64,000 nt of DNA. Origin: Taibaiella chishuiensis. GTDB taxonomy: Bacteria; Bacteroidota; Bacteroidia; Chitinophagales; Chitinophagaceae. Position 1 is the stretch's first letter; the number at the start of each line of letters is the position of its first letter. Below the pieces are notes generated by a model that was not told the DNA's origin, made no database searches, and saw only the letters and a list, made by a program, of their open reading frames with translations. Made by a program: the position numbers and the translations under genes. The stretch covers positions 62,001 to 126,000 of the forward strand of contig NZ_PYGD01000014.1 in NCBI RefSeq assembly GCF_003014535.1. The letters run 5' to 3'. Below are positions 1-64,000 of this stretch, piece after piece.

Positions 1-2504
1 AAACTTCGGGCGAAGCAGCCAAATACGCTATTGCCAACGAATACGATAAAATGGTGGCATCCATAGGCGCTAAAGGTTCCAATGCCTTTACCTCTTTCGA
101 GCAGACCGTATATACCGAAGACGTACCCAGCAATACCCTGGATAAATACCTGGCCATACAGGCCGAACGCTTCCGTAACCCGATACTGCGCCTGTTCCAT
201 ACCGAGCTGGAAGCGGTATACGAGGAGAAGAACCGCGGGCTGGACAACGACGGCCGCAAAGTAAACGAAGCCATGTTTGCCACCATCTTCCCGAACAATA
301 ATTATGGCAAGCAGACCACCCTGGGCACGGTAGAACACCTGAGAAACCCTTCGCTGGTCGAAATACGCAAATACTACAGTACCTATTATGTGCCCAACAA
401 TATGGGCATCATTATGTCGGGCGACTTTAACCCCGACCAGGTGGTAAGCCAGATCGATAAGGACTTTGGCTATATGCAATCCAAACCCGTACCGGCTTAT
501 ACCTTTAAACCTGAAGAGCCGATTAAAGCGCCCATCAACGTAAACGTTACCGGTCCGGAACCGGAGCGCGTGATGCTGGGCTTCCGCTTCCCGGGCGCCG
601 CTACCAAAGATGCACAGATGCTGGAACTGGTAGGCAATATCCTGACCAATGGCTCAGCCGGCCTGATCGACCTGAACCTGGTAAAAAAACAAAAACTGCT
701 GCAGGCCTTCGCTTTCCCCTATATCCTGAAAGACTACAGCGTGCTGATCCTGCAGGGTAACCCCGTGGAAGGACAGTCGTTGGACGATGTGAAAGCCCTG
801 ATGCTGGCGGAATTGGACAAACTGAAAAAAGGCGACTTCTCCGACGACCTGATCCAGGCTATCGTCAACAACGAAAAGAAAAAAATCATCGAGCGTAACG
901 AAAGCTACTCCGACAGGGCCGATGAGCTGATGAACAACTTCACCTCGGATGTAGACTGGCAGAGCCGTGTGGCTTATGTAAACGACCTGAGCAAGATCAC
1001 GAAACAGGATATCATGACCTTTGCCAACAAATACCTGGCCAATAACTACGTGGCGGTATACAAACGCCAGGGCGAAGACAAGAACATCGTTAAGGTAGAC
1101 AAACCGGAGATCACCGCGGTAGAAGTAAACCGCGAAGCCCAGTCTGCATTCCTGAAAAAGGTAAATGCAATGCCGGAAAACAAGATCAACCCGGTATGGC
1201 TCGATTACAAAAAAGATATCCAGAAAGCCAAGGCCGGCACTTACGAAGTACTGGCGGTACAGAACAAGGACAACGACCTGTTCCGTGTTTACTACCAATA
1301 TGAAACCGGCAGCTGGGCCAGCAAACTGTTGCCAATCGCTACGCAATACCTGGAGTTCCTGGGTACCAAAGACAAATCGTCTGAAGCGATCAGCAAAGAC
1401 TTCTACCAGATTGCCTCTTCTTTCAATATCAATGCCGGCGGCGAAAACACGACGGTAAGCATCGATGGCCTGCAGGAGCACATGGGTAAGGCAGTAAGCA
1501 TGTTCGATAACCTGCTGCGCAATTGCCAGCCCGATACCGAAGCGCTCGAGGCCTTTAAAACCAGGCTGAAGAAAGCCCGTGCCAACAAAAAACTGAACAA
1601 AGGACAGATTATGCGCGGCCTGAGCAGTTACGCACAGTACGGCAGCAGCAACCCTTTCAATAACGAACTGAGCGATGCCGAACTGAATGCCCTTACTGCC
1701 GAAGACCTGGTAAACGTACTGCACAACCTGGCCGGCTATCCGCACCGCGTACTGTACTACGGTCCACAGACCGCCACTGCCTTCGCTTCCAGCCTGGCCG
1801 GCATCCATACAACGCCTGCCGGTGGCATCAAAGCGCCGCCCGTTACCAAGAAGTTTATCCAGCAGACCCAGGGCAGTAATAAGGTGCTGTTTACCCATTA
1901 CGATATGGTACAGGCCGAGATCAACTGGCTGCGCACCTCCGATCCTTACCAGGCCGGCGAGATCCCGACCGTAACACTGTTCAACGAATATTTCGGTGGC
2001 GGCATGGGCTCTATCGTATTCCAGACCATCCGCGAGTCCAAAGCCCTGGCCTATACTACTTATGCCTACTTCAACCCGCCGGCCCGCAAGGAATACCGTA
2101 ATGTTGCCATGGCCTATGTAGGTACCCAATCCGACAAGTTTAACGATGCCGTTGCCGCTATGAACGAACTGCTCAATAACCTGCCCGAGTCGGATAAGGC
2201 CTTGCAAACTGCCAAAACAAGTGTACAGAAAACACTGGCTACCGAACGTATTACCCAGGACGGCATCTTATTCAGCTACCTGACCGCAGAGCGTATGGGC
2301 CGCGACTACGATATCCGTAAGAACACCTACGAGGCCGTACCGAAATTTACCTTTGCCGATCTTAAAAACTTCCACCAGAAAGAACTGAGCGCAAAACCGT
2401 ATACCTACTGTATTGTAGCCAACCAGGACAAACTGAAGGAAGAAGAAATGAAAAAACTGGGCGATTTCAAAAAACTGACGCTCGAAGAAATATTCGGTTA
2501 CTAA
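1..2504 (+). CDS. M16 family zinc metallopeptidase, 5' partial
   Basis: The reading frame is open from the first full codon at base 3, so the gene starts upstream of the window; the internal ATG at 51 is not the true start. About 834 residues are visible. They fit a two-repeat M16 (pitrilysin/insulinase-like) peptidase: residues such as ELEAVYEEKNR match the conserved distal glutamate helix that follows the HxxEH zinc motif, which must lie in the missing N-terminus. The second half repeats the fold, with FNEYFGGGMGSIVFQTIRE and the Y-x-x-Y-A stretch typical of the inactive C-terminal repeat. M16 enzymes degrade peptides in the periplasm or cytoplasm. A hairpin terminator follows the stop. Family assignment is confident; substrate and location are unknown because the signal region is absent. 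Confidence 0.9.
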   Translation, partial: TSGEAAKYAIANEYDKMVASIGAKGSNAFTSFEQTVYTEDVPSNTLDKYLAIQAERFRNPILRLFHTELEAVYEEKNRGLDNDGRKVNEAMFATIFPNNNYGKQTTLGTVEHLRNPSLVEIRKYYSTYYVPNNMGIIMSGDFNPDQVVSQIDKDFGYMQSKPVPAYTFKPEEPIKAPINVNVTGPEPERVMLGFRFPGAATKDAQMLELVGNILTNGSAGLIDLNLVKKQKLLQAFAFPYILKDYSVLILQGNPVEGQSLDDVKALMLAELDKLKKGDFSDDLIQAIVNNEKKKIIERNESYSDRADELMNNFTSDVDWQSRVAYVNDLSKITKQDIMTFANKYLANNYVAVYKRQGEDKNIVKVDKPEITAVEVNREAQSAFLKKVNAMPENKINPVWLDYKKDIQKAKAGTYEVLAVQNKDNDLFRVYYQYETGSWASKLLPIATQYLEFLGTKDKSSEAISKDFYQIASSFNINAGGENTTVSIDGLQEHMGKAVSMFDNLLRNCQPDTEALEAFKTRLKKARANKKLNKGQIMRGLSSYAQYGSSNPFNNELSDAELNALTAEDLVNVLHNLAGYPHRVLYYGPQTATAFASSLAGIHTTPAGGIKAPPVTKKFIQQTQGSNKVLFTHYDMVQAEINWLRTSDPYQAGEIPTVTLFNEYFGGGMGSIVFQTIRESKALAYTTYAYFNPPARKEYRNVAMAYVGTQSDKFNDAVAAMNELLNNLPESDKALQTAKTSVQKTLATERITQDGILFSYLTAERMGRDYDIRKNTYEAVPKFTFADLKNFHQKELSAKPYTYCIVANQDKLKEEEMKKLGDFKKLTLEEIFGY

Positions 2505-2527
2505 CCGCATCTTTTCCCTGTACAAAC

Positions 2528-2559
2528 AATGGCATCCGGTCTTATGGATGCCATTGTTT
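2528..2559 (+). terminator. Rho-independent terminator after the M16 gene
   Basis: An 11-bp stem CAATGGCATCC / GGATGCCATTG (2528-2538 and 2546-2556) has a 7-nt loop and a short T run, 24 bases after the stop codon of the M16 peptidase gene. Confidence 0.75.
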
Positions 2560-2566
2560 ATTGTAT

Positions 2567-2574
2567 TAGCTTTG
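2567..2574 (+). promoter_or_regulatory. Putative Bacteroidota -7 promoter box for folB
   Basis: TAGCTTTG matches the Bacteroidota TAnnTTTG -7 element. It lies 17 bases before the ATG at 2592 and just after the preceding terminator. TTG trinucleotides occur upstream, but no strong -33 element is clear. Confidence 0.5.
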
Positions 2575-2591
2575 CCTCCTAAAACATTACC

Positions 2592-2924
2592 ATGCTTACC
2601 GTTTCCCTTGCCGGTGTGCGCTTTCACGCCGCGATAGGCCTTTACCCGCAGGAGGCTTTCCTGCTCAACGAAATCGAAATGCAGATCTCCGTATCGGTCG
2701 AATCGGGTATCGATACCCTGCCCCTGATCGATTATACCCGGCTGCACAGCATTGCCGCCGCATCGGTAAGCGAGCCGGCCGCCCTGCTGGAAACCGTGGT
2801 ACAACGTATTGTAACGGCCATAAACCTGGAGTACCCCGGCAGCAAACTGAGCGTGGCCGTGCGCAAGCTCAACCCGCCCATGCCCGGCACTGTTGCCCAT
2901 TCGGAGGTAAAATGGGAATCCTGA
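2592..2924 (+). CDS. folB: dihydroneopterin aldolase FolB
   Basis: The 110-residue protein has the usual FolB length and motifs: G-V-R-F-H-A near residue 8, the GLYPQE segment near residue 16 (GxxxxE is typical), the IDYTRLH block in the middle, the LLETVVQRIV helix, and the C-terminal KLNPPMPG segment containing the active-site lysine region. FolB converts 7,8-dihydroneopterin to 6-hydroxymethyl-7,8-dihydropterin and glycolaldehyde in folate synthesis, in the cytoplasm as an oligomer. The ATG at 2592 is the only sensible start and follows a TAGCTTTG promoter box. A MoxR-type ATPase gene follows 56 bases downstream on the same strand but is functionally unrelated. Confidence 0.9.
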   Translation: MLTVSLAGVRFHAAIGLYPQEAFLLNEIEMQISVSVESGIDTLPLIDYTRLHSIAAASVSEPAALLETVVQRIVTAINLEYPGSKLSVAVRKLNPPMPGTVAHSEVKWES

Positions 2925-2980
2925 TGGTAACAAGCAAATAAATTGCTAACATTGTATACTGCAAACTGATTTGATCAAAA

Positions 2981-3976
2981 ATGGAAGAAAACACAGCGTA
3001 TACGCAAACCGGCAATAATGCCGCCGCCCGCATCCCGCAGCTGATCGCGCATATGGAACGCGTTATCCGTGGCAAACGCCCGCAGATAGAAATGGTGATT
3101 ACCTGCCTGCTGGCCAAGGGGCATGTATTGATGGAAGATAACCCCGGAACCGGTAAAACAGTACTGGCGCGTACCCTGGCCCATTCCATAAGCGGTAAGG
3201 GCGAAGCGGGCAATGTCCTCTTCAAACGTATCCAGTTTACCCCCGACCTGTTGCCGATGGACCTGATCGGTTCGCACCTGTTCGACGAAAAGAATACCGA
3301 TTTCATATTTAAAAAAGGACCGCTCTTCTGTAATGTGTTGCTGGCCGATGAGATCAACAGGGCCTCGCCTAAGGTGCAAAGCGCGCTGCTGGAATGTATG
3401 GCAGAAGGCCAGATTACCGTAGGCGATGTAACCACCAAACTGGAAGACCTCTTTTTTACCATTGCCACACAGAATCCCGTCGAGATGGAAGGCACCTATC
3501 CCCTGCCCGCCGCCCAGCTGGACCGTTTCTTTATGAAGATCTATTTCGGGTATGTGGATGCCGCTACCGAAGTGGAGATCTACCGTAACTATGCCACCAT
3601 ACAGGATAACCTGGAGCACCTGGACCAGGTATTAAGCCTGGAAGATGTGCTGGGCCTGCGAAAAGAGGCCGAGCAGGTATTTGTACACGACGAAATCATA
3701 CAGGCCACGGCCAATATCGTACGCGGTACCCGCGAGCATCCCGAAATTACCCTGGGCGCCAGTACCCGCGCCGGTATTGCCTTCCTGCGCTGCCTGCGTG
3801 CTTATGCACTCGTAAAAGGCAGGAGCTTCGTGATCGAAGACGATGTACAAGATATAGCCCGCAGCGTACTGGACCACCGCCTGATCTACCGCAACAAGGA
3901 AGGCAGGCTCAAGGCTTTTGACCAGATCCTGCAAAAAGAAATGGATCGCCTGTCCAAACTCAAACTGCAAGGCTAA
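2981..3976 (+). CDS. MoxR-family AAA+ ATPase
   Basis: The 331-residue cytoplasmic protein has Walker A DNPGTGKT at residues 53-60, the FKRIQFTPDLLPMDLIG block, Walker B VLLADEINRASPK near 119-131, and sensor 1 IATQNP. This order is diagnostic of MoxR ATPases. MoxR proteins act as chaperone-like ATPases, often with VWA-domain or DUF58 partners. Here the usual partners (DUF58, VWA/BatA-BatD) do not follow; the next gene is a DUF2807 lipoprotein, so this copy appears to be separated from the classical moxR-bat cluster. Start ATG 2981 gives a normal N-terminus. Family is certain; the client is unknown. Confidence 0.92.
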   Translation: MEENTAYTQTGNNAAARIPQLIAHMERVIRGKRPQIEMVITCLLAKGHVLMEDNPGTGKTVLARTLAHSISGKGEAGNVLFKRIQFTPDLLPMDLIGSHLFDEKNTDFIFKKGPLFCNVLLADEINRASPKVQSALLECMAEGQITVGDVTTKLEDLFFTIATQNPVEMEGTYPLPAAQLDRFFMKIYFGYVDAATEVEIYRNYATIQDNLEHLDQVLSLEDVLGLRKEAEQVFVHDEIIQATANIVRGTREHPEITLGASTRAGIAFLRCLRAYALVKGRSFVIEDDVQDIARSVLDHRLIYRNKEGRLKAFDQILQKEMDRLSKLKLQG

Positions 3977-4012
3977 ACAAGCTATTTAATAGTAACACCA
4001 ACCAGATCATTT

Positions 4013-4729
4013 ATGAAAAAATTAGTATTGGCCTGCTCCCTGGCCCTGTTCGCTTTTTCCGCCTGTAATATGAACTCCGTAAAGGGCGACGGGCATGTAA
4101 TTACCCGCAACTTTGAACAGAAGGGATTTAAAGATATCGACGCCAGCTCCCAGTTCGAGATACACCTGGCCCAGGGTTCCGAGTATAAAGTAAAAGTAGA
4201 AGGCGAAGAGAACATTATCGACCTGATGGAGCTCCAGGTAACAGGCGATAAATTAAAGATCGACTTTAAAAACAATACCTCGATCCGGCCTACCCACCCG
4301 CTGAAAGTATATATTACCGCCCCCGAATACCGCGACATAGAAGGCTCCGGGGCCTGTACCTTTATCAGCGAAGGCCGGCTGACCAGCAAGGCCGATGTAA
4401 AAATCGGGCTGTCCGGCGCCTGCGAAACCCGTCTCGAAATAGATGCCCCTAAAATCGATGTGGATGCATCGGGAGCCAGCGAGATCCGCCTTAAAGGCCA
4501 GACCCGCGATTTCTCGGTAGATGCATCGGGAGCAAGCTCGATCAACTGTTTCGAACTGCTGACCGAAAATACAAGCCTGGACATCTCCGGCGGCGGCAAC
4601 GCCAAGGTATACGCCTCCCAGTCGCTCAATGTATCGATCAGCGGCGCAGGCGACGTGTCCTACAAAGGCAAACCCGCCAATATCAAGAAAGACATATCCG
4701 GCGCGGGCAGCATCAGCTCCGCCGATTAA
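4013..4729 (+). CDS. DUF2807 (GIN-domain) lipoprotein
   Basis: This is a 238-residue exported protein. The N-terminus is a lipoprotein signal ending in F-S-A-C with the lipid cysteine at residue 18. The body has alternating beta strands with repeated D-A-S-G-A-S or S-G-A-G motifs, the right-handed beta-helix pattern of putative auto-transporter adhesin head GIN domain (DUF2807) proteins, which are abundant in Bacteroidota. The protein probably sits on the outer membrane or in the periplasm. Molecular function is unknown in the family. It follows the MoxR gene by 36 bases and ends at a strong bidirectional terminator. Confidence 0.85.
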   Translation: MKKLVLACSLALFAFSACNMNSVKGDGHVITRNFEQKGFKDIDASSQFEIHLAQGSEYKVKVEGEENIIDLMELQVTGDKLKIDFKNNTSIRPTHPLKVYITAPEYRDIEGSGACTFISEGRLTSKADVKIGLSGACETRLEIDAPKIDVDASGASEIRLKGQTRDFSVDASGASSINCFELLTENTSLDISGGGNAKVYASQSLNVSISGAGDVSYKGKPANIKKDISGAGSISSAD

Positions 4730-4750
4730 ATCTTATACCCTATATACGCA

Positions 4751-4782
4751 AAGAAGCTCCTGCCGTGGCAGGAGCTTCTTTT
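4751..4782. terminator. Strong bidirectional terminator between convergent genes
   Basis: A perfect 14-bp stem AAGAAGCTCCTGCC / GGCAGGAGCTTCTT (4751-4764 and 4767-4780) has a 2-base loop and runs into T-rich sequence. It sits between the DUF2807 gene and the convergent YtxH gene, so it probably serves both. Confidence 0.85.
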
Positions 4783-4805
4783 ATAGACTACACCCTTAAA
4801 GGAAC

Positions 4806-5096
4806 TCAGGAAAGGGATTCCAGCCGGGCATGCTGATAGGTCTTCCTGTTTTCCTCTACAAGTTTTAACAGTTTTTGCCGTACATCCTCACTCAGGTCCG
4901 TGGTTTCGTTTTCGAGTATATGCTGCAGTTCATCCAGTTCATTTTCTCCTTTTCCGAAAAGATGCACCAGACGCGACTTCCAGGCTTCCGCGGTTTCCTT
5001 TACCTTTTGCCGTGTTTCTTTACCTTTCTGTGGCGCTACCAGTAAGCCAAGTACCACGCCGGAAACAACACCGGCCATGAATTTATTGAATCTCAT
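4806..5096 (-). CDS. YtxH domain-containing small membrane-associated protein
   Basis: The 96-residue protein opens with a short hydrophobic glycine-rich helix (FMAGVVSGVVLGLLVAP) followed directly by G-K-E-T-R-Q-K-V-K-E-T and a long charged amphipathic or coiled-coil tail. This is the YtxH (gas-vesicle-like/stress) family layout. Such proteins are often induced by general stress, but their biochemical role is not known. It is convergent with the DUF2807 gene. No other domain is visible. Confidence 0.75.
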   Translation of the reverse strand: MRFNKFMAGVVSGVVLGLLVAPQKGKETRQKVKETAEAWKSRLVHLFGKGENELDELQHILENETTDLSEDVRQKLLKLVEENRKTYQHARLESLS

Positions 5097-5232
5097 TACG
5101 AACAGGTTTTATGTGATTAATTGTAAGCAATTTAAATGTTTACCATTAAAATGCACCGCATTTTTTGGTAAATCATTACTTTTATACAAACATAGATCAG
5201 GCCATAAAGTTGGATTGGTCTGAATTTTAGTA

Positions 5233-5258
5233 TTGTGTTAGAAGAAAAAGTAACTTTG
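5233..5258 (+). promoter_or_regulatory. Putative promoter for the rhodanese gene
   Basis: TAACTTTG (5251-5258) fits the TAnnTTTG -7 element. A TTG lies at 5233-5235, a rather short spacing. The box is 36 bases upstream of the ATG at 5295. Confidence 0.5.
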
Positions 5259-5294
5259 CACCCAATTTTTTGACAAAACAACAAACCAACCAAA

Positions 5295-5615
5295 ATGGAA
5301 CATATAACCGTAGAGCAACTGAAAGCGCGCCTGGATGCCGGAGAACAACTGCATGTACTGGATGTAAGAGAAGCCAACGAATACGCCGAATCAAACATCG
5401 GCGCTACCCTGCTGCCCCTGAGCCAGCTGCGTAACATGGATACCGAAGCCATCGACGACTGGAAACAGGACGAAGTGATCGTACACTGCAGGAGCGGTAA
5501 ACGCAGCATGGAAGCCTGTATGCTGCTCGACACCATGGGCTTTGCCAAAACCGTAAATGTAACCGGCGGAATTCTCGACTGGCAGCAGAAATTCGGCAAT
5601 GCACAGATCAAGTAA
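5295..5615 (+). CDS. Single-domain rhodanese-like protein
   Basis: The 106-residue protein is one rhodanese domain without signal peptide. Hallmarks are LDVREANEY (residues 22-30), the N-I-G-A segment, and the active loop VHCRSGKRS with the persulfide-forming cysteine at residue 65, ending with a G-G-I-L-D-W motif. Single-domain rhodaneses move sulfane sulfur in the cytoplasm, for example in sulfur relay or detoxification. A TAACTTTG promoter box precedes the gene. The next gene, a hypothetical protein, starts 66 bases downstream. Confidence 0.88.
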   Translation: MEHITVEQLKARLDAGEQLHVLDVREANEYAESNIGATLLPLSQLRNMDTEAIDDWKQDEVIVHCRSGKRSMEACMLLDTMGFAKTVNVTGGILDWQQKFGNAQIK

Positions 5616-5681
5616 AATTGCCTCCTTCCGAACCTTATGCCCCAATTTCGGTTTTTCTGACTGGGGAACCGCGATCGATAT

Positions 5682-6245
5682 ATGCACGAATTAGAACCAT
5701 TTTACAATTGGCGACATCTCTATACCGCAGAGGAGGACGAACGTTCTCCCTTCTTCGGTAAAGAACACAGCGAATTCGAATTTTCCAATACGGTCTATAA
5801 CTATTACATTCATCCGCAATGGGATGATTTCGGTTCGCGTACGCTTTATTTAAAGATCCTTTACGTAGACTACGATCAGAACTTTGCGATCATAGAATTT
5901 ATCGGGGAATGGAATGATGCCGTCGAAAACGATATCGAAACGCTCAAAAGAGCCATCATAGACCCGATGATCGCGCAGGGTATTACCAAGTATATCCTGA
6001 TCACCGAAAATGTATTGAACTTCCATAGCAGCGACGACAGCTATTACGAAGAATGGAACGATGACATCAAGGACGAAGGCGGCTGGATCGTATTCCTGGG
6101 TATGCCCGAACACTCCCACCAGGAGATCAGGCAGGCCAAACTGGAACATTACAGCTTCCTGATGGAGTATCCGAACTGGCGCACCCTCAACCCGCTGCAT
6201 CTTTACCAGGCGATCGACAATAAGCTGTTGCGCCTGCTGGATTAA
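5682..6245 (+). CDS. Conserved hypothetical protein
   Basis: I do not recognise a named family in this 187-residue soluble acidic protein. It is rich in Tyr, Trp, Asp and Glu, has no signal peptide or membrane segment, and includes an alternating hydrophobic core (TLYLKILYVDYDQNFAIIEF) and a block with paired tryptophans and glutamates. The coding pattern is ordinary for the window and the gene lies between the rhodanese and the CCG-domain protein genes on the same strand, so it is probably real. Function unknown. Confidence 0.7.
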   Translation: MHELEPFYNWRHLYTAEEDERSPFFGKEHSEFEFSNTVYNYYIHPQWDDFGSRTLYLKILYVDYDQNFAIIEFIGEWNDAVENDIETLKRAIIDPMIAQGITKYILITENVLNFHSSDDSYYEEWNDDIKDEGGWIVFLGMPEHSHQEIRQAKLEHYSFLMEYPNWRTLNPLHLYQAIDNKLLRLLD

Positions 6246-6301
6246 AAGAACATGGAATAGACACACCGGCCCGTTGCCGGCAAAAGGTATTTGATTTTAT
6301 T

Positions 6302-7024
6302 ATGAAGGTGGACTTATTTATTCCCTGTTTTGTTGACCAGTTGTTTCCCGAAACGGGTTTCAATATGGTGAAAGTGTTGGAAAAATTCAATTGCGAGGTA
6401 CAGTATAACAACCAGCAGACCTGTTGCGGCCAGCCGGCCTTTAACAGCGGCTATTGGGATGAGGCCAAGGCTATAGGCAGGAAATTCCTGAAGGACTTTT
6501 CGGGAACCGACCATTATATCGTTGCCCCGAGCGGCTCGTGTACGGGTTATGTGCGCAATTATTACCAGAAATTGTTTGAAAATTCGGCCGAGCATAACGA
6601 CTATAAAAAAGTAAAAGTGCAGCTGTTCGAGTTTACCGAATTCCTGGTCAATGTGCTGCATGTAACCGATGTAGGCGCCAGCCTGCATACCCGTGCCACC
6701 TACCACGACGGTTGTGGCACGCTGCGGGAATGCGGTGTTAAACAACAACCCCGGCAGCTCCTGGAACAGGTAAAGGGCCTGGAGCTGACCGAAATGAAGG
6801 AATGTGAGACCTGCTGCGGCTTTGGAGGCGCCTTTGCCGTTAAATACGAACCCATATCCACCGGTATGGCCTATACCAAAGTACAAAGCGCCGTGGCGGC
6901 CGGGGCGCAATGCCTCATCTCTACCGACCTCTCCTGCCTGATGCATATAGACACCTATATCCGCAAGCACAACGTGGATCTGAAAACCATGCATATCGCC
7001 GATGTGCTGGCAAGCGGCTGGTAA
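6302..7024 (+). CDS. CCG-domain (Fe-S) oxidoreductase subunit, LutA/GlcF-like
   Basis: The 240-residue protein contains two cysteine-rich CCG domains: [11 protein letters not shown] at residues 41-51 and [11 protein letters not shown] near residue 170, plus HDGCGTLRE before the second. This is the LutA/YkgE architecture, in which tandem CCG modules bind an iron-sulfur cofactor and act in oxidation of lactate or another 2-hydroxyacid with LutB and LutC. The LutB and LutC partners are not next to it here, so the substrate is not certain. Start ATG 6302 gives the canonical [10 protein letters not shown] start of the family. prfB follows 56 bases downstream from its own promoter. Confidence 0.85.
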
Positions 7025-7064
7025 ACGCCTCCTGCCCTTGGGGATTCAAATCCATTATTCGTCT

Positions 7065-7072
7065 TATATTTG
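7065..7072 (+). promoter_or_regulatory. Putative -7 box of prfB, very close to the start codon
   Basis: TATATTTG matches TAnnTTTG and ends only 8 bases before the prfB ATG at 7081. A TTG at 7038-7040 could be the -33 element with a long spacer. The arrangement predicts a transcript with almost no leader. Confidence 0.5.
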
Positions 7073-7080
7073 CGTTAATT

Positions 7081-8169
7081 ATGACTGCTGAACAACTGAA
7101 AGAACTACGGGAACGCGTAGCTCACCTGGACAGATACCTGAAAGTAGGAGACCGGAAAGCCAAGTACGAAAGCGATAAACAACTAACCTTGTCGCCGGGC
7201 TTCTGGGACGATAACGAGCGCGCTACGACTGTGCTTAAAGAGCAAAACGCCAATAAATACTGGATCGACCTGTACGAACAGGTTAAAAGCGCGGTCGAAG
7301 ACTTCGCCATACTCTTCGATTTCTGGAAAGAAGGAGAAGCTACCGAAGAAGAAGCCAAGGAAGCCTATGAGCTTGCCATCAAAAAAATGGACGAGGCCGA
7401 ATTTAAATCCACGCTTAACCAGCCTGAAGATGAAATGCCTGCCGTAATGGTGATCAACTCGGGTGCAGGCGGTACCGAAAGCCAGGACTGGGCCGAAATA
7501 CTGGCCCGTATGTACCGGATGTACGGCCAGAAACAAGGCTGGTCGGTAACCGAGCTCGACTGGCAGAACGGCGACGGCGCAGGTATTAAAACCTGTACCT
7601 TCCAGTTCGACGGCGACTTTGCCTATGGCCTGTTAAAAGCCGAAAGCGGCGTACACCGCCTGGTGCGAATCTCGCCCTTCGACAGCAATGCACGCAGGCA
7701 TACCTCATTTGCTTCGGTATACGTATATCCCCTGATCGACGATACCATCAACATCGAAGTAAAAGACAGCGATGTAAAGATGGAAACATCGCGAAGCGGC
7801 GGTGCGGGCGGACAGAACGTAAATAAGGTAGAGACCAAGGTAATGCTGACCCACCTGGCCACCGGTATCGTGGTGGTATGCCAGACCGAACGCAGCCAGC
7901 TGGGCAACCGCGAAAAAGCGATGCAGATGCTGAAAAGCCGCCTGTATGAAGAAGAAATGCGTAAACGCCAGGAAGTAAAAGATGCGACCAACGCTTCCAA
8001 AAAGAAAATCGAATGGGGCTCGCAGATCCGCTCTTACGTATTCCACCCGTATAAAATGATCAAAGATCACCGTACCGATTACGAGGTGGGCAATGTGCAG
8101 CCCGTAATGGACGGCGAAATAGACGACTTTATCAAAGCTTACCTGATGATGCAGGAAGCCGAAAGCTAA
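7081..8169 (+). CDS. prfB: Peptide chain release factor 2
   Basis: The protein has 362 residues from ATG 7081. It carries the stop-codon-reading tripeptide SPF at residues 198-200, which marks RF2 (UGA/UAA) rather than RF1, and the catalytic GGQ at residues 243-245 within [16 protein letters not shown]. It frees the finished peptide from the ribosome. The frame is also open upstream to 6910, but that part overlaps the previous gene and lacks RF2 sequence. At the place where many prfB genes carry an in-frame UGA and a programmed +1 shift (after the Y-L of the first helix) the codons here run on as YLKVGD, so expression needs no frameshift. A terminator follows. Confidence 0.95.
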
Positions 8170-8178
8170 GTAATACAA

Positions 8179-8205
8179 CGGCCGCCTCCGGGTGGCCGGT
8201 TTTTT
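8179..8205 (+). terminator. Terminator after prfB
   Basis: The stem CGGCCGCC / GGTGGCCG (8179-8186 and 8191-8198, one G-U pair) has a 4-base loop and is followed by GTTTTTT. Confidence 0.75.
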
Positions 8206-8220
8206 AAACAGGATGCATTT

Positions 8221-8865
8221 ATGGAGATCTCGCGTTTTCTTACGGATGATATTGTACGCATACTGATTGCCCTGCTGGTAGGCGCTATCGTAGGTGCGGA
8301 GCGCGAATACCGCTCCAAGTCGGCGGGTCTGCGTACCATGATCCTGGTAAGCCTCGGCTCCTGCCTGTTTACCATCCTGTCGGTAAGGATCGGGATGCCG
8401 GCCAGCGCCGACCGTATCGCAGCCAATATCATAACGGGTATCGGTTTCCTGGGCGCCGGCGTTATTTTTAAAGACGACAACCGGGTATCGGGTATCACCA
8501 CCGCCACTACCATATGGATGGTGGCCGCACTCGGCATGGCCATCGGCTCGGGGCACTTCCAGGCCGCCATGGTAGGTACGGCTGCCGTGATCATTGTGCT
8601 CATTTTCCTGTCGCCTATGCAAACCGTGATCGAAAGGCTGAACCGTAGCCGCTCTTACCGCATTGTATCGCCTTACCAGCACGAAACACTGAAAAAATAC
8701 GAGCACCTGTTCAAAAAATACAAGCTCAAAGCCGACCGCGGCAAACAGTCGCGCAGCGGCAATACCATAACCGGCAACTGGCAGGTGCACGGACCCGAGA
8801 AAGCCCACGAAAAAATGATCCATCACCTGCTGAACGATCCCGATATTATCGAATTCGATTTCTGA
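8221..8865 (+). CDS. MgtC/SapB family membrane protein
   Basis: The 214-residue protein has four to five N-terminal transmembrane helices in about 140 residues and a soluble C-terminal tail. Family motifs include the GAIVGAERE segment after the first helix (residues 21-29), the SAGLRTMILVSLGSC block, and NIITGIGFLGAGVIF followed by GITTATTIW. MgtC-like proteins reside in the inner membrane and are linked to magnesium homeostasis and to F-type ATPase modulation in some pathogens; the family also contains uncharacterised members, so the exact role is open. It starts just after the prfB terminator; the next gene begins 20 bases after its stop. Confidence 0.88.
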   Translation: MEISRFLTDDIVRILIALLVGAIVGAEREYRSKSAGLRTMILVSLGSCLFTILSVRIGMPASADRIAANIITGIGFLGAGVIFKDDNRVSGITTATTIWMVAALGMAIGSGHFQAAMVGTAAVIIVLIFLSPMQTVIERLNRSRSYRIVSPYQHETLKKYEHLFKKYKLKADRGKQSRSGNTITGNWQVHGPEKAHEKMIHHLLNDPDIIEFDF

Positions 8866-8885
8866 TCCCCGCTCCCATCCTGCTT

Positions 8886-9368
8886 ATGCAAGCCGCCTCA
8901 TTATCCGATGTAAAAAAAGAACTGGACCAACTTTCGCCCAAAGCGGTAAAAGAGTTGTGCCTGCGCCTGGCCAAATATAAAAAGGAAAACAAAGAGCTGC
9001 TTACCTACCTCTTGTTCGAAGCCGGCAACGAACAGGGCTATATACGCGGCATACAGGAGGAAATGGATGAAGCCTTTGCCGGCATCAACCGGGGCAGTCT
9101 TTACTACGCCGCCAAGAACCTCCGCAAAATATTACGCCTGGCCAATAAGTATATCAAGTATTCCGGCAACAAACAAACCGAAGTAGAAGTGCTGATGTAC
9201 TACTGCCTTAAAGTGATGCAATCGGGCCTGCCCGTACGCAACAGCACCGCCCTGGCCAACCTCTACCAGCGCCAGCTCGATAAGATCGCCAAAGCGATCA
9301 GCAAACTGCACGAAGACCTCCAATATGATTACGAACAGGAACTAGCGCCCCTGCTGAGTTTCCTGTAG
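8886..9368 (+). CDS. Conserved hypothetical protein
   Basis: The 160-residue soluble, Lys/Glu-rich and mostly helical protein (DVKKELDQLSPKAVKELCLRLAKYK...) has no recognised motif, signal or membrane segment. It is separated from the MgtC-like gene by 20 bases on the same strand and probably shares its transcript. I recall similar small helical proteins in other Bacteroidota but cannot name a family. It is the last gene before the defence-type operon. Confidence 0.7.
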   Translation: MQAASLSDVKKELDQLSPKAVKELCLRLAKYKKENKELLTYLLFEAGNEQGYIRGIQEEMDEAFAGINRGSLYYAAKNLRKILRLANKYIKYSGNKQTEVEVLMYYCLKVMQSGLPVRNSTALANLYQRQLDKIAKAISKLHEDLQYDYEQELAPLLSFL

Positions 9369-9689
9369 GTAATCCATTAGCCACACCTAAAATCAACAGG
9401 TAAACTAGGGGGACATTAGAGGGGGCACGAAAATGGGTATTCATCTTACTATTACCCTTGTAGACATTTTAAGAAAAAATCTATCTTTGTCGGATACCTA
9501 TTGCCCCGGCCGGATCATTCCCGGAAGCGGCGTCTACCTATGCAGCCCGGGACCGCCGGCATTACCCGGAAACAATATGAAGGTAATTTAACTCGTAGAA
9601 ATTTATCGGGTTGAGCGGGAGTTCAAGTACTCCGGATAAAATACCAGGTAAAGCCGGGAAAAGCGGATCAACGAAAAACAAAAAGCAAG
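9369..9689 (+). promoter_or_regulatory. Promoter and 200-nt leader of the TerB-ATPase-helicase operon
   Basis: This 321-base gap holds a good Bacteroidota promoter: TTG at 9458-9460, a 21-base spacer, and TATCTTTG at 9482-9489. The stretch from about 9495 to the ATG at 9690 is an untranslated leader with several GC-rich inverted segments (CCCGG/CCGGG types near 9515-9570 and again near 9630-9660). No ORF of note is present. The long structured leader could regulate expression, but I do not recognise a known riboswitch. Confidence 0.55.
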
Positions 9690-11513
9690 ATGCAAAGTAA
9701 TCCTCAGGACAAGGAAACCCAGCCCTCAGTGCATCCCACACCTGGCCCGGGCAATGATAACGGCATTATCGATATTTCATCGATATCCTATGATTTGCGA
9801 ACGAACCTTCCTTCAGAAGAACAAAAACTACATGTCCCCGATTGGGATCATCATTACGTTTATGCGTATAACGAATTAAACGCAGCCTCAAAAGCACAAA
9901 AAGACTTCTATAGAACGTTTAAAGTAGAGTTTTTGCAAGGCAACTGCCTTAATCTGAACGGGAACGTAAACTACGCATTTATCCTCCTGTTTGACCTGCT
10001 GAATGATTATGACAGGCATAAAAACCTGTCCCAGTTGGAAAAATGGCTTAATATTCTAACACAGCATTACCCCAAAACACACCGGTATGCCCAATCCTTC
10101 TTCAATAAACTGAAATACCCTGATGCGGCCCCCGGACTACCCGGGAACAATCAGCAGCAAGCACACGACGAACATTACTGGAAGCTGGGACTTCGGTTCA
10201 GGACCAAATTAAACCTGACGGATGCAGAGGTTAACCTGCTCAATAAGCTTTGGCTACAAACCAACAACTTCTGTGCTATTGAATCCTGTTATTTGCAGTT
10301 GATCAAGTTATTCCTTTTGTCTGTTCGTAAATTGGAAAAGGACTACAAAAAAGCCAATACCTCATTAGAAGCCATTATCGACAAGATCTCCGGGATCGTC
10401 TCTTCCAGGCACCTTAATTACAAAAATGACAGTGAAAGCCATAAATATTTTGTCCAGTCTTTTTCCAGCCAACTCTATGCGCACCTGTTCCGGACATGCG
10501 AAAACGTGATCCGGGAGGTATATGGTCATAAACGAAAACTGACCATTGATTTTCCGCTTACCGGGCTTAACGAGGCCGAAGCCTTGTATAAAGTAGAAGT
10601 ATTTTCGAAATACACGGACTTGTTAACCGAATTAATCCCGACGATCCAGTTGCCGGATCATGATACCGACATTGCATTAAACATTTTAAACCCGACCCGT
10701 TGGAAAATCCGTTTTGACCAAATATGCAAAGACCATGGATCCAACCCGCAGGAGTTCCTGTATTCGGTTGTAGCATTGGCCAAACAAAACGAAAAGAATT
10801 CCTCTGTTGAGGACATTCTTTTCGAAGCCTCGAAGTTCATGGCAAAACAGGACAAAGAAACGGCTTTAAGACTGTACCTGCATCATATCAACTATGACCT
10901 GAAATCCGCCACTTTCGATTACAAAAAACATTCGAAAAGCATTCAGAAAAACCTTTTTGCGAATGACGAACAATTAAACAAATTTGAAACCCTGGTAAGC
11001 CAGTTTATTAAGGATCATAATCTCGCTGCGGCCCTGGACGCCGTTCCGGCCGTATACGCCCTGAAACGCAAGAAAATCGAACTAGATATAAACTCTATAC
11101 AAGAGGCCAGCAGCAGGCATGCCGATACCGTATTACTGCTGAATGATATCCTGGCTGATGAGGATGATGTCCCGCAGCCCCTTACCGTGCCGGCCGCTAC
11201 CGGAACTACCGGGCCAAAAGCAGATTTACAAACTGAAGATAAGCCATCTGAAGCGGTACGGCCATCCCTGTATGTTTCGGGCCTGGGGCTAACCGGCATC
11301 CAGGAACAATCGCTTATTTACTTTGTAAAAAACAACTTTTCGGTGGCGCAAAGCGACTTTGAAAGCTTTGCAAAATCCAATGGCTCCTTTAAAAATCATT
11401 TGATTGAAAGTATCAACGGAGCCTGCTTCGACTTCCTGGATGACCTTATCATTGAAGAAGACAATGACTTTTATACCGTTAATCCAACCTATTATCATCA
11501 ACTATTAGCATGA
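9690..11513 (+). CDS. sngA: TerB_N/TerB_C domain protein, Shango SngA-like
   Basis: The 607-residue soluble protein opens with a low-complexity tail, followed by a TerB_N-type region around residues 50-230. Its best match is the YWKLGLRFRTKLNLT...LLNKLWLQTNNFC.IESC block (about 163-200). The last 150 residues look like TerB_C: an EASSRHADTVLLLNDIL helix, an acidic linker, then GLTGIQEQSLIYFV with a final AFD-like FDFLDDLIIEEDNDFY segment. TerB modules occur in tellurite-resistance and phage-defence contexts. The downstream ATPase gene starts inside its stop codon (ATGA), so the two are translationally coupled. Gene order TerB-ATPase-helicase matches my memory of the Shango defence system, where the TerB protein is SngA. 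Domain call fairly sure; system name from synteny and recall. Confidence 0.75.
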   Translation: MQSNPQDKETQPSVHPTPGPGNDNGIIDISSISYDLRTNLPSEEQKLHVPDWDHHYVYAYNELNAASKAQKDFYRTFKVEFLQGNCLNLNGNVNYAFILLFDLLNDYDRHKNLSQLEKWLNILTQHYPKTHRYAQSFFNKLKYPDAAPGLPGNNQQQAHDEHYWKLGLRFRTKLNLTDAEVNLLNKLWLQTNNFCAIESCYLQLIKLFLLSVRKLEKDYKKANTSLEAIIDKISGIVSSRHLNYKNDSESHKYFVQSFSSQLYAHLFRTCENVIREVYGHKRKLTIDFPLTGLNEAEALYKVEVFSKYTDLLTELIPTIQLPDHDTDIALNILNPTRWKIRFDQICKDHGSNPQEFLYSVVALAKQNEKNSSVEDILFEASKFMAKQDKETALRLYLHHINYDLKSATFDYKKHSKSIQKNLFANDEQLNKFETLVSQFIKDHNLAAALDAVPAVYALKRKKIELDINSIQEASSRHADTVLLLNDILADEDDVPQPLTVPAATGTTGPKADLQTEDKPSEAVRPSLYVSGLGLTGIQEQSLIYFVKNNFSVAQSDFESFAKSNGSFKNHLIESINGACFDFLDDLIIEEDNDFYTVNPTYYHQLLA

Positions 11514-12829
11514 CCAACAACATCAACATTAAACCTAAAGAAGCTACTGCAATTATAAATTCATTGATCGGGGGTGTTGTTCCCAAAATCGGGGTGCAAC
11601 ATATAACAGTGGGCCGCTCCGAGGAAATTGCCGCATTCGTGACCGCGCTGGAAGATGTCAGGAATGGTCACAGTATGGTTAAATTCTGGATCGGCGATTT
11701 CGGATCCGGAAAATCATTCATGCTCCACCTGCTCAATACCGTAGCGTTAAAACAAAAGTTTGTAGTAGCAAACGCAGACTTTACACCCGACAATCGCCTG
11801 TATGCCAACGATGGCAAAGCTGTGGCTCTGTATACCGCCATTATGGACAATATTGCGATCCAGACAAAACCAGAGGGTGGCGCATTGCCGACCTTAATGG
11901 AGAAATGGATTGAACAGGTCATCACGCAAACCGCGGAAAAGAATAATATTTCCTTGACGCAAATACGCAGCGAGGAATACCTGAACCTCGTTCAAAGTAA
12001 TATCATGAAAACGATCAATGAAATTACCGAGGTCGGTGGCTTCGACTTTGGTACCGTGATCATGAAGTACTATGAAGGTTATATCAAAGACGATGATCAG
12101 CTGCGCAAGAATGCACTTAAATGGCTGAAAGGCGAATACCATACGAAGACGGAAGCTAAACAGGATCTTGGTGTCCGGGAAATCGTAAATGATCTCAATT
12201 TCTACGACATGCTGAAGAACTTTTGCAAATTTTTTGTGAGCATGGGTTATAGTGGCTTCATGATTAACCTTGACGAAGCGATCAATCTCTATAAAATATC
12301 CACCTCAGTAATGCGCGAAAAAAACTATGAGAAAATCCTTTCCATTTATAACGACTGTTTCCAGGGGAAAGTAGCCAACTTGTTTTTCAACTTTGCGGGA
12401 ACCAAAGAGGTACTGGAAAATGAACGCAGGGGCTTATTCAGTTATCATGCCTTGAAATCGAGACTGGAGACCAACAGGTTTGAAACCGCCGGAGTGCGGG
12501 ATTTTGCGCAGCCTGTAATCCGTTTGCTACCGCTCGACCATAATGAGATATTCGTTCTGCTCAATAAGTTAAAGGATATCTTCGATTTCAATTACAAGAT
12601 GGAGAGTGATATTACCGACGAAGAAATTCTTCAGTTCATGGAGGAAATGTTCAACAAACCCGGGGCAGCTGAATTCCTGACCCCGAGAGAGGTCATTCGC
12701 GACTTCCTGAATATACTCAATATCCTGCGTCAAAACCCGGACCTTGACAAATCAAAATTATTTGGCGACATAGAGATTAGGGACGAAAGACCAAATGAAT
12801 TTTCTCTTGATAATATAGAAGAATTATAA
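11510..12829 (+). CDS. sngB: DUF2791/BrxD-type P-loop ATPase, Shango SngB-like
   Basis: The 439-residue protein has Walker A GDFGSGKS (residues 62-69) after VGR.EEIAAFVTALEDVRNGHSMVKFWI, the signature start of the DUF2791 family, and Walker B-like GFMINLDEAINL (about 249-260). The same family supplies BrxD of type 2 BREX. The ATG overlaps the upstream stop by 4 bases, and its own stop TAA overlaps the helicase start by one base (TAATG). The ATPase probably works with the TerB protein and helicase as a complex sensing or processing invading DNA; that is inference from the family and gene order. No BREX methyltransferase or PglZ gene is nearby. Confidence 0.8.
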   Translation: MTNNINIKPKEATAIINSLIGGVVPKIGVQHITVGRSEEIAAFVTALEDVRNGHSMVKFWIGDFGSGKSFMLHLLNTVALKQKFVVANADFTPDNRLYANDGKAVALYTAIMDNIAIQTKPEGGALPTLMEKWIEQVITQTAEKNNISLTQIRSEEYLNLVQSNIMKTINEITEVGGFDFGTVIMKYYEGYIKDDDQLRKNALKWLKGEYHTKTEAKQDLGVREIVNDLNFYDMLKNFCKFFVSMGYSGFMINLDEAINLYKISTSVMREKNYEKILSIYNDCFQGKVANLFFNFAGTKEVLENERRGLFSYHALKSRLETNRFETAGVRDFAQPVIRLLPLDHNEIFVLLNKLKDIFDFNYKMESDITDEEILQFMEEMFNKPGAAEFLTPREVIRDFLNILNILRQNPDLDKSKLFGDIEIRDERPNEFSLDNIEEL

Positions 12830-15012
12830 TGTCATTTAACCTGCTTTCCGAACCCATACGCAAATATGTCCGGGATAAGAAATGGGAACAGCTAAAACCC
12901 ATCCAGGCCGCAGCTATCGAGCGGATTCTTACTACAGAGGACAACTATATATTAGCTTCCCGTACAGCTTCGGGCAAAACTGAAGCTGCATTTCTGCCGG
13001 TGCTGTCTGCGGCCAACTTTAATGCGCCGGGGATTAAAGTACTGTACATCTCTCCGTTGATCGCATTGATCAATGACCAGTTTTTGCGGGTAGAGGAATT
13101 ATGCAAAAACCTTGAAGTACCGGTTACCAAATGGCATGGAGAGGCCAACAAATCATTAAAAGACCAATTGCTTAAGGACCCTTCAGGCGTAATGCTGATC
13201 ACACCTGAATCTATCGAAGCCATGTTTGTCAACAAACCTTTTAATGTTATCCGGTTGTTTAGCGGTTTGGAATTTGTGGTCATCGACGAAATTCATTCGT
13301 TTTTAGGAACCGACCGGGGCATCCAACTCAAATCCCTGCTCTCCAGGCTCCAGACCGTTAACCGGCATTACTTTCGCGTAATTGGTCTTTCCGCGACGAT
13401 CGGGGATTATGAGCTGGCGAAAACATTTGCCGGCCCATCCCGTAAAACGACCGTTTTGTTGGACAAGACACCCAAGGAGGTAAAGGTATCCTTCCGCTAT
13501 TTTTCAGGCGGAACAGATGAACTGCCCCTTGCCTTGCTGAAAAATTTATACCTGGAAACAAAAGACAACAAGGCGCTCATATTTCCCAACAGCCGTGGAC
13601 GGGCGGAAGAGGTTGCCGTGAAGCTGAAGAAAATCTCGCAAAAAGTAAACGGGCACCCCAATTACTTTTCCCACCATTCATCCGTCGACCGCGACGAGAG
13701 AGAATATGTCGAGTATTTTGCGAAGAACAATACCCTCCACAATTTTTGTATCGCCTGCACATCAACGCTTGAATTGGGCATTGATATCGGCACGGTTGAT
13801 GAAGTGGTGCAGATCGACGCCAGCCATAGTATCGCCTCATTGGTCCAGAGACTGGGACGGAGCGGCCGCCGGGATGGCGCTGCCAGTACGCTTGTCTTAT
13901 ATGCAACAGGCCCCTGGAGCTTACTTCAGTCAATGGCGTGCTGGCTGCTGTACCGGGAAGGTTTTATCGAGCCCCCTGCTGAATCTTCAAAGCCATATGA
14001 CCTGCTTGCCCAACAGGCTTTGTCTATCGTCAAAGGGACTTCCGGTATCGCCCCCGATCAACTTATCGCACAGTTGAAGGGTAATTACGCCTTTGCGGCC
14101 ATAGCAGAAAACGAAATACTCCCGATCATCAATCATCTTATCGATACCGATATGCTCGAGCGCTTAGGCCGCGAACTCATTATTGGTGTAACGGGAGAAA
14201 AGGTCGTCAACAACAAGGATTTTTATAGCGCATTCACTACCGAGGAGCACTTTAAAGTCGTCCATGCCGGCAACAGGATTGGCGAAATACCCTATACGCC
14301 ACAGGTTCTCGTAGATCAGAATATTATGCTCGCCGCCAAAATCTGGAAAATACGGGATATCGACTTTAAAGCGAAAAAGATAGAAGTAGCGGTAGCCAAA
14401 GACGGGAAGAAGCCCATTTTCCTCGGCTTACCGGGAAACGTACATGCAAAAGTGCGTCAGAAAATGCTGGAAATTATTTATACCGGTGATTGCTATGATT
14501 TCCTGGACGAAGCCAGCGTCGACGAACTTAAAGTTATAAGATCAGACTTTAGGGCAGTACCCATCGAAGACCCCACAGTACAACGCCCGCTTATTGATAC
14601 CGGCAATAAATTACAGCTATTTGCCTTTACCAGTACGAAGATCAATAACACGATAGCGCTCTTGTTCCATATTAAAGGAATTCCATCCCAGTTTAACCCG
14701 CCCACAGATTCGTTTGAAGTCGTACTGGGATACACTGATTTCATGGCGCAGTGGCGCAGTCTTCCCGAAACCATTTCAGCTATCGATGGTTATCTGTCAG
14801 CACAAGCTGAAACGAATCCGGAAAAGAGTGAGGTGACGAAGTGGGCTTTTTTATTACCCCTGCCGCTCCGGATCGCTATTGCGAAAGAAAAGGTTTATGA
14901 TATTGAAGGTACACGCGCCTTTTTGGAGACTGTTACCTTTCTTGCAGCCCAACAAACCGAAGGTAATCAGGCGCCATTTTCCTCTATGGACCAGTTACCC
15001 GGTAAGGCCTGA
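12829..15012 (+). CDS. sngC: Lhr-like superfamily 2 DEAD/H helicase, Shango SngC-like
   Basis: The 727-residue protein carries the full SF2 motif set: Q-motif-like LKPIQAAAIE, Walker A ASRTASGKTE (about 43-52), Ia YISPLIALIND, Walker B VIDEIHS (151-157), motif III LSATIGD (188-194), motif IV/V with STLELGIDIG, and motif VI QRLGRSGRR (340-348). The EIHSFLG.DRG block is typical of Lhr-type helicases, but the length is under half of bacterial Lhr, as in BREX-associated and defence-associated relatives. A roughly 350-residue C-terminal region follows. It is translationally coupled to the ATPase gene. It probably unwinds or translocates on foreign nucleic acid. A terminator follows. Confidence 0.82.
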   Translation: MSFNLLSEPIRKYVRDKKWEQLKPIQAAAIERILTTEDNYILASRTASGKTEAAFLPVLSAANFNAPGIKVLYISPLIALINDQFLRVEELCKNLEVPVTKWHGEANKSLKDQLLKDPSGVMLITPESIEAMFVNKPFNVIRLFSGLEFVVIDEIHSFLGTDRGIQLKSLLSRLQTVNRHYFRVIGLSATIGDYELAKTFAGPSRKTTVLLDKTPKEVKVSFRYFSGGTDELPLALLKNLYLETKDNKALIFPNSRGRAEEVAVKLKKISQKVNGHPNYFSHHSSVDRDEREYVEYFAKNNTLHNFCIACTSTLELGIDIGTVDEVVQIDASHSIASLVQRLGRSGRRDGAASTLVLYATGPWSLLQSMACWLLYREGFIEPPAESSKPYDLLAQQALSIVKGTSGIAPDQLIAQLKGNYAFAAIAENEILPIINHLIDTDMLERLGRELIIGVTGEKVVNNKDFYSAFTTEEHFKVVHAGNRIGEIPYTPQVLVDQNIMLAAKIWKIRDIDFKAKKIEVAVAKDGKKPIFLGLPGNVHAKVRQKMLEIIYTGDCYDFLDEASVDELKVIRSDFRAVPIEDPTVQRPLIDTGNKLQLFAFTSTKINNTIALLFHIKGIPSQFNPPTDSFEVVLGYTDFMAQWRSLPETISAIDGYLSAQAETNPEKSEVTKWAFLLPLPLRIAIAKEKVYDIEGTRAFLETVTFLAAQQTEGNQAPFSSMDQLPGKA

Positions 15013-15056
15013 CCATAGTTCCCGGGGTATACTTACACAAACATGCTTTACACGAA

Positions 15057-15084
15057 AAATGCCGGCTGGAAAGCCGGCATTTGC
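15057..15084 (+). terminator. Terminator after the defence-type operon
   Basis: An 11-bp stem AAATGCCGGCT / AGCCGGCATTT (15057-15067 and 15072-15082) has a GGAA loop and ends in TTT. It lies 44 bases after the helicase stop and may also act on the converging S9 peptidase transcript. Confidence 0.8.
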
Positions 15085-15133
15085 TTGTTGACTAATTAGA
15101 ACGTCAGATTTATGACACTCAAAAAAAGGTAAA

Positions 15134-17095
15134 TTAATTTGTTTCGCGTTTTCCTTTCAGGTGTAACGAAAGGAAATCTTCCATGGCTTTGTAGAACTCG
15201 AACCGGTTCTCTTCGTTGTGGAAGCCATGCCCTTCGTTATCTTTCACCATGTACTGCACTTCTATGCCGCGTTTCTTAAGGGCTGCTACCATCTGGTCGC
15301 TTTCGTCCTTGTTTACCCGCGGATCCTTGGCGCCCTGTGCTACGAACAAAGGACAAATGATCCGGTCGGCATGAAACACCGGGCTGTTGGCGCGCAGCAT
15401 CGTGCTGTCGGCCTCGTTGGTCGGGTCGCCTACCATCTCGTACATCATCTTTTTGAACGGCTCCCAGTAAGGCGGTATCGTGTTCATAAAGGTAAAGAGA
15501 TTGGAAACACCTACATAATCGATCGCACAGGCATACAGGTCCGGGGTTTTGGTAATGCCCGCCAGGGTGGCGTAACCGCCATAGGAGCCGCCGTATATCG
15601 CTATGCGTTTAGGATCGGCAATACCTTCGCTTACCAGGTAACGTACGCCATCGGTAATATCGTCCTGCATGGTCTGGCCCCATTGCTTAAAGGACTTCTC
15701 CATAAAGTCGCGGCCATAACCGGTAGAGCCCCTGAAGTTCATCTGTAATACCGCATAACCACGGTTGGCCAGGAACTGTATTTCGGGATTAAAGCCCCAT
15801 TTATCGCGGGCCCAGGGTCCGCCATGCGGGTTGATCACCACAGGCAGCTGTTGCGCAGGAACTCCTTTAGGCAGGGTAAGATAACCATGTATGGTCACAC
15901 CATCGCGCGAGGTATAGGATACCGGCTTCATATCGGCCATATCGCTGCGGTTCAGCCAGGGACTGATATCCGCGATCTTCTCCATTTTTTTGACTTTCTG
16001 GTCGTAGAAATAATAGGAACCGCTGGTCTTATCATCGAAAGTCACGATCAGGAACTTGTCTTCATTCTTGTTGGAGGAAGCGATACCGAATTCCAGGTCT
16101 TTGTCGATCAGCTTACGCATTTCGGCGCGGCGGCTTTCGGCTTCCTTATCCAGGAACCGGAACTCTCTTTTATCAACCGTATAATAAATAGATGTAGGTA
16201 CTTTACGCTTCTGTGAATAACCGATGCCTTCCACATCCACCTTATCGTTGCGGTAGAGTTCTTCCAGCTCTTTTTTCTTTACCAGGTCGTAACGCACGGC
16301 TGCGGCCTTATCCCGGCCAATATTACTTACGGCATATACCACGCTCGGATTTTTCGGATCGAAGAACTGCGGGGAAAGGCTTTCTTTAAAATTCGTGGTC
16401 ATCACTTCGGCAAAAGGCGCTTTCTCGTTGGGGCGGTACAACAGGGTTGTATTAACGCCGTCCGAGGTGGAAGCGATCAGCAGTTTGCCATCGTGGTCGG
16501 TTTGCCAGCCGGTAATGTTGCCGGGGTTTTCGTAAAGCTGCTCCAGTGCGCCGGTATTGATATTGAGGCGATAGGGATCGCTTACCTGCGGGTTCCGTTT
16601 GTTGAGACCGATGATCATATAATCATCCTGCTCCGGCAGATCGTCGATAATGTCTACCCGTACCTTATCGAAAGGCGTCAGTTCTTTATCGTTGGAGCCG
16701 TCTATATTCACGGCAAAGAGGTGATAGTTTTCATCGCCGCCACTATCCTTCAGGTAGGCGATACGGCCATTGTTGGCCCAGAAGTAGCCCGCAATATCGC
16801 GGTCCTCCAGCGAAGTAAGCCGTACAGGCTCGCTTTTTTTATCGCCGGTTTTCTGTACAAAAATGTTCATACGGCTTTTGAAAGGCGCCATAAAAGAAAT
16901 GTAGTTGCCGTCGGGAGAAAGCTGAAAGCTTCTTTTTTCGGAGTTCCTGAAGAAGTCTCTCATCGGGATCAGGCTGGAAGGTCCGTTGTTGGTCGTCATA
17001 CCGGGTTTTGCTTTGGTTTGTGCCTGGGCTACAGTGCCGCCCATACTACCGATAAGGGCAGCAAAGGCCATTGTTCTGAAAATTGTTGTACGCAT
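15134..17095 (-). CDS. S9 family prolyl-oligopeptidase-type peptidase, exported
   Basis: The 653-residue precursor has an N-terminal signal peptide ending near A-Q-A-Q (residues 23-26), a beta-propeller of about 370 residues, and a C-terminal alpha/beta hydrolase domain. The catalytic triad is visible: Ser504 in YGGSYGGYA, Asp591 in GAKDPRV, His623 in NEGHGFH. This is the acylaminoacyl-peptidase/DPP-IV-like arrangement and the enzyme probably trims short peptides in the periplasm. The gene converges on the helicase operon. The start at 17095 gives a clean signal peptide. The substrate cannot be told from sequence. Confidence 0.9.
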   Translation of the reverse strand: MRTTIFRTMAFAALIGSMGGTVAQAQTKAKPGMTTNNGPSSLIPMRDFFRNSEKRSFQLSPDGNYISFMAPFKSRMNIFVQKTGDKKSEPVRLTSLEDRDIAGYFWANNGRIAYLKDSGGDENYHLFAVNIDGSNDKELTPFDKVRVDIIDDLPEQDDYMIIGLNKRNPQVSDPYRLNINTGALEQLYENPGNITGWQTDHDGKLLIASTSDGVNTTLLYRPNEKAPFAEVMTTNFKESLSPQFFDPKNPSVVYAVSNIGRDKAAAVRYDLVKKKELEELYRNDKVDVEGIGYSQKRKVPTSIYYTVDKREFRFLDKEAESRRAEMRKLIDKDLEFGIASSNKNEDKFLIVTFDDKTSGSYYFYDQKVKKMEKIADISPWLNRSDMADMKPVSYTSRDGVTIHGYLTLPKGVPAQQLPVVINPHGGPWARDKWGFNPEIQFLANRGYAVLQMNFRGSTGYGRDFMEKSFKQWGQTMQDDITDGVRYLVSEGIADPKRIAIYGGSYGGYATLAGITKTPDLYACAIDYVGVSNLFTFMNTIPPYWEPFKKMMYEMVGDPTNEADSTMLRANSPVFHADRIICPLFVAQGAKDPRVNKDESDQMVAALKKRGIEVQYMVKDNEGHGFHNEENRFEFYKAMEDFLSLHLKGKRETN

Positions 17096-17145
17096 AGCGG
17101 GGTGTGGTTGATTTCGTGAAATTATTCATTTTTTTTCTTTTTTAC

Positions 17146-17397
17146 TCAGCAGTCCTGTGCCGTGCCGTTATCTGCTTTGGCAGCCAGGGCTTTCTGGCGC
17201 TGCTCGGTAGCCTTTACCCTGCGCAGACCGAAATAGCCGGCCAGTGGTAACACTACGCCCACGGCAAGCGCCAGCGGTATATCTACAGTACTGGTATCGA
17301 AGCCGTTTTTGAGCAGTTTGCCGGCATTGTATCCCAGCAGCAGCATCCCGATGAAGAGTTGCAGGTAAAATATCTTTTTCTGATCCTGGTAACGCAT
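17146..17397 (-). CDS. Small two-helix membrane protein of unknown function
   Basis: The 83-residue protein has two hydrophobic segments: about residues 10-28 (YLQLFIGMLLLGYNAGKLL) and 42-60 (LALAVGVVLPLAGYFGLRR). A basic C-terminal tail follows. No family recognised. It lies 33 bases downstream of the next small gene on the same strand and probably shares its transcript. It is likely an inner-membrane protein of unknown role. Confidence 0.6.
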   Translation of the reverse strand: MRYQDQKKIFYLQLFIGMLLLGYNAGKLLKNGFDTSTVDIPLALAVGVVLPLAGYFGLRRVKATEQRQKALAAKADNGTAQDC

Positions 17398-17430
17398 AAT
17401 ATCTGGTTTTAAAATTTAAGGATAAAAGTT

Positions 17431-17682
17431 TCAGGAAAGCAGGAGCGCCCTGCCGTTGCGGTAAATATCGAAACCCATGCGGGCGGGCCACCGGATGCCG
17501 ATGCGCACCTGGTAATCGGCCGGCTCGTCGTGCTCGATTACCGAAAAGCTATGATAGCTGCCCAGGATCGATTGCTGGCTGGATACCAGCTTACCGTTAT
17601 GATAGATCTTCTCTTCGCCGAGCCAGTTACTTTTTATATCGATACGTTGGTTATCGGTCGTGAAATAGGTCAGGTATCTCAT
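17431..17682 (-). CDS. Small conserved hypothetical protein
   Basis: The 83-residue soluble protein has beta-rich composition (MRYLTYFTTDNQRIDIKSNW... YQVRIGIRWPARMGFDIYRNG). No signal peptide or membrane segment is seen and I do not recognise the family. It is between two other small minus-strand genes with 20-33 base gaps, which suggests one transcript. Confidence 0.6.
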   Translation of the reverse strand: MRYLTYFTTDNQRIDIKSNWLGEEKIYHNGKLVSSQQSILGSYHSFSVIEHDEPADYQVRIGIRWPARMGFDIYRNGRALLLS

Positions 17683-17702
17683 GGAGCAAAGGATTAAAAG
17701 AC

Positions 17703-18065
17703 TTACTGGATAATAAAATGCTGCATCAATGCACCCGCTACGCGGAACTGGTAAGAACCTTTGGGCAAACGGGCTGTGGCTACAAAGAATGCCTTATCTG
17801 AGTTTATTTTGCCTTTAAGGATTATCTTGCCGTTTTTATCGGCAATAGTATAGGCTGCGCCGGTTGCGTGTTCCACGGTAATCCCGATATAGGGATTGAG
17901 CGTACGCTGGTAAACGATGGCTTCGTCCATATTGCCCAGGGGCCGTACGGTGTTCAGTGCAGAAGCGGCGTCTACCGTACCGGCGCCTGCAACAAGCACC
18001 AGGAAAAAGGCAATAAAGGCGGCTTTACGGCTGATAAAGGATTGGAAAGAGGAAAAGCGGTTCAT
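17703..18065 (-). CDS. Small exported protein of unknown function
   Basis: The frame is open from 18152, but the ATG at 18065 is the better start because it is followed at once by a normal signal peptide (residues 1-34, ending V-D-A-A-S). This gives 120 residues. The mature part contains GAAYTIADKNGKIILKGKI and a final ARLPKGSYQFRVAGALMQHFIIQ. That layout resembles the strand pattern of a shortened T9SS sorting domain, but the usual PNP motif is absent, so I leave the function open. It heads the small-gene group 17146-18065. Confidence 0.6.
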   Translation of the reverse strand: MNRFSSFQSFISRKAAFIAFFLVLVAGAGTVDAASALNTVRPLGNMDEAIVYQRTLNPYIGITVEHATGAAYTIADKNGKIILKGKINSDKAFFVATARLPKGSYQFRVAGALMQHFIIQ

Positions 18066-18273
18066 GGTTAACAATTTTATGGGTTTAGATAAATGTGTGT
18101 TTCGATTTGATGATGCAAACATACCCCGGGTTACCAGCGCCGCTTCCGACATTTAGACCTATGCCGGCAAATATTCGACCAATGCGTAATTTACGTTCGT
18201 CGAAGAAAAAACCCGGTTTGTCGAAAAATAGGGCTACAGGACGAATGCGGGCAGCCCCGCGGCCGGGAAACTG

Positions 18274-18281
18274 TAGTTTTG
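18274..18281 (+). promoter_or_regulatory. Putative -7 promoter box for the LytS/LytTR cassette
   Basis: TAGTTTTG matches TAnnTTTG. It overlaps the earliest in-frame TTG codon of the kinase gene, which argues that translation starts further downstream, for example at TTG 18330. Confidence 0.45.
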
Positions 18282-18329
18282 TATCAACAACAACGGCCCC
18301 AGGGCCATAGACCCATAAGCAGAAAAGCA

Positions 18330-19475
18330 TTGCGTATATTCAGGATCAGCGAAGCCTTTAAACAGGAGCTCCGGCAGCAGCGAAAAACCATATTCGGCAA
18401 CAAACGATATTGGTTTCATATCGTGTTGTGGGTGCTTGTCTTGTTTTTTGCCCTCATCCAGAACCAGGATTTCCAGAAAGGGCTCCGGATCGGGATGAAG
18501 GTCAACAACAAACGCGTGGCCCTCGACCCGGTTTCTATTACCACCACCCTCACCCTGGCCGCCATCACCGCCGCATTGATGGTATACGGCCTGTTGCTGT
18601 TCGTGATCCCCCTGGCCAGGGTACGCCGGCAAAAACGCGTACTATGGCTTGGCCTGATTGCCAACGGGGTGTTGTTCGTAGTCACCATGGGCGTCGTGGG
18701 CATTATCGCGGGTTATACGGCCCAGCGCAACCAGGAAACGGCTTCGGGTATCATGGTCAACCTGAGTATCATGGCCACGGTATCGGTCATTATACCCGCC
18801 TACTTTTTCGCCTTCTATTACTTTATCGATCTCTACGACCAGCAGCGCAATCTTACCCGTTTCCAGCAGGTATTTACCGATAAGCTGCAGGCCGAAACCA
18901 ATTTCCTGAAAACCCAGATCAACCCGCATTTCCTCTTTAATACCCTCAACAACATTTATTCGCTGGCGCTGCGCCAATCGGACGACGCCCCGGTAATAGC
19001 CCGCCAGCTGAAGGAACTCACCCAGTACATGCTGCACGATTGTATGCAGGATATGGTGCCGCTGGCCGGCGAGGTAAACTTCCTGAAGAATTATGTAAGC
19101 CTCGAACAGTTGCGCAACAAACAGGATGATGTAGACATACAGCTGCATGTAGATGGCGATACGGGCGACAAAGAGATCGCCCCGCTCCTGCTGGTCAACT
19201 TTATCGAGAACGCCTTTAAACATGGCGTAAAGTCCGGCATCAGCCATGCTTTTGTAAAGATCAGCCTGCTGATCATGGACGAAACCCTGTCGATGGAGAT
19301 AACCAACAGCAGGCCATCCGTACAGGAAACGCCCGGCCTGGCCGTAAAGGAAGCCGGCGGTATCGGCATCAGGAATGTACGCCGCAGGCTCGAGATACTC
19401 TACCCCGGCCGGCACCGGCTGCGCATCAACCAGTCCAGGCAGGAATATACCGTGCATCTTAATATCGAACTCTGA
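18330..19475 (+). CDS. LytS/YehU-type sensor histidine kinase
   Basis: The frame has no in-frame ATG near its 5' end. It opens at TTG 18279, but that codon lies in a likely promoter box, so TTG 18330 is chosen (381 residues); the start is uncertain. Four transmembrane helices fill the first 170 residues. The cytoplasmic part has the His_kinase box FLKTQINPHFLFNTLNN (phospho-acceptor His at about residue 200), an N box LLLVNFIENAFKHGV and a G box GGIGIRNVRRRLEILYP. It should phosphorylate the LytTR regulator encoded two genes downstream. The stop is 8 bases before the next start, so the genes form one operon. Confidence 0.85.
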   Translation: MRIFRISEAFKQELRQQRKTIFGNKRYWFHIVLWVLVLFFALIQNQDFQKGLRIGMKVNNKRVALDPVSITTTLTLAAITAALMVYGLLLFVIPLARVRRQKRVLWLGLIANGVLFVVTMGVVGIIAGYTAQRNQETASGIMVNLSIMATVSVIIPAYFFAFYYFIDLYDQQRNLTRFQQVFTDKLQAETNFLKTQINPHFLFNTLNNIYSLALRQSDDAPVIARQLKELTQYMLHDCMQDMVPLAGEVNFLKNYVSLEQLRNKQDDVDIQLHVDGDTGDKEIAPLLLVNFIENAFKHGVKSGISHAFVKISLLIMDETLSMEITNSRPSVQETPGLAVKEAGGIGIRNVRRRLEILYPGRHRLRINQSRQEYTVHLNIEL

Positions 19476-19483
19476 GCAGCAAT

Positions 19484-20572
19484 ATGATCAATAACTATAT
19501 AGAACGGGAGATCAGGCGTAAGAACCGCGGTGTCTATTTCAAGAAAGGGAAATGGATCTTCCATGTGGTGTTCCTGACCCTGATCGCGATTATAACGATG
19601 GTAAAACCCACCGAGGAAAGCCTGCACAAACTGAACCTCGAAAAGGGACTGGCCAGCCTGTGTACCCTGCTGCCCTTCGTTACCTTTTTCTACTTTTATT
19701 GCCTGTACCTGATCCCGGTTTGCTTTAAAGGCAACCAGCGGAAAAAATTCTGGCAGCTGCTCATCATTTCCCTCATTGTCTTCCCCCTGCTCGACCTGGC
19801 CATAGAAACGGCTTTCCGGAATTACCTGCCGCACCTGACCGCGCAAAAGACAAAGTCCTGGGTCGCTTTACTTTTCGAGACCTATAAAGAGTTCCTGTCC
19901 AATTTTACGGGTTTTACGTCGATGTTGTTCATCATGGAACTGATGGAAGAAATAAGAACCTCCAAGGAGATCAACCAGAACGAGCATCAACTGGCCCTTA
20001 CCGAACTGAACCTGCTCAAAACCCATATGAACCCCGACTTTATGGTACGTTCGCTCGACGGTATTATCCAGTTGTCGGAGGAGAAACGGCAGGATGCACC
20101 GGAGGCCGTGATCCACTTCTCCGATGTATTGCGCTACCGCCTGTACAGGAGCGTCAACAAACTGGTGCCCCTGTCTGAAGAGCTGCAGCAGCTTGGCAAC
20201 CTGTTCCGCTTCCAGAATACCGTTCCGGGCCAGGAGCAGGCCTGCAGCCTGGAAACCGAAGGCGATACGAGCACAAAATATATCATCCCCCTGGCCCTGA
20301 TCAATATGGCGGAGGCCCTGCTCACGGCCTTCAGCCGGTCGCAGGACTGGAGCCTGCTTTTTTATATCCTGATCGAGGCCGAAGAAATACAGGTAGCCAT
20401 CGAAATGACCTATGACGGCGCACCCGGCGCAGAGGCCGTTTTCGAAACAATTCACCACGATTTGAAGCGGTTATTGGGTACAGATGTTATCTTTACAGCA
20501 GAGCAAGCACAAAATGCTTACAGTATCCGTACATGCATACCCCTACGAATCAACTCAACTGCCTTATCGTAG
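19484..20572 (+). CDS. Degenerate LytS-like protein, probable pseudokinase
   Basis: The 362-residue protein follows the histidine kinase by 8 bases and has the same plan: four hydrophobic segments in residues 25-155, then a LytS-like cytoplasmic part. The motif that normally reads NPHFLFN is NPDFMVRSLDG (residues 183-193), so the phospho-acceptor His is Asp185. The N box region LALINMAEALLTAFSR lacks the expected asparagine, and no GxGLxN box is visible near the C-terminus. The frame is intact, so it looks like a maintained pseudokinase rather than a dead gene. It may regulate the neighbouring kinase or act as a membrane sensor. Its 3' end overlaps the regulator gene by 40 bases. Confidence 0.8.
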   Translation: MINNYIEREIRRKNRGVYFKKGKWIFHVVFLTLIAIITMVKPTEESLHKLNLEKGLASLCTLLPFVTFFYFYCLYLIPVCFKGNQRKKFWQLLIISLIVFPLLDLAIETAFRNYLPHLTAQKTKSWVALLFETYKEFLSNFTGFTSMLFIMELMEEIRTSKEINQNEHQLALTELNLLKTHMNPDFMVRSLDGIIQLSEEKRQDAPEAVIHFSDVLRYRLYRSVNKLVPLSEELQQLGNLFRFQNTVPGQEQACSLETEGDTSTKYIIPLALINMAEALLTAFSRSQDWSLLFYILIEAEEIQVAIEMTYDGAPGAEAVFETIHHDLKRLLGTDVIFTAEQAQNAYSIRTCIPLRINSTALS

Positions 20573-21315
20573 ACGATGAGCCGCTGGCCCAGGAAGTGCT
20601 GGCTGCCCACATCGCCAAGATACCTTCGCTTAACCTCGTACAACAATGTTCCAATGCTATGGAAGCATTCGAGGCTTTGCACAAAAACACGATAGACCTT
20701 ATTTTTCTCGATATCAATATGCCCGTGGTCAGCGGGCTCAGCTTCCTGCGTTCGCTCAAAGACCCGCCAGCCGTTATCCTGACCACGGCCTATACCGAGT
20801 ATGCTATGGAAGGTTACGAGCTGGACGTAGTCGATTACCTGCTGAAACCCGTACCCTTCGACCGTTTTTTTAAAGCAGTAAAAAAAGCATCGCAACAACT
20901 GAGCCATACCGGCCGTAATGTACCCGTACTACAGGACGATGCGCCCCTGAGCCTGCCCGTACAGCAAACCGTAACCCAGGTCAATACCACCGAAAAGAAT
21001 TACTTCTTTATCAAGGCCGATGGTAAACTGGTTAAGGTCAACTATGCCGATATCCGTTATATCGAAGGCATGAAAGATTACCTCAAGATCCATTGCGTCA
21101 ACCAGAGTATCGTATCCCATCATACCATGAAAGCCATGGAAGAGCAATTGCCTTCCGATAAATTTATGCGGGTACATAAATCTTATATTATTGCGCTCGG
21201 CGCCATAAAATCGATAGACGGCAATATCATAACCCTGGATATGGATAAGGCTGAAATACCCCTGGGCAGCAGCTTCCGGGATGCCCTGCTCGCTACTGTA
21301 GCGGCCAACCGCTAA
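20533..21315 (+). CDS. LytTR-family response regulator
   Basis: The 260-residue protein has an N-terminal receiver domain with the acidic pair DDE at residues 14-16, phospho-acceptor Asp60 in LIFLDINMP, the T-T-A-Y switch region and Lys in LLKPVPF. A C-terminal LytTR DNA-binding domain (about 150-255) contains YIEGMKDYLKIH and FMRVHKSYIIAL. It overlaps the pseudokinase gene by 40 bases in another frame, indicating coupled translation. It probably controls genes for cell-surface or stress functions; the targets are not visible here. Confidence 0.92.
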   Translation: MHTPTNQLNCLIVDDEPLAQEVLAAHIAKIPSLNLVQQCSNAMEAFEALHKNTIDLIFLDINMPVVSGLSFLRSLKDPPAVILTTAYTEYAMEGYELDVVDYLLKPVPFDRFFKAVKKASQQLSHTGRNVPVLQDDAPLSLPVQQTVTQVNTTEKNYFFIKADGKLVKVNYADIRYIEGMKDYLKIHCVNQSIVSHHTMKAMEEQLPSDKFMRVHKSYIIALGAIKSIDGNIITLDMDKAEIPLGSSFRDALLATVAANR

Positions 21316-21352
21316 TGCCCTCCGTCAAAACCTTAAACCTTCCCGAACACCC

Positions 21353-22189
21353 ATGCCCGGCGCATTACTGAAAGGCCTCATCAATACCTGGATTGCCACT
21401 ACAGGCCGCAAGCGCAGCCTGGAAGCGGATCCGTGGCTTGAGGGCCCTACCGGCGACGAGCAGATCGGCAGCAGCTTTTACCAGACCTATGCCCGGGCTG
21501 AAGGCCTGCAAACCTTTGCAGAACCGGATGCCGGCCTGCTCGCCGATTTCCGTAAAGTAATTGCAGTCAACGATCCTCATCGCGATAAACTGAAGTCCTC
21601 GATCATTCATTTCTACGAACATACTGCCGCTTACAAACTCGAGGTATGGTCGCAGTGGTTCCGGCCGATGCGCTTCTTTGCCCGCACCCTCGTGGGCCTG
21701 GTCAGTACCAAGATGGACCAGCTCAACATACCGCTTAACCCGCTGGAAACCAGTCGGGGCATGAGCAACGAAGTGATCCGCCTGGTGCCACCGGGCGCCA
21801 CCGAACAACAGGCAGCCTGCTGGTTACGCAAGTCGATACAAAACGGTAAAGTCGTATATGCCGGCTTCTATTCCCCGGCCGAACGGAATGGCCTACCCAT
21901 GGTACGCGTGGTATTTCCCCTGCCCGCCGGCAATGCAACGGTGCTGCTGCGTACCGAAGTACAACCCGATGGATCGGTAAAACTACTATCGGACGGTAAA
22001 CGTTATGGCGATGCAGGTTACTACCGGCTGCGCAGGAGCGATACCGGTTATGTGCGGGTTAAATATATACCGATCAAAGAGTCGATCCATGTATTCGAAG
22101 ATGCGGAGGGCGTACTGCGTACCGACCATCTTTTTTGGTTTATGGGCTTCAAACTGTTGCACCTCCACTACAAGATCCTGCCGCGATAA
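21353..22189 (+). CDS. Conserved hypothetical protein
   Basis: The 278-residue protein has no signal peptide and no clear membrane helix. It contains an early patch of charged helices, a central QWFRPMRFFARTLVGLVS segment, and a beta-rich second half (YAGFYSPAERNGLPMVRVVFPLPAGNATVLLR). I cannot place it in a family. It begins 37 bases after the LytTR regulator and ends at a terminator, so it may be the last gene of that operon. Confidence 0.65.
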   Translation: MPGALLKGLINTWIATTGRKRSLEADPWLEGPTGDEQIGSSFYQTYARAEGLQTFAEPDAGLLADFRKVIAVNDPHRDKLKSSIIHFYEHTAAYKLEVWSQWFRPMRFFARTLVGLVSTKMDQLNIPLNPLETSRGMSNEVIRLVPPGATEQQAACWLRKSIQNGKVVYAGFYSPAERNGLPMVRVVFPLPAGNATVLLRTEVQPDGSVKLLSDGKRYGDAGYYRLRRSDTGYVRVKYIPIKESIHVFEDAEGVLRTDHLFWFMGFKLLHLHYKILPR

Positions 22190-22202
22190 ACGCCTGTATC
22201 TC

Positions 22203-22230
22203 AATACCTGCCTCTACTGCAGGTATTTTT
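22203..22230 (+). terminator. Terminator after the LytS/LytTR operon
   Basis: The stem AATACCTGC / GCAGGTATT (22203-22211 and 22219-22227) has a 7-base loop and a T run, 13 bases after the stop codon at 22189. Confidence 0.75.
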
Positions 22231-22497
22231 AGCATTTCTTTTTGACCCCGGTAAAGAAACTTTTTCATCAATGCATTGTTGTATTACCACAAGCAAACAG
22301 CAAAAAACGAAACGTTTTATTGCCCCGAACGGGTAATAACGAAAAAGGAAACAAAAACCAGAAGAAGCAGATTGCCGGGTGTAATAACCCGGGGGACAGG
22401 GGAAAAATCCCGATCAGGTAAAAGATAGTTTTTGTTTTCTAAGGGAATGCTCCGCCCACGGGTTACGGGATTGGGAGCATTCCTCTTTTTATGCCCT
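22231..22497 (+). ncRNA. Structured intergenic stretch ending in a plus-strand terminator; possible small RNA
   Basis: No credible ORF lies in this gap. It contains short hairpins (CCCCGAACGGG near 22323, CCGGGTGTAATAACCCGG near 22375, GGGGAAAAATCCC near 22398) and ends with a long stem GGAATGCTCC / GGAGCATTCC (22444-22453 and 22474-22483) followed by TCTTTTT on the plus strand. The T run is on the wrong side to end pfkA, and the upstream operon already has a terminator. It could therefore be the end of a small plus-strand RNA. I found no convincing promoter, so this is tentative. Confidence 0.3.
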
Positions 22498-23469
22498 TTA
22501 GGAAGAGAGGATTTTCGCCATTTCCAGCATATCCATATCCAGGGGCGCATGTTCTTTAATAGCATTTTCGAAAGGCGTGCAGATGATCTGCTGGTTTTCC
22601 AACCCGATCATTACCTGCGAGGTGCCTTTTAAAAGCGTGTTTACTGCGGCATAACCCATCCGGCTGGCCTGTACCCGGTCGAAATAAGAGGGCGAGCCGC
22701 CGCGTTGTATATGGCCGAGTATGGTGGCCCGTACATCGATCCGGGGAAAGTGTTCGAGTATCTTGGCCTTCACGGCTTCCGCCCCGCCAAAGTCATCGCC
22801 TTCGGCCACCACGATGATGTTAACCAGTTTCTTCCTTCTTTTATCGTTGCTGATCCGTTTCAGGATCGATTTAAAATCGGTATCCTTTTCCGGCACCAGT
22901 ATATCCTCGGCGCCACAGGCTATACCACTGTTCAGGGCGATATAACCCGCATCCCTGCCCATCACCTCTACGATAAACATACGGTCATGTGCTTCGGCAG
23001 TATCCCGGATCTTGTCGATGGCATCCACAGCGGTATTTACAGCCGTATCGAAGCCCAGCGAATAGTCGGTGCCGGCTATATCGTTATCGATCGTACCGGG
23101 TATGCCTACCGCCGGCAGCGAATGTTCTCCGAAAAATGCATGCGCTCCCTTAAAGGTACCGTCGCCACCGATCAGTACCAGGCCGTCCACCTCGTGTTTT
23201 TTTAATTGTTCGAAGGCTTTCTTTCGTCCCTCGGGGGTCATAAATTCCTTACTGCGCGCGGTTTTCAATATAGTACCGCCCCGCTGTATGATATTGGATA
23301 CGGAAGTGGTATCCATGTTGAAGATATCACCTTCGATCATGCCCTGGTAACCCCGGCGTATACCGGCCACCTGTACATTGTTGTATATGGCGGTACGCAC
23401 TACCGCGCGTATGGCCGCATTCATACCCGGCGCGTCGCCGCCCGATGTCATTACTGCAATTTTCTTCAT
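22498..23469 (-). CDS. pfkA: ATP-dependent 6-phosphofructokinase
   Basis: The 323-residue protein has the usual bacterial PfkA length. Visible motifs are the ATP-binding TSGGDAPGMNAAIRAVVR (residues 9-26), the GGDGTFKGAH loop, PGTIDNDIAGTDYSLGFDTA with the catalytic aspartates, and VEVMGRDAGYIAL. It phosphorylates fructose 6-phosphate to fructose 1,6-bisphosphate in glycolysis. The ATG at 23469 gives the standard M-K-K-I-A-V start. The dut gene lies upstream on the same strand with a 58-base gap. Confidence 0.95.
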   Translation of the reverse strand: MKKIAVMTSGGDAPGMNAAIRAVVRTAIYNNVQVAGIRRGYQGMIEGDIFNMDTTSVSNIIQRGGTILKTARSKEFMTPEGRKKAFEQLKKHEVDGLVLIGGDGTFKGAHAFFGEHSLPAVGIPGTIDNDIAGTDYSLGFDTAVNTAVDAIDKIRDTAEAHDRMFIVEVMGRDAGYIALNSGIACGAEDILVPEKDTDFKSILKRISNDKRRKKLVNIIVVAEGDDFGGAEAVKAKILEHFPRIDVRATILGHIQRGGSPSYFDRVQASRMGYAAVNTLLKGTSQVMIGLENQQIICTPFENAIKEHAPLDMDMLEMAKILSS

Positions 23470-23527
23470 AATGCCCGATGTATTTGCTGAGAATCCTCTA
23501 CAACAAGTTTTGTACTATTTGGTTGGC

Positions 23528-23965
23528 TTAGTTGGCGCCGGTATGACCAAAACCACCCGCTCCCCTTTCGGTTTCGCCGAGCAGGCTTACTTCGGTCCAG
23601 CTCACAGTTTCATGTTTGGCAATCACCATCTGCGCCACGCGCTCACCGTCTTCGATGGTCTGCGCTTCGTTGGAGAGGTTTACGATCGGGATCTTGATCT
23701 CGCCGCGGTAATCGCTGTCGATCGTGCCTGGTGCATTGATCACGGTAATTCCTTTTTTAATGGACATACCGCTGCGGGGCCTGATCTGTGCTTCGAAACC
23801 TTGGGGCAACTCTATAAACAGACCGGTAGGAACCAGGGTACGCTCGAGAGGCTGCAGGGTAATGGTTTCAGAAATAAAGGCACAGAGATCCATACCTGCC
23901 GAACCGGCGGTCTGGTATTTGGGCAGCGCATGGTGCGACTGGTTAATGATATTTACGGGAGTCAT
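23528..23965 (-). CDS. dut: dUTP diphosphatase (dUTPase)
   Basis: The 145-residue trimeric-type dUTPase has all five motifs in order: [17 protein letters not shown], the G-T-I-D-S-D-Y-R-G motif, GERVAQMVI and a C-terminal [10 protein letters not shown] tail that closes over the active site. It hydrolyses dUTP to dUMP and pyrophosphate, keeping uracil out of DNA and feeding thymidylate synthesis. The suhB-like gene lies 41 bases upstream on the same strand. Confidence 0.95.
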
Positions 23966-24006
23966 TGTATATGCAGGTTTAATAATAAATAAAAAACGGG
24001 ACAGGC

Positions 24007-24768
24007 TTAGCCGGTCACTTCAAGCCGCAGGGCTTCGTGGATATGGCCATTGGTGGCCAGGGTTTCCAGGTCCCAGGCGGTATAAGGATTGTTCTTAAAA
24101 TCGGTAACACGGCCGCCCGCTTCCGATACGATAAGATAACCGGCTGCGATATCCCAGGGATTGAGGTTGTACTCCCAGAAGCCGTCGAAACGGCCACAGG
24201 CCACCCAGCAAAGATCCAGGGCTGCAGAACCGAGCCGCCTTACCGGCAGGCCTTTCTTCACCAGTCGCTCAAAGGCGGAAAAAGGGTCTTTGCCTTCGGG
24301 AAAATGATAGGGAAAACCGGTTACCAGGCAAGCCGTAGCAAAGTCTTCTTTGCGGGATACATGGATGGGCTGGTCGTTGAGGAAAGCGCCCTTGCCTTTT
24401 TCGGCAAAGAAGAGCTCGTTCATCATCGGGTTAAACACAGCGCCCATAATAATGTCTTCGCCATCCATCAGCCCGATGCTGACGCAACATAAGGGAATGC
24501 CATGGGCAAAGTTAACCGTGCCGTCGATGGGATCGATCACCCAGCGGTAGCGGGCCTGCACATCGTGCCGGCCATACTCTTCGCCGATGATGCCATGATC
24601 GGGGAACGCCGTTTTTATAATACCGGTGATCAACCTTTCCACGGCCTGGTCTACCTCGGTTACGAGGTTATTGATACCCTCTTTGTGGGATATTTCAAAC
24701 GGACCGTTGAATCTTTCTTTGATCAATGCGCCTGCTTCCTGAACCGCTTGTAATAGAACTGCCCTCAT
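24007..24768 (-). CDS. suhB: Inositol monophosphatase family protein (SuhB-like)
   Basis: The 253-residue protein has the metal-binding motifs of the family: GEEYG near residue 62, DPIDGTVNF at 79-87, and a [15 protein letters not shown] block near the C-terminus. These bind the magnesium ions needed for phosphate-ester hydrolysis. Members dephosphorylate inositol phosphates, and SuhB also has a role with ribosomal RNA transcription in some bacteria; related enzymes such as CysQ share the fold, so the symbol is tentative. It is grouped with dut and pfkA on the minus strand. Confidence 0.85.
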
Positions 24769-24819
24769 AGCTTCTTTTTTCTGACAATAAATGTATAAAT
24801 TCCGGGATCCGGTTACCGG

Positions 24820-26262
24820 TTAGAGTTTCAACTCCTTACCCAGGTAATAATCGATAACCTTCAGCTTAAAGATCAGGTCGTATTTGGCAGACAGGGCATC
24901 GGACTTGGCCTTATAGCCGTTGTTCTGCGTAGTCAGCAGTTCCAGCGCGTTCATCAGGCCCAGTTCATACCGCTTTTCGGCAAAGTGGAAAGCACGGTCG
25001 GAGGCTTCGGCCGCACTGGTTGCGGCATAATATTTTTGTACGGCTACCATAGCGTCGTAATACGCTTTATAGACGTCTTGCTTCAGTTTGAGTTTAGTTT
25101 GTTCCAGGTTCAGGCCCTTCGAAGCCATATCGATCCTGTTCTGCGCGATCTGCGTGCGGGTGCTCCAGCCGTTAAACAGCGGGATATTGGCACTCAGGGC
25201 AACGGTCTGCCGGAAGTTGTCCCAGATCTGGGTTCCAAAGGGAATGGTACGCAAATCTGTTTTCAGGGTCGGCTGTTCTATCCAGTAAATATTATTGTTG
25301 ATATTTACAAAGTCGCCGTTCTTAACCGAACCGGTAACGGTAACGCCCGTAGGTTCGGTATAGGAAGAGGCATAGTTGGTACCAAACTGACCGCCCAGCG
25401 AGATCTGGGGCAAGAGACCAGCCCGGGAAACATCGACGGCCTTTTTCGCTGCTGCATATTTATACTGCCCGCTTTTTATCGATCCGAAATGATCTTTGGC
25501 AACCGTGTAGATCTGCTCCGGTTTCATACCGATTACCTCGGTTACCGGCACCACATCTACATTGGGCGCCAGGGGCACAAAGGGATCTGCGATCTCGAAG
25601 TTCATCAGCGCTTTCATATCCAGCAGGGACTGGAAATAAGTGGCCTGTGCCGAGTAATAATTGGAACTGTCGGTGGCTACCTGTGATTCCATCTGGGCCA
25701 GGTCGAGTTCGGGCGAGCGGCCTACGGATACGAAGGCTTTGGTTTGCTCCATCTGTTTAACGCTGAAGCCCAGCTGGCTCCTGGCGATGCCGATCTGTTC
25801 GCGCGCCAGCAGTACCCGCAGGAAAGCCGTGGCTACGTTCAGCGATACATCGTCTTTTAACTGGTCGAGATCGGCTGTAGCGGCGCTCATCAGGGACCGG
25901 TTCCGTTCTATGGTATGCCGTTTCTGGAACCAGCCGAACAGCAGCACATCCACGTTACCGTTCAAGCCCATAAAGTTGTACCCCGACCTGATGAACTGGT
26001 TGGACGTAGGATCGATAGAACGACCGAAATTACGGCCATAGTTGCCCGATGCCGAGGCGCTGGGCAACTGCGCCAGCTGGCTTTGCTGCAGCTGCAGTTT
26101 GGCCAGCCTTTCGTTCAGTACGCTTTGTTTGATGTCCAGGTTATTCCTTACCGCATATTCCACACTTCGCTGCAATGTCCACAGGGAATCCTGCTCCTGT
26201 GCCTGCGCCTGTAGGGCGCCGGCTATAAAAAGAGAAAAAACTAGGGGTATACGTTTTAACAT
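24820..26262 (-). CDS. TolC-family outer membrane efflux protein
   Basis: The 480-residue protein has a signal peptide (cleavage after A-L-Q-A-Q-A, about residue 21) followed by two long helical repeats typical of OEP/TolC proteins: LQRSVEYAVRNNLDIKQSVLNERLAKLQLQQ near the start and a matching KGLNLEQTKLKLKQDVYKAYYDAMVAVQ block in the second half. It should form an outer-membrane channel for efflux or type I secretion. No membrane-fusion protein or pump gene is beside it, so its partner is elsewhere. A TACATTTG box lies 4 bases upstream of the ATG. Confidence 0.9.
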   Translation of the reverse strand: MLKRIPLVFSLFIAGALQAQAQEQDSLWTLQRSVEYAVRNNLDIKQSVLNERLAKLQLQQSQLAQLPSASASGNYGRNFGRSIDPTSNQFIRSGYNFMGLNGNVDVLLFGWFQKRHTIERNRSLMSAATADLDQLKDDVSLNVATAFLRVLLAREQIGIARSQLGFSVKQMEQTKAFVSVGRSPELDLAQMESQVATDSSNYYSAQATYFQSLLDMKALMNFEIADPFVPLAPNVDVVPVTEVIGMKPEQIYTVAKDHFGSIKSGQYKYAAAKKAVDVSRAGLLPQISLGGQFGTNYASSYTEPTGVTVTGSVKNGDFVNINNNIYWIEQPTLKTDLRTIPFGTQIWDNFRQTVALSANIPLFNGWSTRTQIAQNRIDMASKGLNLEQTKLKLKQDVYKAYYDAMVAVQKYYAATSAAEASDRAFHFAEKRYELGLMNALELLTTQNNGYKAKSDALSAKYDLIFKLKVIDYYLGKELKL

Positions 26263-26266
26263 GGTG

Positions 26267-26274
26267 CAAATGTA
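26267..26274 (-). promoter_or_regulatory. Putative -7 box directly upstream of the TolC-family gene
   Basis: On the minus strand TACATTTG matches TAnnTTTG. It ends only 4 bases before the ATG at 26262, predicting a nearly leaderless transcript. No good -33 element is visible. Confidence 0.4.
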
Positions 26275-26330
26275 GTTAAAATAGCAGGTTTAAGATTTGA
26301 ATTTTACAGGTGTATAGTGCCTTGCATGGC

Positions 26331-28361
26331 TTATGCATTCCAGTATTTACGCAACAGCCATTCGGCCGCGGCAAACAGCAGGATCACGAAGAAAAGCCAG
26401 CGCAGGTTAATCAATTGTATATAGGTTTTATCGGTGTGTATCAGGGGTTTTACCGTGGGGTTATTTTTCAGGCTGTCGGCCAGCGCTCCCATATTGGCGT
26501 AGGTAAAAAATCCACCGCCGGTCTGCCGGCCCAGCTTGTACAGCAATTCATAATCGGCATTGGTCTTCAGGGCTTCCAGCGGTACCGCCGTTACCACAAA
26601 AGAACCTTCGCTGGTATAGCTTTTGCCATTGGCCTGGGTGCTTCCTTTAAAGGTATAACTGCCCGGGGCCAGCAGGCCTATGTTCAGGCGATAGCTTTTA
26701 CCATTCCGCTCGAAGGCATAATTCCAGTTCTTGCCGGCACTGTCGGCCAGCGACAGGCGGGCATCCGGGCCGTTCACCAATTCGCCGTTATCATTCTTCA
26801 GCTCTGCATACAGGTAGGCTGCCTCGTTATCGCTCAGGATGTATTTGTCCATAAATACCCGGAAAGGCCGTGTATCTTTTTTAGCGCTCAGCAGGCTTAC
26901 CGTCTGCCGGATCAACTCGTCTACGGTTTCGTGTTTACCAAAGTATTTAAACTCGTAGAGGCGCCAACGCCAAATGCCTTCGCCGCAAAGTACAGCCATA
27001 GGCTGTTCGCCGGCACGAAACAGCCACAGCGGGTATTGGGTAGCCACATTGCCGATCTGTTGCTGCAGCAGCACCTGGCCGTCGCCGCCGGCACTGTAAT
27101 TGCCATAAGGCGCCTGCAGGGGCGGCATCTTCGCGATTACCTCGCGGATATTGGCCGGCAGGGTAAAATAACTGAAGCTGGCATTGATCAGTGGCAATAC
27201 ATCGTTCGTATTATTGGAGCCGGCCACCTTCAACAATGGCTGTGCCTGCGAAAAAGCGGCAAGATTCGTCTGGCTGCCCAGGATATACCATACCGGCACA
27301 TTGCCCAAAGCAGGACTGCGCCCGGCCTGTAGTGCCGGTATGTTATGCGCCACCACCAGGGCATAAGTATTCAGATCGGCGGGCAGATCGTTGCCAAACC
27401 GGAGTTCTGTTTTGTATTGGGGCAGGGGCTCGAGCGCCGCCTTGATTGCAGCCAAATCCGGGTGCGGACCTGCAGCAAGCAGCAGCACCTTAGTCTGTTC
27501 GTCGATCACTTCAACGAAAAAGTCCATGCGGTTATTGTTGCTGTTCTGTTCCCCATCCGCTACCGGCACTACGATGCTGTACCGCTGAAACCCTTTAACC
27601 GCGGCCTTTGCCTCGAACCGGAACGAAGCCGTATACCGGTCCTTATCCACATGCACCGGGCTCTGGCTTATGGTTTTACCCTGGTGTTGTACCGTAATAG
27701 CCGTATGCAGGCCGTTGAGCTTTTCGATCCGCAGGTCTGCAACAATCTCGAAATTAGTGTTGAGCGCCACGGTCTTATTGGCGTATACCCTGGTCACGGC
27801 TATGTCGCGGGGCCGCGTGCTGTCGCCCAGGGCAATGCTATACACCGGCACGGGCGTAGCCACCGGGGCGTACAGGGGATCGAGCCCTTCGTTGTAGATA
27901 CCATCGCTGGAAAGAATGATGGCGCCAATATTCTGATCGCGGTATTGCTCCGTAACCGATTGCAGGGCGCCGGCTATGTCCGTACTTTTCTGATCGTAGC
28001 GAAACAGGCTGTCGGGACCCACATCGCCGCCAAAGCCCAGGGTAACCACCTGGTAGTCCTGCTGCCAGCGCGCCCGCATGGCCTCGGCCTGCTTGCGGTA
28101 ATTGGCAGAATCCTTGCCCAGGGCGCCACGCATCGATGAGGAATTATCCTGCAACCAGAGCAGGAGCGGTTTTTCCTCTTCGGTATGCTGTACCGGGAAG
28201 GCCGGCGCCAGCAATAAGACGGCAGTAAAAAAACAGGTAAAAAAACGGAGCAGCGCAGGCAACCATTTTACCGGTATATTTTTTTTACGGTCACGTATAA
28301 ATATAAAACAGGCAGGCAATAATCCGATAACGAAACAAAGCAGCCAATATATAAAATTCAT
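26331..28361 (-). CDS. Membrane protein with VWA-like extracytoplasmic region
   Basis: The frame is open from 28469, but the ATG at 28361 is the best start because a transmembrane helix follows at once (676 residues). Layout: two N-terminal helices (residues 2-21 and 33-50), a large extracytoplasmic region, and a C-terminal helix before the last positively charged residues (RWLFFVILLFAAAEWLLRKYW). The early soluble part, with LWLQDNSSSM and IILSSDGIYNEG, resembles a von Willebrand A/MIDAS-like fold (DxSxS is seen as D-N-S-S-S). A later VVAHNIPAL segment may be a glutamine-amidotransferase-like domain, as in other BatA-type surface proteins of Bacteroidota. Function unknown. Confidence 0.75.
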   Translation of the reverse strand: MNFIYWLLCFVIGLLPACFIFIRDRKKNIPVKWLPALLRFFTCFFTAVLLLAPAFPVQHTEEEKPLLLWLQDNSSSMRGALGKDSANYRKQAEAMRARWQQDYQVVTLGFGGDVGPDSLFRYDQKSTDIAGALQSVTEQYRDQNIGAIILSSDGIYNEGLDPLYAPVATPVPVYSIALGDSTRPRDIAVTRVYANKTVALNTNFEIVADLRIEKLNGLHTAITVQHQGKTISQSPVHVDKDRYTASFRFEAKAAVKGFQRYSIVVPVADGEQNSNNNRMDFFVEVIDEQTKVLLLAAGPHPDLAAIKAALEPLPQYKTELRFGNDLPADLNTYALVVAHNIPALQAGRSPALGNVPVWYILGSQTNLAAFSQAQPLLKVAGSNNTNDVLPLINASFSYFTLPANIREVIAKMPPLQAPYGNYSAGGDGQVLLQQQIGNVATQYPLWLFRAGEQPMAVLCGEGIWRWRLYEFKYFGKHETVDELIRQTVSLLSAKKDTRPFRVFMDKYILSDNEAAYLYAELKNDNGELVNGPDARLSLADSAGKNWNYAFERNGKSYRLNIGLLAPGSYTFKGSTQANGKSYTSEGSFVVTAVPLEALKTNADYELLYKLGRQTGGGFFTYANMGALADSLKNNPTVKPLIHTDKTYIQLINLRWLFFVILLFAAAEWLLRKYWNA

Positions 28362-28566
28362 CAATGGGATATAAACGGTCAGTAATTCAGTATGCAAGTT
28401 TAACGGAAAATAGGGGTATGACAAACTATTAGCAGGCTTAAAATGAAATTTGCAGACGGCCGCAGGCAAAGGAGGACACAGTAATTTAACTTTTCAACTT
28501 TTTAAACCTGTCCGAACTTTAGCTATCCATATCCCTCACCGTTACCGTTTCAAAGAACTGCTTGCT

Positions 28567-30057
28567 ATGGATAGTACGAAACAACGTCACAACCAGCACC
28601 TGCTCTGGCGTGCCGGCTTTGGCCCCGCTGCTGCCGACCTGGACCGGCTCCGTCACATCAACCCGGACAAACTTTACAAACAGCTGGAAAAACAGGCAAA
28701 GCAAAAGCCTGTACCCTTCGATGCGGCAAGCGACTATATCAAAACGGCCTTGTTGCAGGCTGCGCCGGCTATGGAAGGCCAGTTATCGCCCGAAGACAAA
28801 AAAAGATATACTACCGAGCAACGCAGACTCATTAACCGGCAAAGCAATGAAGACATCCGGAAGTTAAGCCTGCTGTGGCTCGACGAAATGGCAAAAGGTG
28901 AAGGACAACTCCGGGAGAAACTGGCCCTGTTCTGGCATGGGCACTTTGCCTGCCGGGTCAACAACAGCCTGTACCAGCAAATGCTGCTGCAGGACATCAG
29001 GGAGCATGCCTTCGGCAACTTCGGCGACCTGCTGAAGGCGGTGAGCAAAAGCGCTTCCATGCTTACTTTTCTCAACAACCAGCAGAACCGGAAAAAGAGA
29101 CCCAATGAAAACTTTGCCCGCGAAGTGCTCGAACTGTTTACCATGGGCCGCGGCCATTATACCGAAACCGACATTAAAGAATCGGCCAGGGCCTTTACCG
29201 GCTGGGGATTCGAAAAAAACGGCAGTTTCGTGTTCCGCCCTAAAATACATGACGAAGACAACAAAACCTTCCTGGGGCAAAGCGGCGCCTTTACCGGCGA
29301 CGATATCCTCGACATTATCCTGAAACAGCGGCAAACCGCCGTGTATATTACAGAGAAGATTTACCGCTATTTTGTAAACGACCGCCCGGATGCCGCCCGC
29401 ATCGAATGGCTGGCCGGGCGTTTCTATGCAGGCAACTATCACATACCCGGCTTGATGCGCGACATTTTTACCAGCGACTGGTTTTACGACGAAGAAAATA
29501 TAGGCGCACAGATCAAATCGCCGGTAGCCTATATGACCGGCATACGGCGCCTGTTGCCCATAACGATACAGAACGAGGAAGTACAGGTATTGCTGCAACG
29601 CCTGCTGGGCCAATGGTTGTTTAACCCGCCCAATGTAGCCGGCTGGCCCGGTGGCACCGCCTGGATCGACAGCTCCAGCCTGATGCTGCGCCTGCGCATA
29701 CCCGGCCTGGTTAAAAACGAAGAAAGCATCAATATAAAACCCAAAGGCGACGACGATGTACAGATGGGCCGGAAGGAAATGCTGGAAACCGGTACGGTGG
29801 CGCGTCCCAGGCAAAAGAAACCCGGAGGCGGCTACCAGATCCTGGCGCAGATCGACTGGCAGCAACTGGACCAGCCCCTGGAACGGGTATCGCAGGAAGC
29901 GCTCTATCCTACCCTGGAACAATTTATCCTGCAAACGCCACCCGGTTCGGCAGATGCCGCTTCGCTACAGAAGCTGGTGGTGCAGACCGACAGACCGGCT
30001 TATATCCACTCGCTGGTAATCGCCTTTATGAGCACGCCGGAATACCAGTTGTGCTGA
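28567..30057 (+). CDS. DUF1800 domain-containing protein
   Basis: From ATG 28567 the protein has 496 residues; the frame also runs upstream to 28450 but without useful sequence. Family motifs are LLWRAGFGP near the start, EKLALFWHGHFAC (about 118-130), the N-R-K-K-R-P-N-E-N-F-A-R-E-V-L-E-L-F-T-M-G block, ARAFTGWGF, and IKSPVAYMTGIRR followed by PPNVAGWPGGTAWI. DUF1800 proteins are almost always paired with a DUF1501 gene, as here (34 bases downstream). Their biochemical role is not known; an enzyme or carrier linked to exported substrates has been proposed. No signal peptide is seen on this protein. Confidence 0.9.
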   Translation: MDSTKQRHNQHLLWRAGFGPAAADLDRLRHINPDKLYKQLEKQAKQKPVPFDAASDYIKTALLQAAPAMEGQLSPEDKKRYTTEQRRLINRQSNEDIRKLSLLWLDEMAKGEGQLREKLALFWHGHFACRVNNSLYQQMLLQDIREHAFGNFGDLLKAVSKSASMLTFLNNQQNRKKRPNENFAREVLELFTMGRGHYTETDIKESARAFTGWGFEKNGSFVFRPKIHDEDNKTFLGQSGAFTGDDILDIILKQRQTAVYITEKIYRYFVNDRPDAARIEWLAGRFYAGNYHIPGLMRDIFTSDWFYDEENIGAQIKSPVAYMTGIRRLLPITIQNEEVQVLLQRLLGQWLFNPPNVAGWPGGTAWIDSSSLMLRLRIPGLVKNEESINIKPKGDDDVQMGRKEMLETGTVARPRQKKPGGGYQILAQIDWQQLDQPLERVSQEALYPTLEQFILQTPPGSADAASLQKLVVQTDRPAYIHSLVIAFMSTPEYQLC

Positions 30058-30090
30058 TCTTAATTTACTTCATCCTACAAAATACAACCC

Positions 30091-31308
30091 ATGCAGATCG
30101 GTCGCAGAAGTTTTATCAAAACAGGTGTGCTGGCCACCACAGCCTTACTCGTTCCCCGGTTCCTGCGGGCCTTCGAAGGCCCGGCTGCAGGCATTGTGCC
30201 GCCCGGCAATAAAGTACTGGTAGTACTCCAGCTTAGCGGCGGCAACGATGGTTTGAATACCCTCATACCCGTGCGCAACGACAACTACTACCGGATGCGC
30301 CCTACACTGGGTATGAAAATGGACCGGACCCTGTTGCTGAACGATGAAACCGGTCTGCATCCCGAGCTCAGCCATTTTAAAGCCCTTTATGATGAAGGCC
30401 ACCTGGCCATCCTCAACGAAGTGGGGTATCCCAACCCCGACCGGAGCCACTTCCGGAGTATGGACATCTGGCAAAGCGCCAGCGAAAGCAGCGAGGTATG
30501 GCAAACCGGCTGGCTGGGCCGTTATCTGGACGAAGCCTGCCAGGGCTGCGCCAGGCCTACCCAGGCCCTCGAGATCGACGATACGCTGAGCCTTGCCTTA
30601 AAAGGGGAACTGGAAAAAGCCATTGCACTGAAAGATCCCAAACTGTTGTACAACAACAGTCATAAAGCTTACCTGCAAAGTCTTTCGGAAGCCCATAACA
30701 AAATGGCGCATGCGGCGCACCACGAGCAACCCGTCGACTACCTGTATAAAACCATGACCGGCACCCTGAGCAGCGCCCAGTATATATTCGAAGAAAGTAA
30801 AGCGGTCAACAGCACGGTATCCTACCCGAAAACGGAACTGGGTAAAAACATGAAGACCATCGCCTCGCTGATCCTATCCGATATCAATACCCAGGTATAT
30901 TATGTAAGCGTGGGCAGCTTCGATACCCATACCAACCAGCAGGCGCAACAGGCCCGCCTGTTTAAACAAATTAACGAAGCACTGGCGGCCTTTACCGGCG
31001 ACCTTAAAGCCAATAACCGGTTCGACGATGTACTGGTCTTTACCTTCAGCGAATTTGGCAGGCGTGTGGCCGAAAATGCCAGCGGCGGCACCGATCATGG
31101 TACGGCCAACTGTATGTTCTTTGCCGGTGGCGGTCTTAAAGAAAAAGGCCTGCTCAATGCCCTGCCCGACCTGCAGGGACTTAAGGACGGCGACCTGCAA
31201 TACAAGGTAGATTTTAAACAGGTATATGCCACGGTGCTGAAGCAATGGCTCGGCGCCGACGACCGCAGGATACTGGGTAAACAAATGGACTACCTCAGCT
31301 TTATTTAA
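30091..31308 (+). CDS. DUF1501 domain-containing protein with a Tat signal
   Basis: The 405-residue protein starts with a twin-arginine signal (MQIGRRSFIKTGVLATTALL), so the folded protein is probably moved by the Tat pathway. The body contains VVLQLSGGNDGLNTLIP near residue 45, PNPDRSHFRSMDIWQ and the FSEFGRRVAENASGGTDHGTAN block, typical of DUF1501 with a sulfatase/phosphatase-like fold and metal-binding-type residues. It follows the DUF1800 gene by 34 bases, the usual pairing. Substrate unknown. Confidence 0.9.
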   Translation: MQIGRRSFIKTGVLATTALLVPRFLRAFEGPAAGIVPPGNKVLVVLQLSGGNDGLNTLIPVRNDNYYRMRPTLGMKMDRTLLLNDETGLHPELSHFKALYDEGHLAILNEVGYPNPDRSHFRSMDIWQSASESSEVWQTGWLGRYLDEACQGCARPTQALEIDDTLSLALKGELEKAIALKDPKLLYNNSHKAYLQSLSEAHNKMAHAAHHEQPVDYLYKTMTGTLSSAQYIFEESKAVNSTVSYPKTELGKNMKTIASLILSDINTQVYYVSVGSFDTHTNQQAQQARLFKQINEALAAFTGDLKANNRFDDVLVFTFSEFGRRVAENASGGTDHGTANCMFFAGGGLKEKGLLNALPDLQGLKDGDLQYKVDFKQVYATVLKQWLGADDRRILGKQMDYLSFI

Positions 31309-31364
31309 ACAAGGTTCCGGGGCCGCGCGATGCAGTATAAACAAGGGTAGTCGCCTAATTATGT

Positions 31365-31372
31365 TATCTTTG
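31365..31372 (+). promoter_or_regulatory. Putative -7 box upstream of the GH3-family gene
   Basis: TATCTTTG matches TAnnTTTG and lies 26 bases before the ATG at 31399. Confidence 0.5.
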
Positions 31373-31398
31373 TTTACCTTTACCGCTAATCGATCGGA

Positions 31399-32895
31399 AT
31401 GAAAATAAAGTCTTTCTTAGCCAAGCCCTACGCAGCTGTTGTTCATAAACGGATACAAAAGTCGATGCAGACCGCAGTTGCAGACCAGCAAACTACCCTT
31501 TTACACCTGATCAAAAACGGCTCCCGTACACAGTTCGGACGCGATCACAACCTGAAAGACACTAATAACTACGACGAATTTAAAGCCGCCATTCCCGTTC
31601 GCGACTACGAAGGTATAGCCCCCTATATCGACCAGATCAAAGAAGGCAAACAAAATGTGCTCTGGCATGGCAAACCCCTTTATTTTGCCAAAACCTCGGG
31701 TACTACCAGCGGTGTGAAATACATACCCATCAGTAAAGATTCCATATCCAATCATATCAATACCGCCCGTAATGCCCTGCTGTGTTATATGGTGGAAAGC
31801 GGCAATACGGCTTTTGCCGATGGCAAAATGATCTTCCTCTCCGGTTCGCCCACCCTCGAACGCATTGCCGGTATACCCACCGGCAGGCTCAGCGGTATCG
31901 TAAACCATCATGTACCCGGCTACCTGCGCCGCAACCAGATGCCCAGTTATGAAACCAATTGCATCGAAGACTGGGAAACCAAACTCGACAAGATCGTAGC
32001 AGAAACATTGGGTCAGAATATGACCCTCATCAGCGGTATACCGCCCTGGATGCAGATGTACTTCGACTGGCTGATCGAGAAAGGCAATGGCCGCAAGATC
32101 AAAGACATTTTCCCTAACCTGCAGCTGCTGGTACATGGCGGCGTCAACTTCGAACCTTACCGGCAAAAGCTGATCGACAGCATCGGCAAACCGATCGATA
32201 CCATCGAGACCTTCCCGGCCTCCGAAGGCTTCTTTGCCTTCCAGGATAGCCTCGACCAGGAAGGCTTGTTACTCAATACAGCATCCGGCATCTTTTTCGA
32301 GTTTATCCCGGCCCAGGAAATCTTTAACGACAACCCTACCCGGCTTACCCTGAGCGAGGTAAAACTCGGGGAGAACTACGCGCTCATCATCAACAGCAAT
32401 GCGGGGTTATGGGGTTATAACATTGGCGATACCGTCAAATTTGTAAGCCTCAATCCGTATCGTATCGTCGTTACCGGCCGTACCAAACATTTTATATCTG
32501 CATTCGGCGAACATGTAATCGCAGAGGAAGTAGAACATGCCCTGATGAAAACCGCCGCGCGGCACAACGTGAAGATCGTTGAGTTTACCGTAGCGCCTAT
32601 GATCAATACCAATGGCGAACTCCCTTTCCATGAATGGATGGTCGAGTTTGAACAGGCACCTGCTAACCTCGAAGCCTTCGCAGCGGAAGTAGATGAGACC
32701 CTGCGGGAGAAAAATATTTACTACGACGACCTGATCCGCGGCGCTATTCTGCAGCCCCTCAAAATACGGTCGCTGCGCCGCAATGCCTTTATCGATTATA
32801 TGAAATCGATCGGCAAGCTGGGCGGACAGAATAAAACACCCCGCCTCAGCAACGACCGCAAGCTGGCTGATGCCCTGCTCCGGATCGCACAATAA
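31399..32895 (+). CDS. GH3 auxin-responsive-promoter family protein (acyl-adenylating)
   Basis: The 498-residue soluble protein carries the adenylation motif YFAKTSGTTSGVKYIPIS (about residues 95-112), a conserved YPxSEG-type element in the form F-P-A-S-E-G-F-F-A, and the C-terminal hinge VVTGRTKHFISAFGEHVIAEEVEHAL. This is the layout of GH3 proteins, which in plants join amino acids to acyl hormones. Bacterial GH3 homologues are common in Bacteroidota and their acid substrate is unknown. It has its own promoter box and terminator. Confidence 0.9.
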   Translation: MKIKSFLAKPYAAVVHKRIQKSMQTAVADQQTTLLHLIKNGSRTQFGRDHNLKDTNNYDEFKAAIPVRDYEGIAPYIDQIKEGKQNVLWHGKPLYFAKTSGTTSGVKYIPISKDSISNHINTARNALLCYMVESGNTAFADGKMIFLSGSPTLERIAGIPTGRLSGIVNHHVPGYLRRNQMPSYETNCIEDWETKLDKIVAETLGQNMTLISGIPPWMQMYFDWLIEKGNGRKIKDIFPNLQLLVHGGVNFEPYRQKLIDSIGKPIDTIETFPASEGFFAFQDSLDQEGLLLNTASGIFFEFIPAQEIFNDNPTRLTLSEVKLGENYALIINSNAGLWGYNIGDTVKFVSLNPYRIVVTGRTKHFISAFGEHVIAEEVEHALMKTAARHNVKIVEFTVAPMINTNGELPFHEWMVEFEQAPANLEAFAAEVDETLREKNIYYDDLIRGAILQPLKIRSLRRNAFIDYMKSIGKLGGQNKTPRLSNDRKLADALLRIAQ

Positions 32896-32903
32896 AAGCA
32901 TTC

Positions 32904-32930
32904 AAGCCAACCCCCGGGTTGGCTTTTTTT
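32904..32930 (+). terminator. Terminator after the GH3-family gene
   Basis: A 10-bp stem AAGCCAACCC / GGGTTGGCTT (32904-32913 and 32916-32925) is followed by seven T. Confidence 0.85.
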
Positions 32931-33186
32931 ATGCGCTGTGCTGCAGCCGGACACGCATTCTTTAAAGCAATATTTTTCCGTATGCGATTAATATTTAAGA
33001 AAATATATTTCTTATATTATGAAAGGAAGCTGATCTTTGCAGCCGGGTAGCCTCACTATGAGATCAGCGTTAACTATGGGGTAACGAATAAAATGCAAAA
33101 TCAACTATTCCCTGTTATGGAATGCAGCGACATGCTGCATCTAAGTAGCGTAACTAATTTATCAACATCATTTTAATATCTGAAAT

Positions 33187-34656
33187 ATGACAACAACACG
33201 CAATTGGAAGTTACTCGCAGCATTTGCCTTTTTACTGGTATTCGCGCTGCCCGCCAGGGCCGCAGACCTGATCCGGCTGATCGTAAAAGAAGACCGGGCC
33301 ACCTGCACCGGCGTAGCACCGCAAACCTGCTTCCAGGTAAAGTATAAAAACAGCACCGATTGGGAGTTCTTCTACGAAAGTATAGACGGCTTCCGCTACG
33401 AGGAAGGCTATCGTTATACCCTGAACGTATACCGTACCCGCAGGAAAAATGTACCGGCCGACGCCTCCATTTACAGCTACAAATTGAAGAACATCGTAAA
33501 AAAAGAATGGATCGGCAGCGCAGCAGCTTCCGGTGTAGCAGCCTTTGCCGACCAGCAATGGGTACTGACCGCGATCAATGGTCGTAAGGTAGCCAACAGC
33601 CGTGTATTTCTCTATATCGATACCAAAGAAAACCGTTTTAGCGGTAGCGATGGATGTAATGGTTATGGCGGCGGCTTTACCTATAACGAACGTAGCCGGA
33701 TCATTACCCTGGGCGATGCCATGTCTACCCTTAAAGCCTGTGCCGACCGCGCGGTAATGCAACTGGCCAATGAATACGGACAGGCACTGCAACAAAAAGA
33801 ATTTACCACCAAAGTAACCAATCATACCCTGACCTTATCCCGCAAGGGCAAAGTGGTGCTCGAGTTTATCCCTGCACCGCTTACCGGCGGCACAACCGGC
33901 AAAAACAACAGCACCGATATCTGGAGTTATATTGCCAAACACCAATGGCGCCTGATCCAGATGAACGGCAAAACCCAGGACCAATCGCCCGCTTTCATAG
34001 ACTTTAATGTACAAGAAAATAAAGTAAGCGGTAATGCAGGCTGCAACCGGTTCTTCGGCAGTTATACCGCAAAGGACCAAAGCATCACCTTCAGCCAGAT
34101 GGGATCGACCCGCATGGCCTGTATGGATCCCAAACGCAGCAAAACAGAGCAGGAACTCCTGCAGTTGCTCGGTAACCAGACCTATAGTTTCGACGTAGCC
34201 GACCAGACCCTGAACCTGTACCAGAACAACCGCATCGTACTGATGTTTGGCAAGTTTAGCGCAGGCAAACCAGAGGGATCGGGCTTACGTGGCACCGTCC
34301 GCTTCCTGGAAGGCAACCAGATGCCGGGTACCGGGCCTCGTACCGGCAGTAATAAACCTGTGGCACGCGAGATCCTGATCTACGAAAAGACGCGCCAGAA
34401 CCAGGTTACAGCCGGCGAGGCGGGATTCTTCGATAGCCGCAGCATTGCCACTAAAAAGATCGCTACCATAAAATCTGGCACCGATGGCCGTTACAACGTA
34501 AAACTGCCGGCAGGCACCTATTCCGTATTCGTTATGGAAAATGGCCGCCTGTATGCCAACGGAACAGATGGTGAAGGTTATATACAAACCGTTACCATCG
34601 CCCCGGATGCCTTTACCGATTTTGATATCAATATCAACTACAAAGCCGCCTACTAA
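33187..34656 (+). CDS. Exported DUF4377 - META - META domain protein
   Basis: The 489-residue protein has a signal peptide ending near ARAAD (residue 25). Next is a DUF4377-like part (C-T-G-V-A-P-Q-T-C-F-Q-V-K and IDGFRYEEGYRYTLNVY), then two META/HslJ-like domains. Each META domain starts with W-x-L and holds a D-G/G-C-N-G/R motif: GSDGCNGYGGGF and GNAGCNRFFGSY. The C-terminal 110 residues (VRFLEGNQMPG ... AGTYSVFVMENG) resemble a carboxypeptidase-like regulatory domain. META domains in heat-shock and resistance proteins stabilise other proteins at the cell surface or periplasm; the target is unknown. The 290-base gap upstream holds no gene. Confidence 0.85.
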   Translation: MTTTRNWKLLAAFAFLLVFALPARAADLIRLIVKEDRATCTGVAPQTCFQVKYKNSTDWEFFYESIDGFRYEEGYRYTLNVYRTRRKNVPADASIYSYKLKNIVKKEWIGSAAASGVAAFADQQWVLTAINGRKVANSRVFLYIDTKENRFSGSDGCNGYGGGFTYNERSRIITLGDAMSTLKACADRAVMQLANEYGQALQQKEFTTKVTNHTLTLSRKGKVVLEFIPAPLTGGTTGKNNSTDIWSYIAKHQWRLIQMNGKTQDQSPAFIDFNVQENKVSGNAGCNRFFGSYTAKDQSITFSQMGSTRMACMDPKRSKTEQELLQLLGNQTYSFDVADQTLNLYQNNRIVLMFGKFSAGKPEGSGLRGTVRFLEGNQMPGTGPRTGSNKPVAREILIYEKTRQNQVTAGEAGFFDSRSIATKKIATIKSGTDGRYNVKLPAGTYSVFVMENGRLYANGTDGEGYIQTVTIAPDAFTDFDININYKAAY

Positions 34657-34680
34657 ATAAAGCAAGGTACCTGCAATCAA

Positions 34681-34708
34681 CAAAGCACGCTTTCCACAGC
34701 GTGCTTTG
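34681..34708 (+). terminator. Terminator after the META-domain gene
   Basis: An 11-bp stem CAAAGCACGCT / AGCGTGCTTTG (34681-34691 and 34698-34708) has a 6-base loop. The T run after it is weak. Confidence 0.7.
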
Positions 34709-34727
34709 TCATTTCCATAATAGCGTG

Positions 34728-34754
34728 TTTGCTTAGAAAAAAACAGGACCTTTG
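34728..34754 (+). promoter_or_regulatory. Putative promoter of the MutS-like gene
   Basis: TTTG at 34728-34731 and GACCTTTG ending at 34754 resemble the Bacteroidota -33/-7 pair, but the -7 box lacks the leading TA. The predicted transcript begins just before the ATG at 34777. Confidence 0.4.
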
Positions 34755-34776
34755 CTCCTTTACCCGCTCCCTAACC

Positions 34777-36573
34777 ATGCACAAGGATATTATACCGAAC
34801 TATCGCCAGCTCCAGGAAAAACATACACGCCGTTATGCACAGCTCAGCAGGCAGCACAATATCATTACTGCCTTTCGCCTGCTGATCGCCGCAGGATTTA
34901 TTGCCGCGCTTTATCTTCATTTCAGATACCCTTCGGCAAGCGTTCCGATATTCTTATACTGTGCCCTTGTATTGATAGTTCCGTTTATCGCCCTGATGCA
35001 ACTGAACCGCAAAACAGCCTGGAACAAGCACTTTCATAAAAACCTGGTCCGTATCAATAAAGAGGAGATTGACTTCCTCGAGTATAAAGAAAACCATGCC
35101 GACCCGGGCCTGCGTTACCAGGATGGCAACCATGCCTATGCCGCCGACCTCGACCTCTTCGGGCCGCGCTCGCTGTACCAATACCTTAACAGGACTGGCA
35201 CACAGATGGGCAAAGACCAGCTGGCAGGCCTGATGCTGCAACCGGGGAACAGCGAACAAATCAAAGCGGCGCAGGAAGCGGTACAGGAACTGCGCGATGC
35301 GATAGACTGGCGACAGGAATTGCTGGCCATAGCCCGTATTACCGACGACAACAAGGATGTATACCGTTACCTGTTACAGTGGGCGGATACCAAAGAACCC
35401 CGGTTACCCAGGGTACTATTGGTACTGGCCTGGATATTGCCGGCAGCCTTGTTATCGAGCCTGGCGCTCTACTTCCTGTTGCACGACAACCTGTACTGGG
35501 AGCTGGCTACCAAACTGGCGCCGCTGAACCTGGTTATTATTGCGACCCAGCTAAAACAGGTAAAACAGGCGGTGGCCAGTACCGACAAAACCGACGAGAT
35601 CCTGAGGCAATACGCCGCCATGATCGCAAGAATAGAACAGGCGCCGTTTAAAAGCGACGCGATGCTGCAACTGCAACAACGCCTCAAGGCCACACATGAC
35701 CAGGCCAGCCGGCAGATCGGTAAATTATCGGCCATATACCGTCGTATGGAAACCGTACAAAACCCTTTCGGCGCCATTATCCTCAACGGCTTATTCCTGT
35801 ATCATGTGCATGCGCTCAACAGCCTGCGCCAATGGAAAGCCCGCTATGCCGCGCAGATACCGGTATGGCTCGACGTGATCGGCAGGGCGGAAGCCCTGGG
35901 CAGCCTGGCCAATTTCAGCTATAACAACCCGGACTTTGCCTTCCCGGTATTAAACGACCGGCAGGAGCTGGCCTTTACCGAATTAGGGCACCCGCTTATC
36001 GACGAAGAAAAACGGATAAACAACGACATCTCTTTTATCGACCACAATTTCGTGATCCTTACCGGCTCCAATATGTCGGGCAAAAGCACCTTCCTGCGTA
36101 CACTGGGCGTCAACATGGTGCTGGCGGGTATGGGGGCGCCGGTATGCGCGCGCAAAGCCACCTTCCACCCGATGCCGGTACTGGTGTCGATGCGGCAAAC
36201 CGACTCGCTGGCCGATAGCGAATCGTATTTTTTTGCCGAAGTAAAACGGCTTAAGTTTATCATTGACCAACTGGGTAAGGAAACTTGCTTCGTACTGCTC
36301 GATGAAATACTGCGCGGCACCAACTCCGACGATAAACGCAGCGGCACCATCGGGGTGATCGAAAAGATAATCCATAAAAAAGCGATCGGGGCTATTGCCA
36401 CACATGATCTCGAGGTATGTCTTACCACGGATGCGCACCCTGGCAAGCTCATTAATAAATGCTTTGAAGTAGAGATCATCAATAACGAGCTCGTATTCGA
36501 TTATCAACTCCGTAATGGTATCTGTAAAAACAAAAGCGCCACCTTCCTGATGCGTAAGATGGAGATCATCTAA
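34777..36573 (+). CDS. Membrane-anchored MutS-family ATPase
   Basis: From ATG 34777 the protein has 598 residues. Two pairs of hydrophobic segments (about residues 34-75 and 210-240) precede a MutS lever/clamp-like helical region and a C-terminal MutS ATPase domain: Walker A GSNMSGKSTFLR, a DSLADSESYFFAEVKRL block, Walker B FVLLDEILRGTNSDDKR and ATHDLEV. The mismatch-recognition (MutS I, F-x-E) domain is absent, so it cannot do MutS1-type mismatch binding. Membrane anchoring of a MutS-like ATPase is seen in a widespread but uncharacterised Bacteroidota family. Function unknown; not canonical mismatch repair. Confidence 0.85.
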   Translation: MHKDIIPNYRQLQEKHTRRYAQLSRQHNIITAFRLLIAAGFIAALYLHFRYPSASVPIFLYCALVLIVPFIALMQLNRKTAWNKHFHKNLVRINKEEIDFLEYKENHADPGLRYQDGNHAYAADLDLFGPRSLYQYLNRTGTQMGKDQLAGLMLQPGNSEQIKAAQEAVQELRDAIDWRQELLAIARITDDNKDVYRYLLQWADTKEPRLPRVLLVLAWILPAALLSSLALYFLLHDNLYWELATKLAPLNLVIIATQLKQVKQAVASTDKTDEILRQYAAMIARIEQAPFKSDAMLQLQQRLKATHDQASRQIGKLSAIYRRMETVQNPFGAIILNGLFLYHVHALNSLRQWKARYAAQIPVWLDVIGRAEALGSLANFSYNNPDFAFPVLNDRQELAFTELGHPLIDEEKRINNDISFIDHNFVILTGSNMSGKSTFLRTLGVNMVLAGMGAPVCARKATFHPMPVLVSMRQTDSLADSESYFFAEVKRLKFIIDQLGKETCFVLLDEILRGTNSDDKRSGTIGVIEKIIHKKAIGAIATHDLEVCLTTDAHPGKLINKCFEVEIINNELVFDYQLRNGICKNKSATFLMRKMEII

Positions 36574-36622
36574 AATACCAAGCCAGTAACAGGTACCCTG
36601 AACCTAATTTTTAATAGTACAC

Positions 36623-37450
36623 ATGAAAAAAAATCTGAACCGGGTTTACGGTCTCTTTAGTTTTTTATTGCTCTGCGCCTGTAACGATACGGCAACACAA
36701 CAACAGCAAACAACGCCGGCAACAGTAAGCGATACCACGACAGTACAGCAGCGGGATACAGCCGCTATACCACCGGGCGGGGCCATGATCCTGAACGCAA
36801 GCAGCTACCATGGCGACGAGGTCGGCGACAGCGTATCCCGCAAGAGCTGGACCGGCCTGTTCCGTAATGCGGGAGGTTACTATCTCGATGCTACCCGTAT
36901 TCAAACAGCCAGGGTTTACGATGCCGTACTGGACGAATCGGAAAACGGGCCACATACCGGCATCGAAGTAAGGGCCCTGCATAAAGACACGGCCATATTA
37001 TTGATATCGGGCGTTCCTTACCTGCGTACGGGCCCCGTTACCGCCGTGCCGGAATTAAGCGCCGGCGACCGTTCTTTCTTTACCCTGCAACCCGGCGACA
37101 GCAGCCGCTTTAACTATGCAGGCCACAGTTATACCCTGATTGCCCGTGGCACCAAAAAACAGGTAGACGACCAGCCCGGTAACGAGATCATTACCGACTA
37201 CCGCCTTTACCTGGCAGGCGACAAGAATGGCAAGCGGATAGAACAATTGCTGACTGCGCAGAAAAACCTTGATGATACCCTACCCTGCATCATCTTCTGC
37301 GGCGACCTGGACGGCGATGGCCTGCCCGATTTCCTGATCGATACCACGGATCACTATAACGTATTCCAGCCCACACTTTACCTGTCGGCGCAGGCTGCAG
37401 CAGACAAACTGCTGTTGCGTGTGGCCAAACATACCAGCGTGGGTTGCTAA
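36623..37450 (+). CDS. Lipoprotein of unknown function with a Ca-binding-like loop
   Basis: The 275-residue protein has a lipoprotein signal with the lipid cysteine at residue 20 (L-C-A-C) followed by a Gln/Thr-rich linker. The folded part ends with GDLDGDGLPDFLID, an FG-GAP or EF-hand-like calcium-binding loop. No enzyme motif is seen. The protein is probably anchored to the outer membrane. The gene stands alone between the MutS-like gene and the DUF1801 gene, all on the plus strand. Confidence 0.75.
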   Translation: MKKNLNRVYGLFSFLLLCACNDTATQQQQTTPATVSDTTTVQQRDTAAIPPGGAMILNASSYHGDEVGDSVSRKSWTGLFRNAGGYYLDATRIQTARVYDAVLDESENGPHTGIEVRALHKDTAILLISGVPYLRTGPVTAVPELSAGDRSFFTLQPGDSSRFNYAGHSYTLIARGTKKQVDDQPGNEIITDYRLYLAGDKNGKRIEQLLTAQKNLDDTLPCIIFCGDLDGDGLPDFLIDTTDHYNVFQPTLYLSAQAAADKLLLRVAKHTSVGC

Positions 37451-37521
37451 ACAGGTAATCAAAACGTAGCTTCGATCCTTTCCCTGCTATTCGTACCTTA
37501 GCAAAAAATAAGCCCATTCCT

Positions 37522-37929
37522 ATGGCAAGTTCCAGGCAACAGGATCAAAACATGAGTACAGCAGCCGAAATACTGGATCCATACGACGGACCTGTAGCCA
37601 GCCTCGGGTATAGCGTACGGGATTACCTGCTGCAACAGCTGCCGGGCATCAGCGAACAGCCCGATGCCCCGGCCGGGATTATAGGCTATGGTTATGGCAC
37701 GGGGTATAAGGATATGATCTGTACCATTATTCCCTCCAAAACAGGAATAAAGCTGGGCCTGGCCTATGGCACTACCCTGCCCGATCCGGCGGGCCTGCTG
37801 CGGGGCAGCGGAAAAGTACACAAACATATTCCCCTGTCGTCGGTAGCGGACTTCGATAACGAAGCGGTACTGCAATTGCTACAGCAGGCGCTTAAGGCCT
37901 GGGAACAAAGAAAACAGCTAAAAAGATAA
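37522..37929 (+). CDS. DUF1801 (YdhG-like) domain protein
   Basis: The 135-residue protein (ATG 37522; ATG 37552 is an alternative) has the DUF1801 features: QQLPGISEQ, IIGYGYGTGYKDMIC, and the LPDPAGLLRGSGKVHKHIPL block. The fold is frataxin-like; the function is not known. The next gene follows after 7 bases, so this gene, the 106-residue unknown gene and the AraC-type regulator gene probably form one operon. Confidence 0.8.
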   Translation: MASSRQQDQNMSTAAEILDPYDGPVASLGYSVRDYLLQQLPGISEQPDAPAGIIGYGYGTGYKDMICTIIPSKTGIKLGLAYGTTLPDPAGLLRGSGKVHKHIPLSSVADFDNEAVLQLLQQALKAWEQRKQLKR

Positions 37930-37936
37930 AGACGAC

Positions 37937-38257
37937 ATGCAACTAATCGCGAATTGCCAGATCAGGAACAGGATGATACCCCGCCACCATGCCGACCGGC
38001 TGCTGGAAGCCTGCATAGCGGCCACCGGCCTGCAAGCAACGGACATATGCCTCAATTTTACTCCTGTAGTACAACAGGTGGGCCGGCAATTTGAGCTGAT
38101 CCTGCAGGTATTCCTGCCGGCAGACATGCCGGACCAGGAGGCCGAAGCCATTGCGGGCGCACTGCCGGGCATTATGGCACAACACCTGGCACTCCGCGAA
38201 GCGGATATATGGCTCACCCTTACCCGAACCCAGACACCACATGATACTGCACATTAA
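37937..38257 (+). CDS. Small protein of unknown function
   Basis: The 106-residue soluble protein (MQLIANCQIRNRMIPRHHAD...) has two helices and two strands predicted by eye, no signal peptide and no recognised motif. It begins 7 bases after the DUF1801 gene. Its last 17 bases overlap the start of the metal-binding-domain/AraC gene, so the two are translationally coupled. The coupling suggests a shared role but does not reveal it. Confidence 0.55.
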   Translation: MQLIANCQIRNRMIPRHHADRLLEACIAATGLQATDICLNFTPVVQQVGRQFELILQVFLPADMPDQEAEAIAGALPGIMAQHLALREADIWLTLTRTQTPHDTAH

Positions 38258-38816
38258 AAACATGGTATGCCATCGTTGCAGGATGGCCGTAGAGCAAATA
38301 TTGCAACAACTGCAGCTGCACCCGGTTGCCGTAACCCTGGGAGAAGCGGTTATCGAAGAAAAAACGCTGTCGTCCAAAAAAGCAGAGGCATTGAGAACAG
38401 CACTGTCGGAGATAGGATTCGAGCTGATGGATGACAAGAAGAGCAAGCTGATGGAGCAGATCCGGAAATTCATCATAGAAACGGTACACTACAGCGAAGA
38501 GCCTTCCCGTCTTAATTTCAGCCAATTGCTGGCCCGGCACACCGGCCATGACTACTCCTACCTCAGCAAGCTTTTTTCGGAGGTAGAAGGCATTACCATT
38601 GAACAATACCTGATCCGGCAAAAAATCGAGAAAGTAAAGGAACTGCTGGCGTATGACGAACTCCCCCTGTCGCAGATCGCCTTCGACCTGGGGTACAGCA
38701 GTACCGCCCACCTCTCGGCACAGTTTAAAAAAATGACAGGGCTTACGCCCACGCAGTTTAAACAACTGGGCACCCATTCCCGCAAGTCGCTCGACGACCT
38801 GGGCGGCCTGGGTTAA
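38241..38816 (+). CDS. HMA-like metal-binding domain fused to an AraC regulator
   Basis: The 191-residue protein (ATG 38241, overlapping the previous gene by 17 bases) opens with a heavy-metal-associated-like domain: HIKNMVCHRCR, a C-x-x-C at Cys10 and Cys13, then a ferredoxin-like beta-alpha pattern to about residue 70. The second half is an AraC/XylS double helix-turn-helix: the DYSYLSKLFSEVEGITIEQYLIRQKIEKVKELL helix group, then IAFDLGYSSTAHLSAQFKKMTGLTPTQFK. It probably senses copper or another soft metal and switches transcription. No copper efflux gene lies beside it. The longer frame from 38151 adds nothing. Confidence 0.85.
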   Translation: MILHIKNMVCHRCRMAVEQILQQLQLHPVAVTLGEAVIEEKTLSSKKAEALRTALSEIGFELMDDKKSKLMEQIRKFIIETVHYSEEPSRLNFSQLLARHTGHDYSYLSKLFSEVEGITIEQYLIRQKIEKVKELLAYDELPLSQIAFDLGYSSTAHLSAQFKKMTGLTPTQFKQLGTHSRKSLDDLGGLG

Positions 38817-38856
38817 GCCTGCCGTACCCCGGGAATTTATTTTGCCGATTCCGGTT

Positions 38857-38864
38857 TATCTTTG
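38857..38864 (+). promoter_or_regulatory. Putative -7 box of the serine hydrolase gene
   Basis: TATCTTTG matches TAnnTTTG, 43 bases before the ATG at 38908. Confidence 0.5.
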
Positions 38865-38907
38865 TCCTGCTCCTGCAATACCAACCATAAGCCTAAACCG
38901 CAAGTAT

Positions 38908-40233
38908 ATGAATAAACTGATCAAAGCCACGGCCCTCCTGCTGCTTTCGGCCATAACCTTACAGGCACAAACCTTTGATGCGGCAAAAATGGATAGCCTG
39001 CTGCAAACCCTGAACCGGCACGACAAAGCCATGGGCAGCGTCGCCATTGGACAAAAGGGACAAAATGTGTATACCCGGGCATACGGCTATGCCGATGCTG
39101 AAGCCAAAATACCGGCCACGCCGCAGACGCGGTACCGTATAGGCTCGATCTCCAAAATGTTTACGGCCACAATGATCTTCCAGCTGATCGAAAAGAAAAA
39201 GCTGAGCCTGGCCACCACACTCGATAAATTTTACCCTGCGGTACCTCACGCCGCCCAGATTACCATCGCCGACCTGTTGCAGCACCGGAGCGGCATTCAT
39301 AACTTTACCGATGCCGACGACTATGCCGCATACCATACCCAGCCCAAGACCCACGACGAAATAGTGGCGCTGATCGTAAAAGGCGGTTCTGATTTTACCC
39401 CCAACGAAAAAGCGGCCTACAGCAATGCCAACTATGTATTGCTGGGTTATATCATCGAACAGTTGTACAAGCAGTCCTACGCCGAAGTACTGCAAACACA
39501 GGTGGCGAAAAAAGCCGGCCTGGCCAATACCTATTATGGCGGCAAAATCAATACCCAAGCACAGGAAGCGCGCTCCTACCATTATACGGACAATACCCTC
39601 ACGCCCGAAACCGAGACGGATATGAGCATACCCGGTGGCGCCGGTGCCATCGTATCTACCCCATCCGACCTGATCCGCTTTATCCGTGCCCTGTTTACCG
39701 GCAGGCTGGTGAGCCCGGGCAACCTCGAACTGATGAAGACCGTAAAAGATCAATACGGTATGGGTATGTTCCAGATCCCTTTCCACGACCGGGTTTCGTT
39801 CGGGCATAGCGGCGGTATAGACGGTTTCTCCTCTATGCTGGCTTACTTTCCGAAGGAAGAAGTATCGATCGCCTATTGTACCAATGCGCTTAACTATAAC
39901 ATGAACGACGCGCTGATCGGCATGCTCAGCATTTATTTCGGCATGCCTTACACCCTGCCGGAGTTCAATACCCTGGTGCTGAAACCCGAAGAGCTGGACA
40001 AATATACCGGCACTTATGCCAGCACACAGCTGCCGCTTAAGATTACCATTACCAAAGATGTAAACGTACTCTTTGCCCAGGCCACCGGCCAGTCTGCCTT
40101 TGCCCTTACCGCTACAGGGCCCGACCAGTTTGGCTTTGACCAGGCAGGCATACAGCTGAGTTTCGACCCGCCCAATAATAAAATGACCTTAAAACAATCC
40201 GGGCAGACCTACCTCTTTACCAAAGAACCTTAA
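38908..40233 (+). CDS. Exported serine hydrolase (class C beta-lactamase/DD-peptidase family)
   Basis: From ATG 38908 the protein has 441 residues with a signal peptide ending near L-Q-A-Q (residues 18-21). The nucleophile motif is S80-I-S-K83, the second motif Y171-S-N173, and a third HSG-type motif lies in SFGHSGGIDGF. A roughly 100-residue C-terminal lipocalin-like domain follows (LDKYTGTYAS...). Such enzymes act on peptidoglycan stems, esters or D-amino acid peptides in the periplasm; beta-lactam hydrolysis is possible but cannot be concluded. Confidence 0.9.
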   Translation: MNKLIKATALLLLSAITLQAQTFDAAKMDSLLQTLNRHDKAMGSVAIGQKGQNVYTRAYGYADAEAKIPATPQTRYRIGSISKMFTATMIFQLIEKKKLSLATTLDKFYPAVPHAAQITIADLLQHRSGIHNFTDADDYAAYHTQPKTHDEIVALIVKGGSDFTPNEKAAYSNANYVLLGYIIEQLYKQSYAEVLQTQVAKKAGLANTYYGGKINTQAQEARSYHYTDNTLTPETETDMSIPGGAGAIVSTPSDLIRFIRALFTGRLVSPGNLELMKTVKDQYGMGMFQIPFHDRVSFGHSGGIDGFSSMLAYFPKEEVSIAYCTNALNYNMNDALIGMLSIYFGMPYTLPEFNTLVLKPEELDKYTGTYASTQLPLKITITKDVNVLFAQATGQSAFALTATGPDQFGFDQAGIQLSFDPPNNKMTLKQSGQTYLFTKEP

Positions 40234-40251
40234 TATTTAACGCCTCCGACC

Positions 40252-40992
40252 TTGAGTAAAAAAGAAATCATTTTTATTGCCATCGCCCTGTTCTGGCTGG
40301 CAGCAGGTTTTTACCTCTTCAAAAAAACCCGCACAACCGCAGACGACCGTTTTATCAGTTATACCGCCGATACCCGTACCGAGCAGATCCGTTTATACTG
40401 GAAAGATGAGCAGGGCAAGGATTTCCGGAATATAGGCAACCTATTGACCTGGACAGGGCAGCACCAGGTTACCCTCTCCTTCGCGATGAACGGCGGCATG
40501 TACCAACCCGATTTCAGTCCTGTAGGCCTGTTGATAGCAGAAAGCGTACTGCTGCACCCGGCAGATACGGGTAACGGTAAGGGCAACTTCTATAAGAAGC
40601 CCAACGGGGTATTCTTTGTCCGCCCCGATGGCAGTGCCGGCATCTGCATCACACAGGATATCAGCCGTGCCGGCAAGATGGCCTATGCCACCCAATCGGG
40701 ACCTATGCTGTTACAGGACGGCCAGATCAATCCATCATTCAAACAGGACTCGGCCAACCTGCTGGTGCGCAACGGTGTGGGTATACTACCCGGTGGTAAA
40801 GTACTTTTTGTACTTTCGAAAAAAGCGATCAGCTTTTACGATTTTGCCGCTTATTTCAAGACCATGGGCTGTAAGGATGCCTTATACCTGGATGGCCAGA
40901 TCTCGCGGGCCTACCAGCCTGCCCAACAGTGGGAACAAAAAGACGGCGACCTGGGTGTGATCATAGGCGTATATCCCAAAACCAACCCTTAA
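40252..40992 (+). CDS. Phosphodiester glycosidase family (NAGPA/DUF2233) protein
   Basis: The 246-residue protein starts at TTG 40252, since no ATG fits. An N-terminal helix (residues 5-22) is either a membrane anchor or an uncleaved signal. The body has the family's SFAMNGGMYQPDFSPVGLLI block, the NGVFFV segment, SGPMLLQDGQI and CKDALYLDGQISRAY. The family includes the N-acetylglucosamine-1-phosphodiester glycosidase of eukaryotes and bacterial sporulation or phage proteins of the same fold. It follows the serine hydrolase gene by 18 bases, so the two may act together on envelope components. Confidence 0.85.
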   Translation: MSKKEIIFIAIALFWLAAGFYLFKKTRTTADDRFISYTADTRTEQIRLYWKDEQGKDFRNIGNLLTWTGQHQVTLSFAMNGGMYQPDFSPVGLLIAESVLLHPADTGNGKGNFYKKPNGVFFVRPDGSAGICITQDISRAGKMAYATQSGPMLLQDGQINPSFKQDSANLLVRNGVGILPGGKVLFVLSKKAISFYDFAAYFKTMGCKDALYLDGQISRAYQPAQQWEQKDGDLGVIIGVYPKTNP

Positions 40993-41000
40993 GAACATTT

Positions 41001-41297
41001 ATGTCAGCAACAGCACAATACCAGGCTGCAGCCGGGCAGATCGCCGGTGCAACGGAAAGCCAGATGTTTGGTAAACCCTGTTTTAAGATCGACGGGAAAG
41101 CATTTACGTGTTTCTTCGCGGAGTGTATGGTATTTAAACTGGGCGGCGATAGCCACAGCAGGGCATTAGCCCTCGAAGGCGCTATGCTGTTTGATCCTTC
41201 GGGCAAAGGCAGGCCCATGAAAGCCTGGGTACAGGTGCCCGCCGCGCATGCCGCCCTGTGGCCGGCCCTGGCCCGCGAGGCCGCCGCCGCGCTGTAA
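41001..41297 (+). CDS. TfoX N-terminal-like domain protein
   Basis: The 98-residue protein from ATG 41001 (the frame from 40929 overlaps the upstream gene) resembles the TfoX N-terminal domain: MFGKPCFKIDGKAFTCFFAECMVFKLGG followed by a short Gly/Ala-rich tail. The TfoX C-terminal domain is absent. TfoX is a competence regulator in Gammaproteobacteria, but lone TfoX_N proteins are common in Bacteroidota and their role is unknown. It follows the glycosidase gene by 8 bases. Confidence 0.7.
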   Translation: MSATAQYQAAAGQIAGATESQMFGKPCFKIDGKAFTCFFAECMVFKLGGDSHSRALALEGAMLFDPSGKGRPMKAWVQVPAAHAALWPALAREAAAAL

Positions 41298-41430
41298 CAG
41301 ACAGCACTACTGCCGGAATCCCCGTACTACCGGGGCTTTTACTGTAGCTACAACAATAAAAAGCCCGGATAAGACCCGGTATTATTTTAGAATCTTTCCT
41401 AATTTCGGGCTTTGATTTAAACTGTTCCCC

Positions 41431-42120
41431 ATGAACCGCATCGACCGGCTTTTCGGTATACTCACCTTTCTTCAGTCCAGGAAATATGTAAGCGCCGAAA
41501 AAATAGCGGATAAATTCGGGATCAGTGTAAGAACTGTATACCGCGATATTAAAGCCCTCTGCGAACAGGGTATCCCCATCAGTTTTGAACAACATAAAGG
41601 TTACTTCGTGGTGCAGGGTTATTTCCTGCCGCCGGTTTCCTTCAGCAATGAAGAGGCCAATGCCCTGCTGCTGATCGAAGCCCTGGTCAGTGGTTTTGCC
41701 GACCGCTCCATACAGAATCATTATGCCACGGCGCTCAATAAAGTAAAGGCCGTATTACGGCATACGCAAAAGGAAAAACTGGAGCTGCTGCACCCCAATA
41801 TCATGTTGCAGGTGCCCAAAAGGATCATGAACGACCTGGATTACCTTTCCGTATTGCAGGAGGCCATCAGTTCGAAACACATCCTGGCGATAGAATATAA
41901 AAATAATAAGGAGGAGATCAGTAACCGGCGGCTCGAGCCTATAGGCCTTATCTTTTATGCCTTTAGCTGGCACCTGATCGCCTGGTGTCACCTGCGCAGC
42001 GAATACCGTGATTTTAAAGTAGCCAGCATTATCCGGGTAAAAAACACCCAGGACCCATTCCTGCGTCCCGGGCATATTTCGCTGAACGAGTATACCAAAA
42101 TGCTGCCGGTGGATTATTAA
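41431..42120 (+). CDS. YafY-like transcriptional regulator with HTH and WYL domains
   Basis: The 229-residue protein has an N-terminal winged helix (IADKFGISVRTVYRDIKALCEQG, about residues 23-45), a central helical linker and a C-terminal WYL domain starting near LAIEYKNNKEEISNRRLEPIGLIFY. WYL domains bind nucleotide or nucleic-acid ligands, and such regulators often react to DNA damage or phage stress. A strong terminator follows. The next gene is a DinB-family protein with its own start region. Confidence 0.88.
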   Translation: MNRIDRLFGILTFLQSRKYVSAEKIADKFGISVRTVYRDIKALCEQGIPISFEQHKGYFVVQGYFLPPVSFSNEEANALLLIEALVSGFADRSIQNHYATALNKVKAVLRHTQKEKLELLHPNIMLQVPKRIMNDLDYLSVLQEAISSKHILAIEYKNNKEEISNRRLEPIGLIFYAFSWHLIAWCHLRSEYRDFKVASIIRVKNTQDPFLRPGHISLNEYTKMLPVDY

Positions 42121-42161
42121 CAGGATCCACAACCGACCAGCACGACAACACTGTTTATGAC

Positions 42162-42190
42162 CCCGGCAATCGTTGCCGGGATTTTTTTTT
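42162..42190 (+). terminator. Terminator after the WYL-domain regulator
   Basis: The stem CCCGGCAA / TTGCCGGG (42162-42169 and 42173-42180) with a 3-base loop is followed by ten bases of A-T8-T type sequence. Confidence 0.9.
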
Positions 42191-42269
42191 GCGGCCGTTT
42201 TTAACACTGCCATACTGTTGTCAGTGGGTGGCTGTTACTTTGCTTTATCAAACAAAAAAAATAAAAACT

Positions 42270-42767
42270 ATGTCTATGATCAGCATGTTCAAAAAAGAGC
42301 TCGACCGCGAATCCGTTATTACCCGCAAAATGCTGGAACGCATTCCTGACGATAAATACGACTGGAAACCGCACCCGAAAAGTATGACCATCCGCCAGTT
42401 ATCGTCCCACATCGCGGAGCTGCCCACCTGGATCCCGATGACCATGACTACCGATGAACTGGACTTTGCCACTACGCCTTATGAAGCCAAGCAGATCAAC
42501 GATACGAAGAGCCTGATGGAACTCTTTGAAACCTCGCTGCAGGAAGGTTATACCGAATTAAAGGAAGAAAATGAAGGTAAGCTGGATCAACCCTGGACCC
42601 TGCGTAACGGCGACCAGGTATATGATGTATCGCCTAAGGCCGAAGTGATCCGCATGACCCTGAACCAGGTTACGCACCACAGGGCACAGCTGGGCGTGTA
42701 CCTGCGCCTGCTGGACATTCCCATCCCGGGCAGCTACGGACCCAGCGCCGACGATATGAGTTTCTAA
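42270..42767 (+). CDS. DinB-family metal-dependent protein
   Basis: From ATG 42270 the protein has 165 residues; the upstream open frame to 42189 runs through the preceding terminator. It is a four-helix bundle with three spaced histidines expected to bind a metal: His in QLSSHIAELP and two in TLNQVTHHRAQLGVYLR, the DinB/YfiT pattern. The family includes thiol-dependent transferases (bacillithiol or mycothiol type) and damage-induced proteins; the substrate is unknown. It may be controlled by the adjacent WYL regulator, but that is inference. Confidence 0.88.
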   Translation: MSMISMFKKELDRESVITRKMLERIPDDKYDWKPHPKSMTIRQLSSHIAELPTWIPMTMTTDELDFATTPYEAKQINDTKSLMELFETSLQEGYTELKEENEGKLDQPWTLRNGDQVYDVSPKAEVIRMTLNQVTHHRAQLGVYLRLLDIPIPGSYGPSADDMSF

Positions 42768-42771
42768 AAAA

Positions 42772-42801
42772 AAGTACCGGGCCCCGTAAGACCCGGTACT
42801 T
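42772..42801 (+). terminator. Terminator after the DinB-family gene
   Basis: A 10-bp stem AAGTACCGGG / CCCGGTACTT (42772-42781 and 42792-42801) lies directly after the stop codon. The A run before and the T-poor sequence after make it a moderate terminator. Confidence 0.7.
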
Positions 42802-42815
42802 CCAATAAAAATAAC

Positions 42816-42923
42816 ATGACCGAACCTGTACACACTATGCCTTACCCTTTCAAACACTCTTTCAAATGGATCTTCTGGTTTGGCCGGGGCCTTGCTGCCG
42901 GTCTTAATTCCCTGTTCGTTTAA
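42816..42923 (+). CDS. Possible 35-residue small ORF
   Basis: An ATG at 42816 opens a 35-codon frame ending at TAA 42921-42923. The peptide has a basic, aromatic middle (KHSFKWIFWFGRG) and a short hydrophobic tail that could be membrane-active or membrane-bound. It overlaps the stop codon of the converging methyltransferase gene by a few bases. Only its context between a terminator and a gene end supports it; it could be chance. Confidence 0.25.
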   Translation: MTEPVHTMPYPFKHSFKWIFWFGRGLAAGLNSLFV

Positions 42924-44137
42924 AGCGTGCTATCCGCATCGCCGGCCGGGATATCTTCCTCCGGATTCCCCGGCTTGTCTGCTTTGCGCCCGGCATACAA
43001 TTCATACTCCAGCAACCGGCAGTCGATAGTACTGTTATAGAATTCGATCCGGCGGCTGGCCTTCAGGCCTATCTTCTTGGCCAGCTCCATATTGCCGGTA
43101 AATACATAACCGTAGTAGCCGCGGCATTTCTGTTTCATAAAGTCGCCTATGCGCGCATAGGTCGTTTCCAGCTCCCGGATATCGCCCAGCCGTTCTCCAT
43201 ACTCGGGGTTGATGATCATTACCCCCTGCTCCGTATCGGGCACCGCGGTATCTGCAAAGTCGCAAAGGCCAAATTCGATAAGGTCCTCCACTCCCGCAGC
43301 CCGCGCATTTTTACGGGCATTGCTGATGGCCTGGTCGCTATAGTCCGTTGCCATAATCTTTAAGCCCGGTACCTCCACGATCTGTTCTTCCAGGCGGCCT
43401 CTTTCCTCCAGGTATACATTTTCATCATAACCTACGAGGTGCATAAAAGCATAGTTGAGCCGGAACAGGCCCGGGCGGCTATTGGTGGCAATCAGCGCAG
43501 CTTCTATCGCCAGGGTACCCGATCCGCACATGGGATTGATAAACGGAGAAACGCGGTCCCAGCGCGAAGCCAATATGGTCGATGCGGCCAGGGCTTCCAG
43601 CATGGGCGCCCTGCCCGGTATTTTACGGTAGCCATGGCGTGCCAGCGAATCGCCCGAGGTATCGAGAAACACCTCGGCATAGTCCTGCTTCCAGAACAGG
43701 TGAATAACCGCACCGCGCAGCTCGGCGCCGGTTTCGGGCCTTATGCCTCTCTTGTTGCGCAGCCGGTCCACGATCGCATCTTTAACCCGCAGGTTGGCAT
43801 ACATGCTGTTGTTGATCGTTTCGTGCTGTACATTACTGGTTACGGAAAAATAACCGGGTTCGGGCAACAGGTCTTCCCAGACCAGGTCTACCAGGTTCTC
43901 GTAAATATCGTCGGGGTGCCGGGCCTCGAAACGGTCGAGGCTGAACAATACCTGGCTGGCGCAGCGCAGGTTCAGGTTAAGCCGGATACAATCGTTGAGG
44001 GTTCCCCGCAGGCGAAGGCCGGTAATAAAAGTTTCTTCGATATCAAAACCCATCTCCCGTACTTCCAGCTCCAGGTAAGGAGCCAGGCGTTTGTTACAGG
44101 TAACGGTGATCGGTGCTATAGTAGTAAATAAAGACAT
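42920..44137 (-). CDS. THUMP/UPF0020 23S rRNA methyltransferase (RlmL N-terminal-half type)
   Basis: The ATG at 44137 gives 405 residues; the frame opens at 44188 with non-family sequence. The protein has an N-terminal ferredoxin-like/THUMP part, then the UPF0020 SAM-dependent domain: FINPMCGSGTLAIEAALIA, IMATDYSDQAISNARKNA and the catalytic NPPY-type motif. Here that motif reads NPEYGERL with Glu instead of the second Pro. It probably makes N2-methylguanosine in 23S rRNA, like E. coli RlmL at G2445, but lacks the RlmK half. Reading is confident except for the unusual motif. Confidence 0.85.
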   Translation of the reverse strand: MSLFTTIAPITVTCNKRLAPYLELEVREMGFDIEETFITGLRLRGTLNDCIRLNLNLRCASQVLFSLDRFEARHPDDIYENLVDLVWEDLLPEPGYFSVTSNVQHETINNSMYANLRVKDAIVDRLRNKRGIRPETGAELRGAVIHLFWKQDYAEVFLDTSGDSLARHGYRKIPGRAPMLEALAASTILASRWDRVSPFINPMCGSGTLAIEAALIATNSRPGLFRLNYAFMHLVGYDENVYLEERGRLEEQIVEVPGLKIMATDYSDQAISNARKNARAAGVEDLIEFGLCDFADTAVPDTEQGVMIINPEYGERLGDIRELETTYARIGDFMKQKCRGYYGYVFTGNMELAKKIGLKASRRIEFYNSTIDCRLLEYELYAGRKADKPGNPEEDIPAGDADSTL

Positions 44138-44366
44138 GAACGGCAAAGGTAAAGCAGTTTCTACTTTATCCGTGAGCGACAACCGCATTATGTAAAAAAC
44201 TTACCGGCATCCTGATCATGTATTATGAACGACAGGGGCTTTAATAGCCCCCCTTACGGATAAAATATATCCTTTTTTGTACTTATGTTTGTAAGGTCCA
44301 TAATAGCACAGGATCGTGCAGTTGCACCATCCTTTCGTTTTTTTTTAACCCAAAACAAACCTGATT
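44138..44366. other. Intergenic region with a promoter for the T9SS remnant
   Basis: No gene is visible. A GGGGCT / AGCCCC hairpin lies at 44235-44251. TATGTTTG at 44284-44291 fits a -7 promoter box, 75 bases upstream of the ATG of the collapsed T9SS gene, so that remnant may still be transcribed. Confidence 0.4.
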
Positions 44367-44522
44367 ATGACAAACAAACACCGTTTTACCAGGATCGGGA
44401 TCCTGGCCAGCCTGCTTTGCGCAGGACTTGCACACCCCCTTTCAGCGGGGACCTGATTCCTCCATATCAGCGGTAAAGCTGGCACCATTACCAAACCGCT
44501 TGTGGTTACCCCGTACCGTTGA
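44367..44522 (+). pseudogene. Collapsed T9SS cargo gene: signal peptide fused to sorting tail
   Basis: An ATG at 44367 opens 29 codons (MTNKHRFTRIGILASLLCAG...) that look like a signal peptide and resemble the N-terminus of the next gene (MNHKLTRLAGAGMLACLLST). They end at TGA 44454-44456. The same frame then continues 21 codons, FLHISGKAGTITKPLVVTPY, which match the last residues of the neighbouring T9SS protein (FVHISGKNGTTTKSLVVVK), to a stop at 44522. The middle of the gene has been deleted, leaving its two ends joined with an in-frame stop. A terminator hairpin follows at 44529. Confidence 0.75.
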
Positions 44523-44528
44523 GCTTAT

Positions 44529-44547
44529 AACCGGCAATCCGGTTTTT
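44529..44547 (+). terminator. Terminator after the collapsed T9SS gene
   Basis: AACCGG / CCGGTT (44529-44534 and 44539-44544) with a 4-base loop is followed by TTT, 7 bases after the remnant's stop. Confidence 0.6.
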
Positions 44548-44552
44548 CTTAT

Positions 44553-44580
44553 AAAGCTACCGCTATAGACCGGTAGTTTT
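44553..44580 (+). repeat. Hairpin of the AAGCTACCG family, copy 1
   Basis: AAAGCTACCG (44553-44562) pairs with CGGTAGTTTT (44571-44580), one G-U pair. Two other copies lie at 46713 and 47051, all in gene-poor sequence around the T9SS gene. Confidence 0.7.
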
Positions 44581-44862
44581 GGTTTTGTAAGGAGCTTGCT
44601 GCATAGTCCGTTTACGTGCAACTACCGGTCGAATCTGCTCACCTGCTCGCCGGGAACACGCAGTAAAAAAATAGCAGTTTTTCTACGCAGGGTTTCCGCT
44701 ACTTTAGTAGCAGCTGCAAAAGCATAATATCTAACAAACTGGCAACTAAAAAATAAAATGCAACCATTAATTTGCTATAGATATTAACGTCATAAATAGC
44801 TATTTCTTTAAAATAAAGTACACCATACACAGACCTCTTTTTTTAACCAAACAAACACAAAC

Positions 44863-46437
44863 ATGAACCACAAACTTACCCGCTTAGCCGGAGCCGGGAT
44901 GCTGGCCTGCCTGCTCAGCACAGGGCTTGGTACTACTGCCCGTGCACAGAACATTATACCACCTTCGTTTGCCCAGCAGGGCCTTGCCCCTACGCCTAAC
45001 AATATGGCTACGATCAACGCCGCCATGATGGAATGCCCCGACTATGGCGGCAGAACGCTTGCAGCCGTAGTCACCAGCGAAATTAACGGCACCAATCTTT
45101 ACCTCAATTATGGCAACGGGGCCGTCACTTCGGGACCGATACCCGTAACCAGTGCCGGATGGGCCTGGGCCGATGTAACCATCGGCGACGACCCTGTTAT
45201 GCCCGGCAATCGTTATGTGGTTGTCGTTTCTTACCGCGAGTACTTTTCACCGGGCATGTATAACATCTATATCAGGCGCTTTATTGTAGAAGATCTTGCA
45301 GGGGCGATGACCGTTACCCCCTTTGCGCCCGCTATGATTGGCCTGGGTGACAATCCCAAAATCGACAACGTTGCCGATCCCGCGAATGCAGTTGGCCCCT
45401 ATCCGGGTATGACACAGTTCCTGGCAACCTATAACGTTATGACCGGTAGTACGGTCGGATACCACAAGGCCAATATGGATTTTACCGCTCCACAGGTCGG
45501 TACAATACCTCTAACCAACGGTTACAGGTTCATGGATGCAGCGGCTGTCCGGGACCTTGGTGTTAATGGCGGTGATGTATTTGCCTATGCTAGTGTACTC
45601 GGCAACAGTAATACCGAGCTGCGTGTTTATGAAAAGAACGTGACTACCGGTGCTGCTGCCACCTTTACAACGCTGCAGACCGGGCTGATGAGCTACTATT
45701 CGCGCATTGAGGCCCTGGGGCTCCGTGATGCAAACTCGGGCCTTAACGATGCCAAATGGGCGGTAACCACCAGCAGTAACCTGCGCAGGATTATGCTGTA
45801 CACCAACCTTACACCGCCTTACTATTGCAATCCGCAAGCCTATTTCAATACCGGTTCGCAGGAGTACCCGGCGCTGGCGTCCGGTATCGGCGCACTGGGC
45901 GGCCCACCGGCTAATATGGGCAATAGCCAATACACCTATGCCTGGGGCGCACCGACAATGGGCAACTACTATTCGCAGGCTATAGCTACAGACGGTACCC
46001 CGATTGCCCCGAACGACTTTCATGTGGTGAACAATTCCCCCTGCGTAATGCCGTCCGATCCGCCGGAGCTCATTGCCCTGTGCAATAGCGCCAATAGCGG
46101 TACCGACCTCTTCGTAGCCTGGAACGAAGGCAGCAGGGTTATGTACAAGCAATTAGACAATACGTTAGCATACCGGCCAACTGCCGTAAAAGATGCGCAA
46201 TCCTTTGCATCCCTGACGGTATCGCCCAACCCGGCCAAAGACAAGATCATCATCAGGACAACGGAAGAAGTAAACGGCGTGAGTATCGTAAATAGCGTCG
46301 GTGCGTTGGTTTCGCGTAAGAGCATTAAAACCGGCGAAACCACGCTCGATATCAGCAACCTCGCAGCAGGCACTTATTTCGTGCATATCAGTGGTAAAAA
46401 CGGAACGACTACCAAATCCCTGGTTGTTGTAAAATAG
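44863..46437 (+). CDS. T9SS cargo protein with type A C-terminal sorting domain
   Basis: The 524-residue precursor has a signal peptide (MNHKLTRLAGAGMLACLLST..., cut near A-R-A-Q, residue 29). The last 80 residues are a type A sorting domain: LTVSPNPAKDKIIIR, then strands ending in LDISNLAAGTYFVHISGKNG and a final basic VVVK. It should be exported by the type IX system and attached to or released from the cell surface. The middle contains repeated TYNVMTG-like and beta-rich segments that I cannot assign, perhaps a propeller. A terminator follows. Confidence 0.88.
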   Translation: MNHKLTRLAGAGMLACLLSTGLGTTARAQNIIPPSFAQQGLAPTPNNMATINAAMMECPDYGGRTLAAVVTSEINGTNLYLNYGNGAVTSGPIPVTSAGWAWADVTIGDDPVMPGNRYVVVVSYREYFSPGMYNIYIRRFIVEDLAGAMTVTPFAPAMIGLGDNPKIDNVADPANAVGPYPGMTQFLATYNVMTGSTVGYHKANMDFTAPQVGTIPLTNGYRFMDAAAVRDLGVNGGDVFAYASVLGNSNTELRVYEKNVTTGAAATFTTLQTGLMSYYSRIEALGLRDANSGLNDAKWAVTTSSNLRRIMLYTNLTPPYYCNPQAYFNTGSQEYPALASGIGALGGPPANMGNSQYTYAWGAPTMGNYYSQAIATDGTPIAPNDFHVVNNSPCVMPSDPPELIALCNSANSGTDLFVAWNEGSRVMYKQLDNTLAYRPTAVKDAQSFASLTVSPNPAKDKIIIRTTEEVNGVSIVNSVGALVSRKSIKTGETTLDISNLAAGTYFVHISGKNGTTTKSLVVVK

Positions 46438-46460
46438 ACGCCTTTCTATGGATTAAAACA

Positions 46461-46493
46461 GAGCTACTGCAACATCGTTGTAGTAGCTCTTTT
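46461..46493 (+). terminator. Terminator after the T9SS cargo gene
   Basis: The stem GAGCTACTGCAAC / GTTGTAGTAGCTC (46461-46473 and 46477-46489, one wobble pair) has a 3-base loop and is followed by TTTT. Confidence 0.85.
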
Positions 46494-46579
46494 GCATTAG
46501 CGCATAACATAAATTCACACTAATTGGGAATGCAACCATACATTAACACAAATTAGAATACCGAAAACACAATTAACTA

Positions 46580-46740
46580 TAGATTTGTAGGATCAAACAG
46601 GATAACAATAAAACGGTACCGGGCGATCCGCGTACCGGGTTTATAAAGAAGGTGCAGCCTTACAGGGCCACCGGCAAATACACAGGTAACAGTGTGCATG
46701 TCGTGCAAAATGAAGCTACCGTCGCAGTACGGTAGCTTTT
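46580..46740 (+). ncRNA. Possible small RNA between a promoter box and a terminator
   Basis: TAGATTTG at 46580-46587 fits a -7 promoter box. The stretch after it has no good ORF, contains a hairpin around GGTAC...GTACC (46613-46638), and ends in AAGCTACCGT / ACGGTAGCTT (46713-46722 and 46729-46738) with a T run. The layout suits a transcript of about 145 bases. No -33 element is clear, so the call is weak. Confidence 0.35.
46713..46740 (+). terminator. Hairpin of the AAGCTACCG family, copy 2, terminator-like
   Basis: A 10-bp stem AAGCTACCGT / ACGGTAGCTT with a 6-base loop ends in TTTT. It is nearly identical to the hairpin at 47051 (both read CTACCGTCGCA into the loop). Confidence 0.7.
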
Positions 46741-47050
46741 AATTTTTTGGTTAGCCAGTGATGTGATCCGTGAAATTCATTTTTTTTCGCAGCGCCGCGC
46801 CACTGCGAGACCTCAAACAGGCCGGCCGATTTTCGCCGCGACGGCTACTGTAAGGGACGTTGCGAACGGGGGCAGTTTATCTCGCCGGCAGGGATATGCG
46901 TTTGATGCTATTTACTACTGTTGTTCCCTGCCTTCCACAGGGCCGCTTTGCAGGAGCCCCTGCGGGGACATCTAAGGTATCCTGGTTCATCACGAAAACA
47001 AATCTTATCTCCCGTTCTGCAATGCCTGTTGCATCCGCACCGGCACAGTA
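46741..47050. other. Gene-free stretch, possibly decayed
   Basis: Several short frames of 60-70 codons overlap here in different frames on the plus strand, but none has a start, composition or similarity that convinces. It lies between two near-identical hairpins (46713 and 47051), so it could be the remains of a lost gene. I see nothing functional in it. Confidence 0.4.
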
Positions 47051-47079
47051 AAAGCTACCGTCGCAAGACGGTAGCTTTT
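47051..47079. terminator. Hairpin of the AAGCTACCG family, copy 3, bidirectional terminator
   Basis: A perfect 12-bp stem AAAGCTACCGTC / GACGGTAGCTTT (47051-47062 and 47067-47078) has a GCAA loop and a T run on the plus strand. It sits right after the stop of the small minus-strand gene at 47087 and can also serve it. Confidence 0.75.
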
Positions 47080-47086
47080 ATAGTTA

Positions 47087-47266
47087 TTACTCTTTCTTTT
47101 TGGGAGGGGTATGATGCTCTTTTTTATTGTGCGTAGTATCATCGCCCTTATCATCCTGTTCTTCTCCCTCGCGGTGATCGAGATTATCCCGCACATCGGG
47201 TCTCGCCTTACGGTTATCCGGGTTGATGTGTTTGTCCGGTACCTGCGGTTTTACTTGACCTTTCAT
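47087..47266 (-). CDS. Small charged protein of unknown function
   Basis: A 59-codon frame on the minus strand runs from ATG 47266 to stop 47087. The peptide is highly charged and polar, rich in Lys, Asp, His and Pro (MKGQVKPQVPDKHINPDNRK... ends HHTPPKKKE), without hydrophobic segment. Similar short disordered proteins are common in Bacteroidota. The third AAGCTACCG hairpin follows the stop at once, as expected of a real gene. Function unknown. Confidence 0.6.
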   Translation of the reverse strand: MKGQVKPQVPDKHINPDNRKARPDVRDNLDHREGEEQDDKGDDTTHNKKEHHTPPKKKE

Positions 47267-47554
47267 AACGTTGTCTGTTTTTGGTAAAAAATAAACCGGA
47301 ACGCTGGCCTGCTCTTACTACAATATCACCGGGTTTAAGTTGCATCGTATCTGCTAAAATCTGCGCCAGACAATACTTCTATACCTGTAAATGGTTCATA
47401 CCTATGGGAATCCGGGTACTGTTTTTTTACAGCCTTACCAGTGCCGACAAGGCATCGGCCTAAAAAGGCCCCGTGATACTAACCACAATTGATTGGCCTG
47501 ACCGGCGGTTTTGCTTAATATTGTACCCCGTTTTACCAAGTCCGTATTTCTTTT

Positions 47555-48454
47555 ATGTTCCCGATTGCATATCACCCGGTATACCGGCACCCGGTACCGG
47601 AAGGGCACCGTTTCCCGATGGATAAATACGAACTGCTACCCTTACAGTTGCTGCGCGAGGGCATCGTATCGGAGACTGATTTCTTTAGTCCTGCACCGGT
47701 GGCCCTGGAGGCCGTATACGCGGTACACCAGCAGGCATATATCGACGATTTCCTGCAGGGCAGGCTGAGTACCCAGGCTGCAAGGCGCATCGGCTTTGAA
47801 CAATCGCCCCTGCTGGTCGAACGGGAGCTACGCCTTACCCAGGGCACGCTGAGCGGCGCGCTGCGAGCCCTCGATACGGGCATCGCCTTTAATATTGCCG
47901 GCGGCACCCACCATGCCTGCTACGATTATGGCGAAGGCTTCTGCATGATCAACGACCAAGCTGTAGCGGCGCAATACCTGCTCGATCATACCACGATCCG
48001 TAAAGTACTGATCATCGACCTGGATGTGCACCAGGGCAATGGCACCGCAAACATCTTCCGGCACGAAACACGGGTGTTTACGTTCTCCATGCATGGCGCC
48101 AATAATTATCCATTCCGGAAGGAACAATCCGACCTGGATATCGGTCTGCCCGACGGCACTACCGACAGCGATTACCTGCACCTGCTGCAACAAACGCTCC
48201 CCCGCCTGATCGACAAGGTACAGCCGGGTTTTATTTTCTACCAGGCCGGTGTAGACATTCTCGATACCGATAAAATGGGCCGTATGGCCTGTACCCTTTC
48301 CGGCTGCCGGCAACGGGACGAACTGGTGCTCGCTACGGCACAACGGCATGGCATTCCCCTGCAATGCAGTATGGGCGGCGGTTACGCTCCCGACATCCGT
48401 ACGATTATAGAAGCCCATGCCAATACCTATAGGGTAGCTAAGGCCCTGTACTAA
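47555..48454 (+). CDS. Histone-deacetylase/AcuC-family deacetylase
   Basis: The 299-residue cytoplasmic protein has the arginase/deacetylase-fold motifs: active-site His pair GGTHHA (His119-His120), zinc ligands in LIIDLDVHQGNGT (Asp157, His159) and Asp239 in LDTDKMGRM, plus the SMGGGYAPD segment near the end. The family removes acetyl groups from lysine side chains, acetoin-linked acetylated proteins or polyamines. The substrate here is unknown. The 288-base region between the small gene at 47087 and this gene shows no other gene. Confidence 0.88.
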   Translation: MFPIAYHPVYRHPVPEGHRFPMDKYELLPLQLLREGIVSETDFFSPAPVALEAVYAVHQQAYIDDFLQGRLSTQAARRIGFEQSPLLVERELRLTQGTLSGALRALDTGIAFNIAGGTHHACYDYGEGFCMINDQAVAAQYLLDHTTIRKVLIIDLDVHQGNGTANIFRHETRVFTFSMHGANNYPFRKEQSDLDIGLPDGTTDSDYLHLLQQTLPRLIDKVQPGFIFYQAGVDILDTDKMGRMACTLSGCRQRDELVLATAQRHGIPLQCSMGGGYAPDIRTIIEAHANTYRVAKALY

Positions 48455-48572
48455 AATACGGAGCGCCCCGGAGCCTGAACAATCAGGCCGGAACCGCCTT
48501 GCAGGTCTGTTTGCCGTTACAGGTACGATTATCTTAAGTATCGAATACACTCTCTACAGTAATGCTATAAAA

Positions 48573-48600
48573 AAGAAGGCCGCGCATGCGCGGCCTTCTT
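48573..48600. terminator. Bidirectional terminator between convergent genes
   Basis: A perfect 14-bp inverted repeat AAGAAGGCCGCGCA / TGCGCGGCCTTCTT without spacer lies between the deacetylase-family gene and the minus-strand T9SS gene and is flanked by A and T runs. Confidence 0.85.
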
Positions 48601-48617
48601 CCGGTTATTAGGATACT

Positions 48618-51329
48618 TTATTGTTTAACGAATTTAAACACCTGTTTTGTGCCATCAGCACGGCTCAGGTGCATGATATACACGCCCGGTGCAAATTTTT
48701 TAACATCGACGGCGTAGGGTGCTGTGCCGATGAGTTTATGCCCGGCGCTATATAGCTTCCTGCCGGTTGCATCATAGACCGAGATATCGGTCCTTGTTTC
48801 CTCTGGCGACATGAACCGGATAAAAAGCTGATCATTCGTCGGGTTGGGATAAATAAAGAAGTTGTCCGCCATAATCGTTGCTTCTACGGGGGCAGGATCT
48901 GCCGGCCTAGCCAGCGCCCTGTCTCTATAGGCCTGCGATTGGCACTTAGCCAGTATACCTGCTTTGCTTTCGTGTGCCGATTCGAGGGTGCCATCGCAGG
49001 GAATGTAGCGGGAAATATTCAGCGACGAATTGCCCGTTGCCGGAGAAAAGAAAGTGGCATTGGTCGCAATCATACTCCCGGCATAAAGATGCACGTTATT
49101 GCCCAGGAAGACATTGTCTTTGATAATGATCGTATCGCGTGCGTAGAGGTTCTTGTTTACCGATACCTGCTCCAGCGTGATATTTTTAGGTGCGTTGATC
49201 AAAGTCGGAAAGACCGGATCTGACTCGAAGCTATGCGGGTAGTAATTATAAATCGGGCTATTGGGTTCAAGATAGCGGTCAAGGTTATAATACAGGTTGC
49301 TATACCCCGGGGCCGGCTGCGCCTCTTCTTTAGCCTTAGACATATCGTAGGACATGATTATGGTGGTAACGTCGTCGTCGACGCGGTTCTTTTTCCGGAG
49401 TTTAAATACCACCTTCAGGATAATATCCGGTGTCTTGTTCCGGCAGCAAATATCATTAGAAGTCTGGTTGGGATCAGTCTTGGTATGATAATACATATTG
49501 AAAGCAACATTGCGCATACACTGGATCGGCGCATAGGGCGTTCTTATCCTGTATTTGCCCTGTGCAGGCTTCTGCGCGCCGCTGTTGGCCATATAATCAA
49601 AATAGCCACTGGACAGGTAGTCCGTTTCCCAGCCTGCATCTTCCATCCTTTGCGGGATATTATCCGCATGGCTATCCGGCCGGCCAAACTCCACCGGCAT
49701 CTGGTCTACATCCCGCCATAGATTGGTACTGTAGGGCGGGCGACGGAAAATCACTTTGCCGGAATCACTGCCGAATTCAAGGATATATGTAGCCTCTGCA
49801 CTGATCAGTTCCAGGTTAGCTGCCGGGTTCAGCACATATTTGAGATCACCGCTCATCCGGTATTGGCGTATATTGGGAATAAACTCGGCCGCCGCGGCAT
49901 TGATACTACTCAACTGGTAAGGATTCCAGCTCGGAGCCTTCGGCGCGTATTGCACATATTCCAGCGTCGGGATGTCCAGTATGTTAACTACACCGAGTAT
50001 ATTATTATAATCCGGGATACCGTTGCCGGGAGGCCCTGTTCTAGAGCCGGGAGTTGCAAAACTATAAGTGGTGATCGGGTTTGTTTTCTTGATGGTGCCA
50101 TTAAGGGTCATATCCACCGAATAGGTCGTGGGTGTCGGCAAGGGAGCGTCCGTTTTGTTTGGTTTGCTCAGGTTGGTAAAAAAATCGATCAGCCCGATGG
50201 CAGCACCCACATAAGGAACAGCAGACGCCACACTCTTAAATGCCTCGAGCTGGTTAGCCCCGTAGCCCAGTCCCTGCAGGAATTGCACGCCCTCTTTACT
50301 TTTTTTCAATGCCTCTACATTAGGGGCAACCGTTCCGCTTACCCCGGGGAGGGTAATTCCACCCGGATGTCTCTTCTTAAGCATGGTATCGATCTTTCTT
50401 ACCAGGTAATCATCTACTTCACCGATACCCTTTTCAAAATTCTTCCGGTAGCCATCAAAGGTTTTATAACTTTCAAAACCTTTCTGCAGGCCTTGAATCA
50501 CCATTTGTTCGTTGGGCCCCCAATAACCATTCATACCGATCGCATTGGTAGACGTACCTGGGTGCATGTTGATTACTGCATTTTCATAAAGTTTTCCATT
50601 GATCTTGGCCTCGATAAGCGCATCTTCATTAGCGATCAGGCGAATGGTAATGCGGCTAAGCTCCGTCATGCCACAGGAACAGGGGTCATAAGCGGCGGGG
50701 AAGTCGGCAAAAAACCAATACCGGTCGCGGTTATCGAGATAGTTGGGTACCCGCATACTGCTTTGCGTTTCCAGGAATACAACCGGCTTGCCTATCGGGC
50801 TTACATGTTGCAACAGGGCAGTTCTGCGCGGACTGTTGAGGAAGGACAATTCGAGATAGGCGCCGGTAAGATTCAACGATGCAGCCTTGCTGGTAAGCAT
50901 AAAAAAAACGCGGATCTTGCCCGTATAGCGGTTATACAATGCGAAAAAAGGATTTTCAACATTTTTATCTATCGGGGGACCAGGCAGCCCGAACTCTTTG
51001 ATAAGCAACTCCCAACCGTCTTCCGGCTTATGGTCTTTGAGCGAAGGGGCTAAATCCTGGAGATCCGTAAGGTTCAGGTTATTAAATGCGCTGGCGCTGC
51101 CCTGCGCATACATCGGAAGCGTAATCGAGAAAGGAGGGGCCGTACCTGTTGCAGGATTATTGTCATCTTTCAGATAAGCGGAAGCTAACTCCTGCGTCCA
51201 GTCGAAGGTGTTCAAGCTTCCGGTTGCGCCGGGCTTCGTAGTAATGGTATTGATGTTATCCCAACAATACTGAGCCTGCGCCCGGCCCATAGCCAGTATA
51301 CCGACCAGTAATAAAATTTTTGTTTTCAT
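48618..51329 (-). CDS. Large T9SS cargo protein, function unknown
   Basis: The 903-residue precursor has a signal peptide (cleavage near R-A-Q-A-Q, residue 19) and a C-terminal type A sorting domain: NFFIYPNPTNDQLFIRF, then a YDATGRKLYSAG strand and FAPGVYIMHLSRADGTKQ...VKQ. The body shows a helical segment around residues 290-400 (MLKKRHPGGITLPG..., AFKSVASAVPYVGAAIGLIDFF) and beta-rich flanks. I do not recognise the central family. It is the last of three minus-strand genes with gaps of 20 and 43 bases, and may work with the small lipoprotein and the secreted protein upstream. Confidence 0.85.
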   Translation of the reverse strand: MKTKILLLVGILAMGRAQAQYCWDNINTITTKPGATGSLNTFDWTQELASAYLKDDNNPATGTAPPFSITLPMYAQGSASAFNNLNLTDLQDLAPSLKDHKPEDGWELLIKEFGLPGPPIDKNVENPFFALYNRYTGKIRVFFMLTSKAASLNLTGAYLELSFLNSPRRTALLQHVSPIGKPVVFLETQSSMRVPNYLDNRDRYWFFADFPAAYDPCSCGMTELSRITIRLIANEDALIEAKINGKLYENAVINMHPGTSTNAIGMNGYWGPNEQMVIQGLQKGFESYKTFDGYRKNFEKGIGEVDDYLVRKIDTMLKKRHPGGITLPGVSGTVAPNVEALKKSKEGVQFLQGLGYGANQLEAFKSVASAVPYVGAAIGLIDFFTNLSKPNKTDAPLPTPTTYSVDMTLNGTIKKTNPITTYSFATPGSRTGPPGNGIPDYNNILGVVNILDIPTLEYVQYAPKAPSWNPYQLSSINAAAAEFIPNIRQYRMSGDLKYVLNPAANLELISAEATYILEFGSDSGKVIFRRPPYSTNLWRDVDQMPVEFGRPDSHADNIPQRMEDAGWETDYLSSGYFDYMANSGAQKPAQGKYRIRTPYAPIQCMRNVAFNMYYHTKTDPNQTSNDICCRNKTPDIILKVVFKLRKKNRVDDDVTTIIMSYDMSKAKEEAQPAPGYSNLYYNLDRYLEPNSPIYNYYPHSFESDPVFPTLINAPKNITLEQVSVNKNLYARDTIIIKDNVFLGNNVHLYAGSMIATNATFFSPATGNSSLNISRYIPCDGTLESAHESKAGILAKCQSQAYRDRALARPADPAPVEATIMADNFFIYPNPTNDQLFIRFMSPEETRTDISVYDATGRKLYSAGHKLIGTAPYAVDVKKFAPGVYIMHLSRADGTKQVFKFVKQ

Positions 51330-51349
51330 TTTCGTAGCATTTCAGTTAT

Positions 51350-52213
51350 TTAATAAGATCTAATCTTTTTGCCGATAAATGTTTTGGAAACATATTGAAG
51401 CCCGGGCCGCCCCACACCTGTAAGAAAATGCTGATAGCCATTATCCTCGTATCGGTACTCAATGGTCAAAATCCCGTCGTGCAAAGCTCCGGTACCATAC
51501 ATACCAAAGTAGTTGCGGGTTACAGCCGTATCGATATCGTTGAAATGGCCGATAAAAAAATGCTTCCCGCCCCAGGCTATACCATTATATTTGTTCCAGT
51601 CTTCGTCCGTGTTACCCCGGGGAAACTCCTGGATACAACCTGTACGGCCATAGCGGTCCAGTATAGCGCCCCGGTAATTGGCCGAGGTATCGTTTACCTG
51701 TATCGTAAACAGCTGGTCCGGTTTGTCGGTATTGTATCCCTCATATACGCCGCTTACCGGAATATCCTCCAGCGTCCCTACGGTATAAAAAGACTTTTCG
51801 ACCGTATCCGTCCAGCGGTGCCCCGGCATACAGGCGGCATAAGACTTATAATACACAACCAGCCTGATGGTAGTATATTGGTTTTCCGGGAAACTTCTTC
51901 TGCGTACTTTTCTATCCGGCAGTACTTCCGCCCCTATATACCATTTAAGACTGTCGCAGTAAGGCGTCAGGGCACTGAACACTACCGTATTAGCGGCATA
52001 GACCGTATCTGTTTCGGCGTATTCGTATTGGTGTATATAATTTCCGGCAGCATCTGTCTCGGTATACACCAGCTCTTCTGTGATGCTGAAACCTGCATTG
52101 ATATTCATTTGTCCGGTACAGGGATCAGGGTCTGAAATATCGGTACCAGCTTTCCTGCAGCCGCCGGCTACAAGCATCGTTAAAAGCAGGCCCAGGTGTA
52201 GTTTTTTTCGCAT
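51350..52213 (-). CDS. Lipoprotein of unknown function
   Basis: The 287-residue protein has a lipoprotein signal with the lipid cysteine at residue 19 (V-A-G-G-C-R). The mature part has a beta-rich PKD-like start (DPDPCTGQMNINAGFSITEELVYTETD) and Trp/Tyr-rich strands to the end. No family is recognised. It lies 20 bases upstream of the large T9SS cargo gene on the same strand and is probably part of the same surface complex. Confidence 0.75.
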   Translation of the reverse strand: MRKKLHLGLLLTMLVAGGCRKAGTDISDPDPCTGQMNINAGFSITEELVYTETDAAGNYIHQYEYAETDTVYAANTVVFSALTPYCDSLKWYIGAEVLPDRKVRRRSFPENQYTTIRLVVYYKSYAACMPGHRWTDTVEKSFYTVGTLEDIPVSGVYEGYNTDKPDQLFTIQVNDTSANYRGAILDRYGRTGCIQEFPRGNTDEDWNKYNGIAWGGKHFFIGHFNDIDTAVTRNYFGMYGTGALHDGILTIEYRYEDNGYQHFLTGVGRPGLQYVSKTFIGKKIRSY

Positions 52214-52256
52214 AACATTTACTTATCCGGCTGTTTTCTTATTGGACAATCGTCCT

Positions 52257-52955
52257 TTAATGCTTTCCTGTATTTACTTTCAGGGCGTCGATCTCCTTCT
52301 GTTGTTTGATTACATACAGCGTAAGTTCCTCGACCTTCTGCATCAGGATCCGGTTCATTTCTACCACTTCAAGTCCTTTTTCTTTCAATTCGGCTTCGCT
52401 GGGTACACCGGGTAAATGTTTATGTTCGTTGACAAATTGTGCTACGTCTTCGAGTTCCGGTAAAGCATAAGCATCGTGAAAAACAAAATCTGCCCAGTTG
52501 TCTACCTGCACGACACAGCGTTTGGCTACCAGTGTACCATCTACACTCAACCGGTAGTCGGCAAATGCACCGGTGGCCTGCGTTGGCCCGATCCGGAGTT
52601 TTGTGTTGATCAAAATCCCGCCGTTATTCTCCGCGGCAAATGTCAGTTCATTGATCATCGTTCCGGGAAAACCCAGTCCTTTGTAAGCCCGGTATATTTC
52701 AAAAATATTGCCGGGGGCAGCCAGTTGACTCGAGGTGCTGCTCTGTATTTTCAAAGCGGGCTGCGGCGTTACCGGTTCGAAAGGGGTGAACGAATAAGGG
52801 CGCAGAATAGAAAGGCTCGCATCAGGAGCCGTAGTGCCCAGGCCAATGCCTACCTTTCCGTTCGTTGTTGTGGGGATGGAGCTTCCGGTCCATAAATTCT
52901 GTGCAAAAGCGCCGTTGGCTGCCAACAGGAGCACGGCGATCAATGTCTTTTTCAT
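52257..52955 (-). CDS. Secreted tail-fibre-like (S74-type) protein
   Basis: The 232-residue protein has a signal peptide (to about A-F-A-Q, residue 19), a short G-K-V-G-I-G-L-G-T type repeat region typical of Bacteroidota surface fibres, and a C-terminal WADFVFHDAYALPELEDVAQFVNEHKHLPGVPSEAELKEKGLEVVEMNRILMQKVEELTLYVIKQ helix. The HKHLPGVPS motif and the terminal helix recur in many Bacteroidota fibre or peptidase-S74-like proteins, which trimerise through the end. It heads the three-gene operon. Confidence 0.78.
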   Translation of the reverse strand: MKKTLIAVLLLAANGAFAQNLWTGSSIPTTTNGKVGIGLGTTAPDASLSILRPYSFTPFEPVTPQPALKIQSSTSSQLAAPGNIFEIYRAYKGLGFPGTMINELTFAAENNGGILINTKLRIGPTQATGAFADYRLSVDGTLVAKRCVVQVDNWADFVFHDAYALPELEDVAQFVNEHKHLPGVPSEAELKEKGLEVVEMNRILMQKVEELTLYVIKQQKEIDALKVNTGKH

Positions 52956-53352
52956 AAAGTCTGAGCTTTGGTAAGGGATAAAAGATGGTTTTATGTTTAT
53001 CCTTAATTATTAGACAGATAAACAATACAGGTGCAATAATACCCCTTCTTACACAGGCCTGAAATCAATGTTCACCGACGTGCAACCCTGGCTACAGGTG
53101 AGCTGCTCGTGTTCATAACTGCGCGTGTCCGGTGTTGTTTTATGACCCGGCGTAAAGTAACGGTACCTCTTATTTACAAAAGCAAAAGCAGGATAGCGGG
53201 CTTCGACCCGGACAGCAGTAGTGTTCCCTATTTATGTGGTATGTATACCTGATAAAACCGGCAAGGGCGAATAATACCCCCTCAAAATACTTTCCCTCCC
53301 AAAAACACGTTTACAACTAAAATACATACCACTTATCATCATATCATAGACC
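52956..53352. promoter_or_regulatory. Divergent control region of the surface operon and porU
   Basis: The 397-base gap has no ORF of value. It contains an 11-base inverted repeat GTGGTATGTAT (53236-53246) and ATACATACCAC (53322-53332), close to the porU start, and two copies of AATAATACCCC (about 53034 and 53270). These are candidate regulator sites. I could not find a clear TAnnTTTG box for either gene. Confidence 0.4.
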
Positions 53353-56300
53353 ATGAAAAGACTTTCGTTATACCTGTGTATGACCTTTTGCTCTTGTTTG
53401 ATTGCTGTTGCACAACAGGAGCCCCATACCAGGATATCCGTTAAGCATATTACCGTAGCCTCCTCCGGCATCAGCAAGGAAGGTATGCTCACCCATAAGC
53501 TCTACCTGCAAAGCGAAAGCGCGCCGATGGTCCGGATGAGCAATATAAAGACCGCGGACCTGTCGGAAATGCCACCAACGGTTATCGCCGGCAATTCGTT
53601 CGAACCGGATGTGCTGCTTGCCCGGGAGCGGAAAAAACCGATCGCCTATATCACCCTGCCCACCTATCGCATCAGTAACGGCCGTAAAGAAAAGCTGGAA
53701 TCCTTTGACCTGGAAGTGACCGAATTTATAGCGGAAGACAACCACAACAATACCGTAGCAAAAGGAACCCTGGTCAATACCTCCATACTCAATACCGGCA
53801 CCTGGTATAAGATCAAAATTCCCAAACGGGGCATCTATAAGATCGACTATGCCTTCCTGCAAAGCCTGGGTATCGATCCCGCAGGAGTAGACCCGCGGCA
53901 TATCCGGCTTTTCGGCAATGGCGGCACGGTACTGCCGGAACGGGCAGACAGCACACAGCCCGACGACCTTATTGAAAATGCGATCGCGATGCATGCCAGT
54001 GGCAATACTTTTAATCCCGGCGATTATTTCCTGTTTTATGCAAACGGCCCGCAGTCCTGGGCCAAAGATTCGCTGCGTCAACGCTTCATCCACAGCAATA
54101 ACTATTACGAGGACTACAGCTATTATTTCCTGGTCTGCGACCTGGGCCCGGGCAAACGGATACCCCAAACCGCGGCCAACGGCACGGCTACCCTTACCAC
54201 GAATACCTTTAACGACTATTATGCCGATGATATCGACAGCTTCAATGTGGGCGGCATGGGCAAAGTATGGTGGGGGCACCGGATGAACTCCATGAACGGC
54301 GCCTCGCTGAATCAATCATTCAACATAGCTCTGGGCGCGGTTTCCGGCCCGGTAACCCTGGAAACCTATGTCGGTAATACCAGTGATGCCGGCAACAACA
54401 ACCTCCGTATCCATATCAATGGTGTGCAGGCCGCCGACTTTAACCTGGGCCGCCAGGGAGACGGCTCCTTTATGGCCGTCAGGTCGGCTACCGGCGACAG
54501 CGCCCTTACGATCAACCCGGGTACAGGTAACCTGAACGTACAATTGGCTTATGCCCCGGGCGGAAACGCCATGGGTTATATCGATTTCCTCCGGTTCAAT
54601 TACCGGCGGCAATTGTCCATGTCCGGCCTGTCACAGCTCTCCTTCCGGGATTGGAAGACCGCAGTGCTTGGTTCCGGGCAGTCGGCGGCTTTTAAAATCA
54701 GCGATGCCGGCAGCAGGGTCAAGGTATGGGAAGTAACCAACCCGCTGTCGCCCGAAGCCTTAACAGGCGCCTGGTCCGGCAACGATTATACCATAGTGCG
54801 GGAAGGCAACAGGCTGCGCGAGTTTATCGCATTCGACAGTACCCAGTGTTATACCCCGGTAGTAGCATCGCCGGCACGGGTACCCAACCAGAACCTGCAC
54901 GGGTTGCCACCTACCGACCTGCTGATCATTACCACAAGCGACCTGGTACCTGCGGCAAATGCGCTGGCCGATTTCCACAGGCAGCAGGATCATATCGTTG
55001 TAACGGTGGCTACGGTAGATAAAATTTACAATGAATTTTCTTCGGGAAGCCAGGATATCGGCGGCATCCGCAATTTCATTAAAATGTTTTACGATCGCGC
55101 GACCAGCGAACAGGACCTGATTAAAAATGTACTATTGCTCGGCGCTGCCTCTTACGATTATAAAAACCGCTTACCCTTCAATACCAATATCGTTCCCGTA
55201 TTCCAGACCTACGAAAGCATCATGAACTATACGCCCAGCGGTGGTGCCTACAGTTCCGACGACTTTTATGCGTTGCTGGATGAGGGTGAAAGTATTTACG
55301 ATGTGGGCGCGCTGGACATCGGCACCGGCCGTATACCAGCATACAGCCTCGAAGAGGCCATGAAGGTAGTAGATAAGATCAAACACTATGTAAGCCCGGC
55401 TTCATTCGGTCCCTGGAAAAATGTAGTGTCCTATGTAGCCGACGATAAAGACCCGGGTGGTCCGCTCAGCATGGATCACCTTAAAGATTGCGAACGTGTA
55501 AACCGATATTTCCAGCAGGACAACAAACAATACAACCTGTATAAAATTTACTCGGATGCTTTCCAGGTGGTCAATACACCGAGCGGTGCGCGGTACCCGG
55601 CCGTAAACAAGGCAGTCAACGACCAGGTGTACAACGGCACATTCCTGATGAGTTACAGCGGGCATGGCAACCCCGACCGCTGGGCAGAGGAAGCGATCCT
55701 GACGGCGGATGATTACGGCTCCTGGAACAATAAAAACAAACTGCCGGTAATCGTTACCGCTACCTGCGACTTTGGCCGGTTCGACGATCCCGGGCACCGC
55801 TCAGCCGGCGCAAGGCTCATACTCAACCCCGACGGCGGTTCCATTGCGATGATCACGACTACACAGATTGTGTACCAGGCCGAAAATACCGTCATAAACG
55901 AGGAATATACGAAACAGCAGTTCACACCGGGGGCCGGGGGCAGGTATCCCACGCTCGGCGAAGCGCTCATGTCGGCCAAAAATGCAACCCCGTCCAGCGC
56001 CCGCACCAATAACCACAAATACGTTGTACTGGGCGATCCCGCACTCCGGTTACAGGTACCCGAACACAAAGTACATACAGAAAAACTATACCTGGTGCAA
56101 AACGGCAACGCAACAGCAACCAATACTATAGCCGCTTTGGGCCGTTACAAACTTACAGGAACGATTACCGACCGGGATGGCAATATACTGACGGATTTTA
56201 ACGGCACCGTACATATATCCATATTCGACAAGACCCGTTCGGTACAAACCAATAACAAACGCCCGGGCGTCAGCGCCGTAACCGCTTCCTTTAAACTACA

Positions 56301-57150
56301 AACCAATACGATAGCCAAAACCCGGGCAACTGTAACCAACGGGCGTTTCGAGGTCAGCTTTATCGTACCTAAAGACATCAGTTACGAATATGGCCTGAGC
56401 AAAATAAGCTATTACGCCAGCAATGACCAGACGGACGCCGCAGGTGTCGACACCAGTTATACCATAGGCGGCAGCGCCAATGCCGGCGACGACAACGAAG
56501 ATCCGCTGGTACAGCCGTATATCGACAACGATAAATTCCGCGATGGCGGCGTAACCGGGCCTAACCCGCTGTTGTACGTCAAACTATCCGACGACAACGG
56601 CATTAACTACTCCGGTAGCGCAATCGGGCACGATATAGTTGCTATACTCGACGACAATGTGCAACAGCCCCTGGGTATGAACGACTACTATACCCCGGAG
56701 CAGGATGATTACCGGCGCGGTTATATTCATTTCCCCTTATCGAACCTGCCGGAGGGCAAACATACGATCCGCGTAAAAGCATGGGACGTGTATAACAATT
56801 CGGGAGAAGGCGTGGTGCACTTCGAAGTAAAAAATAAGGCATCGGGTTTTATCAGCGCGCTGTACAACTATCCTAACCCGGTTGAAGACCTTACCCACAT
56901 TGTATTCCAGCACAACCAAAACGGGGAGCAAATGGAGGTAACACTGCAGATCTTCAATACGGCCGGCAGCCTGGTACGTACGATCGCGCAACACTTTAAG
57001 GCGGAGGGAAACCGCACGGAGCTGGACTGGGACGGATGTGGACCCGGCGGTCTGCGCCTGGCCAAAGGGGTATACTTCTACCGGCTTACTGCTAAAACAG
57101 ACAAAGGCATTTCAGCGACCGCACATCAGAAACTGGTATTGCTGCGCTAG
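53353..57150 (+). CDS. porU: Type IX secretion sortase PorU (gingipain-like C25 peptidase)
   Basis: The 1265-residue precursor has a signal peptide (to about V-A-Q, residue 21). The long N-terminal part precedes a C25 cysteine-peptidase domain, with SYSGHGNPDRW giving catalytic His771 and TATCDFGRFDDP giving Cys805. PorU cuts off the C-terminal sorting domain of T9SS cargo at the outer membrane and links the cargo to anionic lipopolysaccharide. The last 90 residues (NYPNPVEDLTHIVF...LAKGVYFYRLT) are themselves a sorting-domain-like tail that PorU keeps. It is the processing enzyme for the cargo proteins nearby. Start ATG 53353 is clear. Confidence 0.9.
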   Translation: MKRLSLYLCMTFCSCLIAVAQQEPHTRISVKHITVASSGISKEGMLTHKLYLQSESAPMVRMSNIKTADLSEMPPTVIAGNSFEPDVLLARERKKPIAYITLPTYRISNGRKEKLESFDLEVTEFIAEDNHNNTVAKGTLVNTSILNTGTWYKIKIPKRGIYKIDYAFLQSLGIDPAGVDPRHIRLFGNGGTVLPERADSTQPDDLIENAIAMHASGNTFNPGDYFLFYANGPQSWAKDSLRQRFIHSNNYYEDYSYYFLVCDLGPGKRIPQTAANGTATLTTNTFNDYYADDIDSFNVGGMGKVWWGHRMNSMNGASLNQSFNIALGAVSGPVTLETYVGNTSDAGNNNLRIHINGVQAADFNLGRQGDGSFMAVRSATGDSALTINPGTGNLNVQLAYAPGGNAMGYIDFLRFNYRRQLSMSGLSQLSFRDWKTAVLGSGQSAAFKISDAGSRVKVWEVTNPLSPEALTGAWSGNDYTIVREGNRLREFIAFDSTQCYTPVVASPARVPNQNLHGLPPTDLLIITTSDLVPAANALADFHRQQDHIVVTVATVDKIYNEFSSGSQDIGGIRNFIKMFYDRATSEQDLIKNVLLLGAASYDYKNRLPFNTNIVPVFQTYESIMNYTPSGGAYSSDDFYALLDEGESIYDVGALDIGTGRIPAYSLEEAMKVVDKIKHYVSPASFGPWKNVVSYVADDKDPGGPLSMDHLKDCERVNRYFQQDNKQYNLYKIYSDAFQVVNTPSGARYPAVNKAVNDQVYNGTFLMSYSGHGNPDRWAEEAILTADDYGSWNNKNKLPVIVTATCDFGRFDDPGHRSAGARLILNPDGGSIAMITTTQIVYQAENTVINEEYTKQQFTPGAGGRYPTLGEALMSAKNATPSSARTNNHKYVVLGDPALRLQVPEHKVHTEKLYLVQNGNATATNTIAALGRYKLTGTITDRDGNILTDFNGTVHISIFDKTRSVQTNNKRPGVSAVTASFKLQTNTIAKTRATVTNGRFEVSFIVPKDISYEYGLSKISYYASNDQTDAAGVDTSYTIGGSANAGDDNEDPLVQPYIDNDKFRDGGVTGPNPLLYVKLSDDNGINYSGSAIGHDIVAILDDNVQQPLGMNDYYTPEQDDYRRGYIHFPLSNLPEGKHTIRVKAWDVYNNSGEGVVHFEVKNKASGFISALYNYPNPVEDLTHIVFQHNQNGEQMEVTLQIFNTAGSLVRTIAQHFKAEGNRTELDWDGCGPGGLRLAKGVYFYRLTAKTDKGISATAHQKLVLLR

Positions 57151-57208
57151 ATACACGGGGTGCTTACCACCATATCCTGCAAGTAATCGCAAGCGCGGTA
57201 CAGCACAC

Positions 57209-57379
57209 TTATCTTTTCAAAATCGATTTGCGATAGGCAACGCCGGCCGCATGACTTTTGCCGTACTTTTCGGGGCTCATGCCGGTATGCGCGTCAAACC
57301 ATCTCTAAAAATGGCTGAGGTTATAAAACCCTGTGGTAAGGATACCTGTTAAGCAGGAAGCTTTAAACAGCCGTTTTAA
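57209..57379 (-). pseudogene. Fragment of an AraC-family regulator
   Basis: On the minus strand, codons from about 57379 to a stop at 57209-57211 read LKRLFKASCLTGILTTGFYNLSHF, then an in-frame TAG, then RWFDAHTGMSPEKYGKSHAAG. This is the second helix-turn-helix of an AraC protein (the GFYNLSHF...HTGMSPEKY signature) without its N-terminal part and with a stop codon inside. An in-frame stop lies just upstream at 57380-57382. It is a broken gene remnant. Confidence 0.7.
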
Positions 57380-57410
57380 TTAAGAAGCGCTCATGCCGCC
57401 CTACCATAAA

Positions 57411-57443
57411 AAGAAGCCGTATCCCTAACCGGGAGCGGCTTCT
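57411..57443 (-). terminator. Terminator of the minus-strand secreted protein gene at 57470
   Basis: AGAAGCCG / CGGCTTCT with an inner TCCC/GGGA pairing forms a long hairpin. On the minus strand it is followed by CTTTTT, 27 bases after the stop codon of that gene. Confidence 0.7.
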
Positions 57444-57469
57444 GATGCAGGTATACAAAACGTATCCTG

Positions 57470-58660
57470 TTATTTAAAATCGCTGAGGAAGGAAGGCGTC
57501 CCCCCGGTAAGATCCTCCGAACGCACGAGTTCAGCAAATGTTTGGGCAACCACGTATAACTTTATATCCGACTCTTCCACCAGGGACAGGTAATGATTAA
57601 ATACGTTCAGGGTCACATCGTCGGGCACTGCTCCTTCGTATTTATCGGAGTCGATAAAGACGTTGTTGTCTGTTTGTTGATCATAAAGCTCATCGGGTGT
57701 TTGTATTACCAGTTCGATTACCCGGTCCTTCTCTATCCACCGCAGACCAAAGCTGGTGCCGATACCAAACAGGCTTGCTTTATCAGCGGTAAACTGTTTC
57801 GGCAGGCCATGTCCTTCGATCTTTACTTTTTTTAACCTGGCCTGGATAAAGCGGTACAGCTCCTGTATGTTTTGCTTCCCGGCTTTCTTTTGTTCGACCA
57901 TCACCGCTTCCAGCTTCGTATAATCCTGGCTGGTCACGATCGACAGGTTGTCGTAGGTTGTTTTCCCGATCGTAGCCGCGACGCGGTTTATAAGCCGCGT
58001 ATTGCGCAGCAGGAAATGGTTGTAGGCATATTTACCCTTGCCCTTCACCATAAAGTCAAACTGCTCGGAACCGGTCTGTAATTGTTCGATATCGCAAAGA
58101 TCCTCCGCGAGTTGGATAGGGTTAAGCATATCCAGGTCCATTTTGGGTTTGCAATAGGCCGGTAGCGGTTGCGACAGGTCCAACCCGGATAAATCCATAG
58201 GTTTTACCAGTTGCAGCACCTGCTCCCGTTCCTTGCGCAACTTATCGAGCTCCCTGAGATAAGCCGGTCGCTCCAGCGGCGACAGATGGAGTACAAAACG
58301 GTTTTCGCCGTCCCTGCCCGCATAACAAAACAGGATATCCAGCTTACCGGGTTCGCGCCTGATGCTGTAGATACTATCGAGTAAGGCGCCGTTTGCAGGT
58401 AGCCGGCAATAGGTGAAGGATTTAAAATCCGATTGCTTCATTGCTTTTTCAAAAGGGAAAGTTATGCTGAAGGAATCGCCATGTTGCACCAGGTGGATTC
58501 TCATGCCCGCCAACATATCCATATAAGCCAGGGTAATACCCCAGATCGGCTTATTATCGATCCTGGTAACATTTTCTGTTTTCCAATAACGCGGCGCTTC
58601 CTGTGCATTGGAAAAAGTATAACCTGCTACACTAAGCAGTAATAAAAGTATTCGTTTCAT
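57470..58660 (-). CDS. Secreted protein of unknown function
   Basis: The 396-residue protein has an N-terminal signal peptide (MKRILLLLLSVAGYTFSNAQ, cut near residue 20) and a soluble body without known motif. A charged helical stretch lies around residues 130-165 (RELDKLRKEREQVLQL). No sorting domain is present, so it is probably periplasmic. The next minus-strand gene, hxlR-like, lies 65 bases upstream. I do not recognise the family. Confidence 0.7.
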   Translation of the reverse strand: MKRILLLLLSVAGYTFSNAQEAPRYWKTENVTRIDNKPIWGITLAYMDMLAGMRIHLVQHGDSFSITFPFEKAMKQSDFKSFTYCRLPANGALLDSIYSIRREPGKLDILFCYAGRDGENRFVLHLSPLERPAYLRELDKLRKEREQVLQLVKPMDLSGLDLSQPLPAYCKPKMDLDMLNPIQLAEDLCDIEQLQTGSEQFDFMVKGKGKYAYNHFLLRNTRLINRVAATIGKTTYDNLSIVTSQDYTKLEAVMVEQKKAGKQNIQELYRFIQARLKKVKIEGHGLPKQFTADKASLFGIGTSFGLRWIEKDRVIELVIQTPDELYDQQTDNNVFIDSDKYEGAVPDDVTLNVFNHYLSLVEESDIKLYVVAQTFAELVRSEDLTGGTPSFLSDFK

Positions 58661-58725
58661 GATCCTGGTATTTTGCCCCGCGGGCAGGGCAAAAATAGGC
58701 CTTATTTCCCCGGTTATACAGCGGG

Positions 58726-59145
58726 TTAAACAATGCCCGGGACTACCGGGGGCAGGTTGGCCCTGAGCGCATTGATATAATCTTCGTTGCTGACCTCCAG
58801 GGCTTGCTTTCCCGTTATTTGTACCCTGTGCGTAAGCCCCCAGTCCATCAGAGAAAAAAGGAGGCGCTCCAGCGTCCTCCCATAGGCAGTCAGGCTATAT
58901 TTGACGGTCAGCGTAGTCGTTTTTTTCACCTCCCGGGATACCAGGTTATTTTCTTCCATAAACCGGAGTTCAGCCGAAAGTACTTTAGCGGATATATACA
59001 CCAGCTCCTCTTTCAGCTCGGTAAAGGAAAGCTCCGGCCGCATGGTCAGGCATACGATTATGGGAATTCTCCATTTACCCGAAATAACATCGAGCGTATC
59101 CTGGATCGCAATCATGTTTTGTCTGCATGCTATAACTACCGGCAT
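58726..59145 (-). CDS. HxlR-family transcriptional regulator
   Basis: The 139-residue protein has the HxlR winged-helix core: IQDTLDVISGKWRIPIIVCL (residues 13-32), RPELSFTELKEEL, ISAKVLSAELRFMEENNLVSREV, then a basic wing and VKYSLTAYGRTLERLLFSLMDWG. HxlR regulators often repress a divergent reductase gene until an electrophile or quinone appears. Here the divergent gene is a zinc/quinone oxidoreductase-like enzyme, and a 32-bp palindrome lies between the two. Autoregulation is likely. Confidence 0.9.
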   Translation of the reverse strand: MPVVIACRQNMIAIQDTLDVISGKWRIPIIVCLTMRPELSFTELKEELVYISAKVLSAELRFMEENNLVSREVKKTTTLTVKYSLTAYGRTLERLLFSLMDWGLTHRVQITGKQALEVSNEDYINALRANLPPVVPGIV

Positions 59146-59165
59146 AATACTTCTTTTTACTGCTA

Positions 59166-59173
59166 CAAATTTA
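59166..59173 (-). promoter_or_regulatory. -7 box of the hxlR-like gene
   Basis: On the minus strand TAAATTTG matches TAnnTTTG and ends 20 bases before the ATG at 59145. Its -33 region would fall in the palindrome at 59190-59221. Confidence 0.55.
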
Positions 59174-59189
59174 TTAAAAAACCGGCCCC

Positions 59190-59221
59190 TTACCTGCGGG
59201 TAACCGGTAACCCACAGGTAA
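59190..59221. promoter_or_regulatory. Probable HxlR operator palindrome
   Basis: A 32-bp near-palindrome, TTACCTGcGGGTaACCGG followed by its mirror TaACCCaCAGGTAA, has only two mismatched pairs. It lies between the divergent hxlR-like and oxidoreductase genes. It covers the expected -33 region of hxlR and ends 5 bases before the TTG of the oxidoreductase promoter, where bound repressor would block both. Confidence 0.75.
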
Positions 59222-59226
59222 CCTCC

Positions 59227-59257
59227 TTGTCGCCCGATTGCCCCGGGGCTACTTTTG
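59227..59257 (+). promoter_or_regulatory. Promoter of the quinone oxidoreductase-like gene
   Basis: TTG at 59227-59229, a 20-base spacer and TACTTTTG at 59250-59257 make a near-consensus Bacteroidota promoter. The ATG follows at 59276. Confidence 0.7.
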
Positions 59258-59275
59258 ATCCACTAAATAAATAAC

Positions 59276-60223
59276 ATGAAAGCGATACAAGCAACATCGT
59301 TCGGAGGACCCGATGTTTTATCCTTAGTCCTTCCGGACACGCCCCTGCCCGGCCCCGGAACAGTTTTAATCCAGGTAGCCGCAGCGGGTGCAGGCACCGT
59401 GGACGTCTTAATCCGGAAGGGGCTTTACCCGGGCGGCATTAACCCTGGATTTATTCCTGGTATGGAAGTGGCGGGCACCGTAATAGCCACCGGCGACCAG
59501 GTGGCGGAAGACTGGATCGGGAAACGCGTGTACGCCATGACGATGTTAGGTGGTTATGCAACGCATATAGTGGTACCGCAAGAGGCGCTGGTGCCGCTTC
59601 CCGGCAACTTAAGCTTCGAAGTCGCGGTGGGCCTGGGTATAAATGCCCTGGTAGCGCAGTACTCGTTGCAACGGGCCGCATTGGCGCCCGGAGATGCCCT
59701 GCTGGTAAGAGGTGCAGGCGGCGGTATCGGGTCCATGCTGGTGCAGCTCGCGCTTGCCGGCGGCTACCGGGTTACCGCTACCGGTACGACGCCGGCGAAA
59801 CGCGCAGCATTGGAACGCATCGGTGTTGGTAGTTTCTTTTCCGTAACAACACCCGAAGCGGCGGGACAAGCCTTTAAGGCAATTATCGATCCGGTTGCAG
59901 GCCCCGACCTGGACCGGTATGTAGCGCAGCTGGCCGACAACGGTACTTATGTGCTGAATGGCGCTGCAGCCGGTTTCCCACCCGACAACTTCGGGCTAAG
60001 CTGGCTTAGCCGATTCCAGCGATCCCTTACCCTGGCCTGTTTCAGCCTGGATGCCATACCACCGCAGGAAGCCCGGGCCAGCCTCCAGCAACTGTTCCGG
60101 CAGGCGGAGCAGGGACAGCTCCAGGCATTTATAGGCGCCACTTTTGCACTTGAAGATGCTGCGGAAGCGCACAGGGTACTCGAATCGGGATCGGTATTCG
60201 GCAAAATAGTTTTGCAGGTATAA
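59276..60223 (+). CDS. Zinc-independent quinone oxidoreductase / MDR-family dehydrogenase
   Basis: The 315-residue protein belongs to the medium-chain dehydrogenase superfamily, quinone oxidoreductase branch. Motifs are GMEVAGTVIATGDQV near residue 63, the NADPH-binding loop GAGGGIGSMLVQLAL near 146, and no zinc-ligand cysteines in the catalytic domain. It probably reduces quinones or reactive carbonyls with NADPH in the cytoplasm. It lies divergent from the HxlR regulator and its promoter abuts the operator, so it is the probable target. Confidence 0.88.
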   Translation: MKAIQATSFGGPDVLSLVLPDTPLPGPGTVLIQVAAAGAGTVDVLIRKGLYPGGINPGFIPGMEVAGTVIATGDQVAEDWIGKRVYAMTMLGGYATHIVVPQEALVPLPGNLSFEVAVGLGINALVAQYSLQRAALAPGDALLVRGAGGGIGSMLVQLALAGGYRVTATGTTPAKRAALERIGVGSFFSVTTPEAAGQAFKAIIDPVAGPDLDRYVAQLADNGTYVLNGAAAGFPPDNFGLSWLSRFQRSLTLACFSLDAIPPQEARASLQQLFRQAEQGQLQAFIGATFALEDAAEAHRVLESGSVFGKIVLQV

Positions 60224-60225
60224 GG

Positions 60226-62478
60226 CTACCGGTCTATATGCTCCCGTAAACAGGCCGCCGTCGCCGAAGCGCTGTCCTGCAGCAAGCCGGCGACGGTTCC
60301 TGTAAACAGGATATTTCCGCCATATTTACCGGCGCCGGGTCCCATATCGACAATCCAGTCGGCATGCGCAATAACATCCAGGTTATGTTCAATCACGATC
60401 AGCGTATTGCCCTTATCGACCAGGGTATCCAAAAAATCCAGGAGCTTTTCGGTATCGCTGGGATGCAGGCCGGTGCTCGGTTCGTCGAGCACGATTAGTT
60501 TGTTGTCCTGTTTGAGTTCCCGGCTCAGTTTTAACCGCTGCCTTTCGCCACCGGAAAAACTATCGAGCCTTTGCCCCAGGGTCAGGTACCCCAGGCCCAG
60601 CTTGGATAACAGGTCGAAGGCAGCCCTGTACAAATCGTCCGGGAAGAAAGCGATCGCTTCCCCAACCGTCATGTCCATTACCGCTACTATATTTTTGCCC
60701 CGGTAAAGATAGGGAAGCACTTCGGGCCGGAAACCCGAGCCTCCGCAAACTTCACAGGGCTGCTCTATATCATCCATAAACGCGAGGTCGATTTTTTCGA
60801 CACCGGTACCCTTGCAGTTGACGCAGGCGCCTTCGCTGTTCCTGCTAAAAAGTTTCGGCGATACACCATTCGCTTTAGCAAACCGCATCCTTAAATCGTT
60901 GGAAAGGTTAAGATAGGTCAGCAGGTTGGACCGGACACTTGCAGCAAATAACGACTGATCGATAATCGTAACCTCCGGGTAAAACCGGGGCAGTACTTTA
61001 TTGATCAGGGTACTCTTGCCCGAACCGGCAACACCCGTAACTACGGTCATTACCCCTTGTGGTATGTGTACCGTTACATCTTTAAGGTTATGCAGGTTGC
61101 CGTGTTTAAGCTCCAGGTAACCTTTTGCCTTCCTGGGCTGGTGACGGATACGGGGTTGTTTCGAAAAATAAAGACCTGTTTTACCCTTTGACCGTTGCAG
61201 TCCTTCAAAGCAGCCTTCGTAAACAATCTCGCCACCATCCTTGCCGGACTGCGGGCCCATATCGATCACCCAGTCGGCTATTTTAACCAGGTCGGGATCA
61301 TGCTCTACGACCAGCACCGTATTGCCTTTATCCCTGATCTGGCGGATAATAGCAGCAATGTTCTGCAGGTCTCGTGGATGCAGGCCAATACTGGGTTCAT
61401 CAAAAATATAGAGCAGGTCGGTAAGATTATTACCCAGGTTCTTTACCATTTTTATACGCTGGCTTTCGCCGCCCGAAAGTGTATCCGTCCTCCTGTCGAG
61501 GGTCAGGTATTGCAAGCCTATGCCGACGATGTTTTTAAGTTTCTTTTCCAGTTCTGCCAACAGGCTTTCATAAGCGCCCGGTTGCAGTAATGCTACGAAT
61601 GCCAGCAGCTCGTCTATCGAAAGCGCCGTACAGTCGGCGATATCTTTACCCTTAATCCTGCAGGACAGGATCTTATCGTTTAACCGCTTGCCCCCGCAAG
61701 CCGGGCAGGGTTTCGTAATGATGACATTTTTCAGGGCCTCCTTCCGGGTCACATTTTCCCTGGACTCTTTTTTCAGAAAAGCCTTTTCGATCCGGGGCAC
61801 TATGCCTTCGTATTTTACGGTCTTTCCCCACTCCCGGTGCGGCTTTCGGGGTTTATGTTCCGGGGCGTATAACAACAGTTCCAATTCCTCCGGCCCGTAC
61901 TCTGCCAATTGCTTATCGTTATCGAAATAGCCCGACAAGGTATACCGTGTCAGGCGCCAGCCACCCGGCTGGAAAGTGGGAAACAGGATGGCGCCTTCGT
62001 TGAGCGACTTCTGCTTATCGATCAGGGCATCCATATCGACGGTTTGTACAAAACCGAGGCCTTCACATTCCGGGCACATGCCCAAAGGATTATTGAACGA
62101 GAAGGCATTGGAATACCCGACAAAAGGCTTTCCCATCCTGGAAAAAAGCAGCCGCAGCGACGCATACACATCGGTGGCCGTGCCTACGGTCGATCTTGCG
62201 CTTCCGCCCAGCCGCTTCTGGTTGATGATAATGGGCACGTTCAGGTTTTCGATCGCCTCTACGTCCGGCACACCGATATGCTGAAGCCGGTTGCGGATAA
62301 AGCTGCCCTGGGTTTCGTTAAACTGGCGCTGCGCCTCGGCCCCGATCGTTTCAAATACCAGCGAGGATTTGCCCGAACCGGACACACCGGTAAAAACGAC
62401 GATCTTATGCTTCGGTATCGTTACCGAAATATTCTTCAGATTATTTTGACACGCATGGGTTATGATAATCTTCTTCAT
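60226..62478 (-). CDS. Short UvrA-like ABC ATPase (UvrA2/drug-resistance type)
   Basis: The 750-residue protein has two ABC ATPase cores: Walker [10 protein letters not shown] (residues 31-39) and GVAGSGKST in the second half, signatures [10 protein letters not shown] and [10 protein letters not shown], and zinc-binding cysteine pairs (CPECEG, CPACGG, CVNCKG, CEVCGG). It is about 190 residues shorter than UvrA (roughly 940), which suggests the UvrB-binding insertion is missing, as in UvrA2 and the UvrA-like drug-resistance proteins of antibiotic producers. It probably confers tolerance to DNA-damaging compounds rather than classical excision repair. It is divergent from a marR-like gene whose operator overlaps its promoter. 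Confidence 0.88.
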
Positions 62479-62482
62479 TTTC

Positions 62483-62518
62483 GTTAACTTTGCTAATAGT
62501 TAACAAAGTTAACTATTA
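62483..62518. promoter_or_regulatory. MarR operator at the divergent promoters of the uvrA-like and marR-like genes
   Basis: TAATAGTTAAC - AAA - GTTAACTATTA (62494-62518) is a perfect inverted repeat with 11-base arms. A third GTTAAC is at 62483. Two TAnnTTTG boxes lie here: TAACTTTG on the plus strand (62485-62492), just upstream of the repeat and ahead of marR, and TAACTTTG on the minus strand (62504-62511), inside it, for the uvrA-like gene. A bound MarR dimer should block both promoters. Confidence 0.85.
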
Positions 62519-62525
62519 AGATGAC

Positions 62526-62957
62526 ATGAACAAAGACAAGCAAGCATTTTATGAAGTATTTACAGCATTGCAATGCTTCATCCTCGCGCATATGCATAAA
62601 GGCGAAGTAAATGGGGTGACGGCAACACACTACAACCTGATCGAATACATCTACCGGCATGACCAATGCACCGGCAAACAGGTGGCGAAAGCCTTCAATA
62701 TCAGTCCACCCGCGGTCTCCAGGCAATTTAAATTCCTTATCGCGCAGGGGCTTATCGAACAGGAACAATCGCCGGAAGACCGCAGGATATTCCATTTGCG
62801 CGTAACCGGCAAAGGCCGGTTTATCGTCGACAATTCCGAAAACTTCCGGGAAACTGTTGCTCAGAAGGCATCCCAGAACCTGAGCAAAACCGAGTTAAAA
62901 AGCCTGACTGCCCTGCTATCGAAAGTGATGGATAAGATCGGCACGAAGGGTGCCTGA
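62526..62957 (+). CDS. MarR-family transcriptional regulator
   Basis: The 143-residue protein has the winged helix fold: a helical dimer start, then GKQVAKAFNISPPAVSRQFKFLIAQGLIEQ (HTH, about residues 55-80) and the wing SPEDRRIFHLRVTGKG. MarR proteins repress nearby genes and release DNA when a small molecule binds. The gene starts 47 bases from the divergent uvrA-like gene, with the GTTAAC inverted repeat between, so that gene is its probable target along with itself. Confidence 0.92.
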   Translation: MNKDKQAFYEVFTALQCFILAHMHKGEVNGVTATHYNLIEYIYRHDQCTGKQVAKAFNISPPAVSRQFKFLIAQGLIEQEQSPEDRRIFHLRVTGKGRFIVDNSENFRETVAQKASQNLSKTELKSLTALLSKVMDKIGTKGA

Positions 62958-63040
62958 TCAACCGTTGCTTATGCCCATGCCCCTGTTATAAGCAATACAC
63001 CAGGAGATAGCCGTTACGTAAATGGATTAAACAATCTTTT

Positions 63041-63886
63041 ATGCCTACAGGAAAAAATACAATCCCGGTAAATACAATGGCCGACGATATCGCGATAGCA
63101 AAGGCTTCGCTCGACGATTTTCGCCATGCCAAAGAAGCCTTCCGTCTTCATCGCGATGATTACTACCTCTTCCTGCTCTTGGAAAAAGGGGCGCTTACAC
63201 TGGAGATTGATTTCCGGAAGCACCACCTGGCGCCTCGTTCCGTAACCTGGATCCACCCGGGACAGGTGCATGGCATCGGCAAAGGTAAGGCCACTGTATT
63301 AAGTGCTTTGATCATCAAAAAGGAAATACTGCAGCCGGAATACCGTAACCTGCTGGCAGACCACAGTCCTGCGACACCGCAGCCCTTAAGCCCGGTCGCC
63401 TTCGCAGTTATAGACGATGCTGTATCCCTGGCGTTGCGCATCTACCGGGAAAAACAGGATAAGCTCTACCCTTCCCTTTTGAAAGACAGTTGCAATACCC
63501 TTGTTGGCTTAATACTATCGCGCTTCCTTGCACAGCGTAAATCGCCCGATCAGCTTTCGCGCTTCGAGCAGGTATACCGCAGGTTCCGCACATTGGTCGA
63601 CAGCCACTATACATCTATTAAAAAACCGGCCGAATATGCGCGGCAACTGAACATCAGCGCGGCCTACCTGTATGAATGTGTCAAAAAAACTACAGGCCAC
63701 TCCGCTTCTTACCATATCGGCCAACGCATCGTGCTCGAAGCGAAACGCCTGCTGTATTACTCCGACAAATCCGTAAAAGAAATTGCGTTTGAGCTGGGAT
63801 ACGAAGACTATCCCTATTTCACAAGGCTTTTTGCCAAAACAACTGGCATGACTGCCCTGGCATTCCGGCGTAAAAACCTGGAATAG
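63041..63886 (+). CDS. AraC-family transcriptional regulator
   Basis: The 281-residue protein has an N-terminal cupin-like sensor domain (residues 1-140; YYLFLLLEKGALTLEIDF and WIHPGQVHGIG) and a C-terminal AraC double HTH: ARQLNISAAYLYECVKKTTGHSASYHIGQRIVLEAKRLLYYSDKSVKEIAFELGYEDYPYFTRLFAKTTGM. It probably responds to an organic ligand. It stands alone at the end of the window. The 114 bases after its stop contain no gene. Confidence 0.88.
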   Translation: MPTGKNTIPVNTMADDIAIAKASLDDFRHAKEAFRLHRDDYYLFLLLEKGALTLEIDFRKHHLAPRSVTWIHPGQVHGIGKGKATVLSALIIKKEILQPEYRNLLADHSPATPQPLSPVAFAVIDDAVSLALRIYREKQDKLYPSLLKDSCNTLVGLILSRFLAQRKSPDQLSRFEQVYRRFRTLVDSHYTSIKKPAEYARQLNISAAYLYECVKKTTGHSASYHIGQRIVLEAKRLLYYSDKSVKEIAFELGYEDYPYFTRLFAKTTGMTALAFRRKNLE

Positions 63887-64000
63887 TCCAATATATACTT
63901 TTTTTCTGCATTGTACCGTGTAGCGGTCCTTCGTTCTTTTGCAACATAAAGTATCGAAAGATAATTATAGATCAAAACGAACAAGGAATATGATTTCAAA

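What the first reader, a model, noticed from the sequence alone, without database searches (positions are those of the whole stretch)
9690..15012. TerB-ATPase-helicase operon: Shango-type anti-phage system
Three tightly coupled genes (ATGA and TAATG overlaps) encode a TerB_N/TerB_C protein, a DUF2791/BrxD ATPase and a short Lhr-like helicase. From memory this gene order is that of the Shango defence system (SngA, SngB, SngC). The block has its own promoter, leader and terminator, is more A+T-rich by eye than its flanks, and sits between ordinary core genes. No BREX methyltransferase or PglZ is present. It is probably a known system, but how TerB domains act in it is poorly understood.
Basis: partly seen in the sequence, partly recalled or inferred. 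Interest (0 to 1): 0.8.

Follow-up and report, generated by a model that had tools for sequence, protein, structure and literature searches.

The report
Shango defence operon, TerB-less Bacteroidota variant
Three overlapping genes form a Shango-type bacterial system against viruses, a known kind whose mechanism is unknown, in a branch whose first protein lacks two of its three usual domains and in many relatives is tied to the cell membrane.

Summary
Window 9690-15012 (+) encodes three coupled genes that match PADLOC SngA, SngB and SngC (E 2.4e-36, 1.5e-169, 1.3e-205). They are A+T-rich against the window, absent from the 3 other genus genomes searched, and moved horizontally. By PADLOC's models this is Shango, already tested in E. 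coli and P. aeruginosa.

One claim fails: there is no TerB_N. Of 58 SngAs scanned (the window's and 57 relatives), TerB_C is in 58, TerB_N and TerB in 0. Nine SngAs from outside this branch have TerB_N, and eight have TerB at E<=0.01. The window's genome has no TerB (PF05099) match.

Two leads come from relatives. SngA N-termini are exchanged: helix, signal peptide+SH3+helix, TM2, zinc ribbon or none (51 of 75 membrane-type; the window's is not). And 15 of 83 loci carry a BRCT gene with TerB-like repeats, fused to the helicase in one more.

Best guess: an ATPase-helicase complex organised by SngA, usually at the inner membrane, acting on incoming phage DNA. Identity is near certain; mechanism is inferred. 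New variant of a known kind.

The parts
9458..9489 (+). Bacteroidota-type promoter-like sequence (TTG-N21-TATCTTTG), about 200 nt before sngA
   Evidence: Pattern match; consensus recalled; not evidence of function
9690..11513 (+). sngA: 607-aa SngA homologue without an N-terminal hydrophobic segment
   Evidence: PADLOC SngA 2.4e-36; Kyte-Doolittle maximum 1.17 in the first 120 residues; AF2 model pLDDT 84.9, mostly helical
9756..9776 (+). short motif DNGIIDI (branch consensus D-x-S-I-I-D-V) in the N-terminal tail, residues 23-29
   Evidence: Motif in 54 of 74 SngA N-termini of relatives against a shuffled mean of 1.04 and maximum of 4; mean pLDDT 46 for residues 21-30
11049..11504 (+). TerB_C domain of SngA, residues 454-605
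   Evidence: PF15615 1.6e-21; the only part aligned to canonical SngA by profile comparison
11510..12829 (+). sngB: BrxC/BrxD-type AAA ATPase, 439 aa
   Evidence: PADLOC SngB 1.5e-169; PF10923 1.6e-148; 38% identity to an E. coli SngB
11693..11716 (+). Walker A of SngB (GDFGSGKS, residues 62-69)
   Evidence: Window. Relatives: 79 of 83 by that pattern, 83 of 83 by a looser one
12257..12280 (+). Walker B of SngB (FMINLDEA, residues 250-257)
   Evidence: Window. Relatives: 81 of 83, 83 of 83 by a looser, short pattern
12829..15012 (+). sngC: Lhr/BrxHI-like SF2 helicase, 727 aa
   Evidence: PADLOC SngC 1.3e-205, BrxHI 4.1e-128; DEAD and Helicase_C; 32% identity to an E. coli SngC
13285..13296 (+). 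helicase motif II (DEIH, residues 153-156)
   Evidence: Window. Relatives: 78 of 78 uncut SngC loci
15059..15080 (+). terminator-like hairpin after sngC
   Evidence: By eye; scan reports 15065-15078; the number of such sites is not above shuffles

Best explanation
The block is a complete, apparently intact Shango-type anti-phage operon of a distinct, mainly Bacteroidota branch. SngA is a scaffold: its variable N-terminus places the complex, a conserved short motif in its disordered tail and a helical middle probably hold partners, and its TerB_C end is the shared core. SngB is a BrxC/BrxD-type AAA ATPase and SngC an SF2 helicase of the SngC/BrxHI type. Proposed mechanism: SngA assembles SngB and SngC on foreign DNA, in most relatives at the inner membrane where DNA enters; SngB hydrolyses ATP to load or switch SngC, and SngC tracks along and remodels phage DNA, blocking its replication or handing it to a nuclease. 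The window's SngA has no anchor, so this copy would work in the cytosol. SHOWN: gene identity and order, intact motifs, patchy and horizontally moved distribution, missing domains, exchanged N-termini. INFERRED: complex formation, DNA substrate, membrane site of action, ATPase-to-helicase hand-off. My split: Shango identity 0.95; anti-phage role here 0.85; acts on DNA 0.7; SngA as positioning scaffold 0.5; recognition of DNA ends 0.25.
For: Identity. Motifs: with looser patterns written after a first set missed some, Walker A and B in 83 of 83 SngB and helicase motifs I, II, III, VI in 78 of 78 uncut SngC loci; the first set gave 79 and 81 of 83, and 1, 78, 66 and 16 of 78. Mobile: SngB in 0 of 3 other genus genomes and 7 of 294 family genomes including its own, 4 of the 7 at 78% identity or more; Chitinophagia plus window rejected as one clade, p-AU 1.1e-4 (group set by taxonomy, but after the tree had been seen). 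Published activity of Shango in P. aeruginosa: modest, 10-100-fold EOP change against many but not all phages (PMC10250203, passages). SngC groups with BrxHI, DruE and DpdJ in a potentially distinct SF2 clade of antiphage helicases (PMC12278908, passages). Scaffold: median identity to the window SngB 82.6%, SngC 58.6%, SngA 38.6%, so the ATPase is fixed and SngA varies. Membrane: 49 of 74 SngA N-termini pass a hydrophobicity test against 0 of 74 SngB and 0 of 73 SngC; in 37 of 39 helix-type SngAs more K/R follow than precede the helix, which puts the bulk in the cytosol. DNA: a BRCT gene beside SngA or SngC and fused to SngC in L082; DnaQ-type exonucleases beside others; metallophosphoesterase plus SMC ATPase after two archaeal Shango operons.
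Against: No nuclease domain reaches its cut-off in any of the three proteins, so how DNA would be inactivated is open. The window's SngA has no anchor and its genome no match to the BRCT gene, so neither lead is essential. 22 of 75 scored SngAs, the window's among them, have no N-terminal module. In 349 genomes of L028's family, 3 of 4 carriers of the BRCT gene had no SngB match and 2 of 3 SngB carriers had no BRCT gene at E<=1e-20; the one genome with both, G309, is the centre and was in by construction, so that gene is not tied to Shango. The SngA model matches no solved structure at E<=0.001. Hydrophobicity is a crude predictor and starts were taken as the first ATG.
Confidence: 0.6

Rival explanations
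1. A fragment of, or accessory to, a BREX type 2 system: BrxD plus BrxHI with an extra TerB_C protein.
For: SngB matches BrxD (2.3e-44) and SngC matches BrxHI (4.1e-128); NCBIfam BrxD 1.4e-44.
Against: Shango models score far higher (1.5e-169, 1.3e-205). The NCBIfam BrxD hit has 152.8 bits against a cut-off of 350. No PglX or PglZ among the 25 of 30 PADLOC families displayed for 48 other window ORFs (5 families were not displayed); the genome's only PglZ match is on another contig.
Confidence: 0.03
2. A chromosomal stress or DNA-repair operon (Ter-like or Lhr-like) kept for housekeeping rather than defence.
For: TerB-family domains are named for tellurite resistance; Lhr-like helicases act in repair (recalled); ordinary flanks; no other defence system stood out among the families displayed for the window.
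Against: SngB absent from 3 of 3 other genus genomes and 287 of 294 family genomes; A+T-rich; horizontal spread; SngB-like genes on 692 of 72,556 plasmid records, which may include BREX homologues; Shango operons elsewhere lie near restriction, CBASS-like, AbiE, Wadjet or toxin genes (4 of the regions looked at).
Confidence: 0.07
3. Shango that works by abortive infection: the ATPase or helicase senses phage DNA and the cell stops growing, with SngA as effector.
For: Many defence systems with ATPase sensors do so (recalled); the middle of SngA has an unclassified helical fold; membrane anchoring would suit a membrane effector.
Against: No known toxin domain in SngA. The P. [quoted passage not shown]
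Confidence: 0.2
4. An anti-plasmid or anti-conjugation system acting on any entering DNA, with phage defence a side effect.
For: A membrane site would suit any DNA entry; inference only.
Against: SngB-like genes are themselves on 692 plasmid records, 542 of them predicted conjugative (BREX homologues not separated); no test here.
Confidence: 0.1

Closest known systems
Shango (SngA-SngB-SngC) of E. coli, Klebsiella, P. aeruginosa
   Same: Same three genes, order and strand (E. coli L141; Klebsiella L131); SngB 38% and SngC 32% identical to the E. coli AVS0501 copies; intact motifs. The P. aeruginosa operon was not compared by sequence.
   Different: SngA lacks TerB_N and TerB, and only TerB_C aligns by profile; BLASTP of the window and E. 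coli SngAs gives only E 0.02. The E. coli and Klebsiella SngAs have an N-terminal hydrophobic segment, the window's has none.
Bacteroidota-branch Shango (80 loci from GTDB genomes, e.g. Flavobacterium L028)
   Same: SngB 70-87% identical, same gene order, TerB_C only in the 57 relatives scanned.
   Different: Most scored relatives have a membrane-type SngA N-terminus and some an added BRCT gene; the window has neither.
BREX type 2 BrxD and BrxHI
   Same: Homologous ATPase and helicase.
   Different: No PglX or PglZ recognised beside the block; much lower scores than the Shango models.
Dionysus (TerB-homologue defence system)
   Same: Named in a review as a TerB defence system (PMC12926258, passages).
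   Different: Not compared by sequence; the window protein has no recognisable TerB domain.

Membership tests
Shango | Three-gene operon matching the SngA, SngB and SngC models (PADLOC's definition) | tested here: met
   Models match in order, ATGA and TAATG overlaps
Shango | BrxC/D-type ATPase with intact Walker motifs | tested here: met
Shango | SF2 helicase of SngC type with intact motifs | tested here: met
   Motifs II, III, VI by pattern; motif I (SRTASGKT) read by eye
Shango | TerB_C domain in SngA | tested here: met
   PF15615 1.6e-21
Shango | TerB_N (PF13208) and TerB (PF05099) in SngA: usual in characterised members, but not required by PADLOC's model, and one of 9 SngAs outside the branch also lacks a TerB match | tested here: not met
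   Not detected in the window or 57 relatives; outside the branch TerB_N 9 of 9, TerB 8 of 9 at E<=0.01. A review table lists PF05099 for Shango (PMC10952713). Hence filed as a variant branch
Shango | Protection against phages | not testable with these tools
   Shown by others in P. aeruginosa (PMC10250203), not for this branch
BREX type 2 | PglX methyltransferase and PglZ in the cluster | tested here: not met
   None displayed for 48 window ORFs (25 of 30 families shown); one PglZ match in the genome, on another contig
Ter (tellurite resistance) system | TerB domain and TerC/TerD partners | tested here: not met
   No PF05099 match in the whole genome; TerC and TerD were not searched

The most novel reading that the evidence does not exclude
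Shango is an envelope-proximal DNA interceptor. SngA is a modular tether whose N-terminus is exchanged (bare helix, extracytoplasmic SH3 sensor plus helix, TM2, zinc ribbon), so that the same ATPase-helicase engine can be placed at, or triggered from, different envelope sites. The TerB domain is dispensable in SngA and can return as a TerB-like/BRCT subunit, even fused to the helicase, which brings the engine to the DNA ends of entering linear phage genomes. The window's copy is a stripped-down form that keeps only the engine and the TerB_C scaffold.
Probability: 0.25. Interest if true: 0.75.

Novelty: new variant of a known kind. Interest (0 to 1): 0.48.

Why it matters
How Shango works appears to be open: a 2026 review lists its mechanism as unknown (PMC12926258, passage; the same line also lists Hachiman, for which a mechanism is published, so the review is not a firm guide). 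The window's branch removes a distraction: a genome without any PF05099 match carries an intact-looking Shango, so TerB is unlikely to be the active principle if this branch protects. Natural exchange of SngA N-termini and a natural helicase-BRCT fusion point to concrete tests: does SngA place the complex at the membrane, does it bind SngB or SngC by the DxSIIDV motif, and does the added subunit bind DNA ends?

Tried and rejected
BREX remnant: rejected on scores and missing partners. Clean empty site in relatives: not found. The left flank (rhodanese to the 160-aa gene) is kept in G001 and G003, but there it is followed by a gene of 222 or 185 aa and a WYL regulator whose 79-81% homologue lies at window 41431-42117; the right flank (S9 peptidase onward) is kept in G001 on another contig. 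So the block sits at a break in genus synteny and exact insertion borders cannot be given. Separate small membrane peptide upstream of SngAs without an anchor: none seen by eye in the three forward frames of the window's leader; hydrophobic frames upstream in 3 of 12 relatives scanned, with nothing in common to the eye. TerB_N or TerB hidden in the middle of SngA: five sub-alignment comparisons gave probabilities under 1% against 96.8% for the TerB_C control; the canonical alignment has only 9 sequences, one a fragment, so remote homology is not excluded. Solved-structure match for SngA: none at E<=0.001. MADS-like hit at window 60229-62478: a UvrA-like ABC protein. Shango on phages: no SngB match among 50,697 phage records, and none in an IMG/VR scan that finds close relatives only. 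Literature: searches showed me no paper describing SngA membrane anchors or a TerB-BRCT partner; one search listed 20 of 44 papers, all by their titles unrelated, and of the listed papers I saw passages of five only. Subscription papers are mostly not held and preprints hardly, so this is no claim of absence from print.
Full report
WHAT IS THERE. On the + strand, 9690-11513, 11510-12829 and 12829-15012 encode proteins of 607, 439 and 727 aa joined by ATGA and TAATG overlaps. PADLOC names them SngA (2.4e-36), SngB (1.5e-169) and SngC (1.3e-205). Pfam gives TerB_C, BrxC_BrxD, and DEAD plus Helicase_C. Walker motifs of SngB and helicase motifs II, III and VI of SngC are found by pattern and motif I by eye. 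Block G+C is 45.0%; 480 same-length stretches not overlapping it have a minimum of 48.2%.

WHERE IT SITS. SngB has one match in the window's genome, none in the 3 other genus genomes and 7 in 294 family genomes including its own; 3 of the 7 are 24-25% identical and probably BREX-type. Left-flank genes are kept in order in two genus relatives and right-flank genes in one, on different contigs and with other neighbours, so the block lies at a synteny break. A scan of GTDB genomes found 95 relatives and kept 80 loci. With three family loci, 83 were examined, 81 of them distinct in SngB: 82 have SngA, SngB and SngC in that order (L107 has no SngC match); L036, L081 and L107 carry extra ORFs inside; L081 and L106 hold a gene with an internal stop; several are cut by contig ends. 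A quick-method tree of 82 SngB rows, 36 of whose 79 inner branches are weakly supported, rejects Chitinophagia plus the window (11 rows) as one clade, p-AU 1.1e-4 (named by taxonomy, but after the tree was seen). Rows include Ignavibacteria, Acidobacteriota and two MAGs labelled Pseudomonadota. This fits a horizontally moved module.

THE BRANCH. Against the window, median identity is 82.6% for SngB, 58.6% for SngC and 38.6% for SngA. Beyond the branch SngB identity falls: of 692 plasmid records with a match, 3 are at 60% or more and 689 below, the best listed of these at 43.8%. TerB_C is in 58 of 58 branch SngAs (the window's and 57 relatives), TerB_N and TerB in none at E<=0.01. Of 9 SngAs from outside the branch (8 plasmid records, one of them a fragment, and one E. 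coli chromosome), TerB_N and TerB_C are in 9 and TerB at E<=0.01 in 8, 6 of them above Pfam's cut-off; the tenth protein of that scan, from Hymenobacter, belongs to the branch and has TerB_C only. Profile comparison aligns only the TerB_C part (sub-alignments under 1% against 96.8% for the TerB_C control). The window's genome has no PF05099 match. The branch thus either lost TerB_N and TerB or diverged beyond recognition; the AF2 model of the window SngA (pLDDT 84.9, pTM 0.56) has no solved-structure match at E<=0.001.

EXCHANGED N-TERMINI. Reading the SngA starts showed several kinds: a bare hydrophobic helix followed by lysines; a signal peptide, SH3 domain and second hydrophobic segment some 60-70 residues on; a TM2 domain; a zinc ribbon; or none. 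Of 75 scored (74 loci plus the window; 7 unscorable), 39 are helix, 10 SH3, 2 TM2, 2 zinc ribbon and 22 none, the window's among the last; at least 16 changes are needed on the quick SngB tree. Pfam finds SH3_3 in 10 and TM2 in 6 of 58, and L094 has both, so the scripted TM2 count is low. By one test (mean 1.6 or more in the first 60 residues), 49 of 74 SngA, 0 of 74 SngB and 0 of 73 SngC have a hydrophobic N-terminus, and in 37 of 39 helix types the charge bias puts the bulk in the cytosol. Outside the branch, by a different cut (1.8 or more in the first 120 residues), 7 of 9 SngAs pass (E. coli, Klebsiella, Cetobacterium, Roseobacter, Pseudoalteromonas, two haloarchaea) and Moraxella and Paenibacillus do not (this set of nine has L134 in place of the fragment L136). 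So a membrane-type SngA looks common in Shango at large, and the window's is the minority form.

SHORT MOTIF. D-x-S-I-I-D-V or close follows the variable part in 54 of 74 N-termini against a shuffled mean of 1.04 and maximum of 4. In the window it is DNGIIDI at residues 23-29, in a stretch of low model confidence. It was found in 0 of the 9 SngAs outside the branch. A docking site is the natural reading, untested.

ADDED SUBUNIT. In 15 of 83 loci a protein of mostly about 300 aa lies near the operon: 11 directly before SngA on the same strand (-41 to 102 bp), one opposite, three after SngC at 37, 75 and 999 bp. With the fusion below this makes 16 of 82 tree rows; 48 lack it and 18 have too little flank to tell. 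Pfam finds BRCT in 6 of 7 scanned, and TerB (PF05099) at E<=0.1 in 2 of 7, above the cut-off in 1. AF2 gives pLDDT 79.9; the best structural matches are the DNA ligase in an integrative model (1.3e-5) and RFC1 BRCT (3e-3), and no TerB structure is among the 50 of 434 matches displayed, so 'TerB-like' rests on weak sequence evidence. In Mucilaginibacter pedocola (L082) the same protein is the C-terminal part of a single 1027-aa SngC. Of 47 genomes searched, the window's and 46 with a Shango locus (one further locus was not held), 13 have a match better than 1e-40, one of them the fusion; the window's has none. The gene also occurs alone: 3 of 4 carriers in 349 genomes of L028's family lack SngB, and 2 of 3 SngB carriers lack it; two of the three lone copies lie beside defence-like genes, and 32 IMG/VR contigs encode relatives. 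It is therefore a mobile gene that Shango recruits, not a fixed part.

HOW IT MOST LIKELY WORKS. See Best explanation. Shown are gene content, motifs and mobility. The rest is inference from SngC's place among defence helicases (PMC12278908, passages), BrxD homology, and DNA-end-related neighbours in relatives: BRCT, DnaQ-type exonucleases and metallophosphoesterase plus SMC ATPase after two archaeal operons.

COMPARISON AND VERDICT. By PADLOC's models this is Shango; the TerB_N and TerB domains usual in characterised members are not detectable, and activity is untested, so I file it as a variant branch. Five papers were seen as passages, the others as listings. The finding is a known kind of system in a variant whose anatomy narrows what the mechanism can be.

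Noticed in passing
L082:9307-12387: Single ORF fusing SngC to the TerB-like/BRCT protein in Mucilaginibacter pedocola; upstream ORFs at 146-3140 include three that read like VWA (TerY-type) proteins (by eye, not searched).
   Followed up: partly
L194-L225: 32 IMG/VR contigs encode relatives of the TerB-like/BRCT protein, many near contig ends, so it may be prophage cargo.
   Followed up: no
L188:6550-13159 and L189:731-11271: TerB-like/BRCT gene without SngB beside a JetC-like SMC protein (weak, 1.5e-6) and beside OLD-family and HEC-05-like genes.
   Followed up: partly
L132:8739-11230 and L134:8245-10236: Annotated metallophosphoesterase and SMC-family ATPase genes directly follow Shango on two haloarchaeal plasmids.
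   Followed up: no
L036:7560-9578: Two extra ORFs (196 and 478 aa; by eye DUF4062-like and AlbA/Schlafen-like) inserted between sngB and sngC.
   Followed up: no
L053:4611-5480, L055:12356-13225, L059:4615-5484: DnaQ-type exonuclease with a BRCT domain near Shango in three loci (Pfam for two of them, the third by similarity); further DnaQ-type exonucleases at L069, L074 and L046.
   Followed up: partly
window:41431-42117: WYL regulator whose relatives in G001 and G003 are the second gene after the 160-aa gene that borders the Shango block here; in the window the two are about 32 kb apart.
   Followed up: partly
window:60229-62478: UvrA-like ABC protein that cross-matches PADLOC mad3 and mad8; not a defence call.
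   Followed up: yes
G000:C10:167592-168167: PglZ-domain match (531-aa frame), probably a PorX-type regulator (recalled), not BREX.
   Followed up: no
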